Shown here: piece by piece, positions 1 to 64,000 of the stretch
How the letters are laid out: the number at the start of each line of letters is the position of its first letter
How positions within the stretch are numbered: the stretch's first letter is position 1
NCBI GenBank assembly: GCA_019112875.1
Contig: DXIO01000030.1
Coordinates: forward strand, 1 to 64,000
Source: Candidatus Aquabacterium excrementipullorum
GTDB lineage: Bacteria > Pseudomonadota > Gammaproteobacteria > Burkholderiales > Burkholderiaceae_C
Direction: 5' to 3'
Length of the DNA stretch: 64,000 nucleotides
Notes under the pieces: generated by a model
Told to the model about the DNA's origin: nothing
Database searches by the model: none
What the model saw: only the letters and a program-made list of their open reading frames with translations
Program-made: the position numbers and the translations under genes

Positions 1-182
1 GGCGGACAGCGATTGGACGGCGCTGCGACGGGAAATGTTCATGAGAGGACGCTCCTTTGAAGCGGTGATTGATAGCAGTGGGATGTGTGCCTGTCCCCGG
101 CCGCTTCGGTTTCCTGTCTGGAGACCTTGTCGATCGGATGGATTCAGTGTGCCCAGGGGTCCGCAAAAGCGAAATACGCCAC

Positions 183-977
183 ATGGCGTATCGGAAGGCC
201 CGAAGTCGGCGTATCCCCTACACTGGCCGCGCCGTGACCGAATCGCCCCGACTCCACACCAACCGCCAGACCGTCTCGCTGAGCTTCGAGACCTCGCTGA
301 TCCAGAGCTGCATGCGGCTGGAGGCGCCGGACGAGCTGGTGCTGGACTACACCCGGTCGATGATGGGCCTTCTGCTGCTGGGCCCCGCGCCGCGCAGCGT
401 GCTGATGATCGGCTTGGGTGGGGGCTCCATGCTCAAGTACCTGCACCGGCATGTGCCCGAGGCCGACCTCACCGCCGTGGAGATCAATCCCGGCGTGATC
501 GACCTGCGCGATGACTTCCACATCCCGCCCGACAGCGAGCGCCTGCGCATCGTCTGTGCAGACGGCGCCCAATTCGTGGCCCAGCCTCCGCGCAGCTACG
601 ACCTGATCCTGGTGGACGGGTTCACCGGCGACGGCCTGCCCGACGCGCTGTGCTCAAAACGTTTCTACACGCACTGCCGCCAGGCGCTAACGCCGCGGGG
701 CCTGCTGGTGGCCAATGTGCAGGCCGACACCGACGCGACGCGCCAGATCCTCAAACGCCTGGATCAGGCCTTCGAGGGCGGCATGATCACGATCGAATCG
801 ACCGAAGGCGGCAACGAGATCGCCTTCGCGGGCAGTCACACCACGTTCAGCCAGGCTCTGGCAGGATTCGAGGCATGCTGGGCGGGGCTGCCCGCCGTGC
901 ACCGGGAGACACTGGCGGCCTGCTCCACGCGCCTGCAGGGTGCCCTGATCAAGATGAGGCGGCCGCCCCCACGCTGA
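183..977 (+). CDS. Spermidine synthase-like methyltransferase
   Basis: About 264 residues with a Rossmann SAM/decarboxy-SAM site: LMIGLGGGSM (G-rich loop), then TAVEINP (acidic residue at the end of strand 2) and the ADGAQFV and LILVDGF segments. This is the SpeE-like fold, but many such stand-alone bacterial proteins have no proven polyamine synthase activity, so the substrate is open. The start is uncertain. ATG 183 was chosen because residues before it look like non-coding read-through; GTG 234 (VTESPRLHT) is a plausible alternative. The gene lies 32 bp before a Nudix gene on the same strand, so they may be co-transcribed. Positions 1-182 show no gene I can support. Confidence 0.75.
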   Translation: MAYRKARSRRIPYTGRAVTESPRLHTNRQTVSLSFETSLIQSCMRLEAPDELVLDYTRSMMGLLLLGPAPRSVLMIGLGGGSMLKYLHRHVPEADLTAVEINPGVIDLRDDFHIPPDSERLRIVCADGAQFVAQPPRSYDLILVDGFTGDGLPDALCSKRFYTHCRQALTPRGLLVANVQADTDATRQILKRLDQAFEGGMITIESTEGGNEIAFAGSHTTFSQALAGFEACWAGLPAVHRETLAACSTRLQGALIKMRRPPPR

Positions 978-1009
978 GCCGCCGCCAAAAACCACGCCGA
1001 GGAAACACG

Positions 1010-1528
1010 ATGGCCTTCACCTACTGCCCCCAATGCGCCAAGCCGCTGCAACCCAGGCTGGACCTGGGCGTCATGCGCAACAGCTGTCCGGACCAGGGCT
1101 GCGGCTACACCCACTGGGACAATCCGACGCCCGTGGTCGCGGCGGTCGTCGAGCACGAAGGCCACATCATCCTGGCACGCAACAAGGCCTGGGCCGCGCC
1201 CTTCTATGCGCTGATCACCGGCTTCCTGGAGAAGACCGATCCCAGCCCCGAAGAAGCCATCGCCCGCGAGGTGGAAGAAGAACTCAGCCTGCAGGCCACG
1301 GGCGTGAACTTCATCGGCCATTACCGCTTCGAGCGCATGAACCAGATCATCATCGCCTACCACGTGCCGGCCACCGGCAGCATCGTGCTGGGCGACGAGC
1401 TGGCCGACTACAAGCGGATCGAACCCGCGAAGGCGCGCTACTGGCCCTCCTCCACGGGCCTGGCCCTGCGCGACTGGCTGGTCGCACAGGGCCACGAGCC
1501 CCAGGCGCTGGAGCTGCCCAAGCTCTGA
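1010..1528 (+). CDS. Nudix hydrolase with N-terminal zinc ribbon
   Basis: 172 residues. A zinc ribbon comes first (CPQC near residues 6-9, then C-x4-C in SCPDQGC), as in NADH pyrophosphatase-like Nudix proteins. A Nudix helix follows, GFLEKTDPSPEEA then REVEEELSL. Known family role: hydrolysis of nucleoside diphosphates linked to another group, with the metal held by the REVxEE glutamates. The box is one residue longer than the consensus and has no acidic residue at the usual seventh position, so activity may be altered. The start ATG follows AGGAAACACG, a good ribosome-binding site. It ends 12 bp from the convergent esterase gene. Confidence 0.85.
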   Translation: MAFTYCPQCAKPLQPRLDLGVMRNSCPDQGCGYTHWDNPTPVVAAVVEHEGHIILARNKAWAAPFYALITGFLEKTDPSPEEAIAREVEEELSLQATGVNFIGHYRFERMNQIIIAYHVPATGSIVLGDELADYKRIEPAKARYWPSSTGLALRDWLVAQGHEPQALELPKL

Positions 1529-1540
1529 GCGTTCAGCCAG

Positions 1541-3154
1541 TCAGGACAGGCCCAAGGCCCGCATCACATACAGCGTCGACCATGTGCCGCACTGGTGCGC
1601 GCGCTGGAACGCTCCCCAGTCCTGCACGGTGATCGCATCGGGCACCAGCGTCAGGTAGGGCGTGCTCAGCTTGTTGTAGCGGGGCCATGCCGGGTCCGAC
1701 GAGCCTGCCGGCAGGTTGGGGTCACCGGTCTCGGCGAAGCGCTTCCAGTAGCGGATCATCTGATCCGACAGGCGGCGTTGCGCGGCGTTGAGCGTCAAGG
1801 GCGCATTGCCCACCGGCGACTGGAACCAGTACAGCAGGTCCGCCGCATGGAAGGCGCCCGAGGGCATGTACGGCGACGGCACGTACTCCGGCGCGTTGCG
1901 GTCCGCGAACTCGTAGGTGTAGACCGGCACATGGCTGGAGGCTTTCAGCGCCACCTCGTTGGACTGGCAGGCGAAACCACCGTCCGTGAGGAACTGCGAG
2001 AAGGCCAGCGACGGGTTGCCCAGCTTGGCCGAAGGGTAGAGCCACTCGGTCATCACCGGCTGCACGAAGGGGCCGATGAAGCCCTTGACGGCGGCCACGT
2101 ACTCCGCCTCGGTCATGGCGCTGCCGTCCAGGTCGTAGCCCAGGGGGATGAAGCCACGCCCTTCGTCTTTCGTCGAGCCCACCATGATGGGCACCTTGTT
2201 GAACTGCCCCTTCGAGAGCGCGGGGAAGACGTTGTCCGTGACCACCTCGCCGTCGACGAAGCTCTTCCAGTAGACATCGCCCACACGGCCGATGTCGGCG
2301 TAGGTGGGCGAGGCACTGATCAGATCGGCCACCGGCTTGGCGCGCAGGCAGGCCATCTGGTCAGGCCCGGCGGGGCAACCCACGGTCTGCGCATAGGCAT
2401 CGCCCTTGGCAGCCGCCTTGGCCGGCGTGTCGATGGCCGGCGGCACGATCCCGCTGGCCATCAGCACACGGTGGAACAGGCCTGCGGCCGTGGGAGAGAC
2501 CAGGTGCAGCGACACCGAGATCGAGCCCACCGATTCCCCCGACAGCGTGATGTTTTTCGGGTCACCATTGAAGGCCGCGACGTTGCGCTGCACCCAGCGC
2601 AGCGCGGCCTGCTGGTCCTGCAGCGAGAAGTTGTGCCCCTTCTTCTCGCCGGCCATGCCGGAGGTCCAAAGGTAGCCCAGCGCCCCCAGGCGATAGTTCA
2701 TGGTCACCACCACGGCCTGGGACTGCTGGGCCAGGTAGGTGGCGTCGTACTGGCGTGCCGAGCCCAACACCGCACCACCACCCGGGATCCAGACAATCAC
2801 GGGACGGGGCTTGGTGCTGGGCGTGGCCGGGGTGTAGACGTTCAGGCTCAGACAGTCCTCGCTGTTGAGCAGGTTGTCGGCGAAAGGCTCCTGCGGTTGC
2901 GGGCAGGAGGCGCCGAACTGGGTGGCCTCGCGCACGCCGGACCAGGCCTGCGGTGGCTGGGGTGCCGCCCAGCGCAAGGCGCCCACCGGCGGACTGGCGT
3001 AGCGGATGCCGAAGAACTTGTTCAGCCCGTCCTGCGTCAACCCTGACAGCTGGCCCTCGGTCACGGTCACCACGGGGCCGGCGTGGGCCGAAGCCAGTGC
3101 CGCCATACCCAGGCACGCGCTGAGCAGCGCGTGCATCGTCCTCTGATGTGTCAT
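1541..3154 (-). CDS. Secreted type B carboxylesterase
   Basis: 537 residues with a Sec signal peptide (MTHQRTMHALLSACLGMAAL, cleavage after the AHA triplet). Alpha/beta hydrolase of the carboxylesterase/cholinesterase family: oxyanion loop IPGGGAVLG, nucleophile elbow GESVGS, catalytic acid in KDEGRGF, catalytic His in GAFHAADLLYWF. Paired cysteines (CPQPQ and NSEDCLSLNVYTP) match the family disulfide. Expected to hydrolyse esters in the periplasm or outside the cell; substrate unknown. ATG 3154 is preceded by AAAGGGATCGAC, which supports this start. A longer in-frame extension upstream lacks a signal and is rejected. It is divergent from a LytS-type kinase gene. Confidence 0.88.
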   Translation of the reverse strand: MTHQRTMHALLSACLGMAALASAHAGPVVTVTEGQLSGLTQDGLNKFFGIRYASPPVGALRWAAPQPPQAWSGVREATQFGASCPQPQEPFADNLLNSEDCLSLNVYTPATPSTKPRPVIVWIPGGGAVLGSARQYDATYLAQQSQAVVVTMNYRLGALGYLWTSGMAGEKKGHNFSLQDQQAALRWVQRNVAAFNGDPKNITLSGESVGSISVSLHLVSPTAAGLFHRVLMASGIVPPAIDTPAKAAAKGDAYAQTVGCPAGPDQMACLRAKPVADLISASPTYADIGRVGDVYWKSFVDGEVVTDNVFPALSKGQFNKVPIMVGSTKDEGRGFIPLGYDLDGSAMTEAEYVAAVKGFIGPFVQPVMTEWLYPSAKLGNPSLAFSQFLTDGGFACQSNEVALKASSHVPVYTYEFADRNAPEYVPSPYMPSGAFHAADLLYWFQSPVGNAPLTLNAAQRRLSDQMIRYWKRFAETGDPNLPAGSSDPAWPRYNKLSTPYLTLVPDAITVQDWGAFQRAHQCGTWSTLYVMRALGLS

Positions 3155-3410
3155 GTCGATCCCTTTGCTTGTCGGGGTGATGAGGCCCGTGTCATCGAGA
3201 CCGACTCTAGGAAATGCGCGAGGCCTGCACCAACACCCGGCGACCGATCGCGGGCCCTGGCGCCGAAGGACGTCGCTCACGCCGCCAGTTGCGCCACCTC
3301 CCTCGGGAAAATGCCCCGATGCCGCTGGCGGCGCCCAAGGCACCATTCGCACAACCCATCCGCGATTCGCCCGACAGCCGACACGCGCCCCCGCACCGCC
3401 GCTACCCTCC

Positions 3411-4634
3411 ATGGACACGACGACGCACGCCATGCACCACCCAGCGCCCTACCCGCCCACTCTGAAGTGGCGCCATGTCATGACACGGCTGTTCATCGTC
3501 AATGAACTGCTGGTGCTGGTTGGCGCCCTGTCCATGCATGCCACCGAAAGGCTGGACCCCAAGCTCACCCAGGTCATGGGCCTGCCCTATTACCTGCTCT
3601 GGATGCACTGCATCGGCCTGTGCGCCCTGTTCCTCAACGGCACCGTCATGCTGATCCTGGCGCGCAGGGGCTGGCGCGCCATGCCCGATGCGCAGGCGCG
3701 TCATGCGCGCCTGGGGCTGTACAAAGGCTTGCCCGGCACCGTGAAGTGGCGGATGGTGGGGACATCCCTGCTCACGGTCTGTGCATCCGCATGGTTGTCC
3801 CGGCAGCTCTTCATCGGTCTGCTCGGCAGCCCCTTGGGCGCCAGCCTGCCACAGGCCTATCCGCCCTTCGAGGTCGGCCTCTTCAACACGCTCTACGGCA
3901 CCATCGTCGTGTATGTGTTCGAGTATTTTCAGGACCGCCACGCGCTGAGCCAGGCGCGCGAAGAGACCGCCCGCAAGCTCAGCGCCCAGGCGCAGCTCGA
4001 CCTGCTGCGCTCCCAGCTGGACCCGCACATGCTGTTCAACACCTTGTCGAACCTGTATGTGCTGATCGACGACAACCCGGCGCAGGCCCGCAGCATGCTG
4101 ACGCACCTGATCGATTTCCTGCGCTCGACGCTGGCGGGCAGCCGCGCCACCCAGCATGGCCTGGGCGAAGAGTTCCGTTTGACCGCCGATTACCTTTGGC
4201 TGATGCAGTTCCGCATGGGCGATCGCCTGCGCCCGCAGCTCACCCTGCCTGATGAGCTTCGCGACACACCCGTGCCCGCGATGCTGCTGCAGCCGCTGGT
4301 GGAGAACGCGATCAAGCATGGCCTGGAAGCGCGCAAGGATGGCGGCATGCTCAGCGTCTCGGCCATGGCCCAAGGCCAGCAACTGGTGCTTCGGGTGTGC
4401 AATTCCGGCATCCCGGCCGAGCATGCCGCGAATGCCTCGCCCGACGCACCGACGCCATCATCCAACGCATTGAGCCCCTTGAACCCGTCGGGCAGTGGCT
4501 TCGGCCTGCGCTTCGTGCGTGACCGGCTGGCAGCCCTGTATGGCGAGGCCGCCAGTGTCGATCTTCTCCACCTGAGCAGCAGCAACACCACCGAGGTGAC
4601 GCTGCGCCTGCCCCTCAACGCCACCGCGTCATGA
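3411..4634 (+). CDS. LytS/AlgZ-family sensor histidine kinase
   Basis: 407 residues. The N-terminal half holds about four hydrophobic segments (for example FIVNELLVLVGAL, LFLNGTVMLILA and a segment before FEYFQDRHA). Then comes the His_kinase domain with the phosphoacceptor motif QLDPHMLFNTL, and a GHKL ATPase with N-box VENAIKHGLEA and glycine loop GSGFGLRFVRDRL. It autophosphorylates on His and should pass phosphate to the LytTR regulator encoded next, whose ATG overlaps its stop by 4 bp. The start could also be ATG 3432 or further in; ATG 3411 is the first that leaves a hydrophilic leader. Signal unknown. Confidence 0.87.
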   Translation: MDTTTHAMHHPAPYPPTLKWRHVMTRLFIVNELLVLVGALSMHATERLDPKLTQVMGLPYYLLWMHCIGLCALFLNGTVMLILARRGWRAMPDAQARHARLGLYKGLPGTVKWRMVGTSLLTVCASAWLSRQLFIGLLGSPLGASLPQAYPPFEVGLFNTLYGTIVVYVFEYFQDRHALSQAREETARKLSAQAQLDLLRSQLDPHMLFNTLSNLYVLIDDNPAQARSMLTHLIDFLRSTLAGSRATQHGLGEEFRLTADYLWLMQFRMGDRLRPQLTLPDELRDTPVPAMLLQPLVENAIKHGLEARKDGGMLSVSAMAQGQQLVLRVCNSGIPAEHAANASPDAPTPSSNALSPLNPSGSGFGLRFVRDRLAALYGEAASVDLLHLSSSNTTEVTLRLPLNATAS

Positions 4635-5419
4635 CCTATCCAGCTGCCTGTGCCCTCATCGCCGAGGACGAACCCCTGCTGGCCCGCGACCTGGCCCGCA
4701 CGCTGACGCGCCTGTGGCCAGCACTGCGCATCTGCGCGGTGGTGCACGACGGCGATTCGGCCGTGGAAGCTGCCCAGCTGCACCGTCCGGACATCGTCTT
4801 CATGGACATCCGCATGCCCGAGCGCAACGGCCTGGACGCCGCCCAGAGCATCGTCGACGACTGGCCCGAAGGCCAGCCTCTGCCGCTGACCGTGTTCGTG
4901 ACCGCCTTCGACCGCTACGCCGTCGACGCCTTCGAGCAGGCCGCAACGGACTACGTGCTCAAGCCCGTGGTGGCCGAGCGCCTGGCCCTGACCTGCGAAC
5001 GCCTGGCTGGCCGCCTGCGTGAGCGCCAGGGCAGTGATGACGCGGCCGCGCTGGCGCCCATCAAGGCGCTGCTGGGCGTGCGCACGGCGGAACCGCCGCT
5101 CACCGTCATCCAGGCGGGGGTGGGCTCCACCGTGCACATGGTGCCCGTGGCCGACATCCACTACTTCGCCGCCGACGACAAGTACGTGCGCGTGGTGACG
5201 GCCGAGCGCGAACTGCTGATCCGCACGCCGCTGCGTGAACTGTCACCCCGGCTCGATGCCACGCAGTTCCTTCAGGTGCACCGGGGCACGCTGGTGCGCA
5301 CCACCCTGATCGACCGCGTGGTGCGCGAGGACACGGGCCGCATCCACCTGTTCCTGAAGGGTCGGCCGGAAAAGCTGAGCGTGAGCCGCAGCTACGCGCA
5401 CCTGTTCAAGCCGATGTGA
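4631..5419 (+). CDS. LytTR-family response regulator
   Basis: 262 residues. Receiver domain at about 7-125: acidic pair in IAEDE, phosphoacceptor Asp in FMDIRMPERNG, T in FVTAFD and lysine in YVLKPV. The LytTR DNA-binding domain follows at about 160-260 (VHMVPVADIHYFAADDKY, then FLQVHRGTLVR and KLSVSRSYAHLF), matching AlgR/LytR/YehT proteins. Regulators of this class bind direct repeats near promoters. Translational coupling (ATGA overlap) to the preceding kinase makes the pair one two-component system. Targets cannot be read from the window; the divergent esterase is one possible target by position. Confidence 0.9.
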   Translation: MTYPAACALIAEDEPLLARDLARTLTRLWPALRICAVVHDGDSAVEAAQLHRPDIVFMDIRMPERNGLDAAQSIVDDWPEGQPLPLTVFVTAFDRYAVDAFEQAATDYVLKPVVAERLALTCERLAGRLRERQGSDDAAALAPIKALLGVRTAEPPLTVIQAGVGSTVHMVPVADIHYFAADDKYVRVVTAERELLIRTPLRELSPRLDATQFLQVHRGTLVRTTLIDRVVREDTGRIHLFLKGRPEKLSVSRSYAHLFKPM

Positions 5420-5428
5420 GCCGAAGGC

Positions 5429-6154
5429 TCAACGCTCCACGTCGTACCAGTAGTGATCCGCCACACTGCGGTCATGCCCATCGAACATGCGCCGCACCAT
5501 GGCGGGGTTGCGCACCAGGTACCAATCGCCGAACTGATCGAACTTGCGGCACGAGGTGATGATGCCGCCACGCCAGAGCGTGCCGAAACGCTGCCCCCGG
5601 GCCTTGCCCAGTGCCTTGAGTCGCACCGCGAAATCCACGTCTTCCACGCTGACCATGCGCTCGTCGAAGCCACCGAGCGCCTCGAAGGTGTCGCGCTGGC
5701 ACCAGAACATGCCGGCCGAGATGCCTTTGCCGACCACGTAGCGCGCCACCACGAAGCCCGTGAACACGATCCCCGCCGACCAGCGCTCCGGCCAGATGGT
5801 CGCGCCGCCACCGACATAGCGGTCGTCATTCACATGACGGATCAGCGCGGCCATGGTGTGCGGCTGCATCCAGCTGTCGGCATCGATGGTGGCCAGGGCG
5901 CGGGCGGTGCCGCCACGCACGGCCGCATTGCGGACGGCGGCGATGCACTTGCGCTCTTCCGCCACACAGCGGGCACCCAGCGATTCGGCGATGGCCTGGG
6001 TGCGGTCGCTGCAGCGGTTCAGCGCCACGACCACTTCGGCGTTCACGTGCGCACGCTGCGCGGACAAGAACACGCTCTCGATGCAGCGGCCGATGTAGCG
6101 CTCTTCATTGTGAGCCGGGATGGCGATGGAGATGTCAGGCGTGGTCGTCGTCAT
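5429..6154 (-). CDS. Family 2 glycosyltransferase
   Basis: 241 residues, GT-A fold: ISIAIPAHNEERYIGRCIES at the N terminus, nucleotide-sugar metal site IDADS (DxD), a later ED pair (SVEDVDFAVRLKALG) and RWSAGIVFTG between them. No convincing membrane helices, so a cytosolic sugar transferase. Substrate not predictable. It lies 56 bp downstream of the LuxR-type regulator gene on the same strand, so it may be in the same transcript, though a link in function is not evident. ATG 6154 precedes the MTTTTPDISIAIP start typical of the family; upstream in-frame sequence is not homologous. Confidence 0.85.
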   Translation of the reverse strand: MTTTTPDISIAIPAHNEERYIGRCIESVFLSAQRAHVNAEVVVALNRCSDRTQAIAESLGARCVAEERKCIAAVRNAAVRGGTARALATIDADSWMQPHTMAALIRHVNDDRYVGGGATIWPERWSAGIVFTGFVVARYVVGKGISAGMFWCQRDTFEALGGFDERMVSVEDVDFAVRLKALGKARGQRFGTLWRGGIITSCRKFDQFGDWYLVRNPAMVRRMFDGHDRSVADHYWYDVER

Positions 6155-6210
6155 GCGCGCTCGGGTCAGCGTGGCGATGCCGCACTGTAACGCCTGGCGG
6201 CAAGCCCCTC

Positions 6211-7170
6211 TCAGCGCATCTTGAGCTGCGCCACGCGGCTCATGGCCAGGCCGGCGGCGGCCGTACGCGTCTCCACGCCCAGCTTGGCGAACACGTGCTC
6301 CAGTTGCTTCTTGACCGTGGCCGGGCTGCTGCCCAGGATGTCGCCGATGTCGCGGTTGGTCTTGCCGCGCACCACCCAGTACAGCACCTCGCCTTCGCGG
6401 GCGGTGAGCTTGAACTCCTGCGTGAGCGCGTCGATGGCGGCCTGGTCGGAGCTTTCCTGCATCACCAGCAGCCATTCGTCGTCACCCGTGGGCTCGTGCA
6501 GCGCGAAGCTCAGGCGGCTGGCGCCCTGGTTCACGGCCCAGGTGGGCGCAGGGGTGACGGGCGGCGGCAATGCGCCATCAGCGCCAGGTTTGGGCGCGAC
6601 CTGCTGCAGCCAGTCGGCCAGTTCGGCGGGCGCCACGGATTCAGGTGTGTCGAAGTAGGTCTGCAGCAGCTTGCGCGCCAGCGGTGTCTGCCACAGCACG
6701 CGGCCATCGCTCACGCGCACCGTCAGCGAGGCATGGCCGAAGGCATCGAGCGCATTGCGGGCTTGGCGCGCCTGGCGGGCGCTCTGCATGTGCGCTTCGA
6801 TGCGGGCCAGCACCTCGCGTGGGCGGATGGGCTTGACCACGTAGTCCACGCCACCGGCCTGGAAGGCGGCCACCACGTGCTCCGTCTCGCTCAAGCCAGT
6901 CATGAAGACGATGGGGATGTGGCTGGTCTCGGGCAGCGCTTTCAGGCGACGCGCCACCTCGAAGCCGTCCATGCCGGGCATCAGCGCGTCCAGCAGGATG
7001 ATGTCGGGCACGGCCTGCGTGGCGCGCTGCAGGGCGGCCTCGCCATGCGTGGCCACCAGCACGGTGTAGCCCTCCTCGTCGAGCGCATCGTGCAGCAGCG
7101 ACAGGTTGTCCGGCACATCGTCGACGATGAGCACGACATCGGTGCGGCTGCGGTCGAGGCGGTCGAACAT
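6211..7170 (-). CDS. LuxR-type response regulator (partner of the permease-kinase)
   Basis: 319 residues. Receiver domain at about 10-130: VLIVDDVPDN, phosphoacceptor in ILLDALMPGMDG, lysine in YVVKPIRP. The middle (about 150-250) is a less conserved region with a TLRV-SDGRVLWQTP stretch resembling a degenerate PAS fold. The C terminus is a LuxR-type helix-turn-helix: LTAREGEVLYWVVRGKTNRD, then LGSSPATVKKQLEHVFAKLGV. It starts 53 bp after the hybrid sensor kinase gene on the same strand and is the obvious output of that kinase. A role in controlling the divergent urease operon is inferred from position only. Confidence 0.9.
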   Translation of the reverse strand: MFDRLDRSRTDVVLIVDDVPDNLSLLHDALDEEGYTVLVATHGEAALQRATQAVPDIILLDALMPGMDGFEVARRLKALPETSHIPIVFMTGLSETEHVVAAFQAGGVDYVVKPIRPREVLARIEAHMQSARQARQARNALDAFGHASLTVRVSDGRVLWQTPLARKLLQTYFDTPESVAPAELADWLQQVAPKPGADGALPPPVTPAPTWAVNQGASRLSFALHEPTGDDEWLLVMQESSDQAAIDALTQEFKLTAREGEVLYWVVRGKTNRDIGDILGSSPATVKKQLEHVFAKLGVETRTAAAGLAMSRVAQLKMR

Positions 7171-7223
7171 GGTGGAAAAGCTGTGGGGTAGCGAACGAAA
7201 TGACGAACGGGGTGACGAGGTCG

Positions 7224-10200
7224 TCAGGCCCCGGATTGTGCCTTTACGGCCGGCGCACCGGCTGCGGGTTCGCCCTCGCGGCGCTCCAGTGCCTCGCGCA
7301 GCACCTCGGCCATGGCGTCGAGCTGGAACAGCCTGGCCATGCCCCGCAGACGCTGCACGAAGGGCTCGCATTGCGGCTCGGCCGCGACGATCTGGTCGAG
7401 CACCTTGTGCACGCCCCGGATGTAGCCGGTGTGGACCTGATCTTCCAGAGTGCGCAAGGCATCCATCGATGGCAGGGCTTCGGCCGCGCCGTCGCCAGCA
7501 GCTGTTTCTGTCGATGGCGGCTCGGCGCCCGCAGCGGCCACCGGACTCGGGGCGCGCTCCGTTTCGATCCACTGCAGCGAGAGCCTGCGCCCAAGCCAGT
7601 CCAGCAGCTCCGCCACCCGCACGGGCTTGACGATGAAATCCTCCGGCGCGATGCCCACATCGTTCTCCAGCGCCTTGTCGAAGGCGTTGGCCGACACGAT
7701 GGCGGCGGGCGCCTCGCTCAGGCCCTCGGTGCGGATGGCGCGCAGCGTGGCCCAGCCATCCAGCCCGGGCATGGCCAGGTCCATGAACACCGCGTGCGGC
7801 TGCTGCGCCGGCGGGCACACGCGCAGGCCGGCCAGGCAGTCCACGCCAGAGGCGAACGGCGTCACCTCGAAGCCCAGCGGCTCCAGGATGCGCACCAACA
7901 GGCCACGGTCGGCCTCTTCGTTGTCCACCACCCAGATGCGACGGCGATCACCCACATAGCCCGTGCGCTGGCCGCGTGGCGCCACCGCCAGGCGCTCGCC
8001 CGCCATGCGCACCTGCGGCAGGAACAGGCGGATGCGGAAGGTCGTGCCCTGCCCCAGCGTGCTCGTCACGCTCATCTCGCCGCCCATCAGGTCGGTCAGC
8101 ATCTTGCTGATGGTCAGGCCCAGGCCCGTGCCGCTGGCCGCGTTGCCCGCCGCCGATGAACCGCGCGCGAAGGGCTCGAAAATCTTGTCCAGCTCGGCCT
8201 GCGCGATGCCCGGCCCGGTGTCGGTGATGTCCACCTGCGCGATCTCGCGGGCGTAGCGCACTTTGAAGGTCACCTGGCCGGTGGTGGTGAACTTCACTGC
8301 GTTGCCCAGCACGTTGATCAGGATCTGGCGCACGCGGCGTTCGTCGGCGCGCACGGCCTCGGGCAGGGCCGGGTCGATGTCGGCCACGAAGCGCAGGTGC
8401 TTGGCGCGGGCCTCGTGCTCGATCAGGCCGGTGATCTGGCGCAGCAGGTCATGAAGGCGCACCGGTTTGGAATCCAGCGTGAGCTTGCCGCTCTCGATGC
8501 GCGCGATGTCCAGCGTGCCTTCGACCAGCGACAGCAGGTGGTCACCGCCGCGCTTGATCACGCCCACCGCGTGCTTCACGTGATCAGGCAGGCGCTGATC
8601 TTCATCGAGCAGTTGCGCATAACCCAGGATGCCGTTGAGCGGCGTGCGCAGTTCGTGGCTGATGGTCGAGATGTAGCGGCTCTTGGCCTGGTTGGCCTGG
8701 TCGGCGCTCTGCTTGGCCTGCTGCAGCTTCTCGTCGGTGCGGCGGTGCAGTTCGATCTCGCGCACCAGCAGGTGGGTCTGGCGGTTGGATTCTTCCTGCG
8801 CCACCTTGCGGCTCTTGTGCGCCAGCACCAGCCACCAGCCCACCACGCCCGACACCAGCAGCAATGCCGCAAAAGCCTTGACGAAGCCGCTGCGCAGCGT
8901 GTCGGCCAAGGTGGCGCCCAGCAAGGGGTTGTCGCCGGCCAGCGTGCGCCACTCGTGCTGGAAGATCAGCACGAACAGCAGCGCCAGCAGGGGCGTGATC
9001 ACCATCATCAAGAGCAGGAAGTGGCCCAGCTCGGTGTCCAGCCGACGCCACACCGCCGCCGGCAACAGCTTCTGGCCGACCGCGCGCCACTGCACCGACC
9101 AGCGCGCCTGCGGCTTGCACAGGTCCTGGCAGCGCGCATCGAGCGAGCAGCACAGCGAGCAGATGAAGCCCTGGTAGGCCGGGCAAGTGGCCATGTCGTC
9201 GGATTCGTACTCGCGCTCGCACACGGTGCAGCGGTAGAGCGCGCGCAGGCGGATCACCTTGGCCAGCGGGCGGCCCTGCACCTCGGTCGATACGGGCGGC
9301 GGCTCCGAAGGCACCCAGCCCGTCAACGGCCCCATGGCCTGGTCGTGCGGCGCGCGCGCCAGGTAATAGCGGCCCTGGGTGGCCCAGGCGATCAGCGGCG
9401 ACACCACCAATGCGGTCACCAGCGCGATCACCGCCGAAAATGCCTGCGCCGTATCCCCCAGCCAGCCCAGGTGCGCCAGCACCGACAGGAACGAAGCAGC
9501 CCCCATCGCGCCCACACCCACCGGGTTGATGTCGTACAGGTAGGCGCGCTTGAACTCGATGCCCGGCGGCGACCATCCCATCGGCTTGTTGATGACCAGG
9601 TCGGCCACCACGGCCATCATCCACGCGATGGCGATGTTGGAGTACAGCCCCAGCACCTTGCCCATGGCCTGGAACACGTTGAGCTCCATCAGCAGCAGCG
9701 CGATCAGCGTGTTGAACACCATCCACACCACACGCCCCGGGTGGCTGTGCGTCACGCGCGCGAAGAAGTTGGACCACGCCAGCGAGCCCGCATAGGCATT
9801 GGTCACGTTGATCTTGAGCTGCGACACCACCACGAACAGCGCCGTGGCCGCCACCGCCCAGCTGAGGTTGTGGAACACCTTCTCGTAGGCGATCAGGTAC
9901 ATCTGGTTCGGATCGAGCGCGCGGTCCACCGGCACCGAGAAGCTGATGGCCAGGTAGGCCAGCAAGGCGCCGCCCAGCATCTTCAGTACGCCGGGGATCA
10001 CCCAGCCCGGCCCGCCCACGAACACCTCGGCCCACCAGACCCAGCGGCCCCGGCCCTTGGCCGGCTGCTCAGGCATGAAGCGCAGGTAATCGGCCTGCTC
10101 GCCCATCTGCGTGATCAGCGCGATGCCCACCGTCATGGCCGAACCGAAAGCGAGCAGGTTGAAGCCACCCAGGTTTCCCCATTGGCCGCCGAAAGCCGCG

Positions 10201-10895
10201 AGCTCATGCAGGATGCCCGGGTGCTCGCGGAACACGTAGATGTAAGGCAGGATCAGCATCGCCAGCCACAGCGGCTGGGTGATCACCTGCAGGCGGCTGA
10301 TCATCGTCACGCCGTAGGTCACCAGCGGGATCACCACCACCGCGCAGATGAGATACCCCCAGGCCGGCGGGATGTCGAAGGCCAGCTCCAGCGCGTAGGC
10401 CATCACCGCGGCCTCGAGCGCGAAGAAGATGAAGGTGAAGGACGCGTAGATCAGCGAGGTGATGGTCGAGCCGATGTAGCCGAAGCCGGCACCTCGGGTC
10501 AGCAGGTCCATGTCGACGCCATAGCGCGCCGCGTAGACGCTGATCGGCCAGCCCGCCAGCAGGATGATCAGGCCCGTGGCCAGGATGGCCCAAAAGGCGT
10601 TGAGAAAGCCGTGCTCCACCAGCAGCGCCGCGCCGATGGCCTCCAGCACCAGGAAGGAGGCTGCCCCAAAGGCCGTGTTGGCCACCCGCATGCCGCTCCA
10701 GCGCCGGGCCGAGCGGGGCGTGAAACGCAAGGCGTAGTCTTCCAGCGTCTCGCTGGCGACCCAGCTGTTGTAGTCCCGGCGCACCTTGACCACCCGCTGC
10801 AGGGCCTGTCCGCCAAGCTGGTCTGAAGCGTCGCCAGCGGGGCCGGATCGCGAAGGGGACGCCGCCTCTGGACGGTTTTGGTCTGGGTCTTGCAT
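7224..10895 (-). CDS. Hybrid sensor: NCS1 permease - Cys-rich - histidine kinase - receiver
   Basis: 1223 residues. Residues about 40-520 form a 12-helix permease resembling the nucleobase:cation symporter-1 family (uracil, allantoin, hydantoin transporters). Residues about 555-593 hold a cysteine cluster ([26 protein letters not shown]) suited to metal binding. Two more hydrophobic segments and a coiled coil follow, then the HisKA motif ([11 protein letters not shown], about residue 745), N-box [18 protein letters not shown] and [11 protein letters not shown] receiver has Asp in [11 protein letters not shown] and Lys in FIVKPVR. The last ~110 residues look helical, with no clear phosphotransfer His motif. 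The LuxR-type regulator gene follows. Divergent from ureA by 73 bp. Inference: the permease fold senses or gates a nitrogen compound (urea, purine or allantoin derivative). No ribosome-binding site is evident before ATG 10895. Confidence 0.9.
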
Positions 10896-10968
10896 GATGG
10901 GGGTTCGAGCCGCGTCATCATCGCAAATTCGATGCCGCCGCCCCCATGGTCCGCACAGAGAAAACGCA

Positions 10969-11271
10969 ATGGATCTGACCCCACGCGAAAAAGACAAGCT
11001 GCTGATCTTCACGGCCGCCCTGCTGGCCGAGCGCCGCAAGGCCCGCGGCCTGAAGCTGAACTACCCCGAAGCCGTGGCGCTGATCAGCGCCGCCATCATG
11101 GAAGGCGCCCGCGACGGCAAGAGCGTGGCCGCCCTGATGAGCGATGGCAAGACCGTGCTCACCCGCGACGACGTGATGGACGGCGTGGCCGAGATGATCC
11201 CCGACATCCAGATCGAGGCCACCTTCCCGGATGGCACCAAATTGGTGACAGTGCACCAACCTATTGCATGA
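10969..11271 (+). CDS. ureA: Urease gamma subunit
   Basis: 100 residues, the standard length. [20 protein letters not shown], then [20 protein letters not shown] and the [21 protein letters not shown] segment are near-invariant in UreA. It assembles with UreB and UreC into the cytosolic nickel urease that splits urea to ammonia and carbamate. First gene of the operon; 73 bp separate it from the divergent permease-kinase gene. UreD, normally directly upstream of ureA, is not here. Confidence 0.97.
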
Positions 11272-11311
11272 ACAAGATTGTGCGGACATTGGGCACCAAT
11301 TAGGTGCACCC
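11233..11311. repeat. Repeated GGCACCAA-type inverted repeats after ureA
   Basis: Two similar palindromes sit about 60 bp apart. CACCAAATTGGTG (11235-11247) is perfect and lies inside the 3' end of ureA. GCACCAATTAGGTGC (11293-11307) is in the gap before hupE. A related half-site, GTGCACCAAC (11251-11260), lies between them. No T-run follows, so they do not look like terminators. They may be operator or RNA-processing sites. Confidence 0.4.
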
Positions 11312-11376
11312 AATCTCGGTGCCGACTCAATCCCCCGCCTTGTTGAATCCAGACACACCTTTCGGAACCACTAACC

Positions 11377-12051
11377 ATGCGCAAGACATTGATCCGACGC
11401 ACCATCATGGCCACCTCGGCCACCGCCCTCGGCCTGGCTTCCACCGCCGTGCTGGCCCACACGGGTGACCTCGGCCACGCCCATGGTGCCGACGCCGCCA
11501 CAAGCTTCTTCCAGGGGGGCCTGCACCCACTGACCGGCCTGGATCACTTGGCCGCCATGGTCAGCGTGGGCCTGTGGAGCGCACTGACCAGCACTGACAA
11601 GCGCAGCGGCCACGGCAACACCCGCTCGGTGTGGACAGCCCCCGCCGCCTTCGCCGCCACCCTGCTGATCGGCGCCCTGCTGGGCCTGGGCGGCCTGAGC
11701 CTGCCCGGCGTCGAGCCCATGATCGCCGCCTCGGTGCTGGTGCTGGGCCTGCTGGTGAGCACCCGCACCGCCCTGCCCTCGCTGGCCGGTGGCGCGCTGG
11801 TCGCCGTGTTCGCGCTGTTCCACGGCCTGGCGCACGGCGCAGAACTGGCCGGTGGCCATGCCGCCGCCGCGCTGGCCGGCATGGTGCTGTCCACCGCCGC
11901 GCTGCACGCCGCCGGCATCGCCCTGGGCTTGATGATGCGCCCCCGGGGCGCAGGCGCCACGGCCAGCCGCTGGGCCTCGCGCGTGGCCGGCCTGGGCGTC
12001 GCGGCCTTCGGTGCCAGCCTGCTGACACCCGCCCTCGCCGCCGCGTTCTGA
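11377..12051 (+). CDS. ureJ: HupE/UreJ-family nickel permease
   Basis: 224 residues. A leader with a hydrophobic run ending in [15 protein letters not shown], a His-rich mature N terminus, then six hydrophobic helices. The family motif [12 protein letters not shown] (HP-x-G-x-DH) and a second motif, FHGLAHG, carry the metal-binding histidines. Known role of HupE/UreJ: nickel or cobalt uptake across the inner membrane, supplying urease or hydrogenase. Placement between ureA and ureB ties it to urease. Ribosome-binding site is weak (GGAACCACTAACC). Confidence 0.9.
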
Positions 12052-12073
12052 CACCTCACGCAGGAGCCACCCC

Positions 12074-12379
12074 ATGATCCCCGGCGAACTGCTCACCGAC
12101 GGCCCGGACCACGACCTCAACCCCGGCCGCCGCACCGTCACCCTGGTGGTGGACAACACCGGCGACCGCCCCATCCAGGTCGGCTCGCACTACCACTTCT
12201 ACGAGACCAACGCGGCCCTGGGCTTCGACCGTGAAGCCTCGCGCGGCATGCGCCTGAACATCGCCTCGGGCACGGCCGTGCGCTTCGAGCCCGGCCAGCA
12301 GCGCACCGTCGAGCTGGTGGATTACGCCGGCGAGCGCGTCGTCCACGGCTTCCGTGGCCTGATCCGCGGCAAGCTCTGA
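12074..12379 (+). CDS. ureB: Urease beta subunit
   Basis: 101 residues, usual length for a stand-alone Ure[52 protein letters not shown] and [12 protein letters not shown] are all characteristic. Structural subunit of the urease apoenzyme around the UreC active site. AGGAGCCACCCC just before the ATG is a good ribosome-binding site. Located between the nickel permease and ureC, 39 bp before ureC. Confidence 0.97.
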
Positions 12380-12418
12380 AACAGCCCGCCTGACAAGACA
12401 ACAAGGACACCCCACAAG

Positions 12419-14146
12419 ATGGCAACGATCCAGCGACGGGCCTACGCCGAGATGTTCGGCCCCACCGTGGGCGACCGCCTGCGCCTGGCCGACACCAACC
12501 TCGTCATCGAGGTCGAGAAGGACTTCACCCTGCAGGCCGGTGGCTACGGCGAGGAAGTGAAGTTCGGCGGCGGCAAGACCATCCGCGACGGCATGGGCCA
12601 GAGCCAGGTGCCCAACGGCCCCGGCGCCATGGACGCCGTCGACTGTGTGCTGACCAACGCCCTGATCATCGACCACTGGGGCATCGTCAAGGCCGACATC
12701 GGCCTCAAGGGCAGCCGCATCTTCAAGATCGGCAAGGCCGGTAACCCCGATGTGCAGCCGGGCGTGGACATCGTCATCGGCCCGGGCACCGAGATCATCG
12801 CGGCCGAGGGCATGATCGTCACCGCCGGCGGCATCGATTCGCACATCCACTTCATCTGCCCGCAGCAGATCGACGAAGCGCTCAACAGCGGCGTGACCAC
12901 GATGATCGGCGGCGGCACCGGCCCCGCCACGGGCACCTTCGCCACCACCTGCACCTCGGGCCCCGAGAACATCGCGCGCATGCTGCTGGCCGCCGAGGCC
13001 TTTCCGATGAACCTGGGCTTCCTGGGCAAGGGCAACGCCAGCCAGCCCGAAGCCCTGCGCCAGCAGATCGACGCCGGCGTGATCGGCCTGAAGCTGCATG
13101 AAGACTGGGGCACCACGCCGTCGGCCATCGACTGCTGCCTGAGCGTGGCCGAAGAGACCGACACCCAGGTGGCCATCCACTCCGACACACTCAACGAATC
13201 GGGCTTCGTCGAGGACACCATGGGCGCCACCAAGGGCCGCACGCTGTGCGCCTTCCACACCGAAGGCGCCGGGGGGGGCCATGCGCCCGACATCATGCGC
13301 GTGGTCGGCGAGGCCAACTTCCTGCCCTCGTCCACCAACCCCACGATGCCCTACACGGTCAACACGGCGGATGAACACCTCGACATGCTGATGGTGTGCC
13401 ACCACCTCGATGCCTCCATCGCCGAGGACCTGGCCTTCGCCGAAAGCCGCATCCGCCGCGAGACCATCGCCGCGGAAGACGTGCTGCACGACCTGGGCGC
13501 CATCAGCATGTTCAGCTCCGACTCGCAGGCCATGGGCCGCGTGGGCGAGGTGATCATGCGCACCTGGCAGACGGCCCACAAGATGAAGGCCCAGCGCGGC
13601 AAGCTGGCCGGCGACCCCGACCGCCACGACAACGGCCGCGTCAAGCGCTACGTGGCCAAGTACACCATCAACCCCGCGCTGGCACACGGCGTCGCGCACG
13701 AGGTGGGCAGCATCGAAGAAGGCAAGTGGGCCGACCTGGTGATCTGGCGCCCGGCCTTCTTCGGCATCAAGCCCAGCATCGTCATCAAGGGCGGCTTCAT
13801 CGCCTCGGCCGCCATGGGTGATCCGAACGCGTCGATCCCCACGCCGCAGCCGGTGCATTACCGGCCGATGTTCGGCGCCTTCGGTGGCGCGACGGCCAAG
13901 GGCTCGCTCACCTTCCTGAGCCAGGCGGGCATCCAGGCCGGCGTGCCGCAGATGCATGGCCTGAAGAAGCAGGTGTCGGCCGTGCGCGGCTGCCGCAGCG
14001 TCACCAAGCGGGACATGGTGCACAACAACTACCTGCCCAAGATGGAGATCGACGCGCAGACCTACCACGTGCGCGCCGATGGTCAGTTGCTCACCTGCGA
14101 GCCGGCCACGGAACTGCCGATGGCCCAGCGCTACTTCCTGTTCTGA
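12419..14146 (+). CDS. ureC: Urease alpha (catalytic) subunit
   Basis: 575 residues, slightly above the usual ~570. The nickel ligands and active-site residues are in place: [10 protein letters not shown] (His pair), GLKLHEDWG (Lys carbamylated to bridge the two nickels), [27 protein letters not shown], and MVCHHLD (the mobile flap His). C-terminal [11 protein letters not shown] is typical. Hydrolyses urea in the cytosol. Followed by a 117-bp gap and an acyltransferase gene rather than directly by ureE. Confidence 0.98.
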
Positions 14147-14165
14147 ACGGAAGGCCGCGGCCGGA

Positions 14166-14183
14166 GCCCCCCGCATCGGGGGC
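14166..14183 (+). terminator. GC-rich hairpin after ureC
   Basis: GCCCCC and GGGGGC arms with a six-base loop lie 20 bp after the ureC stop. No uridine tract follows, so it may be a weak terminator, an mRNA-end stabiliser, or nothing. The following 80 bp up to the acyltransferase start may hold a separate promoter, but I see no convincing -35/-10 pair. Confidence 0.35.
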
Positions 14184-14263
14184 CCTGCCGGGTTGCCCCC
14201 CTCACGGCGGAAATCACGGCACGTATATGCTCCCGGCGTCTTCAAAACACGGGAAATTCGATC

Positions 14264-15313
14264 ATGAACGCGGGGCGCAGGGAAGCGTGGGTGGACTACG
14301 CCAAGGGCATCGGCATCGTGCTGATGGTGTACGGGCACATCGCCTGGGGGGTCTGCAACGCGGGCCTCGAATGCGACCGGGCACGGGAGAGCATCGTCCA
14401 CAGCGTGCTGTACACCTTCCACATGCCCCTGTTCTTCCTGCTGGCCGGGCTGTTCCTGAAACGTTCGCTGGCAGCGCACGGCGGTGCCTCCGGCCTGATC
14501 GCCAACAAGTTCAACACGGTGGCCTACCCGTACGCCATCTGGTCGCTGCTGCAAGGCGGGGTGGAGCTGCTGTTCGGCCGCTACAAGAACACGGGCGCGG
14601 TGTCGGTCCAGGAAATCCTGGCTTTTCCGTGGGAGCCGCGCATGCAGTTCTGGTTCCTGTACACCCTGTTCTGGACTTTCGTGCTCTGCGGCGTGGCTTT
14701 CGCCAAGGTCCCTGCACGACACCACCCCTGGCTGCTGCTGCCGGCCCTCGCGGTCTATGCCGCCAAGGACCATTTCCATCACATCACCAACCTCTACAAC
14801 GTAGCGCGCCTGCTGCCCTTCTTCGTGATCGGCGTCCTGTTCATCGACCACACCGAGCGCTTCGTCAGGCACAGCCGGCCGATCCTGGTCGTGAGCCTGG
14901 TGGCCGCCATCGCGCTGCAATGGGTGTTCCACGCCCAGCTGGGGCTGACCGACGATGATCCCGAACACTGGATCAAGCTGCCGATGGCCCTGGCCTGCGT
15001 GACGGCGGTGATGTCGCTGTGCGTCCTGCTGCAACGCCGTGACCTGCGGTGGCTGGGCACATTGGGTGCGGCCTCCCTCTTCATCTACACCATGCACACC
15101 ATGATCGGCGTGGGGGTTCGCGCCATCCTGGCAAGCGGCTTGCATGTGCAGAGCTTCGCGCTGCACACCGGCATTGCCACCGTGCTGGCCCTGCTCATTC
15201 CCCTTGTGATTTACCTGCGTTTCCGGCACTGGGTCCGCTACCTCTTCGAACCACCCCGCTTCCTGGCCTTGAGATCCCCCTGGCAGCGCAGGGCGACAAG
15301 GCCCAGCGCGTAA
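14264..15313 (+). CDS. Membrane acyltransferase (family 3 type) inside the urease operon
   Basis: 349 residues, about ten hydrophobic helices. The N terminus REAWVDYAKGIGIVLMVYGH carries the His-containing motif of acyltransferase-3 / fucose 4-O-acetylase-like proteins, and FHMPLFFLLAGLF follows. Known relatives acetylate sugars or other surface molecules from the membrane. It is on the same strand as the ure genes, 117 bp after ureC and only 9 bp before ureE, so ureE likely shares its transcript. Nothing ties it to urease chemistry; it looks like a later insertion into the operon. Confidence 0.82.
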   Translation: MNAGRREAWVDYAKGIGIVLMVYGHIAWGVCNAGLECDRARESIVHSVLYTFHMPLFFLLAGLFLKRSLAAHGGASGLIANKFNTVAYPYAIWSLLQGGVELLFGRYKNTGAVSVQEILAFPWEPRMQFWFLYTLFWTFVLCGVAFAKVPARHHPWLLLPALAVYAAKDHFHHITNLYNVARLLPFFVIGVLFIDHTERFVRHSRPILVVSLVAAIALQWVFHAQLGLTDDDPEHWIKLPMALACVTAVMSLCVLLQRRDLRWLGTLGAASLFIYTMHTMIGVGVRAILASGLHVQSFALHTGIATVLALLIPLVIYLRFRHWVRYLFEPPRFLALRSPWQRRATRPSA

Positions 15314-15322
15314 GATCTCGGC

Positions 15323-16066
15323 ATGCTGACCGTCAACAAGCTCCTCCCCCAAGGCCAGGGTCTGGCCCCCGTGCTGCTCAAGCGCGCCGCCACTGTCGAA
15401 CTGGACTGGGATGTGCGCCAGAAAAGCCGATTCGATGCCACCGACAGCACCGGCCGTGCGCTGGGCATCTTCCTGCCCCGCGGCACGCTGGTACGCGGGG
15501 GCGATGTGCTGGTGGCTGAAGACGGCAGCATGGTCCGCGTGCTCGCCGCCCCTCAGCCCGTGCTGGTGATCACGCCTTGCAGCGAACACGGCAGCCCCTT
15601 CGACCTCGTGCGCGCCGCCTACCACCTGGGCAACCGCCATGTGCAGATCGAGCTCAAGCCTGATCACCTGAAGATCGAGCCCGACCACGTGCTAGCAGAC
15701 ATGCTGCGCGCCATGCACCTGATCGTGAACGACGCTCAGGCCGCGTTCGAACCCGAAGGTGGCGCCTATGCCGCAGGTGGGCATGCGCACGGACATGGGC
15801 ACGCGCATGACCATGGCGATCACGGTCACCACAACCATTCGCACGATCATGCTCACAGCCACGACCACGTCCCCAAGGCCAGCGCCGCGCCAGCCCGCGG
15901 CAAGCCCATCGGCATCGCGGTGACAGCAGCCCCACACGTGCATGGCCCCGGCTGCAACCATGGCCACGACCACGGCCATGACCACAACGCTCACGGTGAC
16001 CACCCACAGGATCACAAGCACGACCACGGCCACAAACACGGCCCCGGCTGCGGCCACGCTCACTAA
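15323..16066 (+). CDS. ureE: Urease accessory nickel metallochaperone with long His-rich tail
   Basis: 247 residues. The core (about 1-150) shows UreE features: peptide-binding N-domain with [13 protein letters not shown]-like sequence (here [20 protein letters not shown]), [18 protein letters not shown], then the metal-binding domain with [13 protein letters not shown], where the His in GNRH is the conserved nickel ligand. The last ~100 residues contain about 31 histidines in HxH patterns, broken by a non-His spacer (about 175-198) and followed by two GPGC motifs. UreE delivers nickel to the UreFGD-apo-urease complex; the tail is expected to store or buffer metal. Confidence 0.95.
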
Positions 16067-16105
16067 CGCCGCTCGCCACACCAGCCGGCACAGTTTCCCC
16101 CGTCC

Positions 16106-16894
16106 ATGCCTCGCGTCCTCACCCACCGTCGCCGCGGCACCGCCTCGCCGGTGCCCGACGCCACCCGCTTGCAGCTGATGTGGCTGGCATCTCCCGCCCT
16201 GCCGGTCGGCGGGTTCAGCTACTCCGAAGGGCTGGAGGCCGCGATCGACCAGGGGCTTGTGCAGGACGAAACCAGCGCCAGCAACTGGCTGCGAGACCAG
16301 CTGCGCCTGAGCCTGGCCCGCGCGGACCTGGCTGTGCTGGCCCGCGCGGTTCCGGCCTGGCAGCGTGCGGACCTGGCCCGCGTGGCCGAACTGAACAATT
16401 GGGTCATCCAGACGCGCGAAACCGCCGAACTGCGCCTGCAGGCCGAGCAGATGGGCCGCTCCCTGGTGGAATGGCTGCGCAACCGCAGGCTCGATGGCGG
16501 TGTCCCTGGCCAGCCCTCCACCGCGCCGTTGGCTGATCCACGCCTGACCGCCTGCGCTGCCCTGCCCCCGGCGCCTACCTGGCCCATCGCCTTCGCCCTG
16601 GCCGTGGCCCAGTGCCTGCCGGCAGATGCACCGGCGCAACCGAGCAGCCTCCGTGAAGCGCTGGTCAGTTTCACCTTCGGCTGGGCCGAGAACATGGCCC
16701 AGGCAGCCATCAAGGCCGTGCCTTTGGGCCAGAGCGCCGGCCAGCGCATCCTGCAATCCCTGATCGACACCATCCCCGCTGCCATCGACCACGCCCTGGC
16801 GCTGGGCGATGGCGAACGCCAGGCCTTCACGCCCATGCTGGCCATCCTCAGCAGCCAGCACGAAACCCAGTACTCACGCCTCTTCAGATCATGA
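16106..16894 (+). CDS. ureF: Urease accessory protein UreF
   Basis: 262 residues, somewhat longer than the usual ~230. [23 protein letters not shown] is the family signature (here [15 protein letters not shown]), with later [21 protein letters not shown] and [15 protein letters not shown] at the C terminus. A Pro/Ala-rich stretch (about 130-155) between helices accounts for the extra length. UreF binds UreD and gates the GTPase UreG during nickel insertion. Its stop overlaps the ureG start by 4 bp. Confidence 0.95.
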
Positions 16895-17541
16895 GCAGCC
16901 ACCTGCACAACATCGCCAACCGCACCAAGAAGCTCCCCCCCCTGCGCGTGGGCGTGGGCGGCCCTGTCGGCTCCGGCAAGACCACCCTGCTCGAGATGCT
17001 CTGCAAGACCATGCGCGAGCAGTACGACCTGGTCGTCATCACCAACGACATCTACACGAAGGAAGACCAGCGCCTGCTGACCGTGGCCGGCGCGCTCGAC
17101 CCGGACCGCATCATGGGGGTGGAGACCGGCGGCTGCCCGCACACCGCCATCCGCGAAGACGCCTCCATCAACCTGGAGGCCGTCGACCGCATGCTGGCCA
17201 AGTACCCTGACGCCGACATCGTCTTCATCGAATCGGGCGGCGACAACCTGGCCGCCACCTTCAGCCCCGAGTTGAGCGACCTGACCATCTACGTGATCGA
17301 CGTGGCCGCTGGCGAGAAGATCCCGCGCAAGGGCGGTCCCGGCATCACCAAGAGCGACCTGTTCGTCATCAACAAGACGGACCTGGCTCCGCACGTGGGC
17401 GCCAACCTGGACGTCATGAAGTCCGACACGCTGCGCATGCGCCCCACCCGCCCCTTCGCGATGACCAACCTGAAGACGCGCGACGGCCTGTCAGAAGTGA
17501 TCGACTTCATCGAGACCAAGGGCATGCTCAAGGCCGCCTGA
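16891..17541 (+). CDS. ureG: Urease accessory GTPase UreG
   Basis: 216 residues. Walker A in [11 protein letters not shown], nickel-binding CPH motif in [12 protein letters not shown], switch and guanine-specificity elements in FIESGGDNL and [15 protein letters not shown]-class GTPase that hands nickel to urease. Last gene of the operon; no urea ABC transporter genes follow in the window. Confidence 0.97.
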
Positions 17542-17678
17542 GGCCTGCTTGGCGGCCAATTGATCATCAACTGAACAATTCCGAGGCATCTTCCACGGAG
17601 CGCGAGCCGCGCCCTTCTTTCCTTGCCACCCGGTGCTGCCGATAATCTGCGCACAAATGGAAGGGAAAGGATTCCAAC

Positions 17679-17885
17679 GTGGGCACGCTACGCACTGTGA
17701 AGATCGATGTGGATGGCTTGAAGGCGCTGGTCAGCGTCAACGAGGTCACGCCGGGCCGATGGGCCTGGAAGGTGGTATTTGAAGGGCAGCCCGCCATCGT
17801 CAACAAGCTGCCCGCCGCCACGGAGCAAGGCGCCGTCATGGCCGCCATCGACGCCGTGCGGCAGCATGAACGCATCGCGCACTAG
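17679..17885 (+). CDS. Small hypothetical protein
   Basis: 68 residues from a GTG start preceded by AAGGGAAAGG with good spacing. No recognised family. Predicted as a compact alpha/beta domain (VKIDVDGLKALVSV, WKVVFEGQPAIV, then a helix AVMAAIDAVRQHE). It could be a short stand-alone domain. It lies after ureG with a 137-bp gap and before a phosphoesterase gene. Coding potential is supported by the ribosome-binding site and the protein-like composition only. Confidence 0.55.
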   Translation: MGTLRTVKIDVDGLKALVSVNEVTPGRWAWKVVFEGQPAIVNKLPAATEQGAVMAAIDAVRQHERIAH

Positions 17886-17937
17886 TTCGCGCCCATCCCC
17901 TTGAAATCGCGAGGCCTCGCCGCCACCTGACGCGGCC

Positions 17938-19080
17938 ATGAGCCTGAGCTTTCTCTTTGCGCTGTCCGCCCTCGTCCATGCCTACGTGGGCTGGCGCCTC
18001 GGGCCCGCCTTGCCCGCGGGGGGCGCCTGGAGCCTGACGGCGCTGCTGGCGCTCTCTGCCGTGCTGGTGCCCCTGTCGCTGATTGCCTTCCGCCTGCACG
18101 AGTCGCGCGCCAAGGTCTGGGTCTCGTGGACAGGGCTGCTGTTCATGGGGCTGTTCTCCTCGCTGTTCGTGCTGACGCTGGGCCGCGATGTGCTGCTGAC
18201 CGTGGCACATGCGCTCAGTTGGATCTGGCCGCAGCTTGCGCCCTCTGCCGCGTTCAACGACTTATCGGCGCAGACCGTGCCGCCCCTGGCCTTGCTCGTG
18301 AGCCTGCTCGGCTTCCTCAATGCACGCCGCACCGCGCCCGTCGTGCATGTCGACGTGCCCATCACCGGACTGCCCGAGGCCCTGCATGGCTTCACCATCG
18401 CGCAAATCAGCGACATCCATGTGGGCCCCACCATCCGGCGCGGCTACCTGCAGGCCATCGTCGAGCGGGTCAACGGCCTGCAGGCCGACGTGGTCGCCAT
18501 CACGGGCGATCTGGTCGATGGCAGCGTGAGCGAACTGGCCGAGCACGTGGCACCGCTGGCCGCGTTGAACTCGAAGCACGGCACCTATTTCGTCACGGGC
18601 AACCACGAGTACTACTCCGGCGCCCATGCCTGGATCGACGAGTTGCGACGCCTGGACGTGGCGGTGCTGCTTAATGAACATGTCGTGCTTGAACGCGAGG
18701 GCCAGGCCCTGGTATTGGCCGGCGTGGCCGACTACACCGCGCACCTGTTCGATCCCGCGCATCAGAGCGATCCGGCCAAGGCCTTGCACAACGCGCCCGC
18801 GCACGCTGCGGTGAAGGTGCTGCTGGCGCACCAGCCGCGCAGCGCGGCATCGGCCGTCGACGCGGGCTTTGACCTGCAATTGTCAGGGCACACGCATGGC
18901 GGGCAGTTCTGGCCCTGGAACCTGTTCGTGCCGCTGCAACAGCCCTACACCGCCGGGCTGCATCGCCTGAAGGCGCTGTGGATCTACGTGAGCCGTGGCA
19001 CCGGCTACTGGGGGCCGCCCAAGCGCTTCGGTGCGCCGTCGGAGATCACGCAAGTGCGGCTGGTGCCTGCAGGCAGTTGA
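17938..19080 (+). CDS. Membrane-anchored metallophosphoesterase (YkuE-like)
   Basis: 380 residues. Four or so N-terminal hydrophobic helices (about 1-130), then a calcineurin-like catalytic domain with all metal-binding motifs: ISDIHVGP, GDLVDG, GNHEYYSG, and GHTHGGQFWPW. The active domain should sit outside the inner membrane or at its surface, as in YkuE/YaeI relatives that act on phospholipid-linked or other phosphoesters. Substrate not assignable here. Spacing of 52 bp to the small upstream gene. Confidence 0.9.
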   Translation: MSLSFLFALSALVHAYVGWRLGPALPAGGAWSLTALLALSAVLVPLSLIAFRLHESRAKVWVSWTGLLFMGLFSSLFVLTLGRDVLLTVAHALSWIWPQLAPSAAFNDLSAQTVPPLALLVSLLGFLNARRTAPVVHVDVPITGLPEALHGFTIAQISDIHVGPTIRRGYLQAIVERVNGLQADVVAITGDLVDGSVSELAEHVAPLAALNSKHGTYFVTGNHEYYSGAHAWIDELRRLDVAVLLNEHVVLEREGQALVLAGVADYTAHLFDPAHQSDPAKALHNAPAHAAVKVLLAHQPRSAASAVDAGFDLQLSGHTHGGQFWPWNLFVPLQQPYTAGLHRLKALWIYVSRGTGYWGPPKRFGAPSEITQVRLVPAGS

Positions 19081-19101
19081 GCGCGGCCGGTCGGCGGGGC
19101 T

Positions 19102-19263
19102 TCAGCGCGAAGAGCGCTCCAGGCTGGCCACGGCCGGGCTGGTGGGCGTGGCCATCATCGCGTCATCCGGTGCGAGTTGCAGGATGCCCCACAGCAGCAC
19201 AGCGGCGAGCGTGCCCAGCACAAGGGTCAACAGCAGCAGGTGAAGTCGGGAGGAGCGAAGCAT
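19102..19263 (-). CDS. Small single-helix membrane protein (hypothetical)
   Basis: 53 residues, one hydrophobic helix (LHLLLLTLVLGTLAAVLLWG) near the N terminus followed by a short polar tail ending LERSSR. An in-frame ATG two codons earlier (19269) is an alternative start. No strong ribosome-binding site. The 19081-19431 gap otherwise holds only the upstream region of the next gene. Support is limited to the coherent membrane-protein composition. Confidence 0.4.
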   Translation of the reverse strand: MLRSSRLHLLLLTLVLGTLAAVLLWGILQLAPDDAMMATPTSPAVASLERSSR

Positions 19264-19431
19264 CCGCATATTGTCCGCAAGACACCGTTCAGCTCAAATC
19301 CCCCTTTAGGGGTAAACGGCACTGCTAAACCGCAGGTGCCCCACGTTCTAGGGACTTCGCCGGCATGGGCGAGCGGGCAACATGGCGCCAGCCATTGCGA
19401 CGCACACGCCAACTCACCCCAGAGAGCTTCC

Positions 19432-20139
19432 ATGACCGACGAGGACATCGCTGCCCAGCGCCAGCAAATCGCGGACGAACGCGCCAAGCTGGAGAAGGAC
19501 AAGGCCGAGTTCGAACAGAAGAAGCTGCAGCGCATCACCATCGCCGTGTCTTCTGTCGCGGTGTTCGTGTCCTCGCTCCAGGTGGGCGTGGCTTTTCTTC
19601 AAAGCCGGTTGGCCACGGCGCAGACCGTCGAGAAGTTCATCCCGCACCTGCAGAAGCCGGAAACGCGCGACGCGGCCTTGCTGACGATGTCGGTGTTCAC
19701 GGACCAGGGTTTCGTGACCCAGCTGGCCGAGAAGCTGCGGGCCACCACCGTGCTTGAAAGCTTGCAGGCGAAAGGCACTGCCGTTGAACAGGCTCAGGCG
19801 TCTACGGCCTTGTCCGCGCTGGACACGCGACGAGGCAAGCTCATCGAGCAGATCTTCGCGCAGGACAAACCCACGCGCGTGGCGGCCACGACCGAGTTGG
19901 TACGCCAGTGGATGGCCGATCCGAAGCTGCTGCCTGAGTTGGTTGAATTCGCAGAGACGCGAACCACCAATACCAGTGGCGTTGTCAACACCCTGGTGGT
20001 CCTGCGCGAAGCCAATCCGGAGCAGTTGCGTGCCAACGCGGGCGATCTGGCGCCGTTGCTCGACAAGGCCAAAGCGAACGGGCCGCAGACTGCAGACTTG
20101 GTCAATCAAGTCATGGCACGCAGCAATCTCAGGAACTGA
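19432..20139 (+). CDS. Hypothetical protein: coiled coil, one TM helix, helical repeat tail
   Basis: 235 residues. Residues 1-35 form a charged coiled coil (RQQIADERAKLEKDKAEFEQ), then a probable membrane helix (ITIAVSSVAVFVSSLQVGVA), then an all-helical region with repeats of 30-40 residues that resembles HEAT-type repeats (DAALLTMSVFTDQGF, ATTELVRQWMADPKL, VVNTLVVLREANP). No family recognised. ATG 19432 chosen; in-frame sequence upstream is not protein-like. Immediately upstream of tRNA-Arg on the other strand. Confidence 0.65.
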   Translation: MTDEDIAAQRQQIADERAKLEKDKAEFEQKKLQRITIAVSSVAVFVSSLQVGVAFLQSRLATAQTVEKFIPHLQKPETRDAALLTMSVFTDQGFVTQLAEKLRATTVLESLQAKGTAVEQAQASTALSALDTRRGKLIEQIFAQDKPTRVAATTELVRQWMADPKLLPELVEFAETRTTNTSGVVNTLVVLREANPEQLRANAGDLAPLLDKAKANGPQTADLVNQVMARSNLRN

Positions 20140-20155
20140 CGGCCGAAGTGGCAAG

Positions 20156-20230
20156 TGGCGGCCCCGACAGGAATCGAACCTGTACTTGACCCTTAGGAGG
20201 GGTCCGTGATATCCATTTCACCACGGAGCC
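20156..20230 (-). tRNA. tRNA-Arg (anticodon CCT)
   Basis: On the minus strand the sequence folds into a full cloverleaf: 7-bp acceptor stem (GGCTCCG with CGGGGCC), anticodon stem GACCC/GGGTC around loop CTCCTAA giving anticodon CCT (reads AGG), T arm ACAGG-TTCGATT-CCTGT, discriminator G and encoded CCA. tRNA-Arg(CCT) is a frequent integration target for mobile elements, but I see no integrase or direct repeat of its 3' end here. Confidence 0.95.
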
Positions 20231-20265
20231 AGCACGGCCGACATTGTGCCTCAGGCTGACATCGC

Positions 20266-21015
20266 TCAGCCCTTGCGCGCATGCTTCATGTGCACCTTCC
20301 ACATGAAGCCGACCAGATTGTCACCGTAGGAGATCGCCTTGCGCGTCAGCTCGAACGGGTTGTGGGAGGTGTTGGCCGCGCCGCGGATGCAGGTCAGGCC
20401 CGTGCGGTAGCCCGCCTCTTCGACCAGATCGCGTGAGCGTTGGTCGTAGTCGCCATACGGGTAGCAGAAGTCAGGCACCGAGGCGCCCAGCAGATCCTCC
20501 AGCGCCGCCTTGCTGCCAAAGATCTCTTCGCGCTGGGCTTCCGGCGACAGCTTCGACAAGCGCGGGTGAGTCATCGCGTGCGAGCCGAAATGCGCGCCTT
20601 CGCTGTGCAGCTGGCGGATCGCAGCGGCGTCCATCAATTTGGGCAGCTCGGGGCGGTCGGTCAGCCAGTCGGCCGTCTTGCCGATCAGGGATGTGACCAG
20701 GAACACCGTGGCCGGGCTGTCGTACTCCTTCAGCGCGGGCCAGGCGAATTCGCGAAAATCGTCATAGCCGTCGTCGACCGTGATCACCACGGAGCGCTTG
20801 GGCAGCGGCTCGCCTTCGAACAGGCAGCGGTAGGCCTCGGCCAGGCTCAGCACCTTGAAGCCGGCGAGCTTCAGGTAGCGCAACTGCCCACGGAATCGGT
20901 CGATGTGGCAGAACAGGGCCCTGTGCGCGTCCGGGCGCGGGTAGCGCCCGATCTGGTGGTACATCAGGATCGACAGGGCCGGGGCATCGTCAAGGGAAGG
21001 AGGCGTGGCGCTCAT
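20266..21015 (-). CDS. Polysaccharide deacetylase (NodB domain)
   Basis: 249 residues from ATG 21015. Motifs of carbohydrate esterase family 4: ILMYHQIG, VITVDDGYDDF (catalytic Asp pair), GSHAMTHPRLSKL (metal His pair), FCYPYGDYD. It removes acetyl groups from an N-acetylated glycan. A TTG at 21057 overlapping the upstream glycosyltransferase stop is an alternative, translationally coupled start. The pair probably works on an exopolysaccharide or envelope glycan. No signal peptide seen. Confidence 0.88.
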   Translation of the reverse strand: MSATPPSLDDAPALSILMYHQIGRYPRPDAHRALFCHIDRFRGQLRYLKLAGFKVLSLAEAYRCLFEGEPLPKRSVVITVDDGYDDFREFAWPALKEYDSPATVFLVTSLIGKTADWLTDRPELPKLMDAAAIRQLHSEGAHFGSHAMTHPRLSKLSPEAQREEIFGSKAALEDLLGASVPDFCYPYGDYDQRSRDLVEEAGYRTGLTCIRGAANTSHNPFELTRKAISYGDNLVGFMWKVHMKHARKG

Positions 21016-21053
21016 GGCCGGCACTGTAGCGCAATCGCCCTTTCGATGCGCCG

Positions 21054-22115
21054 TCAATGCGCCAGCGCCAGCGCGGACAGGTGGCCTCGGTACACGTCCA
21101 GCGCGCGGTTGACCATGGTGTGCTCGGTCAGGTGCTGGTCGTAGAAGCGGCGGCCGTTCTCGGCCAGTTGGCGTGCAAAGGCGCGGTCGGCCGCCAGGCG
21201 TGTGATGGCCTGGCCCATTTCGGTGGGTGTGTCGGGTGTGACCACCAGGCCGGTCTGCTCGTGCAGCACCACCTCGGGCATGCCGCCGACGCGAGTGGCG
21301 ATCACGGGCAGGCGGGCCACGAAGGCTTCCGACACGGCCAGCGGCAGGCCTTCGCGGCGCGAGGGCTGCACGTACAGGTCGAAACCCTGCAAGATGCGCT
21401 GCACGTCGGAGCGGAAGCCCAGGTAGGTCACGCGGCCAGGGGTCTGAGGCAGTTGGTGCACCTGTGCGGCGTAGTCGGTGTCATCGGCACCGATCAGGTA
21501 CAGGCGCACCTTGGGGTCGCTCACCTCGGCCAGCGCGCGCACCAGCACGTCCTGCCCCTTGTCGCGGATGAAACGGCCGGCATGCACCACCGCGAAGGTG
21601 TCCTCGGGGATGCCCAGTTCCTGGCGGATGGCCTGGCAATCGTGGCGGGGCGCATCGGGCACGCCGGTGTAGATGACAGAGAGCTTGTCTTGCGGGTGGC
21701 CGTATGCGAGCAGGTTGGTCTCGTTGGCTTTGGAGTCCGCGATGATGTGGTCGCAGCGGTCCATGTGCTTGAGCGCGTTGGTGGTGTGCGCGGTGCTGAT
21801 GGCGACCGTGCCGCTCAGGCGACCGGCCCAGCCCGCGTAGTACGAGGCGCGCACCAGGTGGCCATGGATGATGTCTGCCCCCCAGGTCTTGACGAGGCGC
21901 AGCAGCCTGAGGTGCGAGCCGATGTCGTACAGGCCGGTCATGCGCAGGTGCGTGGCCGGGATGCCGTGCTCCTGGCAGGCCTTGCCCAGCCAGGAATCCA
22001 GCGGGCCGGCGAACATCACCTCGTGCCCCTGGGCGATCTGGCCCCGCATCAGGATGATCACGTGGCTCTCGGCACCGCCGTAGCCATGGCTGTGCAGGAC
22101 ATGAAGGATGCGCAT
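21054..22115 (-). CDS. Family 4 glycosyltransferase
   Basis: 353 residues, GT-B fold: MRILHVLHSHGYGGAESHVI start, C-terminal nucleotide-sugar site PSRREGLPLAVSEAFVARLP followed by TRVGGMPEVVLHEQTGLVV. ATG 22115 is preceded by GAGGAAGAAG, a strong ribosome-binding site. Transfers an activated sugar in the cytosol, probably to a lipid-linked or polysaccharide acceptor; acts with the deacetylase that follows directly. Only two genes in this cluster, so a complete polysaccharide pathway must lie elsewhere. Confidence 0.9.
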   Translation of the reverse strand: MRILHVLHSHGYGGAESHVIILMRGQIAQGHEVMFAGPLDSWLGKACQEHGIPATHLRMTGLYDIGSHLRLLRLVKTWGADIIHGHLVRASYYAGWAGRLSGTVAISTAHTTNALKHMDRCDHIIADSKANETNLLAYGHPQDKLSVIYTGVPDAPRHDCQAIRQELGIPEDTFAVVHAGRFIRDKGQDVLVRALAEVSDPKVRLYLIGADDTDYAAQVHQLPQTPGRVTYLGFRSDVQRILQGFDLYVQPSRREGLPLAVSEAFVARLPVIATRVGGMPEVVLHEQTGLVVTPDTPTEMGQAITRLAADRAFARQLAENGRRFYDQHLTEHTMVNRALDVYRGHLSALALAH

Positions 22116-22137
22116 GACTTCTTCCTCGGGAAGGCTG

Positions 22138-22157
22138 GGCGCCCACGGGGGGGCGCC
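22138..22157. repeat. GC-rich palindrome in the glycosyltransferase leader
   Basis: Perfect 7-bp arms GGCGCCC/GGGCGCC around a six-base loop, 22 bp upstream of the glycosyltransferase start. It shares a CCCACGGGGGG core with the GC-rich palindrome downstream of the parC start region near 36965-36980, suggesting a dispersed intergenic repeat. Confidence 0.4.
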
Positions 22158-22187
22158 TGTTTCTGAATGTAAACAGCCTACGCGAAT

Positions 22188-22238
22188 AAGTCATAAATGA
22201 TTGTCATTCTCGGTTAATTCGATCATTTGTTATGACTT
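22188..22238. promoter_or_regulatory. Long inverted repeat, candidate operator
   Basis: Perfect 9-bp arms AAGTCATAA (22188-22196) and TTATGACTT (22230-22238). Inside them a second matching pair, ATGATT (22197-22202) and GATCAT (22220s), keeps the symmetry with a 3-base offset. It sits in an AT-rich island in the 344-bp gap between the divergent glycosyltransferase and the Tat-amidase genes. Arm centres are about 42 bp apart, roughly four helical turns. It could bind a dimeric regulator; the AraC-amidase fusion is the nearest candidate. The rest of the gap shows a TTGACA at 22304 without a fitting -10. Confidence 0.5.
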
Positions 22239-22459
22239 GATTCAGCCGGGACTCAGGGGGCATTCACCGGGCCGGTGGCGGGATCTGCCTTGCTGAACAG
22301 AGATTGACAAGCATTTGTGCGCGCCTGGACAAGGCCTTCGACGGGCCTGCAGCGAATAATTTCTTCGCACCCCATCCGCTGCTTCCACAGACGTACAGAC
22401 CTTTTCAGAGAAAGGCCTGAGGGGGTGCTCATCCCTTCAAAACCCTTTCAAAAGGATTC

Positions 22460-23917
22460 ATGGCCATGTCCAGCCACATCTGCGGTCCCGGTTGTTCCCA
22501 CGGCGTCACGCCCGCGGCAGAGAAAGACATCAAGGAAGAGTTCAAGGTTGCGCGGCGCTCGTTCCTGCGCGACGCGATGGCCGCCAGCGGCGCCGCCGTG
22601 TCGGCCGGGGCGCTGACCGCGTCGATGTCGCCCAGCGCCTTCGCGCAGAGCGCCAAGCCCGGCTCGGGCATGACCAGCCACTACTACATCCCGGCCAGCG
22701 CCAACACCGTGCTGTGGGGCTACTTCAGCAAGTCGGCCAAGCCGGTGGTCGAGGTGGAATCGGGCGATTTCGTCACCATCGAGACGCTGACCCACCACGC
22801 CAACGACGATGCCGAGCGCATGGTCAAGGGCGATGCGGGTGCCGAAAGCGTCTTCCACTGGGACAGCAAGAAAAAGGGCGTGAACCGCCGCGGTGCCGGC
22901 CCCATGGACGCCAAGGTGGGCGCCGGTGGCGGCGAAGGCGTGCACATCTGCACCGGGCCCGTCTACATCAAGGGCGCAGAGCCCGGCGACATCCTCGAGG
23001 TACGCATCATCGACTGCGTGCCCCGTCCCAGCGCCAACCCCCTGTACAAGGGCCGCTCCTTCGGCAGCAACGCCGCCGCCAACTGGGGCTTCCACTACGG
23101 TGACACGCTGACTGAGCCCAAGAAGCGGGAGGTCGTCACCATCTACGAGGTGGACGCCACCGGCGAGCGCAACTGGGCCCGCGCCGTCTACAACTACAAG
23201 TGGACGCCGCAGACCGATCCCTTCGGCGTGGTGCACCCCACCATCGACTACCCCGGCGTGCCGGTGGACCACCGCACCATCACCAAGAACGAGAACGTGC
23301 TCAAGAACATCCGCATCCCGGTGCGGCCGCACTTCGGCACCATGGGCGTGGCCCCGGCCGAGGCGGAGTTCGTCACCTCGATCCCGCCCAACTACACCGG
23401 CGGCAACATCGACAACTGGCGCATCGGCAAAGGCGCGACCCTCTACTACCCGGTGGCCGTGAAGGGCGCGATGTTCTCGGTGGGCGATCCGCACGCCTCG
23501 CAAGGCGATTCGGAACTGTGTGGCACGGCCATCGAGTGTTCGCTCACCGGCACCTTCCAGCTGATCCTGCACAAGAAGGCCGACCTGCCCAGCACGCCGC
23601 TGGCCGAGCTGAACTACCCGCTGCTGGAAACGCAGGACGAATGGCTGCTGCATGGCTTCAGCTACGCCAACTACCTGGCCGAGCTGGGCCCGGGCGCGCA
23701 GAAGGACATCTACGGCAAGTCGTCGGTCGACAAGGCCCTGCGCGATGCGTATCACAAGATGCGCCACTTCCTGATGACCACGCAGAACCTCAGCGAGGAC
23801 GAGGCCATCTCGCTGATGTCCATCGCGGTGGACTTCGGCATCACGCAGGTGGTCGATGGCAACTGGGGTGTGCACGCGCTGGTCAAGAAGAGCATCTTCC
23901 CGGCGCGCGGCACCTGA
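22460..23917 (+). CDS. Acetamidase/formamidase with Tat signal
   Basis: 485 residues. The N terminus has a Tat-type signal: VARRSFLRDAMAASGAAVSA (twin Arg at residues 32-33), with likely cleavage near FAQSA about residue 60. A hydrophilic CGPGCSHG stretch precedes it. The rest is an acetamidase/formamidase (FmdA/AmdA family) domain: RRGAGPMDAKVG, HICTGPVYIKGAEPGD, and SVGDPHASQGDSELCGTAIE. The family hydrolyses formamide or short aliphatic amides to ammonia and acid; most known members are cytosolic, so export is notable. AAAAGGA precedes ATG 22460. It is 51 bp before the AraC-amidase fusion gene and closely similar to that protein's C-terminal half. Confidence 0.9.
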   Translation: MAMSSHICGPGCSHGVTPAAEKDIKEEFKVARRSFLRDAMAASGAAVSAGALTASMSPSAFAQSAKPGSGMTSHYYIPASANTVLWGYFSKSAKPVVEVESGDFVTIETLTHHANDDAERMVKGDAGAESVFHWDSKKKGVNRRGAGPMDAKVGAGGGEGVHICTGPVYIKGAEPGDILEVRIIDCVPRPSANPLYKGRSFGSNAAANWGFHYGDTLTEPKKREVVTIYEVDATGERNWARAVYNYKWTPQTDPFGVVHPTIDYPGVPVDHRTITKNENVLKNIRIPVRPHFGTMGVAPAEAEFVTSIPPNYTGGNIDNWRIGKGATLYYPVAVKGAMFSVGDPHASQGDSELCGTAIECSLTGTFQLILHKKADLPSTPLAELNYPLLETQDEWLLHGFSYANYLAELGPGAQKDIYGKSSVDKALRDAYHKMRHFLMTTQNLSEDEAISLMSIAVDFGITQVVDGNWGVHALVKKSIFPARGT

Positions 23918-23968
23918 TGCACTCGCAGGTCACGAGGCATTGGCACAGCGCTCGCTTGCACGGAGCCC

Positions 23969-26428
23969 ATGATGCTCAATGATCTGCGACGCTTTTCCAC
24001 CAGCGCCTTTCCGGACAAGCTGCGCCAAGCGGCCTGGTCGGAGGTGCTGGAGAAAGTACTGCTCAGCAGCGGCCCGGCGAACCCCTCGATGCCACCGCTG
24101 GACGGGCACGTGTCCAGCAGCACCTCGGCGCTGGAATCGGTGTTCGTCAAGCTCAGCGCCTCGCCGCAGGTGCTGGTGCCCCACTCCGCCAACGCGCGCC
24201 GGTACGGCCATGCCGTGCTGGTGCTGGCCGTGCTCGATGGCAGTGGTCTGGTGGCCGATGCCGACGAGACGCTGGCCTTGTCACCCGGCGACATCCTGGT
24301 GCTGGACCCGGCGCGCGCCTGGCGGGTCGAGCTGAACACCGATTTCCGTGCCGTGATCGCACGGCTGGAATCGGCCAGCTTCATCCTGCGCCTGGTGCGC
24401 ACCTGCGGGCAGGAGCTCAACAAGATCGACACGCAGGCGGGGGTCGGTGCCGTTTGCCTGACGCTGGTGCGCGCCATCGCCGATGAGCTCGAGCACCTGG
24501 GTCGCCATGAATTGCCGCCACTGGAAGCGACGCTGACCGAGTTGCTGGTGGCCTGCCTCTCGCGTCAGGAGCACCGCGCGCAGGCTGGCCAGACGGAGGA
24601 CAGCACCTCCGTGCAACTGGGCCACCTGCGCCGCGTGTGCCGCGCCATCGAATCGCGCCTGGGCGACGCCGAGTTGCAGATCGATGACATCGGCCGCCTG
24701 GAGGACCTGTCCACCCGCTACATCCAGAAGCTGTTCCAGGTGGGCTCGACCACCTTCAGCGACTACCTGAAATCACGACGGCTGGAGCGCTGCCGGCTGG
24801 ACCTGGCCAACCCGGCGCTGGGCCACATCACCATCTCGGAACTCTGTTTCAGATGGGGCTTCAAGGATGCGGCGCATTTCAGCCGGGCGTTCAGCGCGCG
24901 CTATGGCGTGTCGCCTCGCGCCTACCGCGCCGAGCCGCGCAGGGACGGAGAAGAGAAACTGCGCCGTGGGCGCCCTGCGCAACCGCCCGCACCCAAGCCC
25001 GCCGCGCGCGAAGAAGGCACGACCGCATCACCCGGTGCAGGCGCCGATGCCCGCCGCAGCCAGTTTCAGAACGTGTTGAGCGACCACGCACGCTACGCCG
25101 TGGCGCTGGCCCTGTCACCCAAACGCGCTGCACCTTTGCCGGGCACCGCCGCATCGCCGGGCGAGCCCCTGCCCAACCATTACTACGTGCCCGTGTCGGA
25201 CAAGACCGTGCACTGGGGCTACTTCAGCCGCAGCATCAAGCCTGTGCTGTCGGTGCGATCAGGCGACATCGTCACCATCGAGACGCTCACGCAGCACGCC
25301 AGCGACGACCGCGAGCGCATGATCGATGGCGACCCGGGCGCCGAAAGCGTCTTTTACTGGACAGCCCGCAAGAAAGCAGTCGATCGCCGCGGCGCCGGCC
25401 CGATGGACGCCTCCATCTACGGCCGTGGTGCCGGCGAAGGCTTCGGCGTGCACATCTGCACCGGCCCTGTCTACGTGCATGGCGCCGAGCCGGGCGATGT
25501 GCTGGAGGTCCGCATTCTGGACATCGTGCCGCGCGCCAGTTGCCACCCGAGCCACCATGGCCGCATCTTCGGCAGCAACGCGGCGGCCTGGTGGGGCTTT
25601 CACTACAAGGACATGCTGACCGAGCCCAAGCAGCGCGAGGTCGTCACCATCTACGAGATCGACCCATCGCCCGAGCAACCGCACGCCAAGGCCGTCTACA
25701 ACTACCGCTGGACGCCACAGACCGATCCCTTCGGCGTGCGCCATGACACCATCGACTACCCCGGCGTGCCGGTGGACCCGGCCACGGTGGAGAAGAAGTA
25801 CGGTGTGCTGGCCAAGGCCCGCGTGCCCATCCGCCCGCACTTCGGCGTGCTGGCCGTGGCCCCGCGTGAGCAAGGCATGGTCGATTCGATCCCGCCCGGC
25901 TACTTCGGCGGCAACCTGGACAACTGGCGCGCCGGCAAGGGCACGCAGCTCTACCTGCCCGTGTCGGCCGAAGGCGCCTTGTTCTCGGTGGGCGATCCGC
26001 ACGCATCGCAGGGCGACTCGGAGGTGTGCGGCACGGCCATCGAGTGCTCGCTGACCGGCGTGTTCCAGTTGGTGCTGCACAAGAAGGCCGATCTGGCCGG
26101 CAGCTTCATGGCCGATCTGCACTACCCCTTCCTGGAAACGCCCAATGAGTGGGTACTGCACGGCTTCAGTTTCTCGGACCACTTCGCCGAGCTGGGGCCA
26201 CAGGCGCAGACCCAGGTCTACCAGAAGTCATCGCTGGACGCGGCCATGCTGGACGCCTTCCGCAAGGCGCGCCACTACCTGATGCAGGCCCACCAGCTCA
26301 GCGAAGATGAAGCCGTGTCGCTGCTGTCGGTGGGCGTGGATTTCGGCATCACCCAGGTGGTCGATGGCAACCTGGGCGTGCACGCGATCATCAAGAAAGC
26401 GCTGTTCCCGGACCTGGCCGAGGGCTGA
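23969..26428 (+). CDS. AraC-family regulator fused to acetamidase/formamidase
   Basis: 819 residues in one uninterrupted frame. Residues about 50-210 resemble the AraC-binding-like (cupin-type) sensor domain (RRYGHAVLVLAVLDGSG, LSPGDILVLDP). Residues about 235-320 are a full AraC/XylS double helix-turn-helix: LEDLSTRYIQKLFQ, TFSDYLKSRRLERC, ITISELCFRWGFKDAAHFSR, YGVSPRAYR. A Pro/Ala/Arg-rich linker follows (about 322-398). Residues about 400-819 are a complete amidase, like its neighbour: NHYYVPVSDKTVHWGY, RRGAGPMDAS, HICTGPVYVHGAEPGD, SVGDPHASQGDSEVCGTAIE. No signal peptide, so cytosolic. I know of no characterised protein with this architecture. Inference: an enzyme that also regulates transcription, perhaps reporting amide supply or turnover, and controlling its own operon. 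Alternative: the amidase part serves only as a ligand sensor. Confidence 0.9.
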   Translation: MMLNDLRRFSTSAFPDKLRQAAWSEVLEKVLLSSGPANPSMPPLDGHVSSSTSALESVFVKLSASPQVLVPHSANARRYGHAVLVLAVLDGSGLVADADETLALSPGDILVLDPARAWRVELNTDFRAVIARLESASFILRLVRTCGQELNKIDTQAGVGAVCLTLVRAIADELEHLGRHELPPLEATLTELLVACLSRQEHRAQAGQTEDSTSVQLGHLRRVCRAIESRLGDAELQIDDIGRLEDLSTRYIQKLFQVGSTTFSDYLKSRRLERCRLDLANPALGHITISELCFRWGFKDAAHFSRAFSARYGVSPRAYRAEPRRDGEEKLRRGRPAQPPAPKPAAREEGTTASPGAGADARRSQFQNVLSDHARYAVALALSPKRAAPLPGTAASPGEPLPNHYYVPVSDKTVHWGYFSRSIKPVLSVRSGDIVTIETLTQHASDDRERMIDGDPGAESVFYWTARKKAVDRRGAGPMDASIYGRGAGEGFGVHICTGPVYVHGAEPGDVLEVRILDIVPRASCHPSHHGRIFGSNAAAWWGFHYKDMLTEPKQREVVTIYEIDPSPEQPHAKAVYNYRWTPQTDPFGVRHDTIDYPGVPVDPATVEKKYGVLAKARVPIRPHFGVLAVAPREQGMVDSIPPGYFGGNLDNWRAGKGTQLYLPVSAEGALFSVGDPHASQGDSEVCGTAIECSLTGVFQLVLHKKADLAGSFMADLHYPFLETPNEWVLHGFSFSDHFAELGPQAQTQVYQKSSLDAAMLDAFRKARHYLMQAHQLSEDEAVSLLSVGVDFGITQVVDGNLGVHAIIKKALFPDLAEG

Positions 26429-26443
26429 AGCCGCTGCGCCAGC

Positions 26444-27745
26444 TCACTTGCCGTGCAGATCGCCCACAGGTTTGAGCCAGCGGGGCGCCTGCTCGCTCAG
26501 CCAGTTGCGCGCCAAGGCATCGTCCTGCAGCCAGGCGTCCAGGAAGGCGATGCTCACCGTGGTCACGGCGGCGCGCTGCATGGCCTGCTGAGTGGGCGAC
26601 ACAGCACGGCCCTCCCTGGATCCGCCGGGACCACCGCGGCCACCCGGACCGCCGCCATGGCCGCCACCACCGCCAGACCCCCCCATGCCGCCGCCCCTGC
26701 CACCACGGCCACCGCCGGGCGGCAAGCCACCACCCGATCCGCCGGGACCATCGGCTCCATCGCCGTCACCGCCCGGGCCGCTGCCTTCAGCGCCCCCTTT
26801 GCCGCCGGGGCCTGCGCCTTGCCGGCCGCCGACGTCACCGTCGCCCCCCAAACGCTCGCGTCCTTCGCGGCCACCCAGGTCATCATGGCTGGCGCCGCCC
26901 AGCATCAGCATGAACTTCTGCCCGGCCGGCATGCCCCCAAAGGGCGCCGTGCGCAGGTAGGAGGCCGACACCAGCCCGAATGGGTCCGTGTCCCGGTCGG
27001 AGGTGATGGTGAGGATGGGGGCGTTCAGATCCGCATAACGCGTGTCGAAGCCGCCCTGGCTGAAGCTCGCATACGGGCTCAGCCAGATGAAGGCCTTGAA
27101 GGCCCCGGCCAGCGTGGAGGCGGACGCCTCGCGCATGTGGTTCACGTGTTCGCCCGCGGCCCACTGGGCGGTGTAGGCACCCAGGTCGTAGCCGGCCAAG
27201 GCCGCCAGCTTGAGGTTCACGCGCTGCAGCCCGGGCTCGCCGGCCGCCTGGGCCCGGGTCAGATCGGCCATGAGCTGGGCCAGCAGATTGGTGCGCTGCT
27301 GCAAGGCATCGCTGGCGAAACGCTGGCTGGCCCATTGGCGCAGATCCCCTTGAGGGCGCTGTTCGTCGTCTGGCAGTGCCTGCCACGACAGCACCGCGTA
27401 GCCCGCCTGTGCGAGCGCGTTGCGCCAGGACTCGTTGGCCAAGGCGTCCTGTCCGGCCCCGGGCAGGTAGACCACCAGCGGATGCGGCCCGGCCTGCTGG
27501 GGCCGCGTCCACACCAGGCGGAAGGGGCGGCCCTGCACCACCCTGAGTTCATCCACCTGGCTGACGGGATACTGATGAGCCGCCGGGTAGCCCTTGGCCT
27601 CGAACTGCTGCACGCGCGCGGGATCCAGCTTGGGCACCTGCCGCTCGGGGCCGGCGCAGGCTACCAAGCCTGCCACCGACACCGCCATGGCGATGCGACG
27701 GACCGCCGCGCCGATCCTCACGGGCCGGTCGGCCGTCATCGTCAT
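26444..27745 (-). CDS. Lipoprotein alpha/beta hydrolase-like protein with Gly-rich insert
   Basis: 433 residues from ATG 27745 (ATG 27739 and 27775 are alternatives). Lipoprotein signal: basic n-region (RPVRIGAAVRR), hydrophobic IAMAVSVAGLVAC with lipobox LVAC. The body looks like an alpha/beta hydrolase: LVVYLPGAGQ, ALAGYDLGAYTAQ in place of a nucleophile elbow (GYDLG, Asp where Ser is usual), LTITSDRDTDPF, and GGASHDDLGG. About 90 residues rich in Gly, with Pro, Arg and Asp, follow that His segment, then a normal C-terminal helix. Catalysis is doubtful or uses Asp. Convergent with the AraC-amidase gene, 15 bp apart. Confidence 0.65.
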   Translation of the reverse strand: MTMTADRPVRIGAAVRRIAMAVSVAGLVACAGPERQVPKLDPARVQQFEAKGYPAAHQYPVSQVDELRVVQGRPFRLVWTRPQQAGPHPLVVYLPGAGQDALANESWRNALAQAGYAVLSWQALPDDEQRPQGDLRQWASQRFASDALQQRTNLLAQLMADLTRAQAAGEPGLQRVNLKLAALAGYDLGAYTAQWAAGEHVNHMREASASTLAGAFKAFIWLSPYASFSQGGFDTRYADLNAPILTITSDRDTDPFGLVSASYLRTAPFGGMPAGQKFMLMLGGASHDDLGGREGRERLGGDGDVGGRQGAGPGGKGGAEGSGPGGDGDGADGPGGSGGGLPPGGGRGGRGGGMGGSGGGGGHGGGPGGRGGPGGSREGRAVSPTQQAMQRAAVTTVSIAFLDAWLQDDALARNWLSEQAPRWLKPVGDLHGK

Positions 27746-27904
27746 CTCGGAAAAACGGGGCACGTCGCGCGTCATCACATCGGTCCATCGGAGCACCGCG
27801 CAAGGTGCGGCCTGCGCATGCTGGGCCGGCGACGTAAAGCGCCGATGTCGGGGAGGTTAAGGAATGCTGGCGACGCCAGCAGCCCTGCTTGGAGCCACGG
27901 GCCC

Positions 27905-28738
27905 TCAATGTGGCGTGTGCGCTGACGACGCCGTCAACCACTGGCCCAACTGCCGCGCATGCTGGCCGCCAGATTGCTGCGCCTGGGCCAGCAAATGCTG
28001 CTCGCGACGCCCCAGATCACCCAGCTTGAGCAGCGTGGCGCGGTAGTAGTCGAGATCAGCCGCCCTGGCAAACACCAGCTCCTGCTGGGCACCGTTCTCC
28101 AGGGCCACGCCCTTGCCCACCTTGTCGAGGTAAGTCAGCAGGGCATCGACCTGCGTCACGATGTCGTGCTCCACCCCGAAGAATGCGTGCATCGTTTGCG
28201 CCGCGTCGGAGGACGTGGCCAACAAGGCCTTGCGGCGCTCATCGTTGTCCCAGGCCGGCGCCTGCTGAAGCCACTGCCGCAGCGCGTCATCGAGCTGGGA
28301 CTGGATCTGCTGGTCCTGGCGTGCCAGATCGTCCAGCGCGGTGTTGAGCTGTGCCAGCTTCTGGCGAACGCTGTGACGCCCCGTGGGCAGGACCAGCGTC
28401 GACGGCACCATGCCCTCGCCCAATCCGACCGCCTCGATCTGGGTCTGGTAAGTCTGCAGGGCCTGCTGTCTCTGCCGCGACGCATCGATCAAGGCCTGCA
28501 TCAGCGGTGCCAGGGCGGTGTCGCCCACTTCGCCGAGCATCCGCGCATCGGGGGCATGGCCGGCGCTGAGCGCCTGCACCACCGGCGCCAGACGCTGCAG
28601 ATCGCGCTCCAGGGCCCGGTGGCGGGCATCGGCACTGCCCTGGGAGACCCAAAGCAGCGCGGACAGCACGATCAGCCCAAGGCCCAAACCCAGGATGGTC
28701 CACCACGCCAAGACTGATCGGTCGTTTCTGTCACGCAT
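27905..28738 (-). CDS. Membrane-anchored helical protein (hypothetical)
   Basis: 277 residues. One N-terminal membrane helix (WWTILGLGLGLIVLSALLWV), then entirely helical, coiled-coil-rich sequence with many Gln, Ala and Leu (LNTALDDLARQDQQIQSQLD). The layout resembles the periplasmic sensor part of chemoreceptors but there is no signalling domain. No enzyme motif. Lies between the Gly-rich lipoprotein and the H-NS-like gene, on the same strand as both. Function unknown. Confidence 0.6.
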   Translation of the reverse strand: MRDRNDRSVLAWWTILGLGLGLIVLSALLWVSQGSADARHRALERDLQRLAPVVQALSAGHAPDARMLGEVGDTALAPLMQALIDASRQRQQALQTYQTQIEAVGLGEGMVPSTLVLPTGRHSVRQKLAQLNTALDDLARQDQQIQSQLDDALRQWLQQAPAWDNDERRKALLATSSDAAQTMHAFFGVEHDIVTQVDALLTYLDKVGKGVALENGAQQELVFARAADLDYYRATLLKLGDLGRREQHLLAQAQQSGGQHARQLGQWLTASSAHTPH

Positions 28739-28877
28739 ACCGCCCGCATCCCCGGCCGCGTCCCGGGGCCTGCTGCGCTGTCAAAAGAGCGTATTTCACC
28801 CCACCCGCAACCGTGTCAGGGTGTGTCAACTTGTAAAACCCCGGGTCAGGGGTCTGGACAGGGCAAAGCGCCGTTGT

Positions 28878-29378
28878 TCAGTGCTCCAGCCGCGAGGGAT
28901 CAGGGCTGGCACAACGCAATTCCTCGACGGTATATCCGCCTCGTGTCAGGGCCTCGCGCAACCATGGCGGCTGCGAACCCTGGCCATCCCAGGTATCGCC
29001 CGACACCGGATGCCGGTATTTGGGCGACGGGACAAGCACCTGGGGCAGTTCCGACGGCATGCTGGGTGCGTCGAATTCGAGTTCCTCGGGGGAAATGCGC
29101 CAAAACTCAATCAACTTGCGAATGGAGCGCAACGCCGCTTCTTGTTCTGGGGTCTTCACGTTGGTGTGCAATTGCGATTGAAGTTGCCAGGCAACCACCT
29201 TAGTATTGTGACCGAGCTTCAAAGCCGGAAAGTGAACCGGGTTTTGAATAGCTCGAATTGACACCTGATATTGGCAATCCGGCACATAGCGGCATTTGTC
29301 CAGAAGGGCTATTCTCAGCCGACGCCTTGACCAGGCACCGTTGCAGCAGGGGCAACGCGCAGTAATTCCCTGCGTCAT
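28878..29378 (-). CDS. H-NS-family-like protein with N-terminal cysteine cluster
   Basis: 166 residues. Residues 119-140 match the H-NS C-terminal DNA-binding consensus (PKYRHPVSGDTWDGQG then PPWL). Residues 84-103 (IRKLIEFWRISPEELEFD) resemble the linker helix of H-NS proteins. The N terminus, unlike H-NS, has cysteines at 9, 11, 12, 29 and 35 (RCPCC ... DKCRYVPDC), which could hold zinc. The gene is visibly less GC-rich than its neighbours, as is common for acquired DNA or for H-NS-related genes. Start chosen at ATG 29378; a longer frame runs up to 29495 but would overlap the chemoreceptor gene start. Confidence 0.6.
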   Translation of the reverse strand: MTQGITARCPCCNGAWSRRRLRIALLDKCRYVPDCQYQVSIRAIQNPVHFPALKLGHNTKVVAWQLQSQLHTNVKTPEQEAALRSIRKLIEFWRISPEELEFDAPSMPSELPQVLVPSPKYRHPVSGDTWDGQGSQPPWLREALTRGGYTVEELRCASPDPSRLEH

Positions 29379-29403
29379 GTCTACGTGATGTTCAGGAGGC
29401 CCT

Positions 29404-31218
29404 ATGCGCGTCAACTTGCCCGTGTCCGAGCACGAGTACCCTTTTCCGGCTGGTGAAACACTGGTGTCCACGACGGACCTCAAAGGCCGGATCAATTACT
29501 GCAACCCTGCATTCATCCAGGTCAGTGGGTATACCCGCGAGGAATTACTGGGCCAGCCCCACAACATGATCCGTCACCCCGACATGCCGGAAGAAGCCTT
29601 CCGCGACATGTGGATGACGATCGCTTCGGGACAGCCCTGGTCCGCGCTGGTCAAGAACCGCCGCAAGGATGGCAGCTATTACTGGGTGAAGGCCAACGTC
29701 ACCCCGTTGATGGAAAACGACCGGCCCGTGGGCTACATGTCGGTGCGCACCCTGCCCACGCGCGTCGAGGTGCAGGCCTCCGAAAGGTTATACGCCACCA
29801 TGCGTGCTGAAAAAGACGCTGGCCGCCTGCTGCACAAGCTGGAACAGGGCCATGTGGTCCGCGTCGATGCCTTGGGCAAGCTGCGCGAAGGCACCCGGCT
29901 GGGCTTGGTCGGCCAGATGATGCTGATCAGTCTGCTCACGGCCGTGCTGGCCTATGGCGTCGGGGTGGCCTCGGCAGGCGGGCTCTCCGAGATCAACGTG
30001 CTCGAACTGCTGATCGGCGCCGTGCTGATGGCCGGCCTGGGCGCAGCCGCCTCCCTCGTGATCCGAGCGCTGACACTCAAGCCGCTGGAAGGCCTGCTGG
30101 TGCGCGCCAACCGCATGGCCGCTGGCGACCTCACCGCCGACATCGACTCCAACCGCAAGGACCTGGTCGGCAAACTGGCGCAATCGCTGAACCAACTCAA
30201 CGTGAACCTGCGCTCCATCGTTCGCGATGCGCGCAACGAGGTCAACCAGATGATGGTGGCCACCGAAGAGATCGCCTCGGGCAACCAGGATCTGTCGGCC
30301 CGCACGGAAACCCAGGCCAGCAACCTGCAGCAGACCGCGGCATCGATGGAGCAGATCACCGGCACCGTGCGCACGAGTTCGGACACGGCCAAGCAAGCCG
30401 CCTCGCTGGCGCACGAGACCACGGCCGTCACGCAGCGCAGCAGCGCCGCGGTGGACGACGTCACGCAGATGATGGTCGCCATCGAGGAATCCTCCAAGCG
30501 CATCAACGAGATCATCCAGGTGATCGACAGCATCGCCTTCCAGACCAACATCCTGGCGCTCAATGCCGCGGTCGAGGCCGCGCGCGCTGGCGAACAGGGG
30601 CGCGGCTTTGCCGTCGTGGCTTCCGAAGTGCGGGCCCTGGCGCAGCGCACGGCCACGGCCGCCAAGGAGGTCAAGCAGCTGATCACCGATTCGGCCGAGA
30701 AGATCAGCGCCGGCAGCCGCCTGACCGAAACCGCCAAGACGACCATGGCCGTCGCGCTGCAGTCGGTCGAGAAGGTGGGCTCGCTCGTCGAGGTGATCAG
30801 CCACGGTGCCAACGAGCAGTTGACAGGCATCTCGCAGATCAACAGCGCCATCGCGCAGCTGGACACCATCACCCAGCAGAACGCGGCGGCAGTGGAGCAG
30901 ATCTCGGCCTCGTCCATGGCATTGGCCAGCCGGGCGCAGGTGGTGTCGGCGACGGTGCAGGTGTTCCGCATCGATGCCCACCAGTCCCACAGCATGCCGG
31001 ATGCCGTCGCACTTCGCCGCAATGCCAAGCAGCAAGGCACTGCCGACCATGCAGAGCATCCCAAGCTCACGCCCGCGCCGGTGAGCCAGCCGCGTGCCGC
31101 GCGTACGCCGGCCCTGGCGGCCAACCGTGCGCAACCCGCCATGACCCATTCACCGCAACCCGGGGCGCATGCCGCGTCGCGTCAGGCGGTGACCGAAGGC
31201 GACTGGGAGGCCATCTGA
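29404..31218 (+). CDS. PAS-containing methyl-accepting chemotaxis protein (Aer-like)
   Basis: 604 residues. N-terminal PAS domain (about 18-120: [57 protein letters not shown]) resembling the FAD-binding PAS of Aer. Two membrane helices at about 160-225, HAMP-like segment ([20 protein letters not shown]), then the conserved signalling hairpin ([40 protein letters not shown]). The C-terminal ~70 residues are Pro/Ala/Gln-rich with no CheR pentapeptide. Predicted to sense redox or oxygen and feed the chemotaxis kinase. CAGGAGG sits ideally before ATG 29404. Confidence 0.92.
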
Positions 31219-31318
31219 TCCGGCCTCCGCGACGCCCCGGATGACAGACGGCGGTCGGCATGCCTACACTGGCAGGTCACGCTTTTCGCGCGTGCTTTTG
31301 AATCTGCGCCGCCCTGTC

Positions 31319-32062
31319 ATGAAGTTCGCCCTGCTGTCCGACCTGCACGCCAACCGCCAAGCCACCGAGGCGGTGTGGGAACACGCCCTTGGCGAAGGTT
31401 TCGACCAGCTCGTGCTGCTGGGCGATTACGTTGACTACGGCGCCGACCCAGGCTGGGTGCTGGACTTCGTGCGCCGCCGTGTGGCCGACGGTGCCGTGGC
31501 CGTGCGCGGCAACCATGACGATGCCGTGAGCGGCGTTACGCACGAAGGCATGCACGGACAGGTGCAGGTGAGTCTGGCGTGGACGCGCCAGCAGCTCGAT
31601 GCGTCCCAGCGCGACTTCCTGGCCAGCCTGCCCTTGACGGCCACCTTCGGCGACTGCCTCGCCGTGCATGCCAACGCCCATGCGCCGGCCGAGTGGGGCT
31701 ACATCCACGGCCGGCTGGAGGCCATGCGCAGCCTGTATGCCACCGATGCACACCTCGTGCTGTGCGGCCACATGCACGAGCCGCGGCTTTACCACCTCTC
31801 GGGCACCGGCAAGGCCGGTGAGTTCGAACCGGTGCCAGGTGTGGCCATTCCGCTGTCGCGCGCACGGCGCTGGCTGGCCATTCCCGGCTCCGTGGGCCAG
31901 CCTCGTGATGGCAACCCGGCCGCCTGCTACGCCCTGTACGACGACGAACAGGACACGCTGGCCTTTCACCGCGTGCCCTATGACCACGAAGAGGCGGCCG
32001 AGCGCATCATCCAGGCCGGCCTGCCCGAGTTGATGGCCGAGAGACTGCACCATGGCCGCTGA
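31319..32062 (+). CDS. Metallophosphoesterase, coupled to a Ser/Thr kinase gene
   Basis: 247 residues, cytosolic. Calcineurin-like motifs in order: LLSDLHANRQA, LGDYVDYGADP, VRGNHDDAV, VHANAHAP, and CGHMHEP. Metal-dependent phosphoesterase; relatives include protein phosphatases and nucleotide phosphoesterases. Its last 11 bp overlap the start of a Ser/Thr kinase gene, so the two are translated together. A kinase/phosphatase couple acting on the same targets is an attractive inference but unproven. ATG 31319 starts right at the phosphoesterase fold. Confidence 0.88.
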   Translation: MKFALLSDLHANRQATEAVWEHALGEGFDQLVLLGDYVDYGADPGWVLDFVRRRVADGAVAVRGNHDDAVSGVTHEGMHGQVQVSLAWTRQQLDASQRDFLASLPLTATFGDCLAVHANAHAPAEWGYIHGRLEAMRSLYATDAHLVLCGHMHEPRLYHLSGTGKAGEFEPVPGVAIPLSRARRWLAIPGSVGQPRDGNPAACYALYDDEQDTLAFHRVPYDHEEAAERIIQAGLPELMAERLHHGR

Positions 32063-33509
32063 GCGGCCAGACACCACCGAAGAACCCAGTGGCCCACGCC
32101 TGCGGCTGGAAGCCGGCATGGTGCTGGACGATTTCGAACTGGTCGAACGCCTGCACCAGGGCGGCATGGCCACGCTGTGGGCCGTGCGCCGTGCAGGCCC
32201 GGTGCCCCCGGATCAGGTTGGTCTGCCCCTGATCATGAAGGTGCCCCGCTTCAAGGGCGGCGAGGACCCGGCCACCATCGTTGGCTTCGAGGTAGAGCAG
32301 ATGATCATGCCGCGCCTGCAGGGGCCCCACGTGCCACGCTACGTGGCCCGGGGCGATTTCACGCGCCAGCCCTACATCGTGATGGAGCATGTGCCCGGCG
32401 ACACGCTCAAGCCACGCTTCGACCAAGCCCCACTGCCCCTGCGCGAGGTGGCCCGCATCGGCGCGCGGATCGCGCAGGCGCTGCACGCCGTGCATGCGCA
32501 GCATGTGGTGCACCTGGACATCAAGCCCAGCAACATCATGTTCCGCGCGAGCGGCGAAGCCGTGCTGGTGGACTTCGGCCTCTCACGCCACGATCATCTG
32601 CCGGACCTGCTCGAAGAAGAGTTCGAGCTGCCCATGGGCACGGGTCCGTACATGTCGCCAGAGCAGGTGCAGTTCGTGCGCAACGATCCGCGCAGCGATC
32701 TGTTCGCTCTGGGCGTGCTGATGTACCACCTGGCCACCGGCCACCGACCGTTCGGGCAGCCCAACAGTGTCAGCGGCCTGCGCAAGCGTCTGTACACCGA
32801 GCCGACGCCGCCACGCGCGCTGGTGCCCGAACTGCCGCCGTGGTTCCAGGAGGTGGTGCTGCGCTGCCTGGAGGTGCGCCCCGAGAACCGCTACCAGAGC
32901 GCGGCCCAGCTCGCGCTGGACCTGCAGAACCCGGCTCAGGTGCCGCTGACCCCTCGCGCGGAGAAACTGACGACGGCCGGCGCGCTGCGCAAGCTGAGCC
33001 GCTGGTTCAAGGCCATCGGCCACGAGCCCGAGCCCGAGACCTCGGTCACGACCCAGCTGGAGCGCAGTCCCATCATCATGGTGGCCATCGGCGTGCGCAA
33101 CTCGACGCCGGCGCTCGATGCCAAGCTGCTGGCCACCGTGCGGCGCATCCTGGTGATCGAGCCCGGTGCGCGCCTGGCCTGCGTCAGCGTGATGAAGACC
33201 AACCGCGTGGGCATGGACAAGCTCACTGACGAGCAGGGCAACAGCCTGCATGTGAAGCAACTGGTGGCCATCCGCCATTGGGCCCGGCCGCTGCAGCAGG
33301 CGCTGGCCATGGACGATCAGCGCCTGACCTTCCATGTGCTCGAATCGCCCGACACCGCCGTGGCCATCGTCGACTTCGCCACCAAGAACCAGGTGGACCA
33401 CATCGTGATGGGCGCGCGAGGCAACTCCAGCCTGCGGCGCTACCTGGGCAGCGTGAGTGCCCAGGTGGTGGCCGAGGCGCAGTGCTCGGTCACCGTCGTG
33501 CGGGCCTGA
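32052..33509 (+). CDS. Ser/Thr protein kinase fused to universal stress protein domain
   Basis: 485 residues. Hanks-type kinase at about 20-295: FELVERLHQGGMATLWAV (glycine loop), IMKVPRF (ATP-binding Lys near 63), VVHLDIKPSNIMF (catalytic loop, Asp-Lys-Asn), VDFGLSRHD (DFG), GTGPYMSPEQV. The C-terminal ~145 residues form a UspA domain (PIIMVAIGVRNSTPALDAKL, HIVMGARGNSSLRRYLGSVS, VTVVRA), including a GxxG-x9-GS ATP-binding pattern. No membrane segment, so a soluble kinase. Inference: the Usp part senses ATP or stress and tunes the kinase. Eleven-bp overlap with the phosphoesterase gene. Confidence 0.9.
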   Translation: MAAERPDTTEEPSGPRLRLEAGMVLDDFELVERLHQGGMATLWAVRRAGPVPPDQVGLPLIMKVPRFKGGEDPATIVGFEVEQMIMPRLQGPHVPRYVARGDFTRQPYIVMEHVPGDTLKPRFDQAPLPLREVARIGARIAQALHAVHAQHVVHLDIKPSNIMFRASGEAVLVDFGLSRHDHLPDLLEEEFELPMGTGPYMSPEQVQFVRNDPRSDLFALGVLMYHLATGHRPFGQPNSVSGLRKRLYTEPTPPRALVPELPPWFQEVVLRCLEVRPENRYQSAAQLALDLQNPAQVPLTPRAEKLTTAGALRKLSRWFKAIGHEPEPETSVTTQLERSPIIMVAIGVRNSTPALDAKLLATVRRILVIEPGARLACVSVMKTNRVGMDKLTDEQGNSLHVKQLVAIRHWARPLQQALAMDDQRLTFHVLESPDTAVAIVDFATKNQVDHIVMGARGNSSLRRYLGSVSAQVVAEAQCSVTVVRA

Positions 33510-33527
33510 AGAAGGCCAGCAGGCTGC

Positions 33528-34442
33528 TCAGACGTCGGCGACAGAGCGCTTCTGGAACTTGCGGGCCAGACGCAGCAGACGCGGGCTGTCGTACACGGCC
33601 ACCTTGAGCTTGGAGACCATCTCGGCCTTCAGGGAATGCTCGGGCTGGTTGGCGAAGTACTGGAACTCGCCATGCTGCTCGTACTGCACCCAGGGCTTGC
33701 TGGTGAACAGGTTGCCGAAGGTCATCTGGGAAGGCAGGAAATGCGCCGTCAGCGACTTGCGCGAGTGCTTCAGATCCTTGGTGGGCAGGGAGCCGTGGAT
33801 GGTGCGCGAGTTCCAGAACAGCACGTCGCCCTTCTTCAGGGCCGGCACATGGATCAGCTCGGGATGGGCGTCCATGTATTCGCGCATGCGCACGAGCCAG
33901 TCCGAGTGCGCCATGTTCTTCTCGTGCAGGGCCACGCGGTGGGTGCCGGCCAATACGTAGAAGCGGCCGGCATCCTCATGGATGTCTTCCATGGCGATCC
34001 AGGCGCCGAGCAGGTTGCCGTTGGGCACCGAATCGAGGTACCACCAGTCCTGGTGCGGCGGCGTGGCCGCGTTCGCATCGAACAGCATGCTCTGCATCAG
34101 GTTGTGCTTGGCATGGCCCGTGACCTGCTGCAGCCCCCCCAGCAACTCTGGCGAAAAATAGAGATCCAGCGCGGCCTGGCTGAATTCGGGGAAACGCTTG
34201 TAGTTGTGCACATCCAGGAAGCTCTGGATCACATGGCCGTGCGATGTGAAACGGTTGCGGTCGTAGATGTTGGTGTTCTGACGGTAGAACTTGGTCTTGG
34301 TGGGCAGGATATCGCGCTGGTAGAGCGACATCAGCTTGTCGACGAGCCGTGCGGGCAGCAGGCCGGGCAGTACCACATAACCCTGCTCTTCGTAATATTG
34401 GGCGGCGTCGTTCAGCACCTCGGCGCGGACAGCAGCGTTCAT
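33528..34442 (-). CDS. Phytanoyl-CoA dioxygenase (PhyH) family protein
   Basis: 304 residues. Non-haem iron/2-oxoglutarate dioxygenase fold with iron ligands in ATPPHQDWWYLDS (HxD) and NSRTIHGSLP (distal His), and substrate-lid N terminus QYYEEQGYVVLPGLL. Members hydroxylate lipids, small molecules or natural-product intermediates; substrate here is unknown. AGAGAGAG precedes ATG 34442. The next 140 bp toward parC carry a GC-rich hairpin (34550-34574). Confidence 0.88.
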   Translation of the reverse strand: MNAAVRAEVLNDAAQYYEEQGYVVLPGLLPARLVDKLMSLYQRDILPTKTKFYRQNTNIYDRNRFTSHGHVIQSFLDVHNYKRFPEFSQAALDLYFSPELLGGLQQVTGHAKHNLMQSMLFDANAATPPHQDWWYLDSVPNGNLLGAWIAMEDIHEDAGRFYVLAGTHRVALHEKNMAHSDWLVRMREYMDAHPELIHVPALKKGDVLFWNSRTIHGSLPTKDLKHSRKSLTAHFLPSQMTFGNLFTSKPWVQYEQHGEFQYFANQPEHSLKAEMVSKLKVAVYDSPRLLRLARKFQKRSVADV

Positions 34443-34549
34443 CTGACTCTCTCTGGTTGTTTGGCCGCGCCTCCCGTGGCGCGAGCGATTGCCCGAACGA
34501 TAGAGACGATGTAACGGGAGGTCAATGGGGGCGCCCCGCACTTGGACGC

Positions 34550-34578
34550 CCCGCCCCCACGGCTGAGGGGCGGGTTTT
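34550..34578. terminator. GC-rich hairpin between the PhyH and parC genes
   Basis: Arms CCCGCCCC and GGGGCGGG around a nine-base loop, followed on the plus strand by TTTT. The genes on both sides are on the minus strand, where no T-run follows the hairpin. It lies 12 bp past the parC stop. It may end parC transcription inefficiently or act mainly on antisense reads. Confidence 0.35.
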
Positions 34579-34585
34579 ACCAGCC

Positions 34586-36916
34586 TCAATTCGCGATGGG
34601 CACGACGCGCATCACCTTCTGCAGGCCATCGACGGCCTTGCCCTTGCGGGCCCGCTTGCCGATGTGGGCCGTGTAGCCGCTGTTGCGCACGTCTTCTTCC
34701 TTGGGCTTGCCGCCCCGGCCCGAGCCGATCACGCGCACACCGTTGTGCACGGTGGCCACGGACACCAGCGGGTCCTTCTTGGCATCGACTTCCATCAGCG
34801 TGAGACCGCGGCCGCCGTTGGACTGCAGCTTGAGCTCGTCCAGCGCGAACACCAGCAGGCGCCCACCCTGGGCCAGGCAGGCCACCTGGGTGTGCGCCGG
34901 CTGCACCAGCACCGGGGCCAGCACGATGCTGCCCTCGTCGAGCGTGAGGAAGCCCTTGCCGCCCTTCTGGCGCGTGACCAGATCGCCCAGCTTGGCCAGC
35001 AGGCCGAAGCCCGCGGTGTTGGCCAGCAGCAGCACCTGCTCGGGGTTGCCGGCCAGGTAGTGCAGCGGCTGCGTGCCGGATTCGAGCTCGATCATCGTCG
35101 TGATGGGCTGGCCATCGCCGCGCGCGCCGGGCAGGCTGCTCACGGGCACGCTGTAGACGCGGCCGTTGCTGCCGACGACGATCATCGGATCAACGGTGCG
35201 GCATTCAAAGGTGCCGTACAGGCCGTCGCCGGCCTTGAAGGCGAAGCTTGCGGGATCGTGGCCATGGCCGGTGCGCGCACGCACCCAGCCCTTGAGGCTG
35301 ACCACCACCGTCACGGGCTCGTCGACCACCTTCACCTCGGCCACGGCGCGCTTCTCGGCCTGGATCAGGGTGCGGCGCTCGTCGCCGTACTGCTTGGCAT
35401 CGGCCTCGATCTCCTTGACCACGGTGCGCTTGAGCGTGGCGGGGCTGTCCAGGATCTCCTGCAGCTTCGCCTGCTCGCCGCGCAGCTCGGCCAGTTCCTG
35501 CTCGATCTTGATCGCTTCCAGCCGGGCCAATTGGCGCAGGCGGATGTCGAGGATGTCGTCGGCCTGGCGGTCGCTGAGCTTGAAGCGCTCGATCAGCGCG
35601 GCCTTGGGCTCGTCGCTCTCGCGGATGATGCGGATCACCTCGTCGATGTTGAGCAACACCAGCTGCCGGCCTTCGAGGATGTGGATGCGGTCGAGCACCT
35701 TGCCCAGGCGGTGGCGCGTGCGGCGCGTCACCGTGTCCATGCGGAAGCCCGTCCACTCCAGCAGGATCTGGCGCAGGCCCTTCTGCGTGGGCTTGCCGTC
35801 GGCGCCGACCATGGTCATGTTCACCGAGGCGGAGCTTTCCAGGCTGGTGTGCGCCAGCAGCGTGGTGATCAGCTCCTGCTGGCTGACGGTGCGGGTCTTG
35901 GGTTCGATGACCAAACGCACCGGGGCATCCTTGTTGGACTCGTCCCGCACGAGGTCCAGGATGGAGGCCACGCTGGTCTTGAGCTGCAGCTGCTCGGCCG
36001 TCAGGGCCTTCTTGCCGACCTTGACCTTGGGGTTGACCAGCTCTTCGATTTCTTCAGCGACCTTGGCGGCATTGGTGCCGGGCGGCAGCTCAGTCACGAC
36101 CAACTGCCATTGGCCCCGCGCCAAATCCTCGATCTTCCAGCGGGCACGCACCTTCAGGCTGCCCCGCCCGGTGCGGTAGGCGTCCTGGATGTCCTGCGGA
36201 CTGGAGATGATCTGTCCACCACCCGGGAAATCGGGGCCTTGCACCAGGCCGCACAGCTCTTCGTCGGACAGTCTGTCGTTCTTGATCAGCGCCACGGCGG
36301 CCGCGGCCACCTCCCGCAGGTTGTGGCTGGGGATCTCGGTGGCCAGGCCCACGGCGATGCCGCTGGCACCATTGAGCAAGACGAAGGGCAGGCGCGCGGG
36401 CAGTTGCCTAGGCTCTTCCTCGCGGCCATCGTAGTTGGGGATGAAATCGACCGTGCCCATGTCGATCTCGTCGAGCAACAGGCGGGCGATGGGGGCCAAG
36501 CGTGCTTCGGTGTAACGCATCGCGGCGGCGCCGTCGCCATCGCGGCTGCCGAAGTTGCCCTGGCCGTCGACCAGCGGGTAGCGCAGCGCGAAATCCTGCG
36601 CCATGCGCACCATGGCGTCGTAGGCGGCCGTGTCGCCGTGCGGGTGGTACTTGCCGAGCACGTCGCCCACCACGCGCGCGCTCTTGACCGGCTTTGCGCC
36701 GGTGTTGCCCGAGAAGCCCAGGCCCATGCGGTCCATCGCGTACAGGATGCGGCGCTGCACGGGCTTCTGGCCGTCGCACACGTCGGGCAGGGCGCGGCCC
36801 TTGACCACGCTCAGCGCGTACTCCAGGTAGGCGCGCTCGGCGTAGTGGGCCAGGGTCAGGGAATCGCCGCCATCGCTGGGCGGCTGGGTGAATTCAAGCG
36901 TCGTTTGTTCGGACAT
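34586..36916 (-). CDS. parC: DNA topoisomerase IV subunit A
   Basis: 776 residues. ParC-type gyrase A core: [39 protein letters not shown] (quinolone-determining region), and catalytic Tyr in [10 protein letters not shown]. The C-terminal beta-propeller is shorter than in GyrA and lacks a clear GyrA box, which points to ParC. With ParE it decatenates daughter chromosomes. ATG 36916 (MSEQTTLEF) chosen; ATG 36931 is five codons earlier. parE lies 6.6 kb away on the same strand with unrelated genes between. Confidence 0.93.
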
Positions 36917-36961
36917 TGATCGTCGGCTCATGAGGAAACGCCGGGCCGCCCCAAGTTTCCT

Positions 36962-37018
36962 CACCCCCCCACGGGGGGCGGCGGCCATGCCGCCTGGGGG
37001 CCCTTTCCGGGGGCAGGC
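36962..37018. repeat. GC-rich palindromic block upstream of parC
   Basis: Successive inverted repeats: a CCCCCC-ACG-GGGGG stem near 36963-36978, GCGGC-CAT-GCCGC near 36980-36992, then a GGGGGCCC/CCGGGGG pair. No gene fits in it. Such clustered GC palindromes are common between genes in this bacterial group and may fold in the mRNA leader or mark a REP-like element. The core CCCACGGGGGG recurs at 22141-22153. Confidence 0.4.
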
Positions 37019-37079
37019 GTATTTTGCCTGTTGTGAGCGATCACCCTTTCCGTCCCCTTTTTGGGGTGGATCAAGCGCT

Positions 37080-37730
37080 TTATTTATCCACCAGATAGGC
37101 GCCAGCGAACATGTCCACCGCTGACCGCACGAGCCTGGCCCGCGTGCGCGCCGGCGGGATCGCCTCGCTGGCATCGCACAGCAGGTAGTACTGGCCCAGC
37201 ATGCACAGGTTGACGAACTGCGCCGCCGCCATGCGGATGTCCTCGAAGCGGGCCTGGCCGCTGGCCTGCAGCGATGTCAGATAGCTCTCCACCGGGTTGC
37301 GCGCCATGCTGGCCACGCGGTTGGAATGCTGCGAGATGTCCTCCATGCGAAGTTGTTCGCCGATCAGGATGCGCGTGAGGTTCTGCCCCTGCGGCGTGAA
37401 GTAGCTGTTGGCCAGGAAGCTGCCCATCTCGTGCAGCACCTCGCGCGGCGGACGGCTGGTGTCGATCTTGGCGGCCATGCGCTCGGCGTAGTCGCCCACC
37501 AGGCGCTCCAGCACGGCCACGAACAGCCCCTTCTTGGTCTCGAAGTGCCGGTACAGCGTGAGCTTGGAGACGCCCGCTGCCTGCGCGATGCCTTCGATGC
37601 TGGTGCCGTCGAAGCCGAAATCGATGAAATGGTTGCGCGCCACGACCAGCGCATGGCGGATCAGTTCTTCGGCGGCTTCACGGGTCGGGCGGCCGGTGAC
37701 AGCCCTTGGGGTGCGCGTGGCGGCAGGCAT
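37080..37730 (-). CDS. TetR-family repressor of the flavin monooxygenase cassette
   Basis: 216 residues. N-terminal TetR helix-turn-helix: [39 protein letters not shown] (recognition helix), [15 protein letters not shown]. The C-terminal ligand domain is variable. Divergent from the flavin monooxygenase gene with a 176-bp gap that holds a well-formed promoter and inverted repeat (37837-37887). Expected to repress that operon and be released by its substrate or a product. Confidence 0.9.
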
Positions 37731-37836
37731 GGGTAGGGCTCTGAAATTTTTGTGCCAGGGATTCTGCGGCCACTCGGTACCGCACGCATCACCGTCGATT
37801 ATTCAAAGTGCGGATATCGGTATCAGCAAAAGTTCG

Positions 37837-37865
37837 TTGTTTCAGTGTGTAGCGATGGCTATCTT
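37837..37865 (+). promoter_or_regulatory. Sigma-70-type promoter of the monooxygenase operon
   Basis: TTGTTT (37837-37842), exactly 17 bp spacer, TATCTT (37860-37865). Both hexamers differ from consensus by two bases. Located about 42 bp before the monooxygenase ATG, in a locally AT-rich stretch. Transcription would begin inside the inverted repeat that follows. Confidence 0.55.
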
Positions 37866-37887
37866 AAGTGAACGACACCGTTTACTT
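37866..37887. promoter_or_regulatory. Candidate TetR operator
   Basis: AAGTGAAC (37866-37873), six-base spacer, GTTTACTT (37880-37887): a 22-bp near-perfect palindrome with 7 of 8 positions paired. It abuts the -10 element and covers the expected start site, the classic place for a TetR-type repressor to block transcription. The divergent TetR gene makes it the natural ligand. Confidence 0.55.
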
Positions 37888-37906
37888 ATTTGAGGCAGCG
37901 ACTTTC

Positions 37907-39247
37907 ATGTCCGAATCCACCCGCCCCGCCCGCCGGCATATGCACCTGGGGGCTTTCCTTCAGGGCGTCGGCCACCACATCGGCGCCTGGCGCCATCCTG
38001 ACGTCGATCCGGCGCAGGCCACGCAGCTCGAGCCACTCAAGCACCTGGCCCGCGTGGCGGAGCGCGGCAAGTTCGACGCCATCTTCTTCGCCGACACGCT
38101 GGGCTTCCCCGAAGGGCCGGCCCAGGTGCTGGCCAAGGGCGCCCTGCCCTACTACTTCGAGCCGCTGACGCTGCTGGCCGCGCTGGCCGGCGTGACCGAG
38201 CGCATCGGCCTGGTCGCCACCACCTCGACCACCTACCTGGCGCCCTTCCACCTGGCGCGCAAGTTCGCCTCGCTGGACCACATCAGCGGTGGCCGCGCGG
38301 GCTGGAACCTCGTCACCTCGGGCACGGATTGGGAGGCCAAGAGCTTCGGCCTGCCGCAGCAACTGCCACACAAGGAGCGCTACCTGCGTGCCCGTGAGTA
38401 CGTCGATGTGGTCAAGGGCCTGTGGGACAGCTTCGGCGACGACCCGTACGTGTTCGACAAGCAGGCCGGCCAGTTCTTCGACCCCGCCAAGCTGCATGTG
38501 CTGGACCACCATGGCGAGTATTTCCAGCTCAAGGGCGCATTGCAATCGCAGCGGCCCGTGCAAGGCTACCCGGTGATCATCCAGGCCGGCTCGTCAGGCG
38601 ACGGGCAAGATCTCGCCGCCGCCACCGCCGAGGTGGTGTTCACGGCCCAGCAGAACCTGCCCGATGCGCAGAAGTTCTACCGGGGCCTGAAGGCTCGTGT
38701 GGCCGAGCATGGCCGTGATCCGGCGGCCGTGAAGATCCTGCCCGGCGTGCTGCCCGTGATCGGCCGCACCGACGCAGAAGCCAAGGAAGAGTTCGAGCAA
38801 CTGCAATCGCTGATCGACCCGGTGATCGGCATCGGTTTGCTCTCGGCATTGATCGGCATCGACCTGAGCACCTATCCGCTCGACGGCCCGCTGCCCGACA
38901 TCACCATCGGCGAAGGCTGGCAAAGCCGCGCGCAGCTCTTCGTGGACATGGCCCGCAAGGAGAACCTCAGCATCCGCCAGGTGTACGAGCGCGTCGCTGG
39001 CGCACGCGGCCACCGCGTGATCTGGGGCAGCCCACAGAGCATCGTCGACCAGCTCGAATCCTGGTTCCACAACGAGGCGGCCGATGGTTTCAATATCCTG
39101 GCGCCCACCTTTCCGCATGGGCTGGAAGCGTTCGTCGACTTGGTGATCCCCGAGCTGCAGCGGCGCGATCTGTTCCGCACCGAGTACACCGGCCGCACCC
39201 TGCGCGATCACCTGGGCCTGGCCCGCCCCCGGAGCCAGTACGCATGA
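37907..39247 (+). CDS. FMN-dependent monooxygenase, NtaA/SnaA/DszA type
   Basis: 446 residues, close to the family's ~450. Luciferase-like TIM barrel: FLQGVGHHIGAWRHPDV, FDAIFFADTLGF, ERIGLVATTSTTYLAPFHLA, GGRAGWNLVTSGTDWEAKSF, and VIIQAGSSGDGQDLAAATAE. Uses FMNH2 from a separate reductase to oxidise an organosulfur, aminopolycarboxylate or similar compound. No flavin reductase gene is adjacent. ATG 37907 follows TGAGG. Its stop overlaps the MFS gene start by 4 bp. Confidence 0.9.
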   Translation: MSESTRPARRHMHLGAFLQGVGHHIGAWRHPDVDPAQATQLEPLKHLARVAERGKFDAIFFADTLGFPEGPAQVLAKGALPYYFEPLTLLAALAGVTERIGLVATTSTTYLAPFHLARKFASLDHISGGRAGWNLVTSGTDWEAKSFGLPQQLPHKERYLRAREYVDVVKGLWDSFGDDPYVFDKQAGQFFDPAKLHVLDHHGEYFQLKGALQSQRPVQGYPVIIQAGSSGDGQDLAAATAEVVFTAQQNLPDAQKFYRGLKARVAEHGRDPAAVKILPGVLPVIGRTDAEAKEEFEQLQSLIDPVIGIGLLSALIGIDLSTYPLDGPLPDITIGEGWQSRAQLFVDMARKENLSIRQVYERVAGARGHRVIWGSPQSIVDQLESWFHNEAADGFNILAPTFPHGLEAFVDLVIPELQRRDLFRTEYTGRTLRDHLGLARPRSQYA

Positions 39248-40542
39248 GCACGCCCGACCACAATCACAACGACGCGACGAACAACGGCTACCTGTTCAGC
39301 CAGCGCGGCACCTTCGTCACCTTTGGCCTGCTGACGGTGCTGATGGTGTTCGACTTCGCCGACCGCATGATCCTGGCCGCGCTGCTGCCGGCCATCAAGG
39401 CCGAGTGGCACATCACCGATGCCACGGCCGGTCTGCTCAGCTCCATCCTCACACTGGGCATGGTGGTGTTCGCCTTCCCGGCGGCGATCGCCATCGACCG
39501 CTGGAGCCGCGTCAAGAGCGCCAGCGTGATGGGCGTGGTCTGGAGCCTGGCCTCTGCGGCCGGTGCGCTCGCGCAAAGCGTGGGGCAGTTGCTGTTCACG
39601 CGCGGCCTGGTGGGCATCGGCGAAGCGGGTTATGCGCCTGCCGCCTACACCTGGATCTCGGCGGCCTTCCCGAAACGCCGCCGCCAGTTGGCGCTGGGCC
39701 TGTTCTCGTCCGCACAGCCCATCGGCATGGCCATCGGCGTGGCGGCAGGCGGCTACATCGCCACCCACTACGGCTGGAAGCACGCGCTGGGCATCATCGC
39801 CCTGCCCGGCCTGCTGGTGGCCCTGGCGCTTTACAAGGGCAAGGACTACAAGAATCTGCACAAACCGCAGACGTCCACGCCCGAGCAGCCCAGCACGCGG
39901 GATGGCGTCAAGGTCATCCTGAAGACACCCTCGCTGCTGCTGGCCTATCTGAGCGCCGGGCTGGGCACGCTGCAGTGGGTGCCGGTGGTGTTCTTCCTGC
40001 CCACGTGGCTCAACCGCGAACATGGCGTGGGCGTGCAATCGGCCTCGCTGATGACGAGCGGCCTGATGCTGCTGGCCATCGTCAGCGTGCCGTTGGGTGG
40101 CTGGCTGATGGACCGCTGGAACCACCGCGATGACCGTGCCAAGGTGATCTGGCCCATCCTGGCTGGCGCCACCAACACCGCGCTGCTGGCCCTGGCCTTC
40201 ACGGCGGTGAACGACCTGACTCTGCGCTACACGCTGATCATCATCGGTTTCTTCATCGGCGCCAGTGGTGGCACCGGCGCGCTGGCGATGACGCAGGAAC
40301 TGGTGCATCCGGGCATCCGCGCCTTCTCCAGCACCTGCTCGGTGGTGGCCATCCATTTGATCGGCTCGGTGCCCGGGCCCTTCCTGGCGGGGTGGCTGTC
40401 CGATCGCTACGGGCTGACCACCGCGCTGCTGACGCTGATCGTCGTGGCGGGCACCGGCCAGGTGCTGGCGCTGGCGTTCTCGCTGCGGCATTACCGCACG
40501 GATCTGTCGCGGGTCAGCACCTTCCAGCTCGAAGCCGCCTGA
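39244..40542 (+). CDS. MFS transporter (spinster-like group)
   Basis: 432 residues, 12 predicted helices. VLMVFDFADRMILAALLPAI at helix 1, the inter-helix motif AIDRWSRVKSASVMG, TRGLVGIGEAGYAPAAY, and GWLMDRWNHR in the second half. Resembles spinster-like MFS proteins often found beside TonB receptors in catabolic clusters. Translational coupling to the monooxygenase implies uptake or export of its substrate or product across the inner membrane. Confidence 0.9.
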   Translation: MSTPDHNHNDATNNGYLFSQRGTFVTFGLLTVLMVFDFADRMILAALLPAIKAEWHITDATAGLLSSILTLGMVVFAFPAAIAIDRWSRVKSASVMGVVWSLASAAGALAQSVGQLLFTRGLVGIGEAGYAPAAYTWISAAFPKRRRQLALGLFSSAQPIGMAIGVAAGGYIATHYGWKHALGIIALPGLLVALALYKGKDYKNLHKPQTSTPEQPSTRDGVKVILKTPSLLLAYLSAGLGTLQWVPVVFFLPTWLNREHGVGVQSASLMTSGLMLLAIVSVPLGGWLMDRWNHRDDRAKVIWPILAGATNTALLALAFTAVNDLTLRYTLIIIGFFIGASGGTGALAMTQELVHPGIRAFSSTCSVVAIHLIGSVPGPFLAGWLSDRYGLTTALLTLIVVAGTGQVLALAFSLRHYRTDLSRVSTFQLEAA

Positions 40543-40598
40543 CGCCTTCTCCATTTTCCGCCATCCCTTTTTTTTGGTTTTCTTTCCAAGGTGTACCC

Positions 40599-42959
40599 AT
40601 GTCCATTCGAAACCACCTCGCCCTGACCGCCGGCGCCCTCCTCATCGCCCAGGTCTTCGGCCCGGTGAGCGCCCAAGCGCAAACAAGCGCCAAGACCACA
40701 TCGACACCCACGCAGGCCACGGCCAGCGAACCCACCGAACTCGAAACCGTCACGGTGACCAGCCGCCGCCGCACCGAGAAGGCGCAGGACGTGCCCACGC
40801 CCATCACCGTGGTCAGCGGCCGCACGCTGGAGGCCCAGCGCATCTACCAGGTGCAGGATCTGCAGCAGACCCTGCCCAACGTGACCTCGCAGTTCCTGCA
40901 CGCACGCCAGTCCAGCCTGTCCATCCGGGGCATCGGCAACAACACGGCCAACGAGGGCCTGGAAGGCAGCGTCGGCATCTACCTGGACAACGTGTTCCTG
41001 GGCCGCCCCGGCCAGGCCGTGTTCGACCTGCTGGACGTGGAGCAAATCGACCTGCTGCGGGGCCCGCAAGGCACGCTGTTCGGCAAGAACACCACGGCCG
41101 GCGTGCTCAACATCAGCACGCGCCAACCCACCTTCACGCCCCAGGCCACGCTGGAAACCTCGCTGGGCAACCGCAACTTCCGCCAGGTCAAGGGCACGTA
41201 CTCCGGCCCCATCGGCGACACCGTGGCCTTCCGCCTCTCGGCCTACGAGACGCACGATGACGGCTGGGTGGAGAACACCGTCAACGGCGACAAACTCAAC
41301 GAGATCAACCGCCGCGGCCTGCGCGGCCAGGTGCTGATCAAGCCCAGCAGCGATTTCAACCTGCGCCTGATCGCCGAGTACAACAAGGAGAACTCGACCA
41401 CCGGCACGCTGGTGCCCTACAGCTTCGGCCCGCTCACGCGCGGCACCTTCACCGGCGCCAACAACTACACGACCTTCCCGCAGTGGGCCACGTCCGTGGG
41501 GGCGCAGGCCGTGCCCACCAACCCGTACGACTACAAGGTCAGCATCAACGATGCGCAACAGGCCAAGGTGGAGCAGAGCGCCGCCTCGGCCGAAGCCAAC
41601 TGGAACCTGGGCGGCTACAAGCTGACCTCGATCACCGCCTGGCGCAACTGGAACTTCGATCCGAAGAACGACCTGGACTACACCAACCTGTCCGGCCTGA
41701 CGGGTGGGTTTCAATCCCGTGAAGAACAGGTCTCGCAAGAGGTGCGCCTCGCATCGCCCACGGGCGGCCCGATCGACTACGTGGTCGGCGGCTACTACTA
41801 CCACCAGCGCACCGCCAGCGACAACAGCTACACCACCGGCCCCAGCATCCTGACGCTGTCAGGTGGTTCCTACCCGAACAACAACGTCGTGTCCGGCCGA
41901 GGCGAGGCCAGCACAGACAGCCTGGCCGCCTTTGGCCAGACCACCTGGCACGTGTCGCCGGCATTCGACCTGACCGGTGGCCTGCGCTACACCACCGAGG
42001 ACAAGACAGGCCGCGTGGTCCAGAACGACCTGGCCAGTGCCTCGCCGTTCTCGGCCCTGCCCATCTTCCGCGCCTGGGATTCGGGCAAGCTCAAGCGTAC
42101 CGACGAGAGCGTGGCGGCACTGCTCAATGCCAGTTACAAGCTGACGCCATCAGTGCTGGGTTTCGTGAATCTGTCGCAGGGTCAGAAATCGGGCGGCTAC
42201 AACGTCAATAGCGTGGCTTCGGCGGGCTCGGCCTTCGGCACGCAGGCCATCACGGTGGATCCGGAAAAGGCCACCAACTTCGACCTGGGCCTCAAGACCA
42301 CCTGGCTGGACAACCGCGTGCAGGTCAACGGCAACCTGTTCCTCACCAAGGTGAAGGACTACCAGGCCGTGACCAACCTGTACTACAACCCGGCCGCCAT
42401 CTACCTGGGCGTCCTGACCAACGTGGGCGACGTGACCAGCAAGGGCGTCGAGTTCGACGTGAAGGCCCGCGCCACCAGCAACCTGACGTTGAACCTCAAC
42501 GGCGCCTACACACTGGCCCGCTTCGATTCAGGCACCGGCCCGACGCCGTACGAGGTGTTCGACGGCGTGGCCTATGGCCGCGGCTCGCGCAGCATCGCGG
42601 GCAACCAGGTCAACGGCGCGCCCAAGTGGATCTTCAACGTGGGGGCGGAGTACCGCAACTTCCTGGACAACGGCATCGAGCAGCACGTGGCTGCCAACTA
42701 CGCCTGGCGTGACCAGACCTATGGCGACATCAACAACTCGGTGTATTCCAAGATCCCGTCGTACGGCCTGTTCAACCTGAGCGCGGGCTGGCGCATTCCC
42801 CAAGGCGAGAAGTCCAGCTGGGATGTGTCGCTGTGGGTGAAGAACGCGTTCGACAAGCGCTACTTCCTGGGCCTGACCACGGCCGGCAGCAACATGTACG
42901 TCGGCTCGGCCGGCGAGCCGCGCACAGTGGGCGCGACGGTGCGCTACGACTTCTACTGA
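40599..42959 (+). CDS. TonB-dependent outer-membrane receptor
   Basis: 786 residues with signal peptide (ends VSAQAQ, about residue 28). TonB-box-like ETVTVTSRR near residue 50, plug domain about 60-170 (DVPTPITVVSG, SLSIRGIGNNTANEG, LLRGPQGTLFGKNTTAG), then a beta barrel ending in the aromatic TVGATVRYDFY. This group imports organic substrates as well as iron complexes. Third gene of the TetR-controlled operon, so it likely brings the monooxygenase substrate across the outer membrane. AAGGTGTACCC precedes the ATG. Confidence 0.93.
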   Translation: MSIRNHLALTAGALLIAQVFGPVSAQAQTSAKTTSTPTQATASEPTELETVTVTSRRRTEKAQDVPTPITVVSGRTLEAQRIYQVQDLQQTLPNVTSQFLHARQSSLSIRGIGNNTANEGLEGSVGIYLDNVFLGRPGQAVFDLLDVEQIDLLRGPQGTLFGKNTTAGVLNISTRQPTFTPQATLETSLGNRNFRQVKGTYSGPIGDTVAFRLSAYETHDDGWVENTVNGDKLNEINRRGLRGQVLIKPSSDFNLRLIAEYNKENSTTGTLVPYSFGPLTRGTFTGANNYTTFPQWATSVGAQAVPTNPYDYKVSINDAQQAKVEQSAASAEANWNLGGYKLTSITAWRNWNFDPKNDLDYTNLSGLTGGFQSREEQVSQEVRLASPTGGPIDYVVGGYYYHQRTASDNSYTTGPSILTLSGGSYPNNNVVSGRGEASTDSLAAFGQTTWHVSPAFDLTGGLRYTTEDKTGRVVQNDLASASPFSALPIFRAWDSGKLKRTDESVAALLNASYKLTPSVLGFVNLSQGQKSGGYNVNSVASAGSAFGTQAITVDPEKATNFDLGLKTTWLDNRVQVNGNLFLTKVKDYQAVTNLYYNPAAIYLGVLTNVGDVTSKGVEFDVKARATSNLTLNLNGAYTLARFDSGTGPTPYEVFDGVAYGRGSRSIAGNQVNGAPKWIFNVGAEYRNFLDNGIEQHVAANYAWRDQTYGDINNSVYSKIPSYGLFNLSAGWRIPQGEKSSWDVSLWVKNAFDKRYFLGLTTAGSNMYVGSAGEPRTVGATVRYDFY

Positions 42960-42978
42960 AGCCGCAGCGCCGCAGGCA

Positions 42979-43428
42979 TCACGCCTCTTCGTCGGCCAGC
43001 AGGTTGGCGATCAGCGTGATGCGCGGCACCGAGGCCAGTGCGCGCGACAGCGGGCAGGTGTTCTTGGCCTGCACCGCCAATTGCTGGAAGGTCTGCGCAT
43101 CGATCCCAGGGATCAGGGCACGCAGTTCCAGGTCGATGCGGTCGATCCGGTAGCCGTCACCCACCTTGTCCAGGTAGACGGTGGCCTTCGTGTCCGCCTT
43201 GCGGGTGTCGAAGCCCTTGGCCGCACACGCGAACGAGAAGGCCATCGTGAAGCAGGCCGCATGCGCCGCGCCCAGCAACTCTTCAGGGTTGCTGCCTTTG
43301 CGGTCGTCCTCGAAGCGCGAACCGAAGCCGTAGGGCTGGTCCTGCAGGGCACCGGACTCGGTGGAAATCTGGCCTTGCCCGGCCTTGCCCTGGCCTTCCC
43401 AGTGCACGCTGGCTGACTTCTGGATCAT
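42979..43428 (-). CDS. OsmC/Ohr-family peroxidase
   Basis: 149 residues. The two catalytic cysteines are in place: LLGAAHAACFTMAFS and AKNTCPLSRAL. The family reduces organic hydroperoxides with lipoyl or thiol donors; OsmC-type rather than Ohr by the GSNPEELLGAAHA context. AAGGAG six bases before ATG 43428. Between the TonB receptor (convergent, 19 bp) and parE (same strand, 119 bp upstream). Confidence 0.9.
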   Translation of the reverse strand: MIQKSASVHWEGQGKAGQGQISTESGALQDQPYGFGSRFEDDRKGSNPEELLGAAHAACFTMAFSFACAAKGFDTRKADTKATVYLDKVGDGYRIDRIDLELRALIPGIDAQTFQQLAVQAKNTCPLSRALASVPRITLIANLLADEEA

Positions 43429-43547
43429 GATCGGCTCCTTGGTGGACGACAACCCACTGTAGGCGCCGGCTCCCACACCCGGCATCAGCACAGCACGCGC
43501 CGTGCTGTAGGCATGGGCCTACGCACGGCGGCACATGAACGCAGCGT

Positions 43548-45536
43548 TCAGATGTCGATCTCGACCGCGTCGCCGTGCAGTTCCATCAGCTCGCGGCGCG
43601 AGGCGGCTTCGCCTTTGCCCATCAGCTTGTTGAACGAGCCTTCGGTGGATGCGAAACCTGGCTCGCCATAGGCCACCGGCAGCAGGCGGCGCGTCTCGGG
43701 GTTCAGCGTGGTGTCCCACAGCTGCTCGGCGTTCATCTCGCCCAGGCCCTTGAAGCGGCCGATGCTCCAGGCGCCTTCGCGGCAGCCTTCCTTGCGCAGC
43801 TTGTCCAGGATGGCGTGCAGTTCGCCATCGTCCAGCGCGTAGATCTTGGCGGCGGGCTTCTTGCCGCGCGCGGGCGCATCCACCCGGTACAGCGGCGGGC
43901 GCGCCACGTAGATGTGGCCTGCCTCGATCAGCTTGGGGAAGTGGCGGAAGAACAGCGTCAGCAGCAGCACCTGGATGTGCGAGCCGTCGACGTCGGCGTC
44001 CGACAGGATGCAGACCTTGCCGTAGCGCAAGCCGGACAGGTCAGGCGAATCGTTGGGGCCGTGCGGATCGACACCGATGGCCACCGAGATGTCGTGGATC
44101 TCGTTGTTCTTGAACAGCAGATCGCGCTCGACCTCCCAGGCGTTGAGCACCTTGCCACGCAGCGGCAGGATGGCCTGCGTTTCCTTGTCGCGGCCCATCT
44201 TGGCGCTGCCACCGGCCGAATCGCCCTCGACCAGGAAGACCTCGTTCAGGCTGATGTCGCGGCTTTCGCAGTCGGTCAGCTTGCCGGGCAGCACGGCCAC
44301 GCCGGAGCCCTTCTTCTTCTCGACCTTCTGGCCGGCGCGCTGGCGGGCCTGGGCCTGCTTGATCACCAGTTCGGCCAACTTCTTGCCGTGGTCCACGTGC
44401 TGGTTGAGCCAGAGTTCGAGCGCGGGCTTCACGTAGGTGCTGACCAGGCGCAGCGCATCGCGGCTATTCAGGCGCTCCTTGGTCTGGCCCTGGAACTGCG
44501 GATCGAGCACCTTGGCGCTGAGCACGAAGCTGGCGCGCGAGAACACATCATCGGGCATCAGCTTCACGCCCTTGGGGCTGAGGGCATGCATCTCGATGAA
44601 GCCCTTGACGGCCTGAAACAGCCCGTCCTTCAAGCCCGATTCGTGCGTGCCGCCCGCCACCGTGGGGATCAGGTTGACGTAGCTTTCGCGCATGGGTGCG
44701 CCTTCTTCGGTGAAGGCCACGCACCAGGCGGCGCCCTCGCCTTCGGCGAAGTTCTCTGTCTCGCTGCCGGCGGCGTACTGCTCGCCTTCGAACAGCGGGA
44801 TCACCGGATCGGCGTTGAGGGTCTGGGTCAGGTAGTCGCGCAGGCCGCCCTTGTAGAGCCAGGTTTGCGTCTCGCCGGTCTTCTCGTGCGTGAGCGTGAT
44901 GGTCACGCCCGGCATCAGCACGGCCTTGCTGCGCAGCATGTGCACCAGCTCGCTCTTGGGCAGCTCGGCGCTTTCGAAATACTTGGCATCGGGCCAGGCG
45001 CGCACCGAGGTGCCGTTCTTGCGGTCGCCGCTGCCAGCCGGGCGCACGCTGACGGGCTCGATCACGTCGCCGCCGCTGAAGGCCAGTTGCGCCACCTGCT
45101 TGTCGCGCCACACTGTCACCTGCAGGCGGGTGGACAGCGCGTTGGTCACGCTCACACCAACGCCATGCAGGCCGCCCGAGAAGCTGTAGGCGCCGCCCGA
45201 GCCCTTGTCGAACTTGCCGCCCGCGTGCAGGCGGGTGAACACGATCTCGACCACTGGCACGCCTTCTTCGGGGTGCAGGCCGAAGGGGATGCCGCGGCCT
45301 TCGTCGTCCACGCTGATCGAACCGTCGGTGTGCAGCGTCACGGCGATGCGCTTGCCGAAACCGGCCAGGGCCTCGTCGGCGGCGTTGTCGATCACCTCCT
45401 GGATGATGTGCAGCGGATTGTCCGTGCGGGTGTACATGCCCGGACGCTGTTTGACGGGCTCCAGGCCCTTGAGAACACGGATGGAGGATTCGCCGTAACC
45501 GGCGGCACTGGGAGCGGACTGGGGTTTCGTGGCCAT
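43548..45536 (-). CDS. parE: DNA topoisomerase IV subunit B
   Basis: 662 residues, the length of ParE rather than GyrB. GHKL ATPase: YIQ-like start GLEPVKQRPGMYTRTDNP, EVIDNAADEALAGF (N-box), DEGRGIPFGLHP, GGLHGVGVSVTNALS. Toprim: LVEGDSAGGSAKMGRDKETQ, ILSDADVDGSHIQ, and RFKGLGEMNAEQLW near the C terminus. ATP-driven partner of ParC. In many relatives parE and parC are neighbours; here a 6.6-kb block separates them. Confidence 0.95.
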   Translation of the reverse strand: MATKPQSAPSAAGYGESSIRVLKGLEPVKQRPGMYTRTDNPLHIIQEVIDNAADEALAGFGKRIAVTLHTDGSISVDDEGRGIPFGLHPEEGVPVVEIVFTRLHAGGKFDKGSGGAYSFSGGLHGVGVSVTNALSTRLQVTVWRDKQVAQLAFSGGDVIEPVSVRPAGSGDRKNGTSVRAWPDAKYFESAELPKSELVHMLRSKAVLMPGVTITLTHEKTGETQTWLYKGGLRDYLTQTLNADPVIPLFEGEQYAAGSETENFAEGEGAAWCVAFTEEGAPMRESYVNLIPTVAGGTHESGLKDGLFQAVKGFIEMHALSPKGVKLMPDDVFSRASFVLSAKVLDPQFQGQTKERLNSRDALRLVSTYVKPALELWLNQHVDHGKKLAELVIKQAQARQRAGQKVEKKKGSGVAVLPGKLTDCESRDISLNEVFLVEGDSAGGSAKMGRDKETQAILPLRGKVLNAWEVERDLLFKNNEIHDISVAIGVDPHGPNDSPDLSGLRYGKVCILSDADVDGSHIQVLLLTLFFRHFPKLIEAGHIYVARPPLYRVDAPARGKKPAAKIYALDDGELHAILDKLRKEGCREGAWSIGRFKGLGEMNAEQLWDTTLNPETRRLLPVAYGEPGFASTEGSFNKLMGKGEAASRRELMELHGDAVEIDI

Positions 45537-45657
45537 GGGGCGGGATTGTAGGGACTTGGTCCCCCGCTATTGAGCGGTTACAGGTTTTCACGGATGTGCT
45601 AATTTAACGGGGTTGGTTACACCCCTGTGGACATCAACGAATTTCAGGAGTAAGGAC

Positions 45658-46263
45658 ATGCCCTTGTCGAAGATCGTTCGGCCCCTGGCGGCCGGCCTGG
45701 GCGCGTTGGCCCTGGCTTCCAGCGCTTTCGCCACCGACTACACAGTGGCCACGCCCACGGCGGATCCCTTCTACAAGACAGAGGTCACGGTGGGCGCCGG
45801 CGCCTTCCTGGACACCTACAGCTTCGATGTGGCCAGCAGCACGGACGCCTATGTCTGGGTGTTCCCCTACATTCCCAACGATTTCACTGCGCTGTTCACG
45901 GGCACGTACTTCCTGCAGCTCAAGGTCTACAACAGCCAGAACGTCCAGATCGGCACCGGCCTGACCGCCTCGCAGCTCGGCATCGACCTCTACAGCGACC
46001 CGTCCACCGCGGCCTACGCGGCCCAACTCAAGGCCGCAGGCTACGATCCCGCCAACTCGCTCTTCGTGGGTGGCACGCTGGCAGCCGGAAGCTACACGGT
46101 CACGATCAGCGGCATCGGCAACGTCGCCGGAGGGGCCTACATCGCCAAATTCAACATCCCCTCGGTCGTGCCCGAACCTGGCACCCAGGCCCTGCTGTTC
46201 AGCGGGCTGCTGATCGTCGGGCTGGCAGTCCGGCACCGCGCCGCGAAGTCTGCGCAGGCCTGA
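45658..46263 (+). CDS. Secreted PEP-CTERM protein
   Basis: 201 residues. Sec signal (KIVRPLAAGLGALALASSAFA), a beta-rich middle domain (about 24-170) with no cysteine, and the C-terminal sorting signal VVPEPGTQALLFSGLLIVGL followed by basic residues (RHRAAK). PEP-CTERM proteins are cleaved by an EpsH-type exosortase and linked to exopolysaccharide or the cell surface. No exosortase gene is in the window. CAGGAG precedes ATG 45658; a 121-bp gap from parE may hold its promoter. Confidence 0.88.
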   Translation: MPLSKIVRPLAAGLGALALASSAFATDYTVATPTADPFYKTEVTVGAGAFLDTYSFDVASSTDAYVWVFPYIPNDFTALFTGTYFLQLKVYNSQNVQIGTGLTASQLGIDLYSDPSTAAYAAQLKAAGYDPANSLFVGGTLAAGSYTVTISGIGNVAGGAYIAKFNIPSVVPEPGTQALLFSGLLIVGLAVRHRAAKSAQA

Positions 46264-46290
46264 ATCCATCACGCCGCAGGCACAAAGCAA

Positions 46291-46314
46291 CGGGCCCCCA
46301 AGGGGCCCGTTTTT
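46291..46314 (+). terminator. Rho-independent terminator of the PEP-CTERM gene
   Basis: CGGGCCCC, loop CAA(G), GGGGCCCG and then TTTTT, 28 bp past the stop codon. It sits between this gene and the convergent fliR. Confidence 0.85.
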
Positions 46315-46339
46315 CCATGGGCAGTCTACTTCGTCGACG

Positions 46340-47101
46340 CTACTGGAAGTAACCCAGCATCCGCTCCAGCGCCGCCGTGAATGGCGCCTGCATCATCGGC
46401 AGGGTCAGCCACAGGCCCGTGATGCCCACGCCGATGGACATGGGAAAGCCGACCGAGAAGATGTTCATCTGCGGCGCCACGCGGGCGATCAGCCCCATCA
46501 CGATGTTGACCAGCGTGAGCATGGCCACGATGGGCAGCGACACCCACAGACCCAGGCGGAATACTTCTGCGCCCCACACCTGCGGTTGCAACTCGCGGAT
46601 GAAGGCCAGCGGCTCCGGCGCGATCGGGAAGGCATTGAAGCTGCCGATCACGGCCGATGTGAGCAGCAGGTGTCCGTTCATCACCACGAACAGCCATGCC
46701 GCGATGGTGCCGTAGAAGCGGCTCACGGCCGTGGCCTGCGTCCCAGACAGCGGATCGAAGAAGGCCGCGAAGTTCAGGCCCATCTGCAGACCGATGATTT
46801 CGCCAGCGAACTCGATGGCCGCGAAGATCACACGCGCCGCGAAGCCGATGGTCAAGCCGATCAGCAACTGCTGCAGCACCACCATCAGCGCGATCGGCGA
46901 ATCCAGCGGGATCACCGGCATCTCGGGCAATGAGGGCTGAGCGGCCAGCACGATCAGGATGGCCAGGCCCACGCGAACCCGGCGCGGGATGGTGCGCATG
47001 GAGAACACCGGCGCAGCGGTGAACAGCCCCAGCACACGGAAGAAGGGCCACAGCCACGGCGAGATCCACGCCATGACCTGGGCCTCGCTGAACGTGACCA
47101 T
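46340..47101 (-). CDS. fliR: Flagellar export apparatus protein FliR
   Basis: 253 residues, six or so membrane helices: WLWPFFRVLGLFTAAPVFS, RRVRVGLAILIVLAAQPS, and IIGLQMGLNFAAFFDP. Part of the FliPQR core export gate of the flagellar type III system. Last gene of the flagellar run (fliF to fliR), 6 bp after fliQ. No flhB follows in the window. Confidence 0.95.
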   Translation of the reverse strand: MVTFSEAQVMAWISPWLWPFFRVLGLFTAAPVFSMRTIPRRVRVGLAILIVLAAQPSLPEMPVIPLDSPIALMVVLQQLLIGLTIGFAARVIFAAIEFAGEIIGLQMGLNFAAFFDPLSGTQATAVSRFYGTIAAWLFVVMNGHLLLTSAVIGSFNAFPIAPEPLAFIRELQPQVWGAEVFRLGLWVSLPIVAMLTLVNIVMGLIARVAPQMNIFSVGFPMSIGVGITGLWLTLPMMQAPFTAALERMLGYFQ

Positions 47102-47107
47102 GTGCGG

Positions 47108-47377
47108 TCAGCCCACCACGCCGGGGATGGACTGCAGGCTCGTGCGGATGAAATCGACCAGCGTGCTGAGCATCCAAGGCCCGGCCAGGCCCAGTGTGGC
47201 GAAAGCGCCCAGCAGCTTGGGCACGAAGGACAAAGTCTGTTCGTGGATCTGCGTGGCGGCCTGAAGGATGCTGACCACCAGGCCGACCACCAACACCACG
47301 ATCAGGATGGGGGCGCAGACCATCAGCAGCGTCAGCAAGCCGTCGCGGCCGATGGTGAGGACTTGTTGCGGATCCAT
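47108..47377 (-). CDS. fliQ: Flagellar export apparatus protein FliQ
   Basis: 89 residues, exact family length. Two membrane helices; ILIVVLVVGLVVSILQAATQ, IHEQTLSFVPKL are the signature. Member of the FliPQR export gate. 13 bp after fliP and 6 bp before fliR. Confidence 0.96.
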   Translation of the reverse strand: MDPQQVLTIGRDGLLTLLMVCAPILIVVLVVGLVVSILQAATQIHEQTLSFVPKLLGAFATLGLAGPWMLSTLVDFIRTSLQSIPGVVG

Positions 47378-47390
47378 GGCGTATGCGTGT

Positions 47391-48233
47391 TCAGGTGGCG
47401 AAGCTGGCGGCCAGCGAGCCCAGCAGCAGATTCCAGCCGTCGGCCAGCACGAAGAGCATCAGCTTGAAGGGCAGCGCCACCATCACGGGCGACAGCATCA
47501 TCATGCCCAGGCTCATCAGCACGCTGGCGACCACCATGTCGATGACAAGGAAGGGAATGAAGATCAGGAAGCCGATCTGGAAGGCCGACTTCAGCTCACT
47601 GGTCACGAAGGCCGGCACCAGCACACGGAAGGGCACGGTCTCGGGCTTGATCTCGCCTTCGTAGCGGGCCAGTTTGACGAACAACTGCAGATCGGACTGG
47701 CGCGTCTGCTTGCCCATGAACTCGCGGAAGGGCCCCTGCCCACGGTCCAGCGCCTCGTTGAAGCTGATCTGGTTGGCGGCGAAAGGCTCGTAGGCTTCCT
47801 TGTAAACCTTGTCGATGGTCGGGCTCATCACGAACAGGGTCAGGAACAGCGACAGGCCGATGATCACCTGGTTGGGCGGCGCGGTCTGCGCGCCCAGGGC
47901 CTGGCGGGTCAGGCTCAGCACGATCACGATGCGCGTGAAGCCGGTCATCATCAGCACGGCGGCCGGAAGGAAGCTCAGCGCCGTGAAGAACAGCAGCGTC
48001 TGGATGGGCACCGAGTAGCTGTTGCCCGAAGCGCCCTGCCCCACCAGCAGCGGCAGCCCGCCCGAGGGGGCGGCCGTGACCTGCCCGCCAGCCTGTGCCC
48101 AGGCCATGGCAGGCACCACGGCCGACAGCAAAAGCAGCGCCCCCAGGCGCAAGGCCCGGGCGCTCATGTTTGAAGAATGACGTGCCGATATCGACATGGG
48201 GAGGCCTGGGGTTTGTGATGCTTGGCGCGCCAT
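47391..48233 (-). CDS. fliP: Flagellar export apparatus protein FliP
   Basis: 280 residues. Signal-like leader ([20 protein letters not shown]), then [58 protein letters not shown] and [23 protein letters not shown] 48233 is chosen because it overlaps the fliO stop (TGATG), giving coupling; ATG 48197 and 48167 are closer to the leader and also possible. Forms the export gate with FliQ and FliR. Confidence 0.95.
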
Positions 48234-48616
48234 CAGGCGTGCGGATCTTGCGGCGTGTTCGGCTTGCCCTGGCGCTCGGCCACGCGGCGCAGCAACTGCG
48301 CGAAAGGCGGCAAAGGCCGTACCGATGCGGCACCACTGGGCGATACTGCTGGTGCCTCCATGGTGTGCAGTGTGTTGATCTGCTGGCCCGTCACGCCCAA
48401 CACGAGCCAGGTGCGCTGCTCGCCGCTGTTGACCTCGACGGTCACCACGCGCTGGCCATTGCCCAGGCTGACCTGTGCCACGGGCGTCAGCACCGCGGCC
48501 GCACCGCCAGCGCCTTGAAGGCCCATCGCGCCGGAGCGCTTGAGCAGCCAAAGCGACACGGGAATCAACGCCAGCACGATGAACAGCCAGAACACCATCA
48601 GTCCGGTGGATTGCAT
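48233..48616 (-). CDS. fliO: Flagellar biosynthesis protein FliO
   Basis: 127 residues. One N-terminal membrane helix ([20 protein letters not shown]) and a small cytosolic domain with [17 protein letters not shown] and [18 protein letters not shown], as in FliO. It assists FliP assembly. Located between fliN and fliP as in other proteobacteria. Confidence 0.9.
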
Positions 48617-48633
48617 GGGTGATCGTCCTTGGC

Positions 48634-49095
48634 TCAGTTGCCCTTGCTCAGGCGGCGCATGCGTTCCGAGGGTGTGACGATGTCGGTCAGGCGGATACCG
48701 AACTTGTCGTTCACCACCACCACTTCGCCCTGGGCGATCAGGAAGCCGTTGACCAGCACGTCCATGGGCTCACCGGCCATCGCGTCCAGCTCCACCACCG
48801 AGCCCTGCGCCAGTTGCAGGATGTTCTTGATGGGGATGCGCGTGCGGCCCAGCTCCACCGTGAGTTGCACGGGGATGTCCAGGATCATGTTCAGGTCGTT
48901 GCCGGCCGGGTTGGCGGGCGCGGGCGAGAAGTTCGCGAAGGTGGCGGGCGTCATCTGCGGGGCCGCGTCCGTCACTTCGGAGGCCGTGCCGGAGGATGCC
49001 TGCTGCTCCAGCGCGGCCGCCCATTCAGCGGCCATGGCGTCCTGCTCAGCGTCACCCTTGGAATCGGGCGGAAATTCAGCGGCGCTATCAGACAT
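48634..49095 (-). CDS. fliN: Flagellar motor switch protein FliN
   Basis: 153 residues. The C-terminal surface-presentation (SpoA) domain: [60 protein letters not shown]. The N-terminal ~60 residues are acidic and disordered. Part of the C-ring with FliM and FliG. Its start overlaps the fliM end by 8 bp. Confidence 0.96.
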
Positions 49096-50095
49096 TCTTA
49101 TCTCCCAGCCAACCCATGTTGGCGGTGTTGTGCGTGAGCAGTTTCTCGACCCTCAGCGCGTATTTCCCGTTGGATGTGCCGTAGTAGCAATCGAAGATGG
49201 GCACCCCGTCGACCTTGGCTTCGAGCAGCTGGTTCAAGTCCAGCTCGATGAAATCACCGGGCTTGAAGGACAGCAGTTGTTCGACCGTGGCCGGAGCCTT
49301 GGCCAGCTCGGCCACCACCTCGACCTCGGCCGACTGAATCTGCTGTTGCAGCAGCTTCACCCAACGGCGGTCGGGCTCGGCCGAATCGCCCTGGATGGAC
49401 GAGTAGAGGATGTCGCGGATCGGCTCCAGCGTGGAATACGGGATGCAGAAGTGGATGGTGCCGCTCGTCTCGCCGATCTCCAGCGTGAACGAGGTGCACA
49501 CCACGATTTCGCTGGGCGTGGCGATGTTGGCGAACTGGGGCTGCATCTCCGAGCGCTGGTAATCCAGCTCGACCGGGTAGATGCCCTTCCAGGCCTTGGC
49601 GTATTCGGCGGTGATGACCTCGATCAGGCGCTGGATGATGCGCTGCTCGGTGGCCGAGAAATCACGGCCTTCGATGCGCGTGTGGAACTTGCCGGCCCCG
49701 CCGAACAGCGCGTCGATGACCGAGAACACCAGGGTCGGATCGCACACCACCAGGCCCGAGCCACGCAGGGGGCGGATGGCCATGATGTTGAAGTTCGTGG
49801 GCACCACGATCTCGCGCAGGAAGGCGCTGTACTTCTGCACCTTGATGCCGCCCACGGACACTTCGGGCGAGCGGCGGATCAGGTTGAACAGGCCGATGCG
49901 GATGTTGCGGGCAAAGCGCTCGTTGATGATCTCCATCGTGGGCATGCGCCCACGGACGATCCGCTCCTGGCTGGCCAGGTTGTAGTCACGGATGCCTTCG
50001 GCCGGGGCATCGTCCTGCTCCAGCTTCTGGCTTTCGCCGGTGATGCCCTGCAGCAGGGCATCGACTTCATCTTGCGAGAGGATTTGCTGATTCAT
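49088..50095 (-). CDS. fliM: Flagellar motor switch protein FliM
   Basis: 335 residues. N-terminal CheY-binding segment (ILSQDEVDALLQGI), middle CheC-like domain (GSGLVVCDPTLVFSVIDALFGG), and C-terminal SpoA domain ending near the KVDGVPIFDCYYGTSNGKYA segment. Links chemotaxis signals to the rotor. Preceded by fliL, 30 bp upstream. Confidence 0.96.
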   Translation of the reverse strand: MNQQILSQDEVDALLQGITGESQKLEQDDAPAEGIRDYNLASQERIVRGRMPTMEIINERFARNIRIGLFNLIRRSPEVSVGGIKVQKYSAFLREIVVPTNFNIMAIRPLRGSGLVVCDPTLVFSVIDALFGGAGKFHTRIEGRDFSATEQRIIQRLIEVITAEYAKAWKGIYPVELDYQRSEMQPQFANIATPSEIVVCTSFTLEIGETSGTIHFCIPYSTLEPIRDILYSSIQGDSAEPDRRWVKLLQQQIQSAEVEVVAELAKAPATVEQLLSFKPGDFIELDLNQLLEAKVDGVPIFDCYYGTSNGKYALRVEKLLTHNTANMGWLGDKNV

Positions 50096-50125
50096 GGCGA
50101 CTCACTCTACTGCGCGCCTGCCCGG

Positions 50126-50752
50126 TCACTGAACGATGAAGTTGGAATAGTGCACATGCACGATGGGGTTGTAGGGCTCGGCCTTCTTTTTCTTCTTTTT
50201 CTTCTTCTTGGGCGAGTCCTCGTCCGCGTTGTCCTCGTCCTCGTCAGGGTCGGGTACTTCATAGCCCATGGAACGGGCGGTCTCGCGGCGGATTTCTTCG
50301 GCCAGCTTCTGTTTGCCCTCGGGGCTGAGCAGGTCTTCGCTGCTCTTGTGCGAGAGGATCAGCAGGATGCCGTTGCGGATGGCCGGCATGTAGTTCTTGA
50401 TCTCTTCGGCCAGGTGCGGGTCCTCGACCTGCAGGTTGATGCCGACCTGGGCATAGCGGTCGGCGTCCTTGTCGGCCAGGTTGACCGTGAAGGGATCCAG
50501 GGGCACGAAGGTGGGCGGATGGCCGTCGGACTTGTGCTCCTTGGGCTTGGCGTGCTCGGCAGGGGCTTCGTGCTCTTCCTCGCCATCGGCGCTGGCCTCG
50601 GCCGTGTCGGCCTTCTTCTTCATCAGCAGCACCGCTGCGGCACCGCCACCGACCACCACCAGGGCCAGGACGGCCACGATGATGATGATCAGTTTCTTCG
50701 AGCCACCGCCCTTGGGGGCGGCGTCGGCGGCGGGTGCGGGTGCGGCGGCCAT
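50126..50752 (-). CDS. fliL: Flagellar basal-body protein FliL with poly-Lys insert
   Basis: 208 residues. One membrane helix (KLIIIIVAVLALVVVGGGAA), acidic/Ala linker, and the periplasmic FliL domain (TFVPLDPFTVNLADKDADRY, MPAIRNGILLILSHKSSEDL, GKQKLAEEIRRE). Before the C terminus there is an acidic run (DPDEDEDNADED) and nine consecutive lysines, not usual in FliL. It supports stator function. A 115-bp gap separates it from fliK, so it may begin a new transcript. Confidence 0.93.
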   Translation of the reverse strand: MAAAPAPAADAAPKGGGSKKLIIIIVAVLALVVVGGGAAAVLLMKKKADTAEASADGEEEHEAPAEHAKPKEHKSDGHPPTFVPLDPFTVNLADKDADRYAQVGINLQVEDPHLAEEIKNYMPAIRNGILLILSHKSSEDLLSPEGKQKLAEEIRRETARSMGYEVPDPDEDEDNADEDSPKKKKKKKKKAEPYNPIVHVHYSNFIVQ

Positions 50753-50775
50753 GCAGGATCTCCGTTTCAGTCTGT

Positions 50776-50793
50776 GCCTCGATTATTCGAGGC
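50776..50793. promoter_or_regulatory. Perfect palindrome upstream of fliL
   Basis: GCCTCGA-TTAT-TCGAGGC, 23 bp upstream of the fliL start in the fliK-fliL gap. It could be an operator, an mRNA hairpin that slows read-through from fliK, or a terminator remnant. No flagellar sigma-28 pattern is evident around it. Confidence 0.4.
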
Positions 50794-50867
50794 GGAGCCT
50801 TTTTGCAATGTGCGAATAAGCCGCCCTTAATGCCGTTTGATTCCTCCCGTCACCGGGGGCGCGACGC

Positions 50868-52316
50868 TCAGGCGTAAAGGTCCAGCCCACCCGGGCGGGC
50901 GGCGGGACGTGCCACCGGCGTCAGGCCGGCCTGGTGGTCGGCGGCGGGCTGCTCGGCGTTCAGGCCACGGCCGGACCAGGCCATGGAGCGGGCCTGGCCT
51001 TCGCCCTGGCCCTGCTGCTGCTGCGCCCAGGACTGGCTGGCGCTCTGGTCGGACACGCCACCACCGGCCAGGCTCAGGCCGGCGTCCTGCAGGGCGGTGG
51101 ACAGGGCCGGCAGGCTGGCTTCGATGGCCTGGCGCGTCTCGGCGTGCGCAGCGGCGAAGTCCACCTGGGCGTTCTGTCCATCCATGACGATGCGGATGTG
51201 CACCGGACCCATGTCCTCGGGGTTCAGACGCAGCTCGGCCGTCATCTGGCCGTTGGCCGGCGTGCCGGAAACCCACATGCCCACGCGCTCGGCCAGGGCC
51301 TGCTTGAAGTCCGCGCTGTCCACCGGGGTGGGCAGCGTCGCCGTGGCATGGGTGCTGGTTTCAGCCGCGGGGCCAGTGCCTGCGGGGCGCGAGAGCTCAC
51401 GCGCCATCAGGGCGTTGAATTCGAGGGGCGACGAGCTGTCCTTGGCCGCGGCGGCCGGGGCGTTTGTACCGAGGGATTCGGTGTTCGCGGCCAGCACGGC
51501 CTTGGCATCGCCCTTGAGATGCTGGGCATCGGCCAACTGGCTGGTCAGCGCGGCGGTGCCGGTGGGCAAAGCCCCTGGGCCGCCCGCGATGCCCTTGCCG
51601 CCACGGCCGGCGCCAAGCAGGTCGGGTGCGCCCGTGGCGCCGTCGGCTGTGGCGCTGTCACCCTGGGCGGCGGCCGCGGCCTCGCCGTTCTGCGACAGCG
51701 ATGCCAGCCAGGCCATCATCGCGGCCGGGTCTGAAGTGGAGACATCGGGCGGCGGCTGCAGTTCCTTGACCTGGGCTGCACCCTCGCCTTGCGCCGTCGA
51801 GAACTTCACCTCGTCCGTGGCCTTGTCGGCATCACCCTTGGCGCTGGCCTTGTCGGCGGCATCGGCTTTGGCCGTGGTCTTCTGGTCATGGCCATCGGCC
51901 GGCTTGGCCTTGGCACGGGCTTCCTGCTGCTTGGGCGGGGTGTTCGATTTCTGCGCCTGCTTGGTGGCCTGCTGGGACTGCTGCGGCTGCGGAGCCTTGG
52001 ATTCGGTCTTGGCCGGGGTGGACTGGCGCGCCTGCTGTGCACGCGCGGCAGCCTGCGAGGCCGTATTGGCCCGCAGTGCTTCCGTGGCGTTGCGCGCCTG
52101 TGTGGATGCGGCGGCGGTCGGCATGCTGCTGCGCGCCGTGGCCTGAGGCGACTGGTACTGCGACATCAGCTTGGCGAAGGTCTGGCTGTCATTGCCAGCG
52201 CCCTTGCCCAGGACATCGGCCAGGGTTCCGGCGGTGCTGCCGGTGCTGTTGGTGTTCGACGTCTGCGTGGCCGGCTTGTGCAGCAGGGATTGCAGATTCT
52301 GGATGTTGGAGCTCAT
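50868..52316 (-). CDS. fliK: Flagellar hook-length control protein FliK
   Basis: 482 residues. Long low-complexity N-terminal ruler rich in Ala, Gln, Lys, Pro and Ser (about 1-350) and a compact C-terminal domain with the conserved core MTAELRLNPEDMGPVHIRI, then VDFAAAHAETRQAIEASLP and LREALQ-like LSTALQDAGLSL. It measures hook length and switches export to filament substrates. 43 bp after fliJ. Confidence 0.92.
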   Translation of the reverse strand: MSSNIQNLQSLLHKPATQTSNTNSTGSTAGTLADVLGKGAGNDSQTFAKLMSQYQSPQATARSSMPTAAASTQARNATEALRANTASQAAARAQQARQSTPAKTESKAPQPQQSQQATKQAQKSNTPPKQQEARAKAKPADGHDQKTTAKADAADKASAKGDADKATDEVKFSTAQGEGAAQVKELQPPPDVSTSDPAAMMAWLASLSQNGEAAAAAQGDSATADGATGAPDLLGAGRGGKGIAGGPGALPTGTAALTSQLADAQHLKGDAKAVLAANTESLGTNAPAAAAKDSSSPLEFNALMARELSRPAGTGPAAETSTHATATLPTPVDSADFKQALAERVGMWVSGTPANGQMTAELRLNPEDMGPVHIRIVMDGQNAQVDFAAAHAETRQAIEASLPALSTALQDAGLSLAGGGVSDQSASQSWAQQQQGQGEGQARSMAWSGRGLNAEQPAADHQAGLTPVARPAARPGGLDLYA

Positions 52317-52359
52317 CGGCTTCCTCGCTTGTCGAAGGGGTGGCGCGAACGGCGGCGTC

Positions 52360-52848
52360 TCAGTGCGACGACGGCGGCGGATTGTTCTTGGCCGACATCG
52401 GGCCGGTCGGCGCGGAGGCCATCAAACGGGCGGCCAGTTCATCCGTGGCCTTTTGCTCGCGGCGCATTTCGCGCTGGGCCTGCTCTTTTTCACGGCGCTG
52501 CAGCAACTGCGTCACGGCGGCGACCTTGCGCTCGCGTTCGATCAGCTCGCCGCGGCAACGCTCCATGGCCACACGGGATTGCTCGCAACGGCGATCCTGG
52601 TCACCCACGGCATCGCCCAGCCGGGCCATGAAATCCTGGTAGCAGCGCATGATTTCCATGCCACCCGCCTGGCGGAACTGGGTCTGCCAGCGCGTCTGGT
52701 ACTGACCGCGGAAATCCTGCAGGGATTGCAACTGCTGGCGGGCGCCCTCGTGGGCCTTGCGGCTGACCTCGAACTGCGCCAGCGCCGTGTCGCGGGCCTC
52801 TTCGGCCTGCTCCAGCAAAGTGATCAAGGGTTGCTGAGAGGTGCTCAC
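52360..52848 (-). CDS. fliJ: Flagellar export chaperone FliJ
   Basis: 162 residues, one long coiled coil (LEQAEEARDTALAQFEVSRK) with the FliJ arrangement of charged heptads. GTG start preceded by GGAG. Central stalk of the flagellar export ATPase FliI. Lies between fliI and fliK as expected. Confidence 0.9.
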   Translation of the reverse strand: MSTSQQPLITLLEQAEEARDTALAQFEVSRKAHEGARQQLQSLQDFRGQYQTRWQTQFRQAGGMEIMRCYQDFMARLGDAVGDQDRRCEQSRVAMERCRGELIERERKVAAVTQLLQRREKEQAQREMRREQKATDELAARLMASAPTGPMSAKNNPPPSSH

Positions 52849-52882
52849 GATAGGCTCCGATCAGACGGAAAACTGCTTTTCT

Positions 52883-54313
52883 TCACCCCTGTACGATGGC
52901 ACGTAACTGCCCCACACTGTCGTTCAAAGTAGCGGGTGTATGCATGTCTTGTTGAAGCATGCCCACCATGTGGGGGTGGATTCTCACGGCCATGTCCAAC
53001 TCCGGATCGCCGCCAGGCGTGTACGCGCCCAACTGGATCAGATCCCGTGCCTTGCTGTAGCGCGACCACAGCTGACGGAAACGTCGCGAGGCGTCGATGT
53101 GCTCGTGCGAGGCCACGTTGTGCATCACCCGCGATGCGGAACGCTCGATGTCGATGGCCGGGTAATGCCCCGACTCGGCCAGTTCGCGGGACAGCACGAT
53201 GTGGCCATCCAGAATGGCGCGGGCCGCATCGGCGATGGGATCCTGCTGATCATCCCCTTCCGAGAGCACCGTGTAAAACGCCGTGATGGAACCATGGCCA
53301 TTGAGGCCATTGCCGCTGCGCTCGACCAGTTGCGGCAGCTTGGCGAAGCACGATGGCGGGTAGCCCTTGGTGGCGGGCGGCTCACCGATGGCCAGCGCGA
53401 TTTCACGTTGTGCCATGGCGTACCGCGTGAGGGAATCCATGAGCAACAGCACGTGCAAGCCTTCGTCGCGGAAATGCTCGGCCACGGCCGTGGCATAGGC
53501 GGCCCCCTGCATGCGGGTCAGCGGTGGCGCATCGGCGGGGGCGGCCACGACGACGGAGCGGGCCAGGCCTTCTTCGCCCAGGATGTCCTCGATGAACTCT
53601 TTCACTTCACGGCCCCGTTCGCCGATCAGGCCCACGACGATCACGTCGGCCTGGGTGTAACGGGCCATCATGCCCAGCAGCACGCTCTTGCCCACGCCGG
53701 AGCCGGCGAACAGGCCGATGCGCTGGCCGCGGCCCACGGTGAGCATGGAATTGATGGCGCGCACGCCGGTGTCCAGCGGCAGGCGAACCGGGTCGCGCTC
53801 CATCGCGTTGATGGCCCGGCGCACCAGCGGCTCGCTGCGCACGTGGTTCAGCGGGCCGCGCTTGTCCAGCGGCTCGCCCTGGGCATCCACCACGCGGCCC
53901 AGCAGGCCGCTGCCAATGGGCAGGTGGCGGGTGCGGTCTTCACTGCGGCGCCAGGGGTGGCTGGGGCGGCCCAGCAGCGGCGGGTTGATCGGCAAGGCGC
54001 GCGGCACCACGCGGGCGCCGCTGGCCAGGCCATGCACCTCGGCCGTGGGCATCAGGTAGGCCCGGTCGCCGGCGAAGCCGACCACCTCGGCCAGCACGGG
54101 CGTGGCCTCCATGCGCATCTCGGAATGGATCTCGCATACGGCGCCCACAGGCAGGCGCAGGCCGGCGGCTTCGAGCACCAGGCCGGCCACCCGCACCAGC
54201 TTGCCCTGGTTCTCCATGGGTTGCGGCGCAGCGGCGCAGGCATCCAGGTCTTCCAGGAAACGGTTCCACTTGTCCATGGACACGTCGCGGCGGGTTTGCA
54301 GAGGCATGTTCAT
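52883..54313 (-). CDS. fliI: Flagellar export ATPase FliI
   Basis: 476 residues. Walker [18 protein letters not shown], Walker [35 protein letters not shown], and [21 protein letters not shown]1-beta-like ATPase that powers entry of export substrates. ATG 54313 used; ATG 54277 twelve codons later is an alternative. 13 bp after fliH. Confidence 0.96.
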
Positions 54314-54326
54314 GCGGGTGACTCCG

Positions 54327-55325
54327 TCAGTTGCCTGTGCCGTTCAAGGGATCCATGTCGTCCAGCCACTGGCTCTGGGCATCGGCCTCCACGCTTGGCG
54401 TGAAGCTGCCATCCCATTCAGTGGACACGCCCATCGCGGCCGCCACCTTGCGCCAGCGCGCTTCCACGCTGGCGTCGACCACGGCGATGTCGGATTCCAC
54501 GATGCAACCGCCCTGGCTGACATGCGGATCGGCCACCATGCGGGCGCCGCGCGATTGCAGTTGCTCTTCCATCGCGCCTTGGGCCAGGGCGTGGTCCTCG
54601 GGGTTCAGGCGCAGCACGATCTGGCGGGCCGAACTGAGCAGCGTGGTCATGGCGTCCTCGGCCACCGTCAACACCAGCTCAGGACGCAGCGCGATCTCGC
54701 TGCGCACCACCTGGCGTGCCAGCTCCAGCGCCACGCCAGCGATGCGCCCGGAAAGCTGCTGCTCCAGCGATTCCAGCCGGCCATGCAGGTCGTTGACCAG
54801 CGTGCCAACCTGGTCGCTCATGAAGGCGGCCATCTGGGCGGCCTGGGTCTGCTTGTAGCTGTCCAGGGCCGAGAGGCCATCGCGGTAACCATCCTGGTAG
54901 CCAGCCTGGCGCGACTCGCGCACCAGCGCTTCCACATCCACGGGGGCCGGCTCGGGCTCGGCAGGCTTGGGCGCGGGCGGCGGCGCCTGACCCGGTACCC
55001 CGCCGATTTGCGAACTGGTGGGGCCAGGTGCCTGCGCGCGTTCGGGCCCCTGCCCTTGCGCGCCGGCCACGCCCGCGCGCACGGCGAACGGAGCCTTGTG
55101 CACCCCGCCGCCAGCGGGCGACTGCCCCGGCGCCGATTTGTTCACCGTCGGGTCTTCAAACGACTCGGGCGACCAGGCGGAAAAACCGCGCAGTTCCTCG
55201 CGCGGGATGAAACGGGTGTAGCTGTTCGGCGCGCCTTGCCCGCTGGCCGCGCCAGCCGCACCGGACGAGCCCGCGCCGGCGGCATTGCCGCCCGGCGGTT
55301 GCGTCTTGTTAGACGTACTCATCAT
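54327..55325 (-). CDS. fliH: Flagellar assembly protein FliH
   Basis: 332 residues, longer than usual because of a Pro/Gly/Ala-rich N-terminal third (about 1-140). The FliH/V-ATPase stalk-like part follows: [18 protein letters not shown]-type repeats (here [20 protein letters not shown]), [40 protein letters not shown], and [20 protein letters not shown]. Regulates FliI. Its 5' end overlaps fliG by 17 bp. Confidence 0.93.
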
Positions 55326-56304
55326 CGCCTCCGCCGGCCAGCACGATCTGACCTTCGTCGGCCAGGCGTCGGACGATCTTCAGCATTTCCTTCTGCTCGC
55401 CTTCGACCTCGGACAGCTTGACCGGGCCGCGCGAATCCAGGTCCTCGCGCAGCGTCTCGGCAGCGCGGCTGGACATGTTGCGGAACACCTTGTCGCGGAT
55501 CTCCGGCGACGCCCCCTTGAGCGCGATGATGAGCGATTCGGTCTGCACTTCCTTGAGCAGCGCCTGGAAGCCCTTGTCGTCCAGTTTGGCCAGGTCGTCG
55601 AACACGAACATGTTGTCCATGATCTTCTGGGCCAGGTCGCCATCGGCTTCGCGGATGTAGTCCAGCACTGAGGTCTCCACCGCCGAGCCCATCAGGTTGA
55701 TGATTTCGGCCGCGGGCTTGACGCCGCCCAGCGACTGGCGGCGCACCTGCGTGCCACCGGCCAGCACGCGCGACATCACCTCGTTGAGGTCACGCAACGC
55801 GGACGGCTGGATGCCGTCGAGCGTGGCGATGCGGATCATCACCTCGTTGCGGTGGCGATCGCTGAAATACTTGAGGGCACCAGAAGCCAGGTCGGGATCC
55901 AGGTGCACCAAGATCGCGGCCACGATCTGCGGGTGCTCGTTGCGCAACAGTTCGGCCACCGAGCCCGGATCCATCCACTTCAGGCTTTCGATGCCGGCCA
56001 CGTCGCTGGTCTGGATGATGCGGTCGATCAGCAGGTTGGCCTTTTCCTCACCTAGCGCGCGGCGCAGCACGGCCTTGACGTACTCGTCTGTGTCGGACAC
56101 CAGCGAGCCCACCTCGGCGGCCTCCGTGGCAAAGCGTGTCAGGACCGAATCCACGCGCTCGCGCGACACGGTCTTCAGGCGCGCGATGGTCTCGCCCAGG
56201 CTTTGAACTTCCTTGGGCTCGAGCTGCTTGAACACCTCGGCGGCTTCGTCCTCGCCAAGGGACATCAGCAGGATGGCGGCGTCTTCTAGTCCTTGCTCGT
56301 CCAT
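55309..56304 (-). CDS. fliG: Flagellar motor switch protein FliG
   Basis: 331 residues. N-terminal MS-ring domain (AILLMSLGEDEAAEVFKQL), middle EHPQ motif (RNEHPQIVAAILVHL), and C-terminal torque helix with charged residues (DKVFRNMSSRAAETLREDL, GPVKLSEVE). Rotor side of torque generation. Nine bp after fliF. Confidence 0.96.
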   Translation of the reverse strand: MDEQGLEDAAILLMSLGEDEAAEVFKQLEPKEVQSLGETIARLKTVSRERVDSVLTRFATEAAEVGSLVSDTDEYVKAVLRRALGEEKANLLIDRIIQTSDVAGIESLKWMDPGSVAELLRNEHPQIVAAILVHLDPDLASGALKYFSDRHRNEVMIRIATLDGIQPSALRDLNEVMSRVLAGGTQVRRQSLGGVKPAAEIINLMGSAVETSVLDYIREADGDLAQKIMDNMFVFDDLAKLDDKGFQALLKEVQTESLIIALKGASPEIRDKVFRNMSSRAAETLREDLDSRGPVKLSEVEGEQKEMLKIVRRLADEGQIVLAGGGDDEYV

Positions 56305-56313
56305 GATGCGGCG

Positions 56314-58038
56314 TTATTCCTTGTTCACCCAGGCGCGCACGATGCCAGCCATCGCGACGGGGTTGTCCTTGGCCAATTGGCGTGCGGCTTCGAGGCGGCG
56401 GTCCGGGCCATTCGGAGATTCGAGCGCCGGCAGCACTTCGCTGGCGGTTTCCAGACCCGGCAGTTCCTGCTCGTCGTCGACCACAGCATTGAGTCTGGAC
56501 TTCGATTCGTCCTTCGGGGGCTTGGCCGCATTGATGGCAGGGCGAATCGCACCGAACACCACGATCAGGGCCAGCAGGGTCATGGCACCGGGCACCAGCA
56601 GCGAACGCATCCATTCCTGCGTGCTCGGGTCCTTCCAGAACGGCGTGTCTTCCGTCTCTTCTTTCACCAACTGGAACGGCGCGTTGATCACCTTCACCGA
56701 GTCACCACGCTGCTCATTGAAACCAATGCCTTCCTTCACCAGGGCCGTGAGTTTATCCAGATCCTCCTGGCTCATGGGCGTCGTGGTGGTCTTGCCCTTG
56801 GCGTCGGTCTTGGTGATGTTGTTGATCACCACCGCCGCGTTCAGACGCCGGATGCTGCCAGAGGCATTGCGCGTCACACGGACGGTCTTGTCGACCTCGT
56901 AGTTGGTGACCGCGTCACGACGGCTGGAGCCACCACCCGCGCCGCCGGCACCATTGGCCTGGGTGCCTTGCAGCGGTTGCGATGCGCCGTTGATCGGGGC
57001 CGTGGCCGGCGTGGGAGGCTGGTTGCTCATCGCGCCGGGCACGCCGGTGGGCTGGGCGTTGGAGCCGCCAGCGCCGTTGGACGACTCGCTCGTTTGCTGG
57101 CTGCGCACGGCGGCGCTGGTCGGCGTCTGGTTGGGCTTGAATTCTTCGGCTGTCGATTCAACCTGTGAAAAATCCAGATCGGCCGTCACCTGGGCGCGCA
57201 GGTTCTCCTTGCCCACCACCGGCTCCAGCAGGTCGCGGATGCGCTGGGTGAAGCCGGTTTCCATCTGACGCACATATTGCAGTTGCTGCGCGTCCAGGCC
57301 GGCCTGGTCAGGGTTGGTGCCCTCGGCCTGGCCGGACAGCAGCGAGCCGCTCTGGTCGACCACGCTCACCGACTTGGGCGACATCTCTGGCACGCTGGAG
57401 GACACCAAGTGCACGATGCCGGCCACCTGGCCCTTGTCCAGGGTGCGCCCGGCGTACATGCTCAGGATCACGGACGCCGAGGGCTTTTGCTGATCGCGGA
57501 AAAAACCGTTCTGGTTGGGCAGGGCCAGGTGCACGCGGGCCGATTCGACACCCGACAGCGTCTGGATGGAACGGGTCAGCTCGCCCTCCAGGCCACGCTG
57601 GAAGTTCAGGCGTTCCTGGAACTGCGTCACGCCGAAACGCTGCGTCTCCATCAGTTCGTAGCCGGCCACCGAGCCCTTGGGCAGGCCGGCCGAGGCCAGC
57701 TTCAGGCGAACGTCGTGCACCTTGTCGGCCGGCACCATGATGGCCGCGCCGCCGTCGGTGTACTTGTACGGCACGTTCATCTGCTGCAGCTGGGCCAGGA
57801 TGGCGCCACCATCCTTGTCGGACAGGTTGGTGTAGAGCACCCGGTACTCGGCCTGGTTGCCCCACATCACCATGGCGACCAGGATCGCCACCAGGGCCGC
57901 GATGCCGCCCCCCATCATCAGCTTGCGCTGCATGGGCAGGGCCTGCACGCGCTGGACGAATCCCAGGGGCGCGGCTTCGACCACCGGGGAAGAAGCCGGT
58001 GCGGTCATGTTCTGAGCTTGAGCGACGGTGACATCCAT
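56314..58038 (-). CDS. fliF: Flagellar MS-ring protein FliF
   Basis: 574 residues. Two membrane helices (about 32-52: MMGGGIAALVAILVAMVMWG, and about 450-470 near LLVPGAMTLLALIVVFGAI), with periplasmic ring-building domains between (YRVLYTNLSDKDGGAILAQL, GSVAGYELMETQRFGVTQFQ, RTIQ-like SIQTLSGVESARVHLALP). First gene of the minus-strand flagellar run. Its upstream region (58039-58253) is shared with the divergent fliE. Confidence 0.96.
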   Translation of the reverse strand: MDVTVAQAQNMTAPASSPVVEAAPLGFVQRVQALPMQRKLMMGGGIAALVAILVAMVMWGNQAEYRVLYTNLSDKDGGAILAQLQQMNVPYKYTDGGAAIMVPADKVHDVRLKLASAGLPKGSVAGYELMETQRFGVTQFQERLNFQRGLEGELTRSIQTLSGVESARVHLALPNQNGFFRDQQKPSASVILSMYAGRTLDKGQVAGIVHLVSSSVPEMSPKSVSVVDQSGSLLSGQAEGTNPDQAGLDAQQLQYVRQMETGFTQRIRDLLEPVVGKENLRAQVTADLDFSQVESTAEEFKPNQTPTSAAVRSQQTSESSNGAGGSNAQPTGVPGAMSNQPPTPATAPINGASQPLQGTQANGAGGAGGGSSRRDAVTNYEVDKTVRVTRNASGSIRRLNAAVVINNITKTDAKGKTTTTPMSQEDLDKLTALVKEGIGFNEQRGDSVKVINAPFQLVKEETEDTPFWKDPSTQEWMRSLLVPGAMTLLALIVVFGAIRPAINAAKPPKDESKSRLNAVVDDEQELPGLETASEVLPALESPNGPDRRLEAARQLAKDNPVAMAGIVRAWVNKE

Positions 58039-58253
58039 GAGCTGATCTGCGCGAGAGCCCGCGCATCGAGATCACACGATGCCGCAAACCCTTCAAGTAC
58101 GGGGCCCATTATTGGGAAGCCACCGCTGAAAAGTGCCGGGAACAGCCGTCCAAATGGGGACCACTTCCCACCATCGGACACGGGTTCGCCCGGCTAGGAT
58201 GCCAATCGTGGTGAGATCCATCACACCTTGTCGTCTTCAGCGGTATCGGCACC

Positions 58254-58607
58254 ATGGACCTGAAACTTAAGCCTTTCGATTTCGCCCAGGCCGCGTCCCG
58301 CGCAGGCATGGCCGACGTCGCGCAGCGCGTGCAGGCCAAGACCCGGCTGGAGGCGGCCGGCAACGACGGCGCCAAGGTCGAAGGCGCCAGCTTCCAGACC
58401 GCGTTCTCCAGCGCGCTCAAGGGCGTCAGCCAGGCCCAGAACCAGGCCACCTCGATGCAGCGCGAGGTGCAGTTCGACAACCCGACCGTGAGCCTGGAGG
58501 AAACCATGATCGCCATGCAGAAGGCGCAGCTGGGTTTCCAGTCGGCCGTGCAGGTGCGCAACAAGCTGGTTCAGGCGTATACCGATATCATGAACATGCA
58601 GGTCTGA
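58254..58607 (+). CDS. fliE: Flagellar hook-basal body protein FliE
   Basis: 117 residues, usual length. Ends with the family signature EETMIAMQKAQLGFQSAVQV, RNKLVQAYTDIMNMQV. Connects MS ring to rod. Unusual in being transcribed away from fliF; in most relatives fliE leads the fliFGHIJ operon on the same strand. The 215-bp gap to fliF has no sigma-54 or sigma-28 promoter I can confirm. Confidence 0.95.
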   Translation: MDLKLKPFDFAQAASRAGMADVAQRVQAKTRLEAAGNDGAKVEGASFQTAFSSALKGVSQAQNQATSMQREVQFDNPTVSLEETMIAMQKAQLGFQSAVQVRNKLVQAYTDIMNMQV

Positions 58608-58631
58608 CGGCTTCACCCCTCATCCGTTCCA

Positions 58632-59984
58632 ATGGCGGGGGCGAACGTCCGGGAATCCCAGTCAGACCCACGTCCTGACGGAGTCCCCTTGAGCCACCCC
58701 ACGCCCACGCAGGCGCCCGCAGCGGCGCCCCTGCCGTCCATCCTGCCGCTGTGGCAACTGCTGTTCTGCGGCGCCTTCGTCGTCACGCTCTCCATGGGTA
58801 TCCGCCACGGTTTCGGCCTGTGGCTGCAGCCCATCTGCATGGAGCGCGGCTGGAGCCGCGAGTCCTATTCGTTCGCGCTGGCCATCCAGAATCTGATGTG
58901 GGGCGCCGCCGGGCCGCTCGTGGGCTGGTGGGCCGACCGCAAGGGCGCAACCTCGCCCCTGTGGCTGGGCGCCCTGCTCTATGCCGCCGGGCTATGGGGG
59001 ATGGCCAGCAGCACCAGCCTCACCCTGTTCACGCTCAGCACCGGCGTGCTGATCGGCTGCGCGCAGGCCTGCAGCACCTATGCCGTGATCTACGGCGTGA
59101 TCGGGCGGCATGTGAGCGCCCAGCAGCGCTCCTGGGCCATGGGCATCACAGCCGCCGCGGGCTCCTTCGGCCAGTTCCTGATGGTGCCGCTGTCCAGCAC
59201 GCTGATCGCTGGCGTGGGCTGGCAGGCCGCCCTGTGGGCCCTGGCGGGCACGGCCCTGCTGATCGTGCCGCTGGCCTGGGGCCTGCGTGCCGACCGGCCA
59301 ACGCCGCCCCCGGCCGTTTCCGCGTCACAACCGGACCGTGCCACCGCGATCGATCCCCATGGGCCGAACTCCGCCCTGGGCGCCTTGCGCGAGGCGCTCA
59401 CCCACCCGAGCTACCAATTGCTCACCGCCGGCTATTTCGTCTGCGGCTTCCAACTGGCCTTCATTGGTGTGCACCTGCCCAGCTATCTGAAAGACCACGC
59501 GCTGGCCCCCACCGTCGCCACCACCGCCCTGGCCCTGATCGGTCTGTTCAACATCTTCGGCACCTACGGCATCGGCTGGCTGGGACAACGCTGGTCCAAG
59601 CCCTACCTGCTCTCTGCCATCTACGCGCTGCGGGCGGTGGCGATGCTGGCCTTCATCGCCACGCCCCCCACCGCGCTGAGCGTGAGCCTGTTCGCCGCCG
59701 CCATGGGCGTGCTGTGGCTCTCGACCGTGCCCCCCACCAACGCCATCGTCGCGCAGATGCTGGGCGTGCGGCACTTGTCGATGCTGGGTGCTGTGGTGTT
59801 CCTGTCGCACCAGTTGGGCTCGTTCTGCGGCGTGTGGCTGGCCGGCCATCTGTACGACCTGACGGGCAGCTACCAGGTGGTCTGGTGGATCGCCATCGCG
59901 CTGGGCGTGACGGCCGCTGTGCTCAACCTGCCCGTGCGCGAGCACCAGCCACCCAAGGGCCGGCTCGGCGCAACACCGGCTTGA
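58632..59984 (+). CDS. MFS transporter (monocarboxylate/oxalate-formate type)
   Basis: 450 residues, 12 helices. FGLWLQPICMERGWSRESYS at helix 1-2, ADRKGATSPLWLGALL inter-helix motif, and AQACSTYAVIYGVIGRHVSA resemble MCT/OFA-type transporters of small organic acids. Substrate not readable. ATG 58632 used; a TTG at 58689 preceded by ACGGAG would remove 19 non-membrane residues. Confidence 0.85.
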   Translation: MAGANVRESQSDPRPDGVPLSHPTPTQAPAAAPLPSILPLWQLLFCGAFVVTLSMGIRHGFGLWLQPICMERGWSRESYSFALAIQNLMWGAAGPLVGWWADRKGATSPLWLGALLYAAGLWGMASSTSLTLFTLSTGVLIGCAQACSTYAVIYGVIGRHVSAQQRSWAMGITAAAGSFGQFLMVPLSSTLIAGVGWQAALWALAGTALLIVPLAWGLRADRPTPPPAVSASQPDRATAIDPHGPNSALGALREALTHPSYQLLTAGYFVCGFQLAFIGVHLPSYLKDHALAPTVATTALALIGLFNIFGTYGIGWLGQRWSKPYLLSAIYALRAVAMLAFIATPPTALSVSLFAAAMGVLWLSTVPPTNAIVAQMLGVRHLSMLGAVVFLSHQLGSFCGVWLAGHLYDLTGSYQVVWWIAIALGVTAAVLNLPVREHQPPKGRLGATPA

Positions 59985-60010
59985 GAACCAGGCTTCACGC
60001 CCACCATGCC

Positions 60011-60154
60011 ATGAACCGCATCCAGCGAAGCGTCGTGCGCCTCATGTCAGCGCTGGTGCTCGTGCTGATACTGGCCGGCACGTTTGCGTGGTACTTTCGC
60101 GCCGACCTGATGGTGGACCTCGCGGCCTGGTGGGCCGCCTGCGTCCGTCTCTGA
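60011..60154 (+). CDS. Small membrane protein (hypothetical)
   Basis: 47 residues: basic start RIQRSVVR, one membrane helix (LMSALVLVLILAGTFAWYF), then a short tail with LMVDLAAWWAACVRL. Two-part layout (helix plus amphipathic VDLA tail) looks like a conserved small protein rather than random sequence. Between the MFS and dehydrogenase genes on the same strand. Confidence 0.5.
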   Translation: MNRIQRSVVRLMSALVLVLILAGTFAWYFRADLMVDLAAWWAACVRL

Positions 60155-60180
60155 CCGCTCCTCTCATGACAGGCACACCC

Positions 60181-60993
60181 ATGCCCCAACACGTCACGAT
60201 CATCACCGGCGCCTCCGACGGCATCGGCGCCGAACTGGCCCGCCAGATCGCCGCGCGCGACGGCGCCACCGCCACCCTGGTGCTCGCCGCCCGCAGCCAG
60301 GACAAGCTGGCCGAAGTGGCCAAGGCCTGCGAGGCCCACGGCGCCCATGTGCTGGTGCGCCCGACCGACGTCGGCCAGCAGGCGGATTGCGAGGCCCTGA
60401 TCGCCGACACCATCGCCCGCTACGGCCGCATCGACGCCCTGGTCAACAACGCCGGGATGTCAGCCCATGCCCTGCTCGACGAGGTCAAGGACATGGCCTG
60501 GTACGAGCACCTGATGCGCATCAACCTGTGGGGCAGCGCCTGGTGCACCCACGCCGCCCTGCCCCACCTCAAGACCAGCCAGGGCCTGATCGTGGCGGTG
60601 TCCAGCCTGGCGGGCCTGGTCGGCGTGCCCGGACGCACGGCCTATAGCGCGACCAAGTTCGCCATGACGGGCTTTTTCGAAGCTTTACGCGTCGAGTTGG
60701 CGCCCCACGGCGTGGGCGTGACCATCGCCTACCCGGGCGTGGTGGCCACCGACATAAGATACCGGGGATTTAACGCCCAAGGGCAGGCAGCCGGCAAAAG
60801 CGGCCTGGACGAGCGCGGCGCCATGAGCGTCGAGACCTGTGCCGGCCTCATCCTGAACGGCATGGCACGCCGCCAGCGCGACATCGTGATGAGCGCCAAG
60901 GGCAAGCTTGGACGCTGGATGAAGCTCCTCGCACCCGCCCTGGTCGATCGCATGGCCTTGGCCGCCCTCAAAAACGATGTGCGGCCCCATTAG
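60181..60993 (+). CDS. Short-chain dehydrogenase/reductase
   Basis: 270 residues. Rossmann motif TGASDGIG, NNAG in LVNNAGMS, catalytic Ser in VAVSSLAGL and Tyr-Lys in AYSATKFAM. NAD(P)-dependent oxidoreductase of the classical group with a C-terminal extension (about 195-270) typical of DHRS7-like proteins. Substrate unknown. ATG 60181 chosen; ATG 60166 adds five residues. Only 27 bp before dapA. Confidence 0.9.
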   Translation: MPQHVTIITGASDGIGAELARQIAARDGATATLVLAARSQDKLAEVAKACEAHGAHVLVRPTDVGQQADCEALIADTIARYGRIDALVNNAGMSAHALLDEVKDMAWYEHLMRINLWGSAWCTHAALPHLKTSQGLIVAVSSLAGLVGVPGRTAYSATKFAMTGFFEALRVELAPHGVGVTIAYPGVVATDIRYRGFNAQGQAAGKSGLDERGAMSVETCAGLILNGMARRQRDIVMSAKGKLGRWMKLLAPALVDRMALAALKNDVRPH

Positions 60994-61020
60994 AATCTTC
61001 GGATTCTCAGGACACAGAAC

Positions 61021-61902
61021 ATGAAACCGATTCTTGGCAGTATTGTTGCGCTCATCACCCCGATGCACGACGACGGTAGCGTGGACTATGAAGCCCTGCG
61101 CCGCCTGATCGACTGGCACATCGCCGAAGGCACGGACTGCATCGGCGTGGTCGGCACCACGGGCGAGTCGCCCACCGTCTCCGTCGACGAGCACTGCGAG
61201 ATCATCCGCGTGGCCGTCGAGCAGTCCGCTGGCCGCGTGCCCATCATGGCCGGCGCCGGCGCCAACTCCACGCGCGAAGCCATCGAGCTCAGCCAGTTCG
61301 CCAAGAAGGTCGGCGCCGACTGCACCTTGCAGGTCGTGCCCTACTACAACAAGCCGACGCAGGAAGGCATCTACCAGCACTTCAAGGCGATCGCCGAGGC
61401 CGTGGACATCCCGCAGATGCTCTACAACGTGCCCGGCCGCACCGTGGCCGATATGACCCCGGAGACCGCGCTGCGCCTGGCCCACCTGCCCGGCGTGTTC
61501 GGCATCAAGGAAGCCACCGGCAACCTCGAGCGCGCCGCCTGGCTGATCAAGCAGGCTCCCAAGGGCTTCCACATCTATTCGGGCGACGATCCCACCGCCG
61601 TGGCCCTGATGCTGCTGGGCGGCCACGGCAACGTGAGCGTCACCGCGAACGTGGCGCCCAAGGCCATGCACGAGCTGTGCAAGGCCGCCATCGCAGGCGA
61701 CGCCAAGCGCGCGGTCGAGGTGCACATGCAGCTGCTGCCGCTGCACAAGCACCTGTTCACCGAACCCAACCCGATCCCCGTCAAGTGGGCGCTGGCCCGC
61801 ATGGGCAAGGCCGGCCACGCGTTGCGGCTGCCGCTCACGCAACTGAGCCCCTCCGCACAGGCCATCGTCGAGACGGCCCTGCGCGACAGCGGCGTGCTCT
61901 GA
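61021..61902 (+). CDS. dapA: 4-hydroxy-tetrahydrodipicolinate synthase
   Basis: 293 residues, typical. Schiff-base lysine in [13 protein letters not shown], Tyr in [23 protein letters not shown] pyruvate site, and [13 protein letters not shown]. Condenses pyruvate with aspartate semialdehyde in the lysine and diaminopimelate pathway. dapA followed by bamC is also the E. coli order (dapA-nlpB). Confidence 0.96.
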
Positions 61903-61997
61903 TCCCTCTACCACCTGTCCAGGTTCTACCCCCGGCCGACACGGCTCACAACCCCGGCCCCAACCTCGGCCCTCATCACGGACCGCTCATAGCCACC

Positions 61998-63143
61998 ATG
62001 CCGATCCAACACATCTCCGCCCGCCAGACCCTGGTGGCATCCGCCTGCGTGCTGTCCGCGCTGGCCACCGGCTGCTCCTCGGTGAGCAATGCGCTCAGCA
62101 ATGACAAGGTGGATTACCGCAGCACCGGCGCCAAGACCGTGAACCTCGAGGTGCCGCCGGATCTGACCCAGATCAGCGGCCAGGCTCGCTACAGCCTGGC
62201 CTCGCCCGGCACCGTGTCGGCCACCACCTTCAGCCAGCAGGCTCAAGCGCCCACGGCCGCCACGGCACCGACCGTGGCCCCCGGCACCATCGGTGGCGTG
62301 ACCCTGCAGCGTGACGGCCAGAACCGCTGGCTGACGGTCAACCAGCCGCCCGAGCAGGTCTACAACGCGGTGCGCGATTTCTGGACCGAGAACGGCTTCG
62401 AGCTGACCACCGACCAGGCCCAGGCCGGCCTGATGGAGACGAACTGGTCGGAAAACCGCGCCAAGCTGCAGCAGGATGGCCTGCGCAACCTGGTGGGCAA
62501 GATCATCGACAACCTGTACGACACGGGCGAGCGCGACCAGTACCGCACCCGCATCGAGCGCACGGCCAAGGGTTCGGACATCTACATCAGCCACCGCGGC
62601 CTGACCGAGGTCTACACCAGCAGCCAGAAGGATCAGACTACCTGGAAGGCACGCCCCGCCGACCCGGAACTCGAGGCAGAGATGCTCTCACGCCTGATGG
62701 TGAAGCTGGGCACGCCCAAGGAAACCGCCAAGGCCACCCTGGCCGCCGACCAGGCGGGCGCCAATGCCTCCGCAGCGCCCCGCAGCCGCCTGACGGCCGA
62801 CGGTCTGGGCGTTGCCTTCTCGGGTGATTTCGACCAGGCCTGGCGCCGTGTCGGCCTGGCCCTGGACCGTGGTGGTTTCACCGTGGAAGACCGTGACCGC
62901 AGCGCCGGCGTCTACGAAGTGCGCCTGGCCTCGACTGCACCGACCGAGAAGCCGGGCCTGTTCAGCCGCGTGGCGGGCTGGTTCAGCAGCACGCCGGCCG
63001 CCGACACGCTCACCCGCTACCGCCTGAAGGTGGTCAGCCAGGGTGGCAGCGCCTCCGTCACGGTGCAAGGCAGCGACGGCAAGGCCATCGCCACCGAGGG
63101 CGCCAAGGACGTCGCCAAACAACTGTCCACCAATTTGGAATGA
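61998..63143 (+). CDS. bamC: Outer-membrane assembly lipoprotein BamC (NlpB)
   Basis: 381 residues. Lipoprotein signal with lipobox in ALATGCSSVSN, an extended N-terminal segment (VDYRSTGAKTVNLEVPPDLT) that contacts BamD in E. coli, and two helix-grip domains (about 95-225 and 260-370; AYNAVRDFWTENGF-like LTVNQPPEQVYNAVRDFW, and AWRRVGLALDRGGFTVEDRD). Member of the BAM complex. Follows dapA by 95 bp. Confidence 0.93.
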   Translation: MPIQHISARQTLVASACVLSALATGCSSVSNALSNDKVDYRSTGAKTVNLEVPPDLTQISGQARYSLASPGTVSATTFSQQAQAPTAATAPTVAPGTIGGVTLQRDGQNRWLTVNQPPEQVYNAVRDFWTENGFELTTDQAQAGLMETNWSENRAKLQQDGLRNLVGKIIDNLYDTGERDQYRTRIERTAKGSDIYISHRGLTEVYTSSQKDQTTWKARPADPELEAEMLSRLMVKLGTPKETAKATLAADQAGANASAAPRSRLTADGLGVAFSGDFDQAWRRVGLALDRGGFTVEDRDRSAGVYEVRLASTAPTEKPGLFSRVAGWFSSTPAADTLTRYRLKVVSQGGSASVTVQGSDGKAIATEGAKDVAKQLSTNLE

Positions 63144-63201
63144 AGCCTGGCGCCATACCCGGCGCCAGATATTCCCACCCCCCTGGAGTGGGGGGAAAAA
63201 C

Positions 63202-63229
63202 AAAGCCCGGCCATGCCCGGGCTTTTTGT
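63202..63229 (+). terminator. Rho-independent terminator of dapA-bamC
   Basis: Stem AAAGCCCGG / CCGGGCTTT with a six-base loop and a T-rich tail (TTTTTGTT), 58 bp past the bamC stop. Confidence 0.85.
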
Positions 63230-63294
63230 TTACGGTTTGTATCCTTGATTTCAGACAGCGCGATATCCCGCGCCCTCTGAAAACATATGGGCAC

Positions 63295-63323
63295 AAAAAA
63301 GCCGCTCAATGAGCGGCTCTTTT
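63295..63323 (-). terminator. Bidirectional terminator of the Ala-rich lipoprotein gene
   Basis: Stem AGCCGCTC-AAT-GAGCGGCT flanked by six A on one side and CTTTT on the other. On the minus strand the A run reads as a T run, 20 bp past the lipoprotein stop codon. Confidence 0.8.
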
Positions 63324-63342
63324 GATTCCCTGAGAACAGAGA

Positions 63343-63594
63343 TTACTTCGAAGCAGCGTCGGTAGCGGCCGAAGCAGCGTCCACGGCAGCCGAAGCAGCG
63401 TCGGAAGCAGCGGAAGCGGCGGTGTCGACAGCAGCGGAAGCGGCGTCGGTGGCAGCGGAAGCAGCGTCAACGGAAGCCGAAGCGGCTTCGGAAGCGGCGG
63501 AAGCGGCGGCGTCAGCGGCAGCTTCTTCCTTCTTGCCGCAAGCGGCCAGAGCCATGGCGGCGATCAGCGAAGCCAGCAGGAGCGACTTTTTCAT
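63343..63594 (-). CDS. Small Ala-rich repeat lipoprotein
   Basis: 83 residues. Lipoprotein signal MKKSLLLASLIAAMALAACG with Cys at residue 20, then KKEEAA and about 55 residues of Ala/Ser/Asp repeats built on a DAASAA(S/T) unit of about seven residues, plausibly an amphipathic helix spanning part of the periplasm. No enzyme domain. GAGGA precedes ATG 63594. The DNA repeats (63353-63530) are codon repeats, not a separate element. Confidence 0.8.
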   Translation of the reverse strand: MKKSLLLASLIAAMALAACGKKEEAAADAAASAASEAASASVDAASAATDAASAAVDTAASAASDAASAAVDAASAATDAASK

Positions 63595-63752
63595 GCTTGT
63601 GTCCTCAAAAGGTGTGTCAAAAACCGGAAAGCGTTGGAACTGTGCTTGGAACCACTGGCCCCAAGAATATGAGACAGCAGTTGTTTGGATGTAGCGAACC
63701 ATTGAGATGCGCCGCATTCAGACCGAGATTATATGCTGGTTCGGGCAATTCC

Positions 63753-64000
63753 CTATAAACCTAATGTCGTTGCCGGCATAGCGTCTATAGACCGTTGCGA
63801 AATCGCGTCACCGCCTTGCCACCATTCGCGCAACGTGCTCGGCGCACGGCTCCAAATGCCCGTTCCGTGCTCGGTATCCAGCAGCGAGATACCCAGCCGC
63901 CCCTCCAGCACGAGCATGGGCCGAAGGCTTTGCAGCGCCGATTGTTCGTCGTCTGGCAGTGCCCTGCAACTGAGCTTGTGGGCCCAGGTCACGCGCCATC
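63753..64000 (-). CDS. Partial reading frame at the window edge (hypothetical)
   Basis: The frame is open to the window end and codes at least 79 residues, ending SIDAMPATTLGL. The sequence has a balanced amino acid makeup (LEGRLGISLLDTEHGTGIWS, PSTLREWWQG) and looks protein-like. No family recognised. It may be the C terminus of a larger gene starting outside the window. The gap to the lipoprotein gene (63595-63752) is AT-richer and holds that gene's upstream region. Confidence 0.35.
   Translation of the reverse strand, partial: WRVTWAHKLSCRALPDDEQSALQSLRPMLVLEGRLGISLLDTEHGTGIWSRAPSTLREWWQGGDAISQRSIDAMPATTLGL

Follow-up and report, generated by a model that had tools for sequence, protein, structure and literature searches.

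The window, by which we mean the whole stretch of 64,000 nucleotides that was analyzed, carries on its plus strand one uninterrupted open frame for an 819-residue protein, in which an AraC-type transcription regulator is joined to an acetamidase/formamidase domain. The fusion gene starts 51 bp downstream of, and on the same strand as, the gene for a stand-alone amidase paralogue, which is its probable target and is itself preceded by an operator-like direct repeat and a -10-like element. The features are given below with the basis of each assignment in brackets.

22306-22333, plus strand: operator-like site with a 22-bp direct repeat, consisting of GACAAG (22306-22311), TTTGTGCG (22314-22321) and GACAAG (22328-22333) (matrix score, genome pattern search)
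22355-22360, plus strand: AATAAT, -10-like element separated from the second half-site by 21 bp (comparison of upstream regions)
22460-23917, plus strand: stand-alone amidase paralogue, 485 residues, with an extended N-terminus and a Tat-like signal, ARRSFLRDA...AFA (Pfam, identity, motif read from the sequence)
23969-26428, start possibly 23972, plus strand: AraC-amidase fusion, 819 residues (open frame, Pfam, alignment with relatives)
24155-24559, plus strand: AraC_binding_2 sensor domain, residues 63-197 (Pfam)
24707-24931, plus strand: AraC helix-turn-helix (HTH) region, residues 247-321 (Pfam)
24944-25168, plus strand: linker, residues 326-400, which holds RGxP (alignment of fusions)
25169-26413, plus strand: acetamidase/formamidase domain, residues 401-815 (Pfam, 3b9t alignment, residue conservation)
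25292-25294, plus strand: codon of Q442 (alignment of fused and stand-alone amidases)
25991-26023, plus strand: signature GDPHASQGDSE, residues 675-685 (3b9t alignment, residue conservation)

Domain architecture of the fusion

A sequence-only reading of this DNA had proposed that an AraC regulator and a complete amidase domain with its conserved motifs share a single frame, and had suggested a domain search for the AraC-type HTH and FmdA_AmdA families. Both families match, and all Pfam domains of the fusion exceed their gathering scores. The regulator part contains a known AraC-type N-terminal domain (AraC_binding_2, 40.6 bits against a cut-off of 27) and closes, as AraC/XylS family members do, with an HTH region recognized by both HTH_18 (residues 247-321, 59.4 bits against 33.6) and HTH_AraC (residues 287-320, 34.4 bits against 26.6). 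FmdA_AmdA matches at 89.8 bits (cut-off 27) in two stretches, the better one covering residues 640-799, and the amidase half aligns with PDB entry 3b9t over residues 387-815 (E 3.7e-195) with the GDPHASQGDSE signature intact; given the span of this alignment, the amidase domain is whole, as had been claimed. At the level of individual functions, the best equivalog match is FeaR (NF007243), whose 98.4 bits lie far below the cut-off of 199, and the FmdA formamidase equivalog (NF045496) reaches 53.3 bits against a cut-off of 500. The start codon may be the second methionine of the frame (23972), because the relatives L007 and L009 have their first methionine there; only methionine starts were weighed.

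Between the two halves, R333, G334 and P336 are invariant across 36 aligned fusions, and the rest of the linker varies in length. In the window the motif reads RGRP (24965-24976, residues 333-336), which we take to be similar to an AT-hook core. Two other readings of the linker were considered and set aside. A worn-down Tat signal was suggested by the resemblance of ARRSQF in the window to ARRSFL in the stand-alone enzyme, but the pattern is not conserved in other fusions; an internal start yielding a separate amidase finds no methionine, the only start considered, between residues 326 and 404 of the window sequence. Downstream of the fusion, a 450-residue frame on the minus strand (26444-27796) is rich in glycine over a long tract of its C-terminal part, and Pfam gives no match to it at E 0.001.

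The stand-alone amidase (FmdA_AmdA, 106.5 bits) shares 67% identity with the fused domain where the two align. Within 22460-22560 its reading frame also shows a Cys/His motif, HICGPGCSHG, ahead of the twin-arginine motif, and many partner enzymes have H[IV]C...C motifs like it.

Distribution and selection

The sequence-only reading would have been undermined had only this one genome carried the fusion. The taxonomic search contradicts that possibility: the 41 fused frames analyzed come from Beta-, Gamma- and Alphaproteobacteria. An open fused frame is present in 6 of 61 near genomes, the window's own among them, where the class with no fusion found includes incomplete genomes; the other five, all of the genus, encode fusions with 56-94% identity to that of the window. 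When the AraC half was searched against 42 genomes of the genus, 7 showed a fused-length open frame, the eighth match (G036) being unfused; the fusion is limited to a minority of the genus. In even samples drawn from larger groups it occurs in 8 of 398 genomes of the phylum and 2 of 399 of the order, the window's own counted in both, and a contig search with the AraC half, in which 80 of 135 relatives were kept, found a fused frame in 25 of the 80 loci, with one cut by a contig end. Hosts include Aquabacterium, Leptothrix, Methylibium, Piscinibacter, Variovorax, Delftia, Herminiimonas, Oxalicibacterium, Pseudomonas, Paraburkholderia and Sphingomonas. Judged by its relatives, the window itself probably belongs to Aquabacterium.

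A match was present in 45 plasmid records, and in 13, among them records of Caballeronia, Rhizobium, Sinorhizobium and Novosphingobium, it covers at least 80% of the query; six of these 13 (H1, H5, H8 and H10-H12) lie outside the analyzed set. The annotated plasmid examples within that set bear the name ‘acetamidase/formamidase family protein’. On a Rhizobium johnstonii plasmid (L119, 8286-10695), a hypothetical protein is followed by a coding sequence with only the later AraC part and the amidase, possibly a split fusion.

For the comparisons below, the amidase halves and the AraC halves each form a set of 41 fused rows, and all members but one are shared: L088, which runs into the end of its contig, is without a full amidase half, and L119 is without a full AraC half. 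The amidase halves of L055 and L120 are identical, G802 was left out of the trees, and L036, L037, L038, L039 and L057 are taken as the same genomes as G015, G025, G004, G010 and G012, respectively.

When the window is compared with its two nearest relatives, NG86 dN/dS ranges from 0.046 to 0.157 in the sensor, HTH, linker and amidase regions, and over all seven pairs tested from 0.046 to 0.393; the lowest dN of the four regions falls in the amidase in four pairs and in the HTH in the other three. By this codon-level measure, purifying selection is acting on all regions of the fusion, linker included. An assembly accident is an unlikely origin because five more genomes of the genus have open fused frames and dN/dS is low everywhere.

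Origin and residues of the fused amidase domain

A quick tree of 137 amidase domains sets the 41 fused ones apart on one side of a single branch (SH-aLRT 98), with one label change required, and their clade adjoins 43 stand-alone enzymes, Tat-type ones among them. Partner amidases occupy three parts of this tree: the Tat-type enzymes, annotated members encoded beside amino-acid ABC transporters, and a remote kind at 38-40% identity. The fused domain is derived from the same enzyme subfamily as the putative target. A single origin does not emerge from the AraC half, whose tree, likewise of the quick kind, does not recover the fused rows as one clade and needs three label changes, with one clade not rejected (AU p 0.094). 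Among the unfused AraC relatives, 33 of 60 adjoin an amidase gene; these come mostly from Caulobacteraceae, and in most of them araC follows the amidase gene.

A stand-alone amidase lies within the analyzed stretch in 30 of the 41 fused loci, five of these enzymes being of the remote kind; among the loci without one, several analyzed stretches are short. Six genomes or records were searched further, and five hold another amidase copy, only a remote one in two of them. In G523, no close amidase besides the fusion was found in the genome.

The FmdA_AmdA signature (GGN.D, GD.H...GD.E) is present in the fused domain: all 41 copies keep N649, D651, H678, D683 and E685, and 40 keep D676 and G682; from this conservation we read the seven as the catalytic or metal residues. 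At position 442, histidine occurs in all 56 close stand-alone enzymes and in 38 of the 40 distant ones, and glutamine in 39 of 41 fusions, the fusion pair L058/L162 having retained histidine; the fusions accordingly lack the first His of a THH motif, a criterion of our own that is unpublished. G629 is replaced by alanine in 37 of 41, and of 142 positions at least 97% conserved in the 56 close stand-alone enzymes, 16 are kept in less than 80% of fusions. As judged from these alignments, the signature is under selection, yet the fused clade has departed from the enzymes at otherwise fixed sites, and since H442 has become glutamine in 39 of 41 copies despite the kept signature, catalysis may be altered or lost.

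A conserved operator-like site

Comparison of the regions upstream of 18 partner amidases revealed a shared pattern, GACAAG-N2-TTTGTGCG-N6-GACAAG. The window's copy, which precedes the stand-alone amidase, is the best site in the 64 kb, scoring 24.6 against 11.9 for the next with a matrix built from nine other loci and the window excluded. Ten of the 18 regions held the site by a simple pattern and made up the first matrix; in leave-one-out scoring the site ranks first in its own locus for all ten. Among the other eight regions, the same matrix places the site first in L037, L048, L054, its near-copy L055, and L057; it comes second in L051, L053 and L056, where a different site of the locus scores higher. 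With a later matrix, to which 14 of the 18 regions supplied sites and L051, L053 and L056 supplied none, a site scoring at least 19.6 lies upstream of all 18 partner amidases examined.

At genome scale, the window's genome holds exactly one site at up to three mismatches. In the six fusion genomes of the 61, the site stands before the partner amidase at 0, 0, 0, 1, 2 and 3 mismatches, on a different contig from the fusion in G010 and G015. At two mismatches or fewer it is found in five of these six versus none of 55 relatives without a detected fusion, seven of which match it, all at three mismatches; the reversed control pattern gives 13 matches in nine genomes. This co-occurrence test is not fully independent, since the search pattern was drawn partly from tested genomes, having been built from sites that include two fusion genomes (the window and L038 = G004) after L037 = G025 had been seen.

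Sites outside the matrix came from five further genomes, in which the best site scores 20.9-27.3, the second best at most 16.8 and shuffled sequence at most 14.5. It lies 77-80 bp before a gene for a solute-binding protein (SBP_bac_3) in a transporter-amidase-fusion cluster; since four of the five genomes belong to one genus, the number of independent cases is perhaps two. Across loci L058-L115, a site above 14 occurs in 24 of 58 versus 2 of 58 shuffles, in a set that includes the fused loci L058, L061 and L088, of which L061 had supplied a training site; the shuffles here and for the five genomes kept base composition only. Weak sites (14.9-17.6) occur in L058, L117, L141 and L161, the plasmid loci L160, L162 and L163 reach only 10.3 at best, and some unfused AraC relatives also have a similar site.

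The sequence-only reading had tied the fusion to amide-degrading genes and named 22116-22459 as DNA that it might bind. That stretch does contain the operator-like site, and the presence of a conserved AraC-type operator-like site before such genes bears out the proposed tie, so far as comparison of genomes can; we regard a DNA link between the fusion and amide-degrading genes as well supported. Further upstream, the window also has an inverted repeat, AAGTCATAA ... TTATGACTT (22188-22238), which was not seen in the upstream region of Aquabacterium soli (L037).

Putative promoter position and genes behind the sites

AATAAT lies at exactly 21 bp in 6 of the 18 upstream regions, the window included; ACACT takes the same register in 7, and neither is present in 5. 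A -35 element set 17 bp before AATAAT would overlap the second half-site by two bases. A scan of 22000-27000 for sigma-70 consensus promoters found none, and the putative promoter before the stand-alone amidase rests on the comparison of relatives.

The genes that follow the sites differ among hosts. On Rhizobium, Caballeronia and Paraburkholderia plasmids they are ABC transporter genes, with a weak site in R. tumorigenes; in L053 a porin gene follows, and elsewhere the site precedes the fusion itself (Herminiimonas, G523). Pseudomonas typographi has two sites in one cluster (L197, 5840-16513), one before amidase and ABC transporter genes and one before nitrile hydratase genes and then the fusion, and in Caballeronia nitrile hydratase genes lie about 6 kb from the fusion. 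In Phenylobacterium (L067, 2701-7945), which has an unfused regulator, the region between a divergent TauD-type gene and a Rieske-LigB-amidase-araC run holds sites. In some hosts the neighboring genes point to nitriles and amides (nitrile hydratase and ABC transporters), and in Phenylobacterium to the oxidation of rings (Rieske, LigB). The theme that the sites have in common appears to be amide uptake and breakdown, to which some hosts add nitriles as upstream substrates.

Proposed mechanism and alternative explanations

The reading we favor, with a probability of about 60%, is that the fusion is a one-component AraC/XylS-type activator of local amide or nitrile catabolism, in which a duplicate of the target enzyme serves as an amide-binding, possibly slowly hydrolyzing effector domain. 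The protein would activate amide catabolic genes and, in some bacteria, nitrile genes as well: a pair of subunits would bind the tandem site, with the second half-site touching the -35 position of the stand-alone amidase promoter in a class-II geometry, and because the fusion gene lies 51 bp behind the amidase on the same strand, it would probably raise its own expression too. The fusion would stay in the cytoplasm, whereas the target amidase in the window is predicted to be exported by the Tat pathway. The sequence-only reading had supposed that substrate binding or turnover could set the expression of amide-degrading genes; most likely, the amidase domain would bind amide that enters the cell and signal the arrival of substrate to the AraC part, perhaps hydrolyzing the amide slowly. 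A bolder version, which we regard as doubtful, is a self-resetting switch, where a live but slowed fused amidase binds the inducer and then destroys it; such a regulator would be on while its amidase copy is occupied and off once the ligand has been hydrolyzed, a timer built by duplicating the controlled enzyme and fusing the copy to its activator.

The basic circuit would not require the amidase domain, as unfused AraC relatives adjoin amidases and a similar site is present in some of them. Since the fusion has an AraC sensor of its own and unfused relatives apparently use a similar site, the amidase domain may act as a second enzyme or as a scaffold, and the AraC part's own sensor domain may be the real receptor. 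If the domain is a second enzyme, the chain would do two jobs, as a regulator with an AraC_binding_2 sensor and as a second cytoplasmic amidase, with no signal between them. We consider this unlikely, if worth serious attention: the five residues kept in every fused domain, the unfused relatives that adjoin separate amidases (33 of 60) and G523, where no close amidase besides the fusion was found and the site precedes the fusion, all speak for two separate functions, but H442 and G629 are changed in nearly the whole fused clade though fixed in close stand-alone enzymes, and in three classes the two halves have remained one chain, often in the presence of a separate amidase.

The H442Q exchange and the other shifts in the fused clade would suit a dead or scaffolding module that multimerizes the regulator and senses nothing, and PDB entries of the family comprise 4 to 8 chains, a hint at multimers (the enzyme itself is presumably multimeric). 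Retention of the signature in 40 or 41 of 41 copies, and an amidase region with the lowest dN in four of seven pairs (HTH in the other three), nonetheless make this quite improbable. That read-through or an assembly artefact joins two separate genes has a negligible chance of being right: amidase-then-araC neighbors do exist unfused, mostly in Caulobacteraceae, and the annotation of one Rhizobium plasmid shows two pieces, but the 41 open frames run from AraC to amidase, the reverse of the unfused gene order, in many genera, and the linker is under purifying selection.

Comparison with known systems

The closest structural reference is 3b9t (FmdA_AmdA, PF03069 subfamily; ‘Twin-arginine translocation pathway signal protein’), which presumably comes from Methylobacillus and with which the whole amidase half of the fusion aligns. 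It is a stand-alone enzyme of 484 residues, whereas the fusion adds an AraC regulator before the domain and, in 39 of 41 cases, glutamine in place of His 442. With AraC/XylS one-component regulators the fusion shares the sensor and the HTH region, and FeaR is the nearest NCBIfam model; the fusion falls far below the FeaR cut-off, however, and it carries a C-terminal enzyme domain. The tandem direct-repeat sites that AraC/XylS regulators bind next to target promoters may have a counterpart in the conserved 22-bp direct repeat, whose position is fitting.

Enzyme folds and DNA-binding domains are combined in one chain in PutA, in Ada and in AraC regulators with DJ-1/PfpI-like domains. The present protein differs from these in that its enzyme domain is a paralogue of the neighboring gene's product, and we know of no enzyme-regulator fusion or trigger enzyme with an acetamidase/formamidase domain. 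The claim that no characterized protein has this domain order holds in so far as our searches of open-licence papers, aimed at the fusion or at regulator-enzyme fusions, returned no description of an AraC-amidase fusion; the architecture itself, however, is not rare in databases.

An excerpt of PMC8955678 presents NitR as an AraC-family regulator encoded with nitrile genes. Nitrile hydratase likewise adjoins the fusion in Pseudomonas typographi and lies about 6 kb off in Caballeronia; NitR, compared here by description rather than by sequence, is not described in that excerpt as fused to an amidase. An AraC activator joined to a paralogue of its probable target enzyme, and accompanied by a putative operator, appears to be an undescribed variant among fusions of enzyme folds with DNA-binding domains. 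If our reading is correct, it would be a clean case of a sensor made by copying the controlled enzyme and welding the copy to its activator. The family offers readable parts for comparison (operator, regulator, partner enzyme and unfused relatives, the last mostly in Caulobacteraceae), so that the step from enzyme to sensor would be directly testable, and it may be a source of amide and nitrile biosensors.
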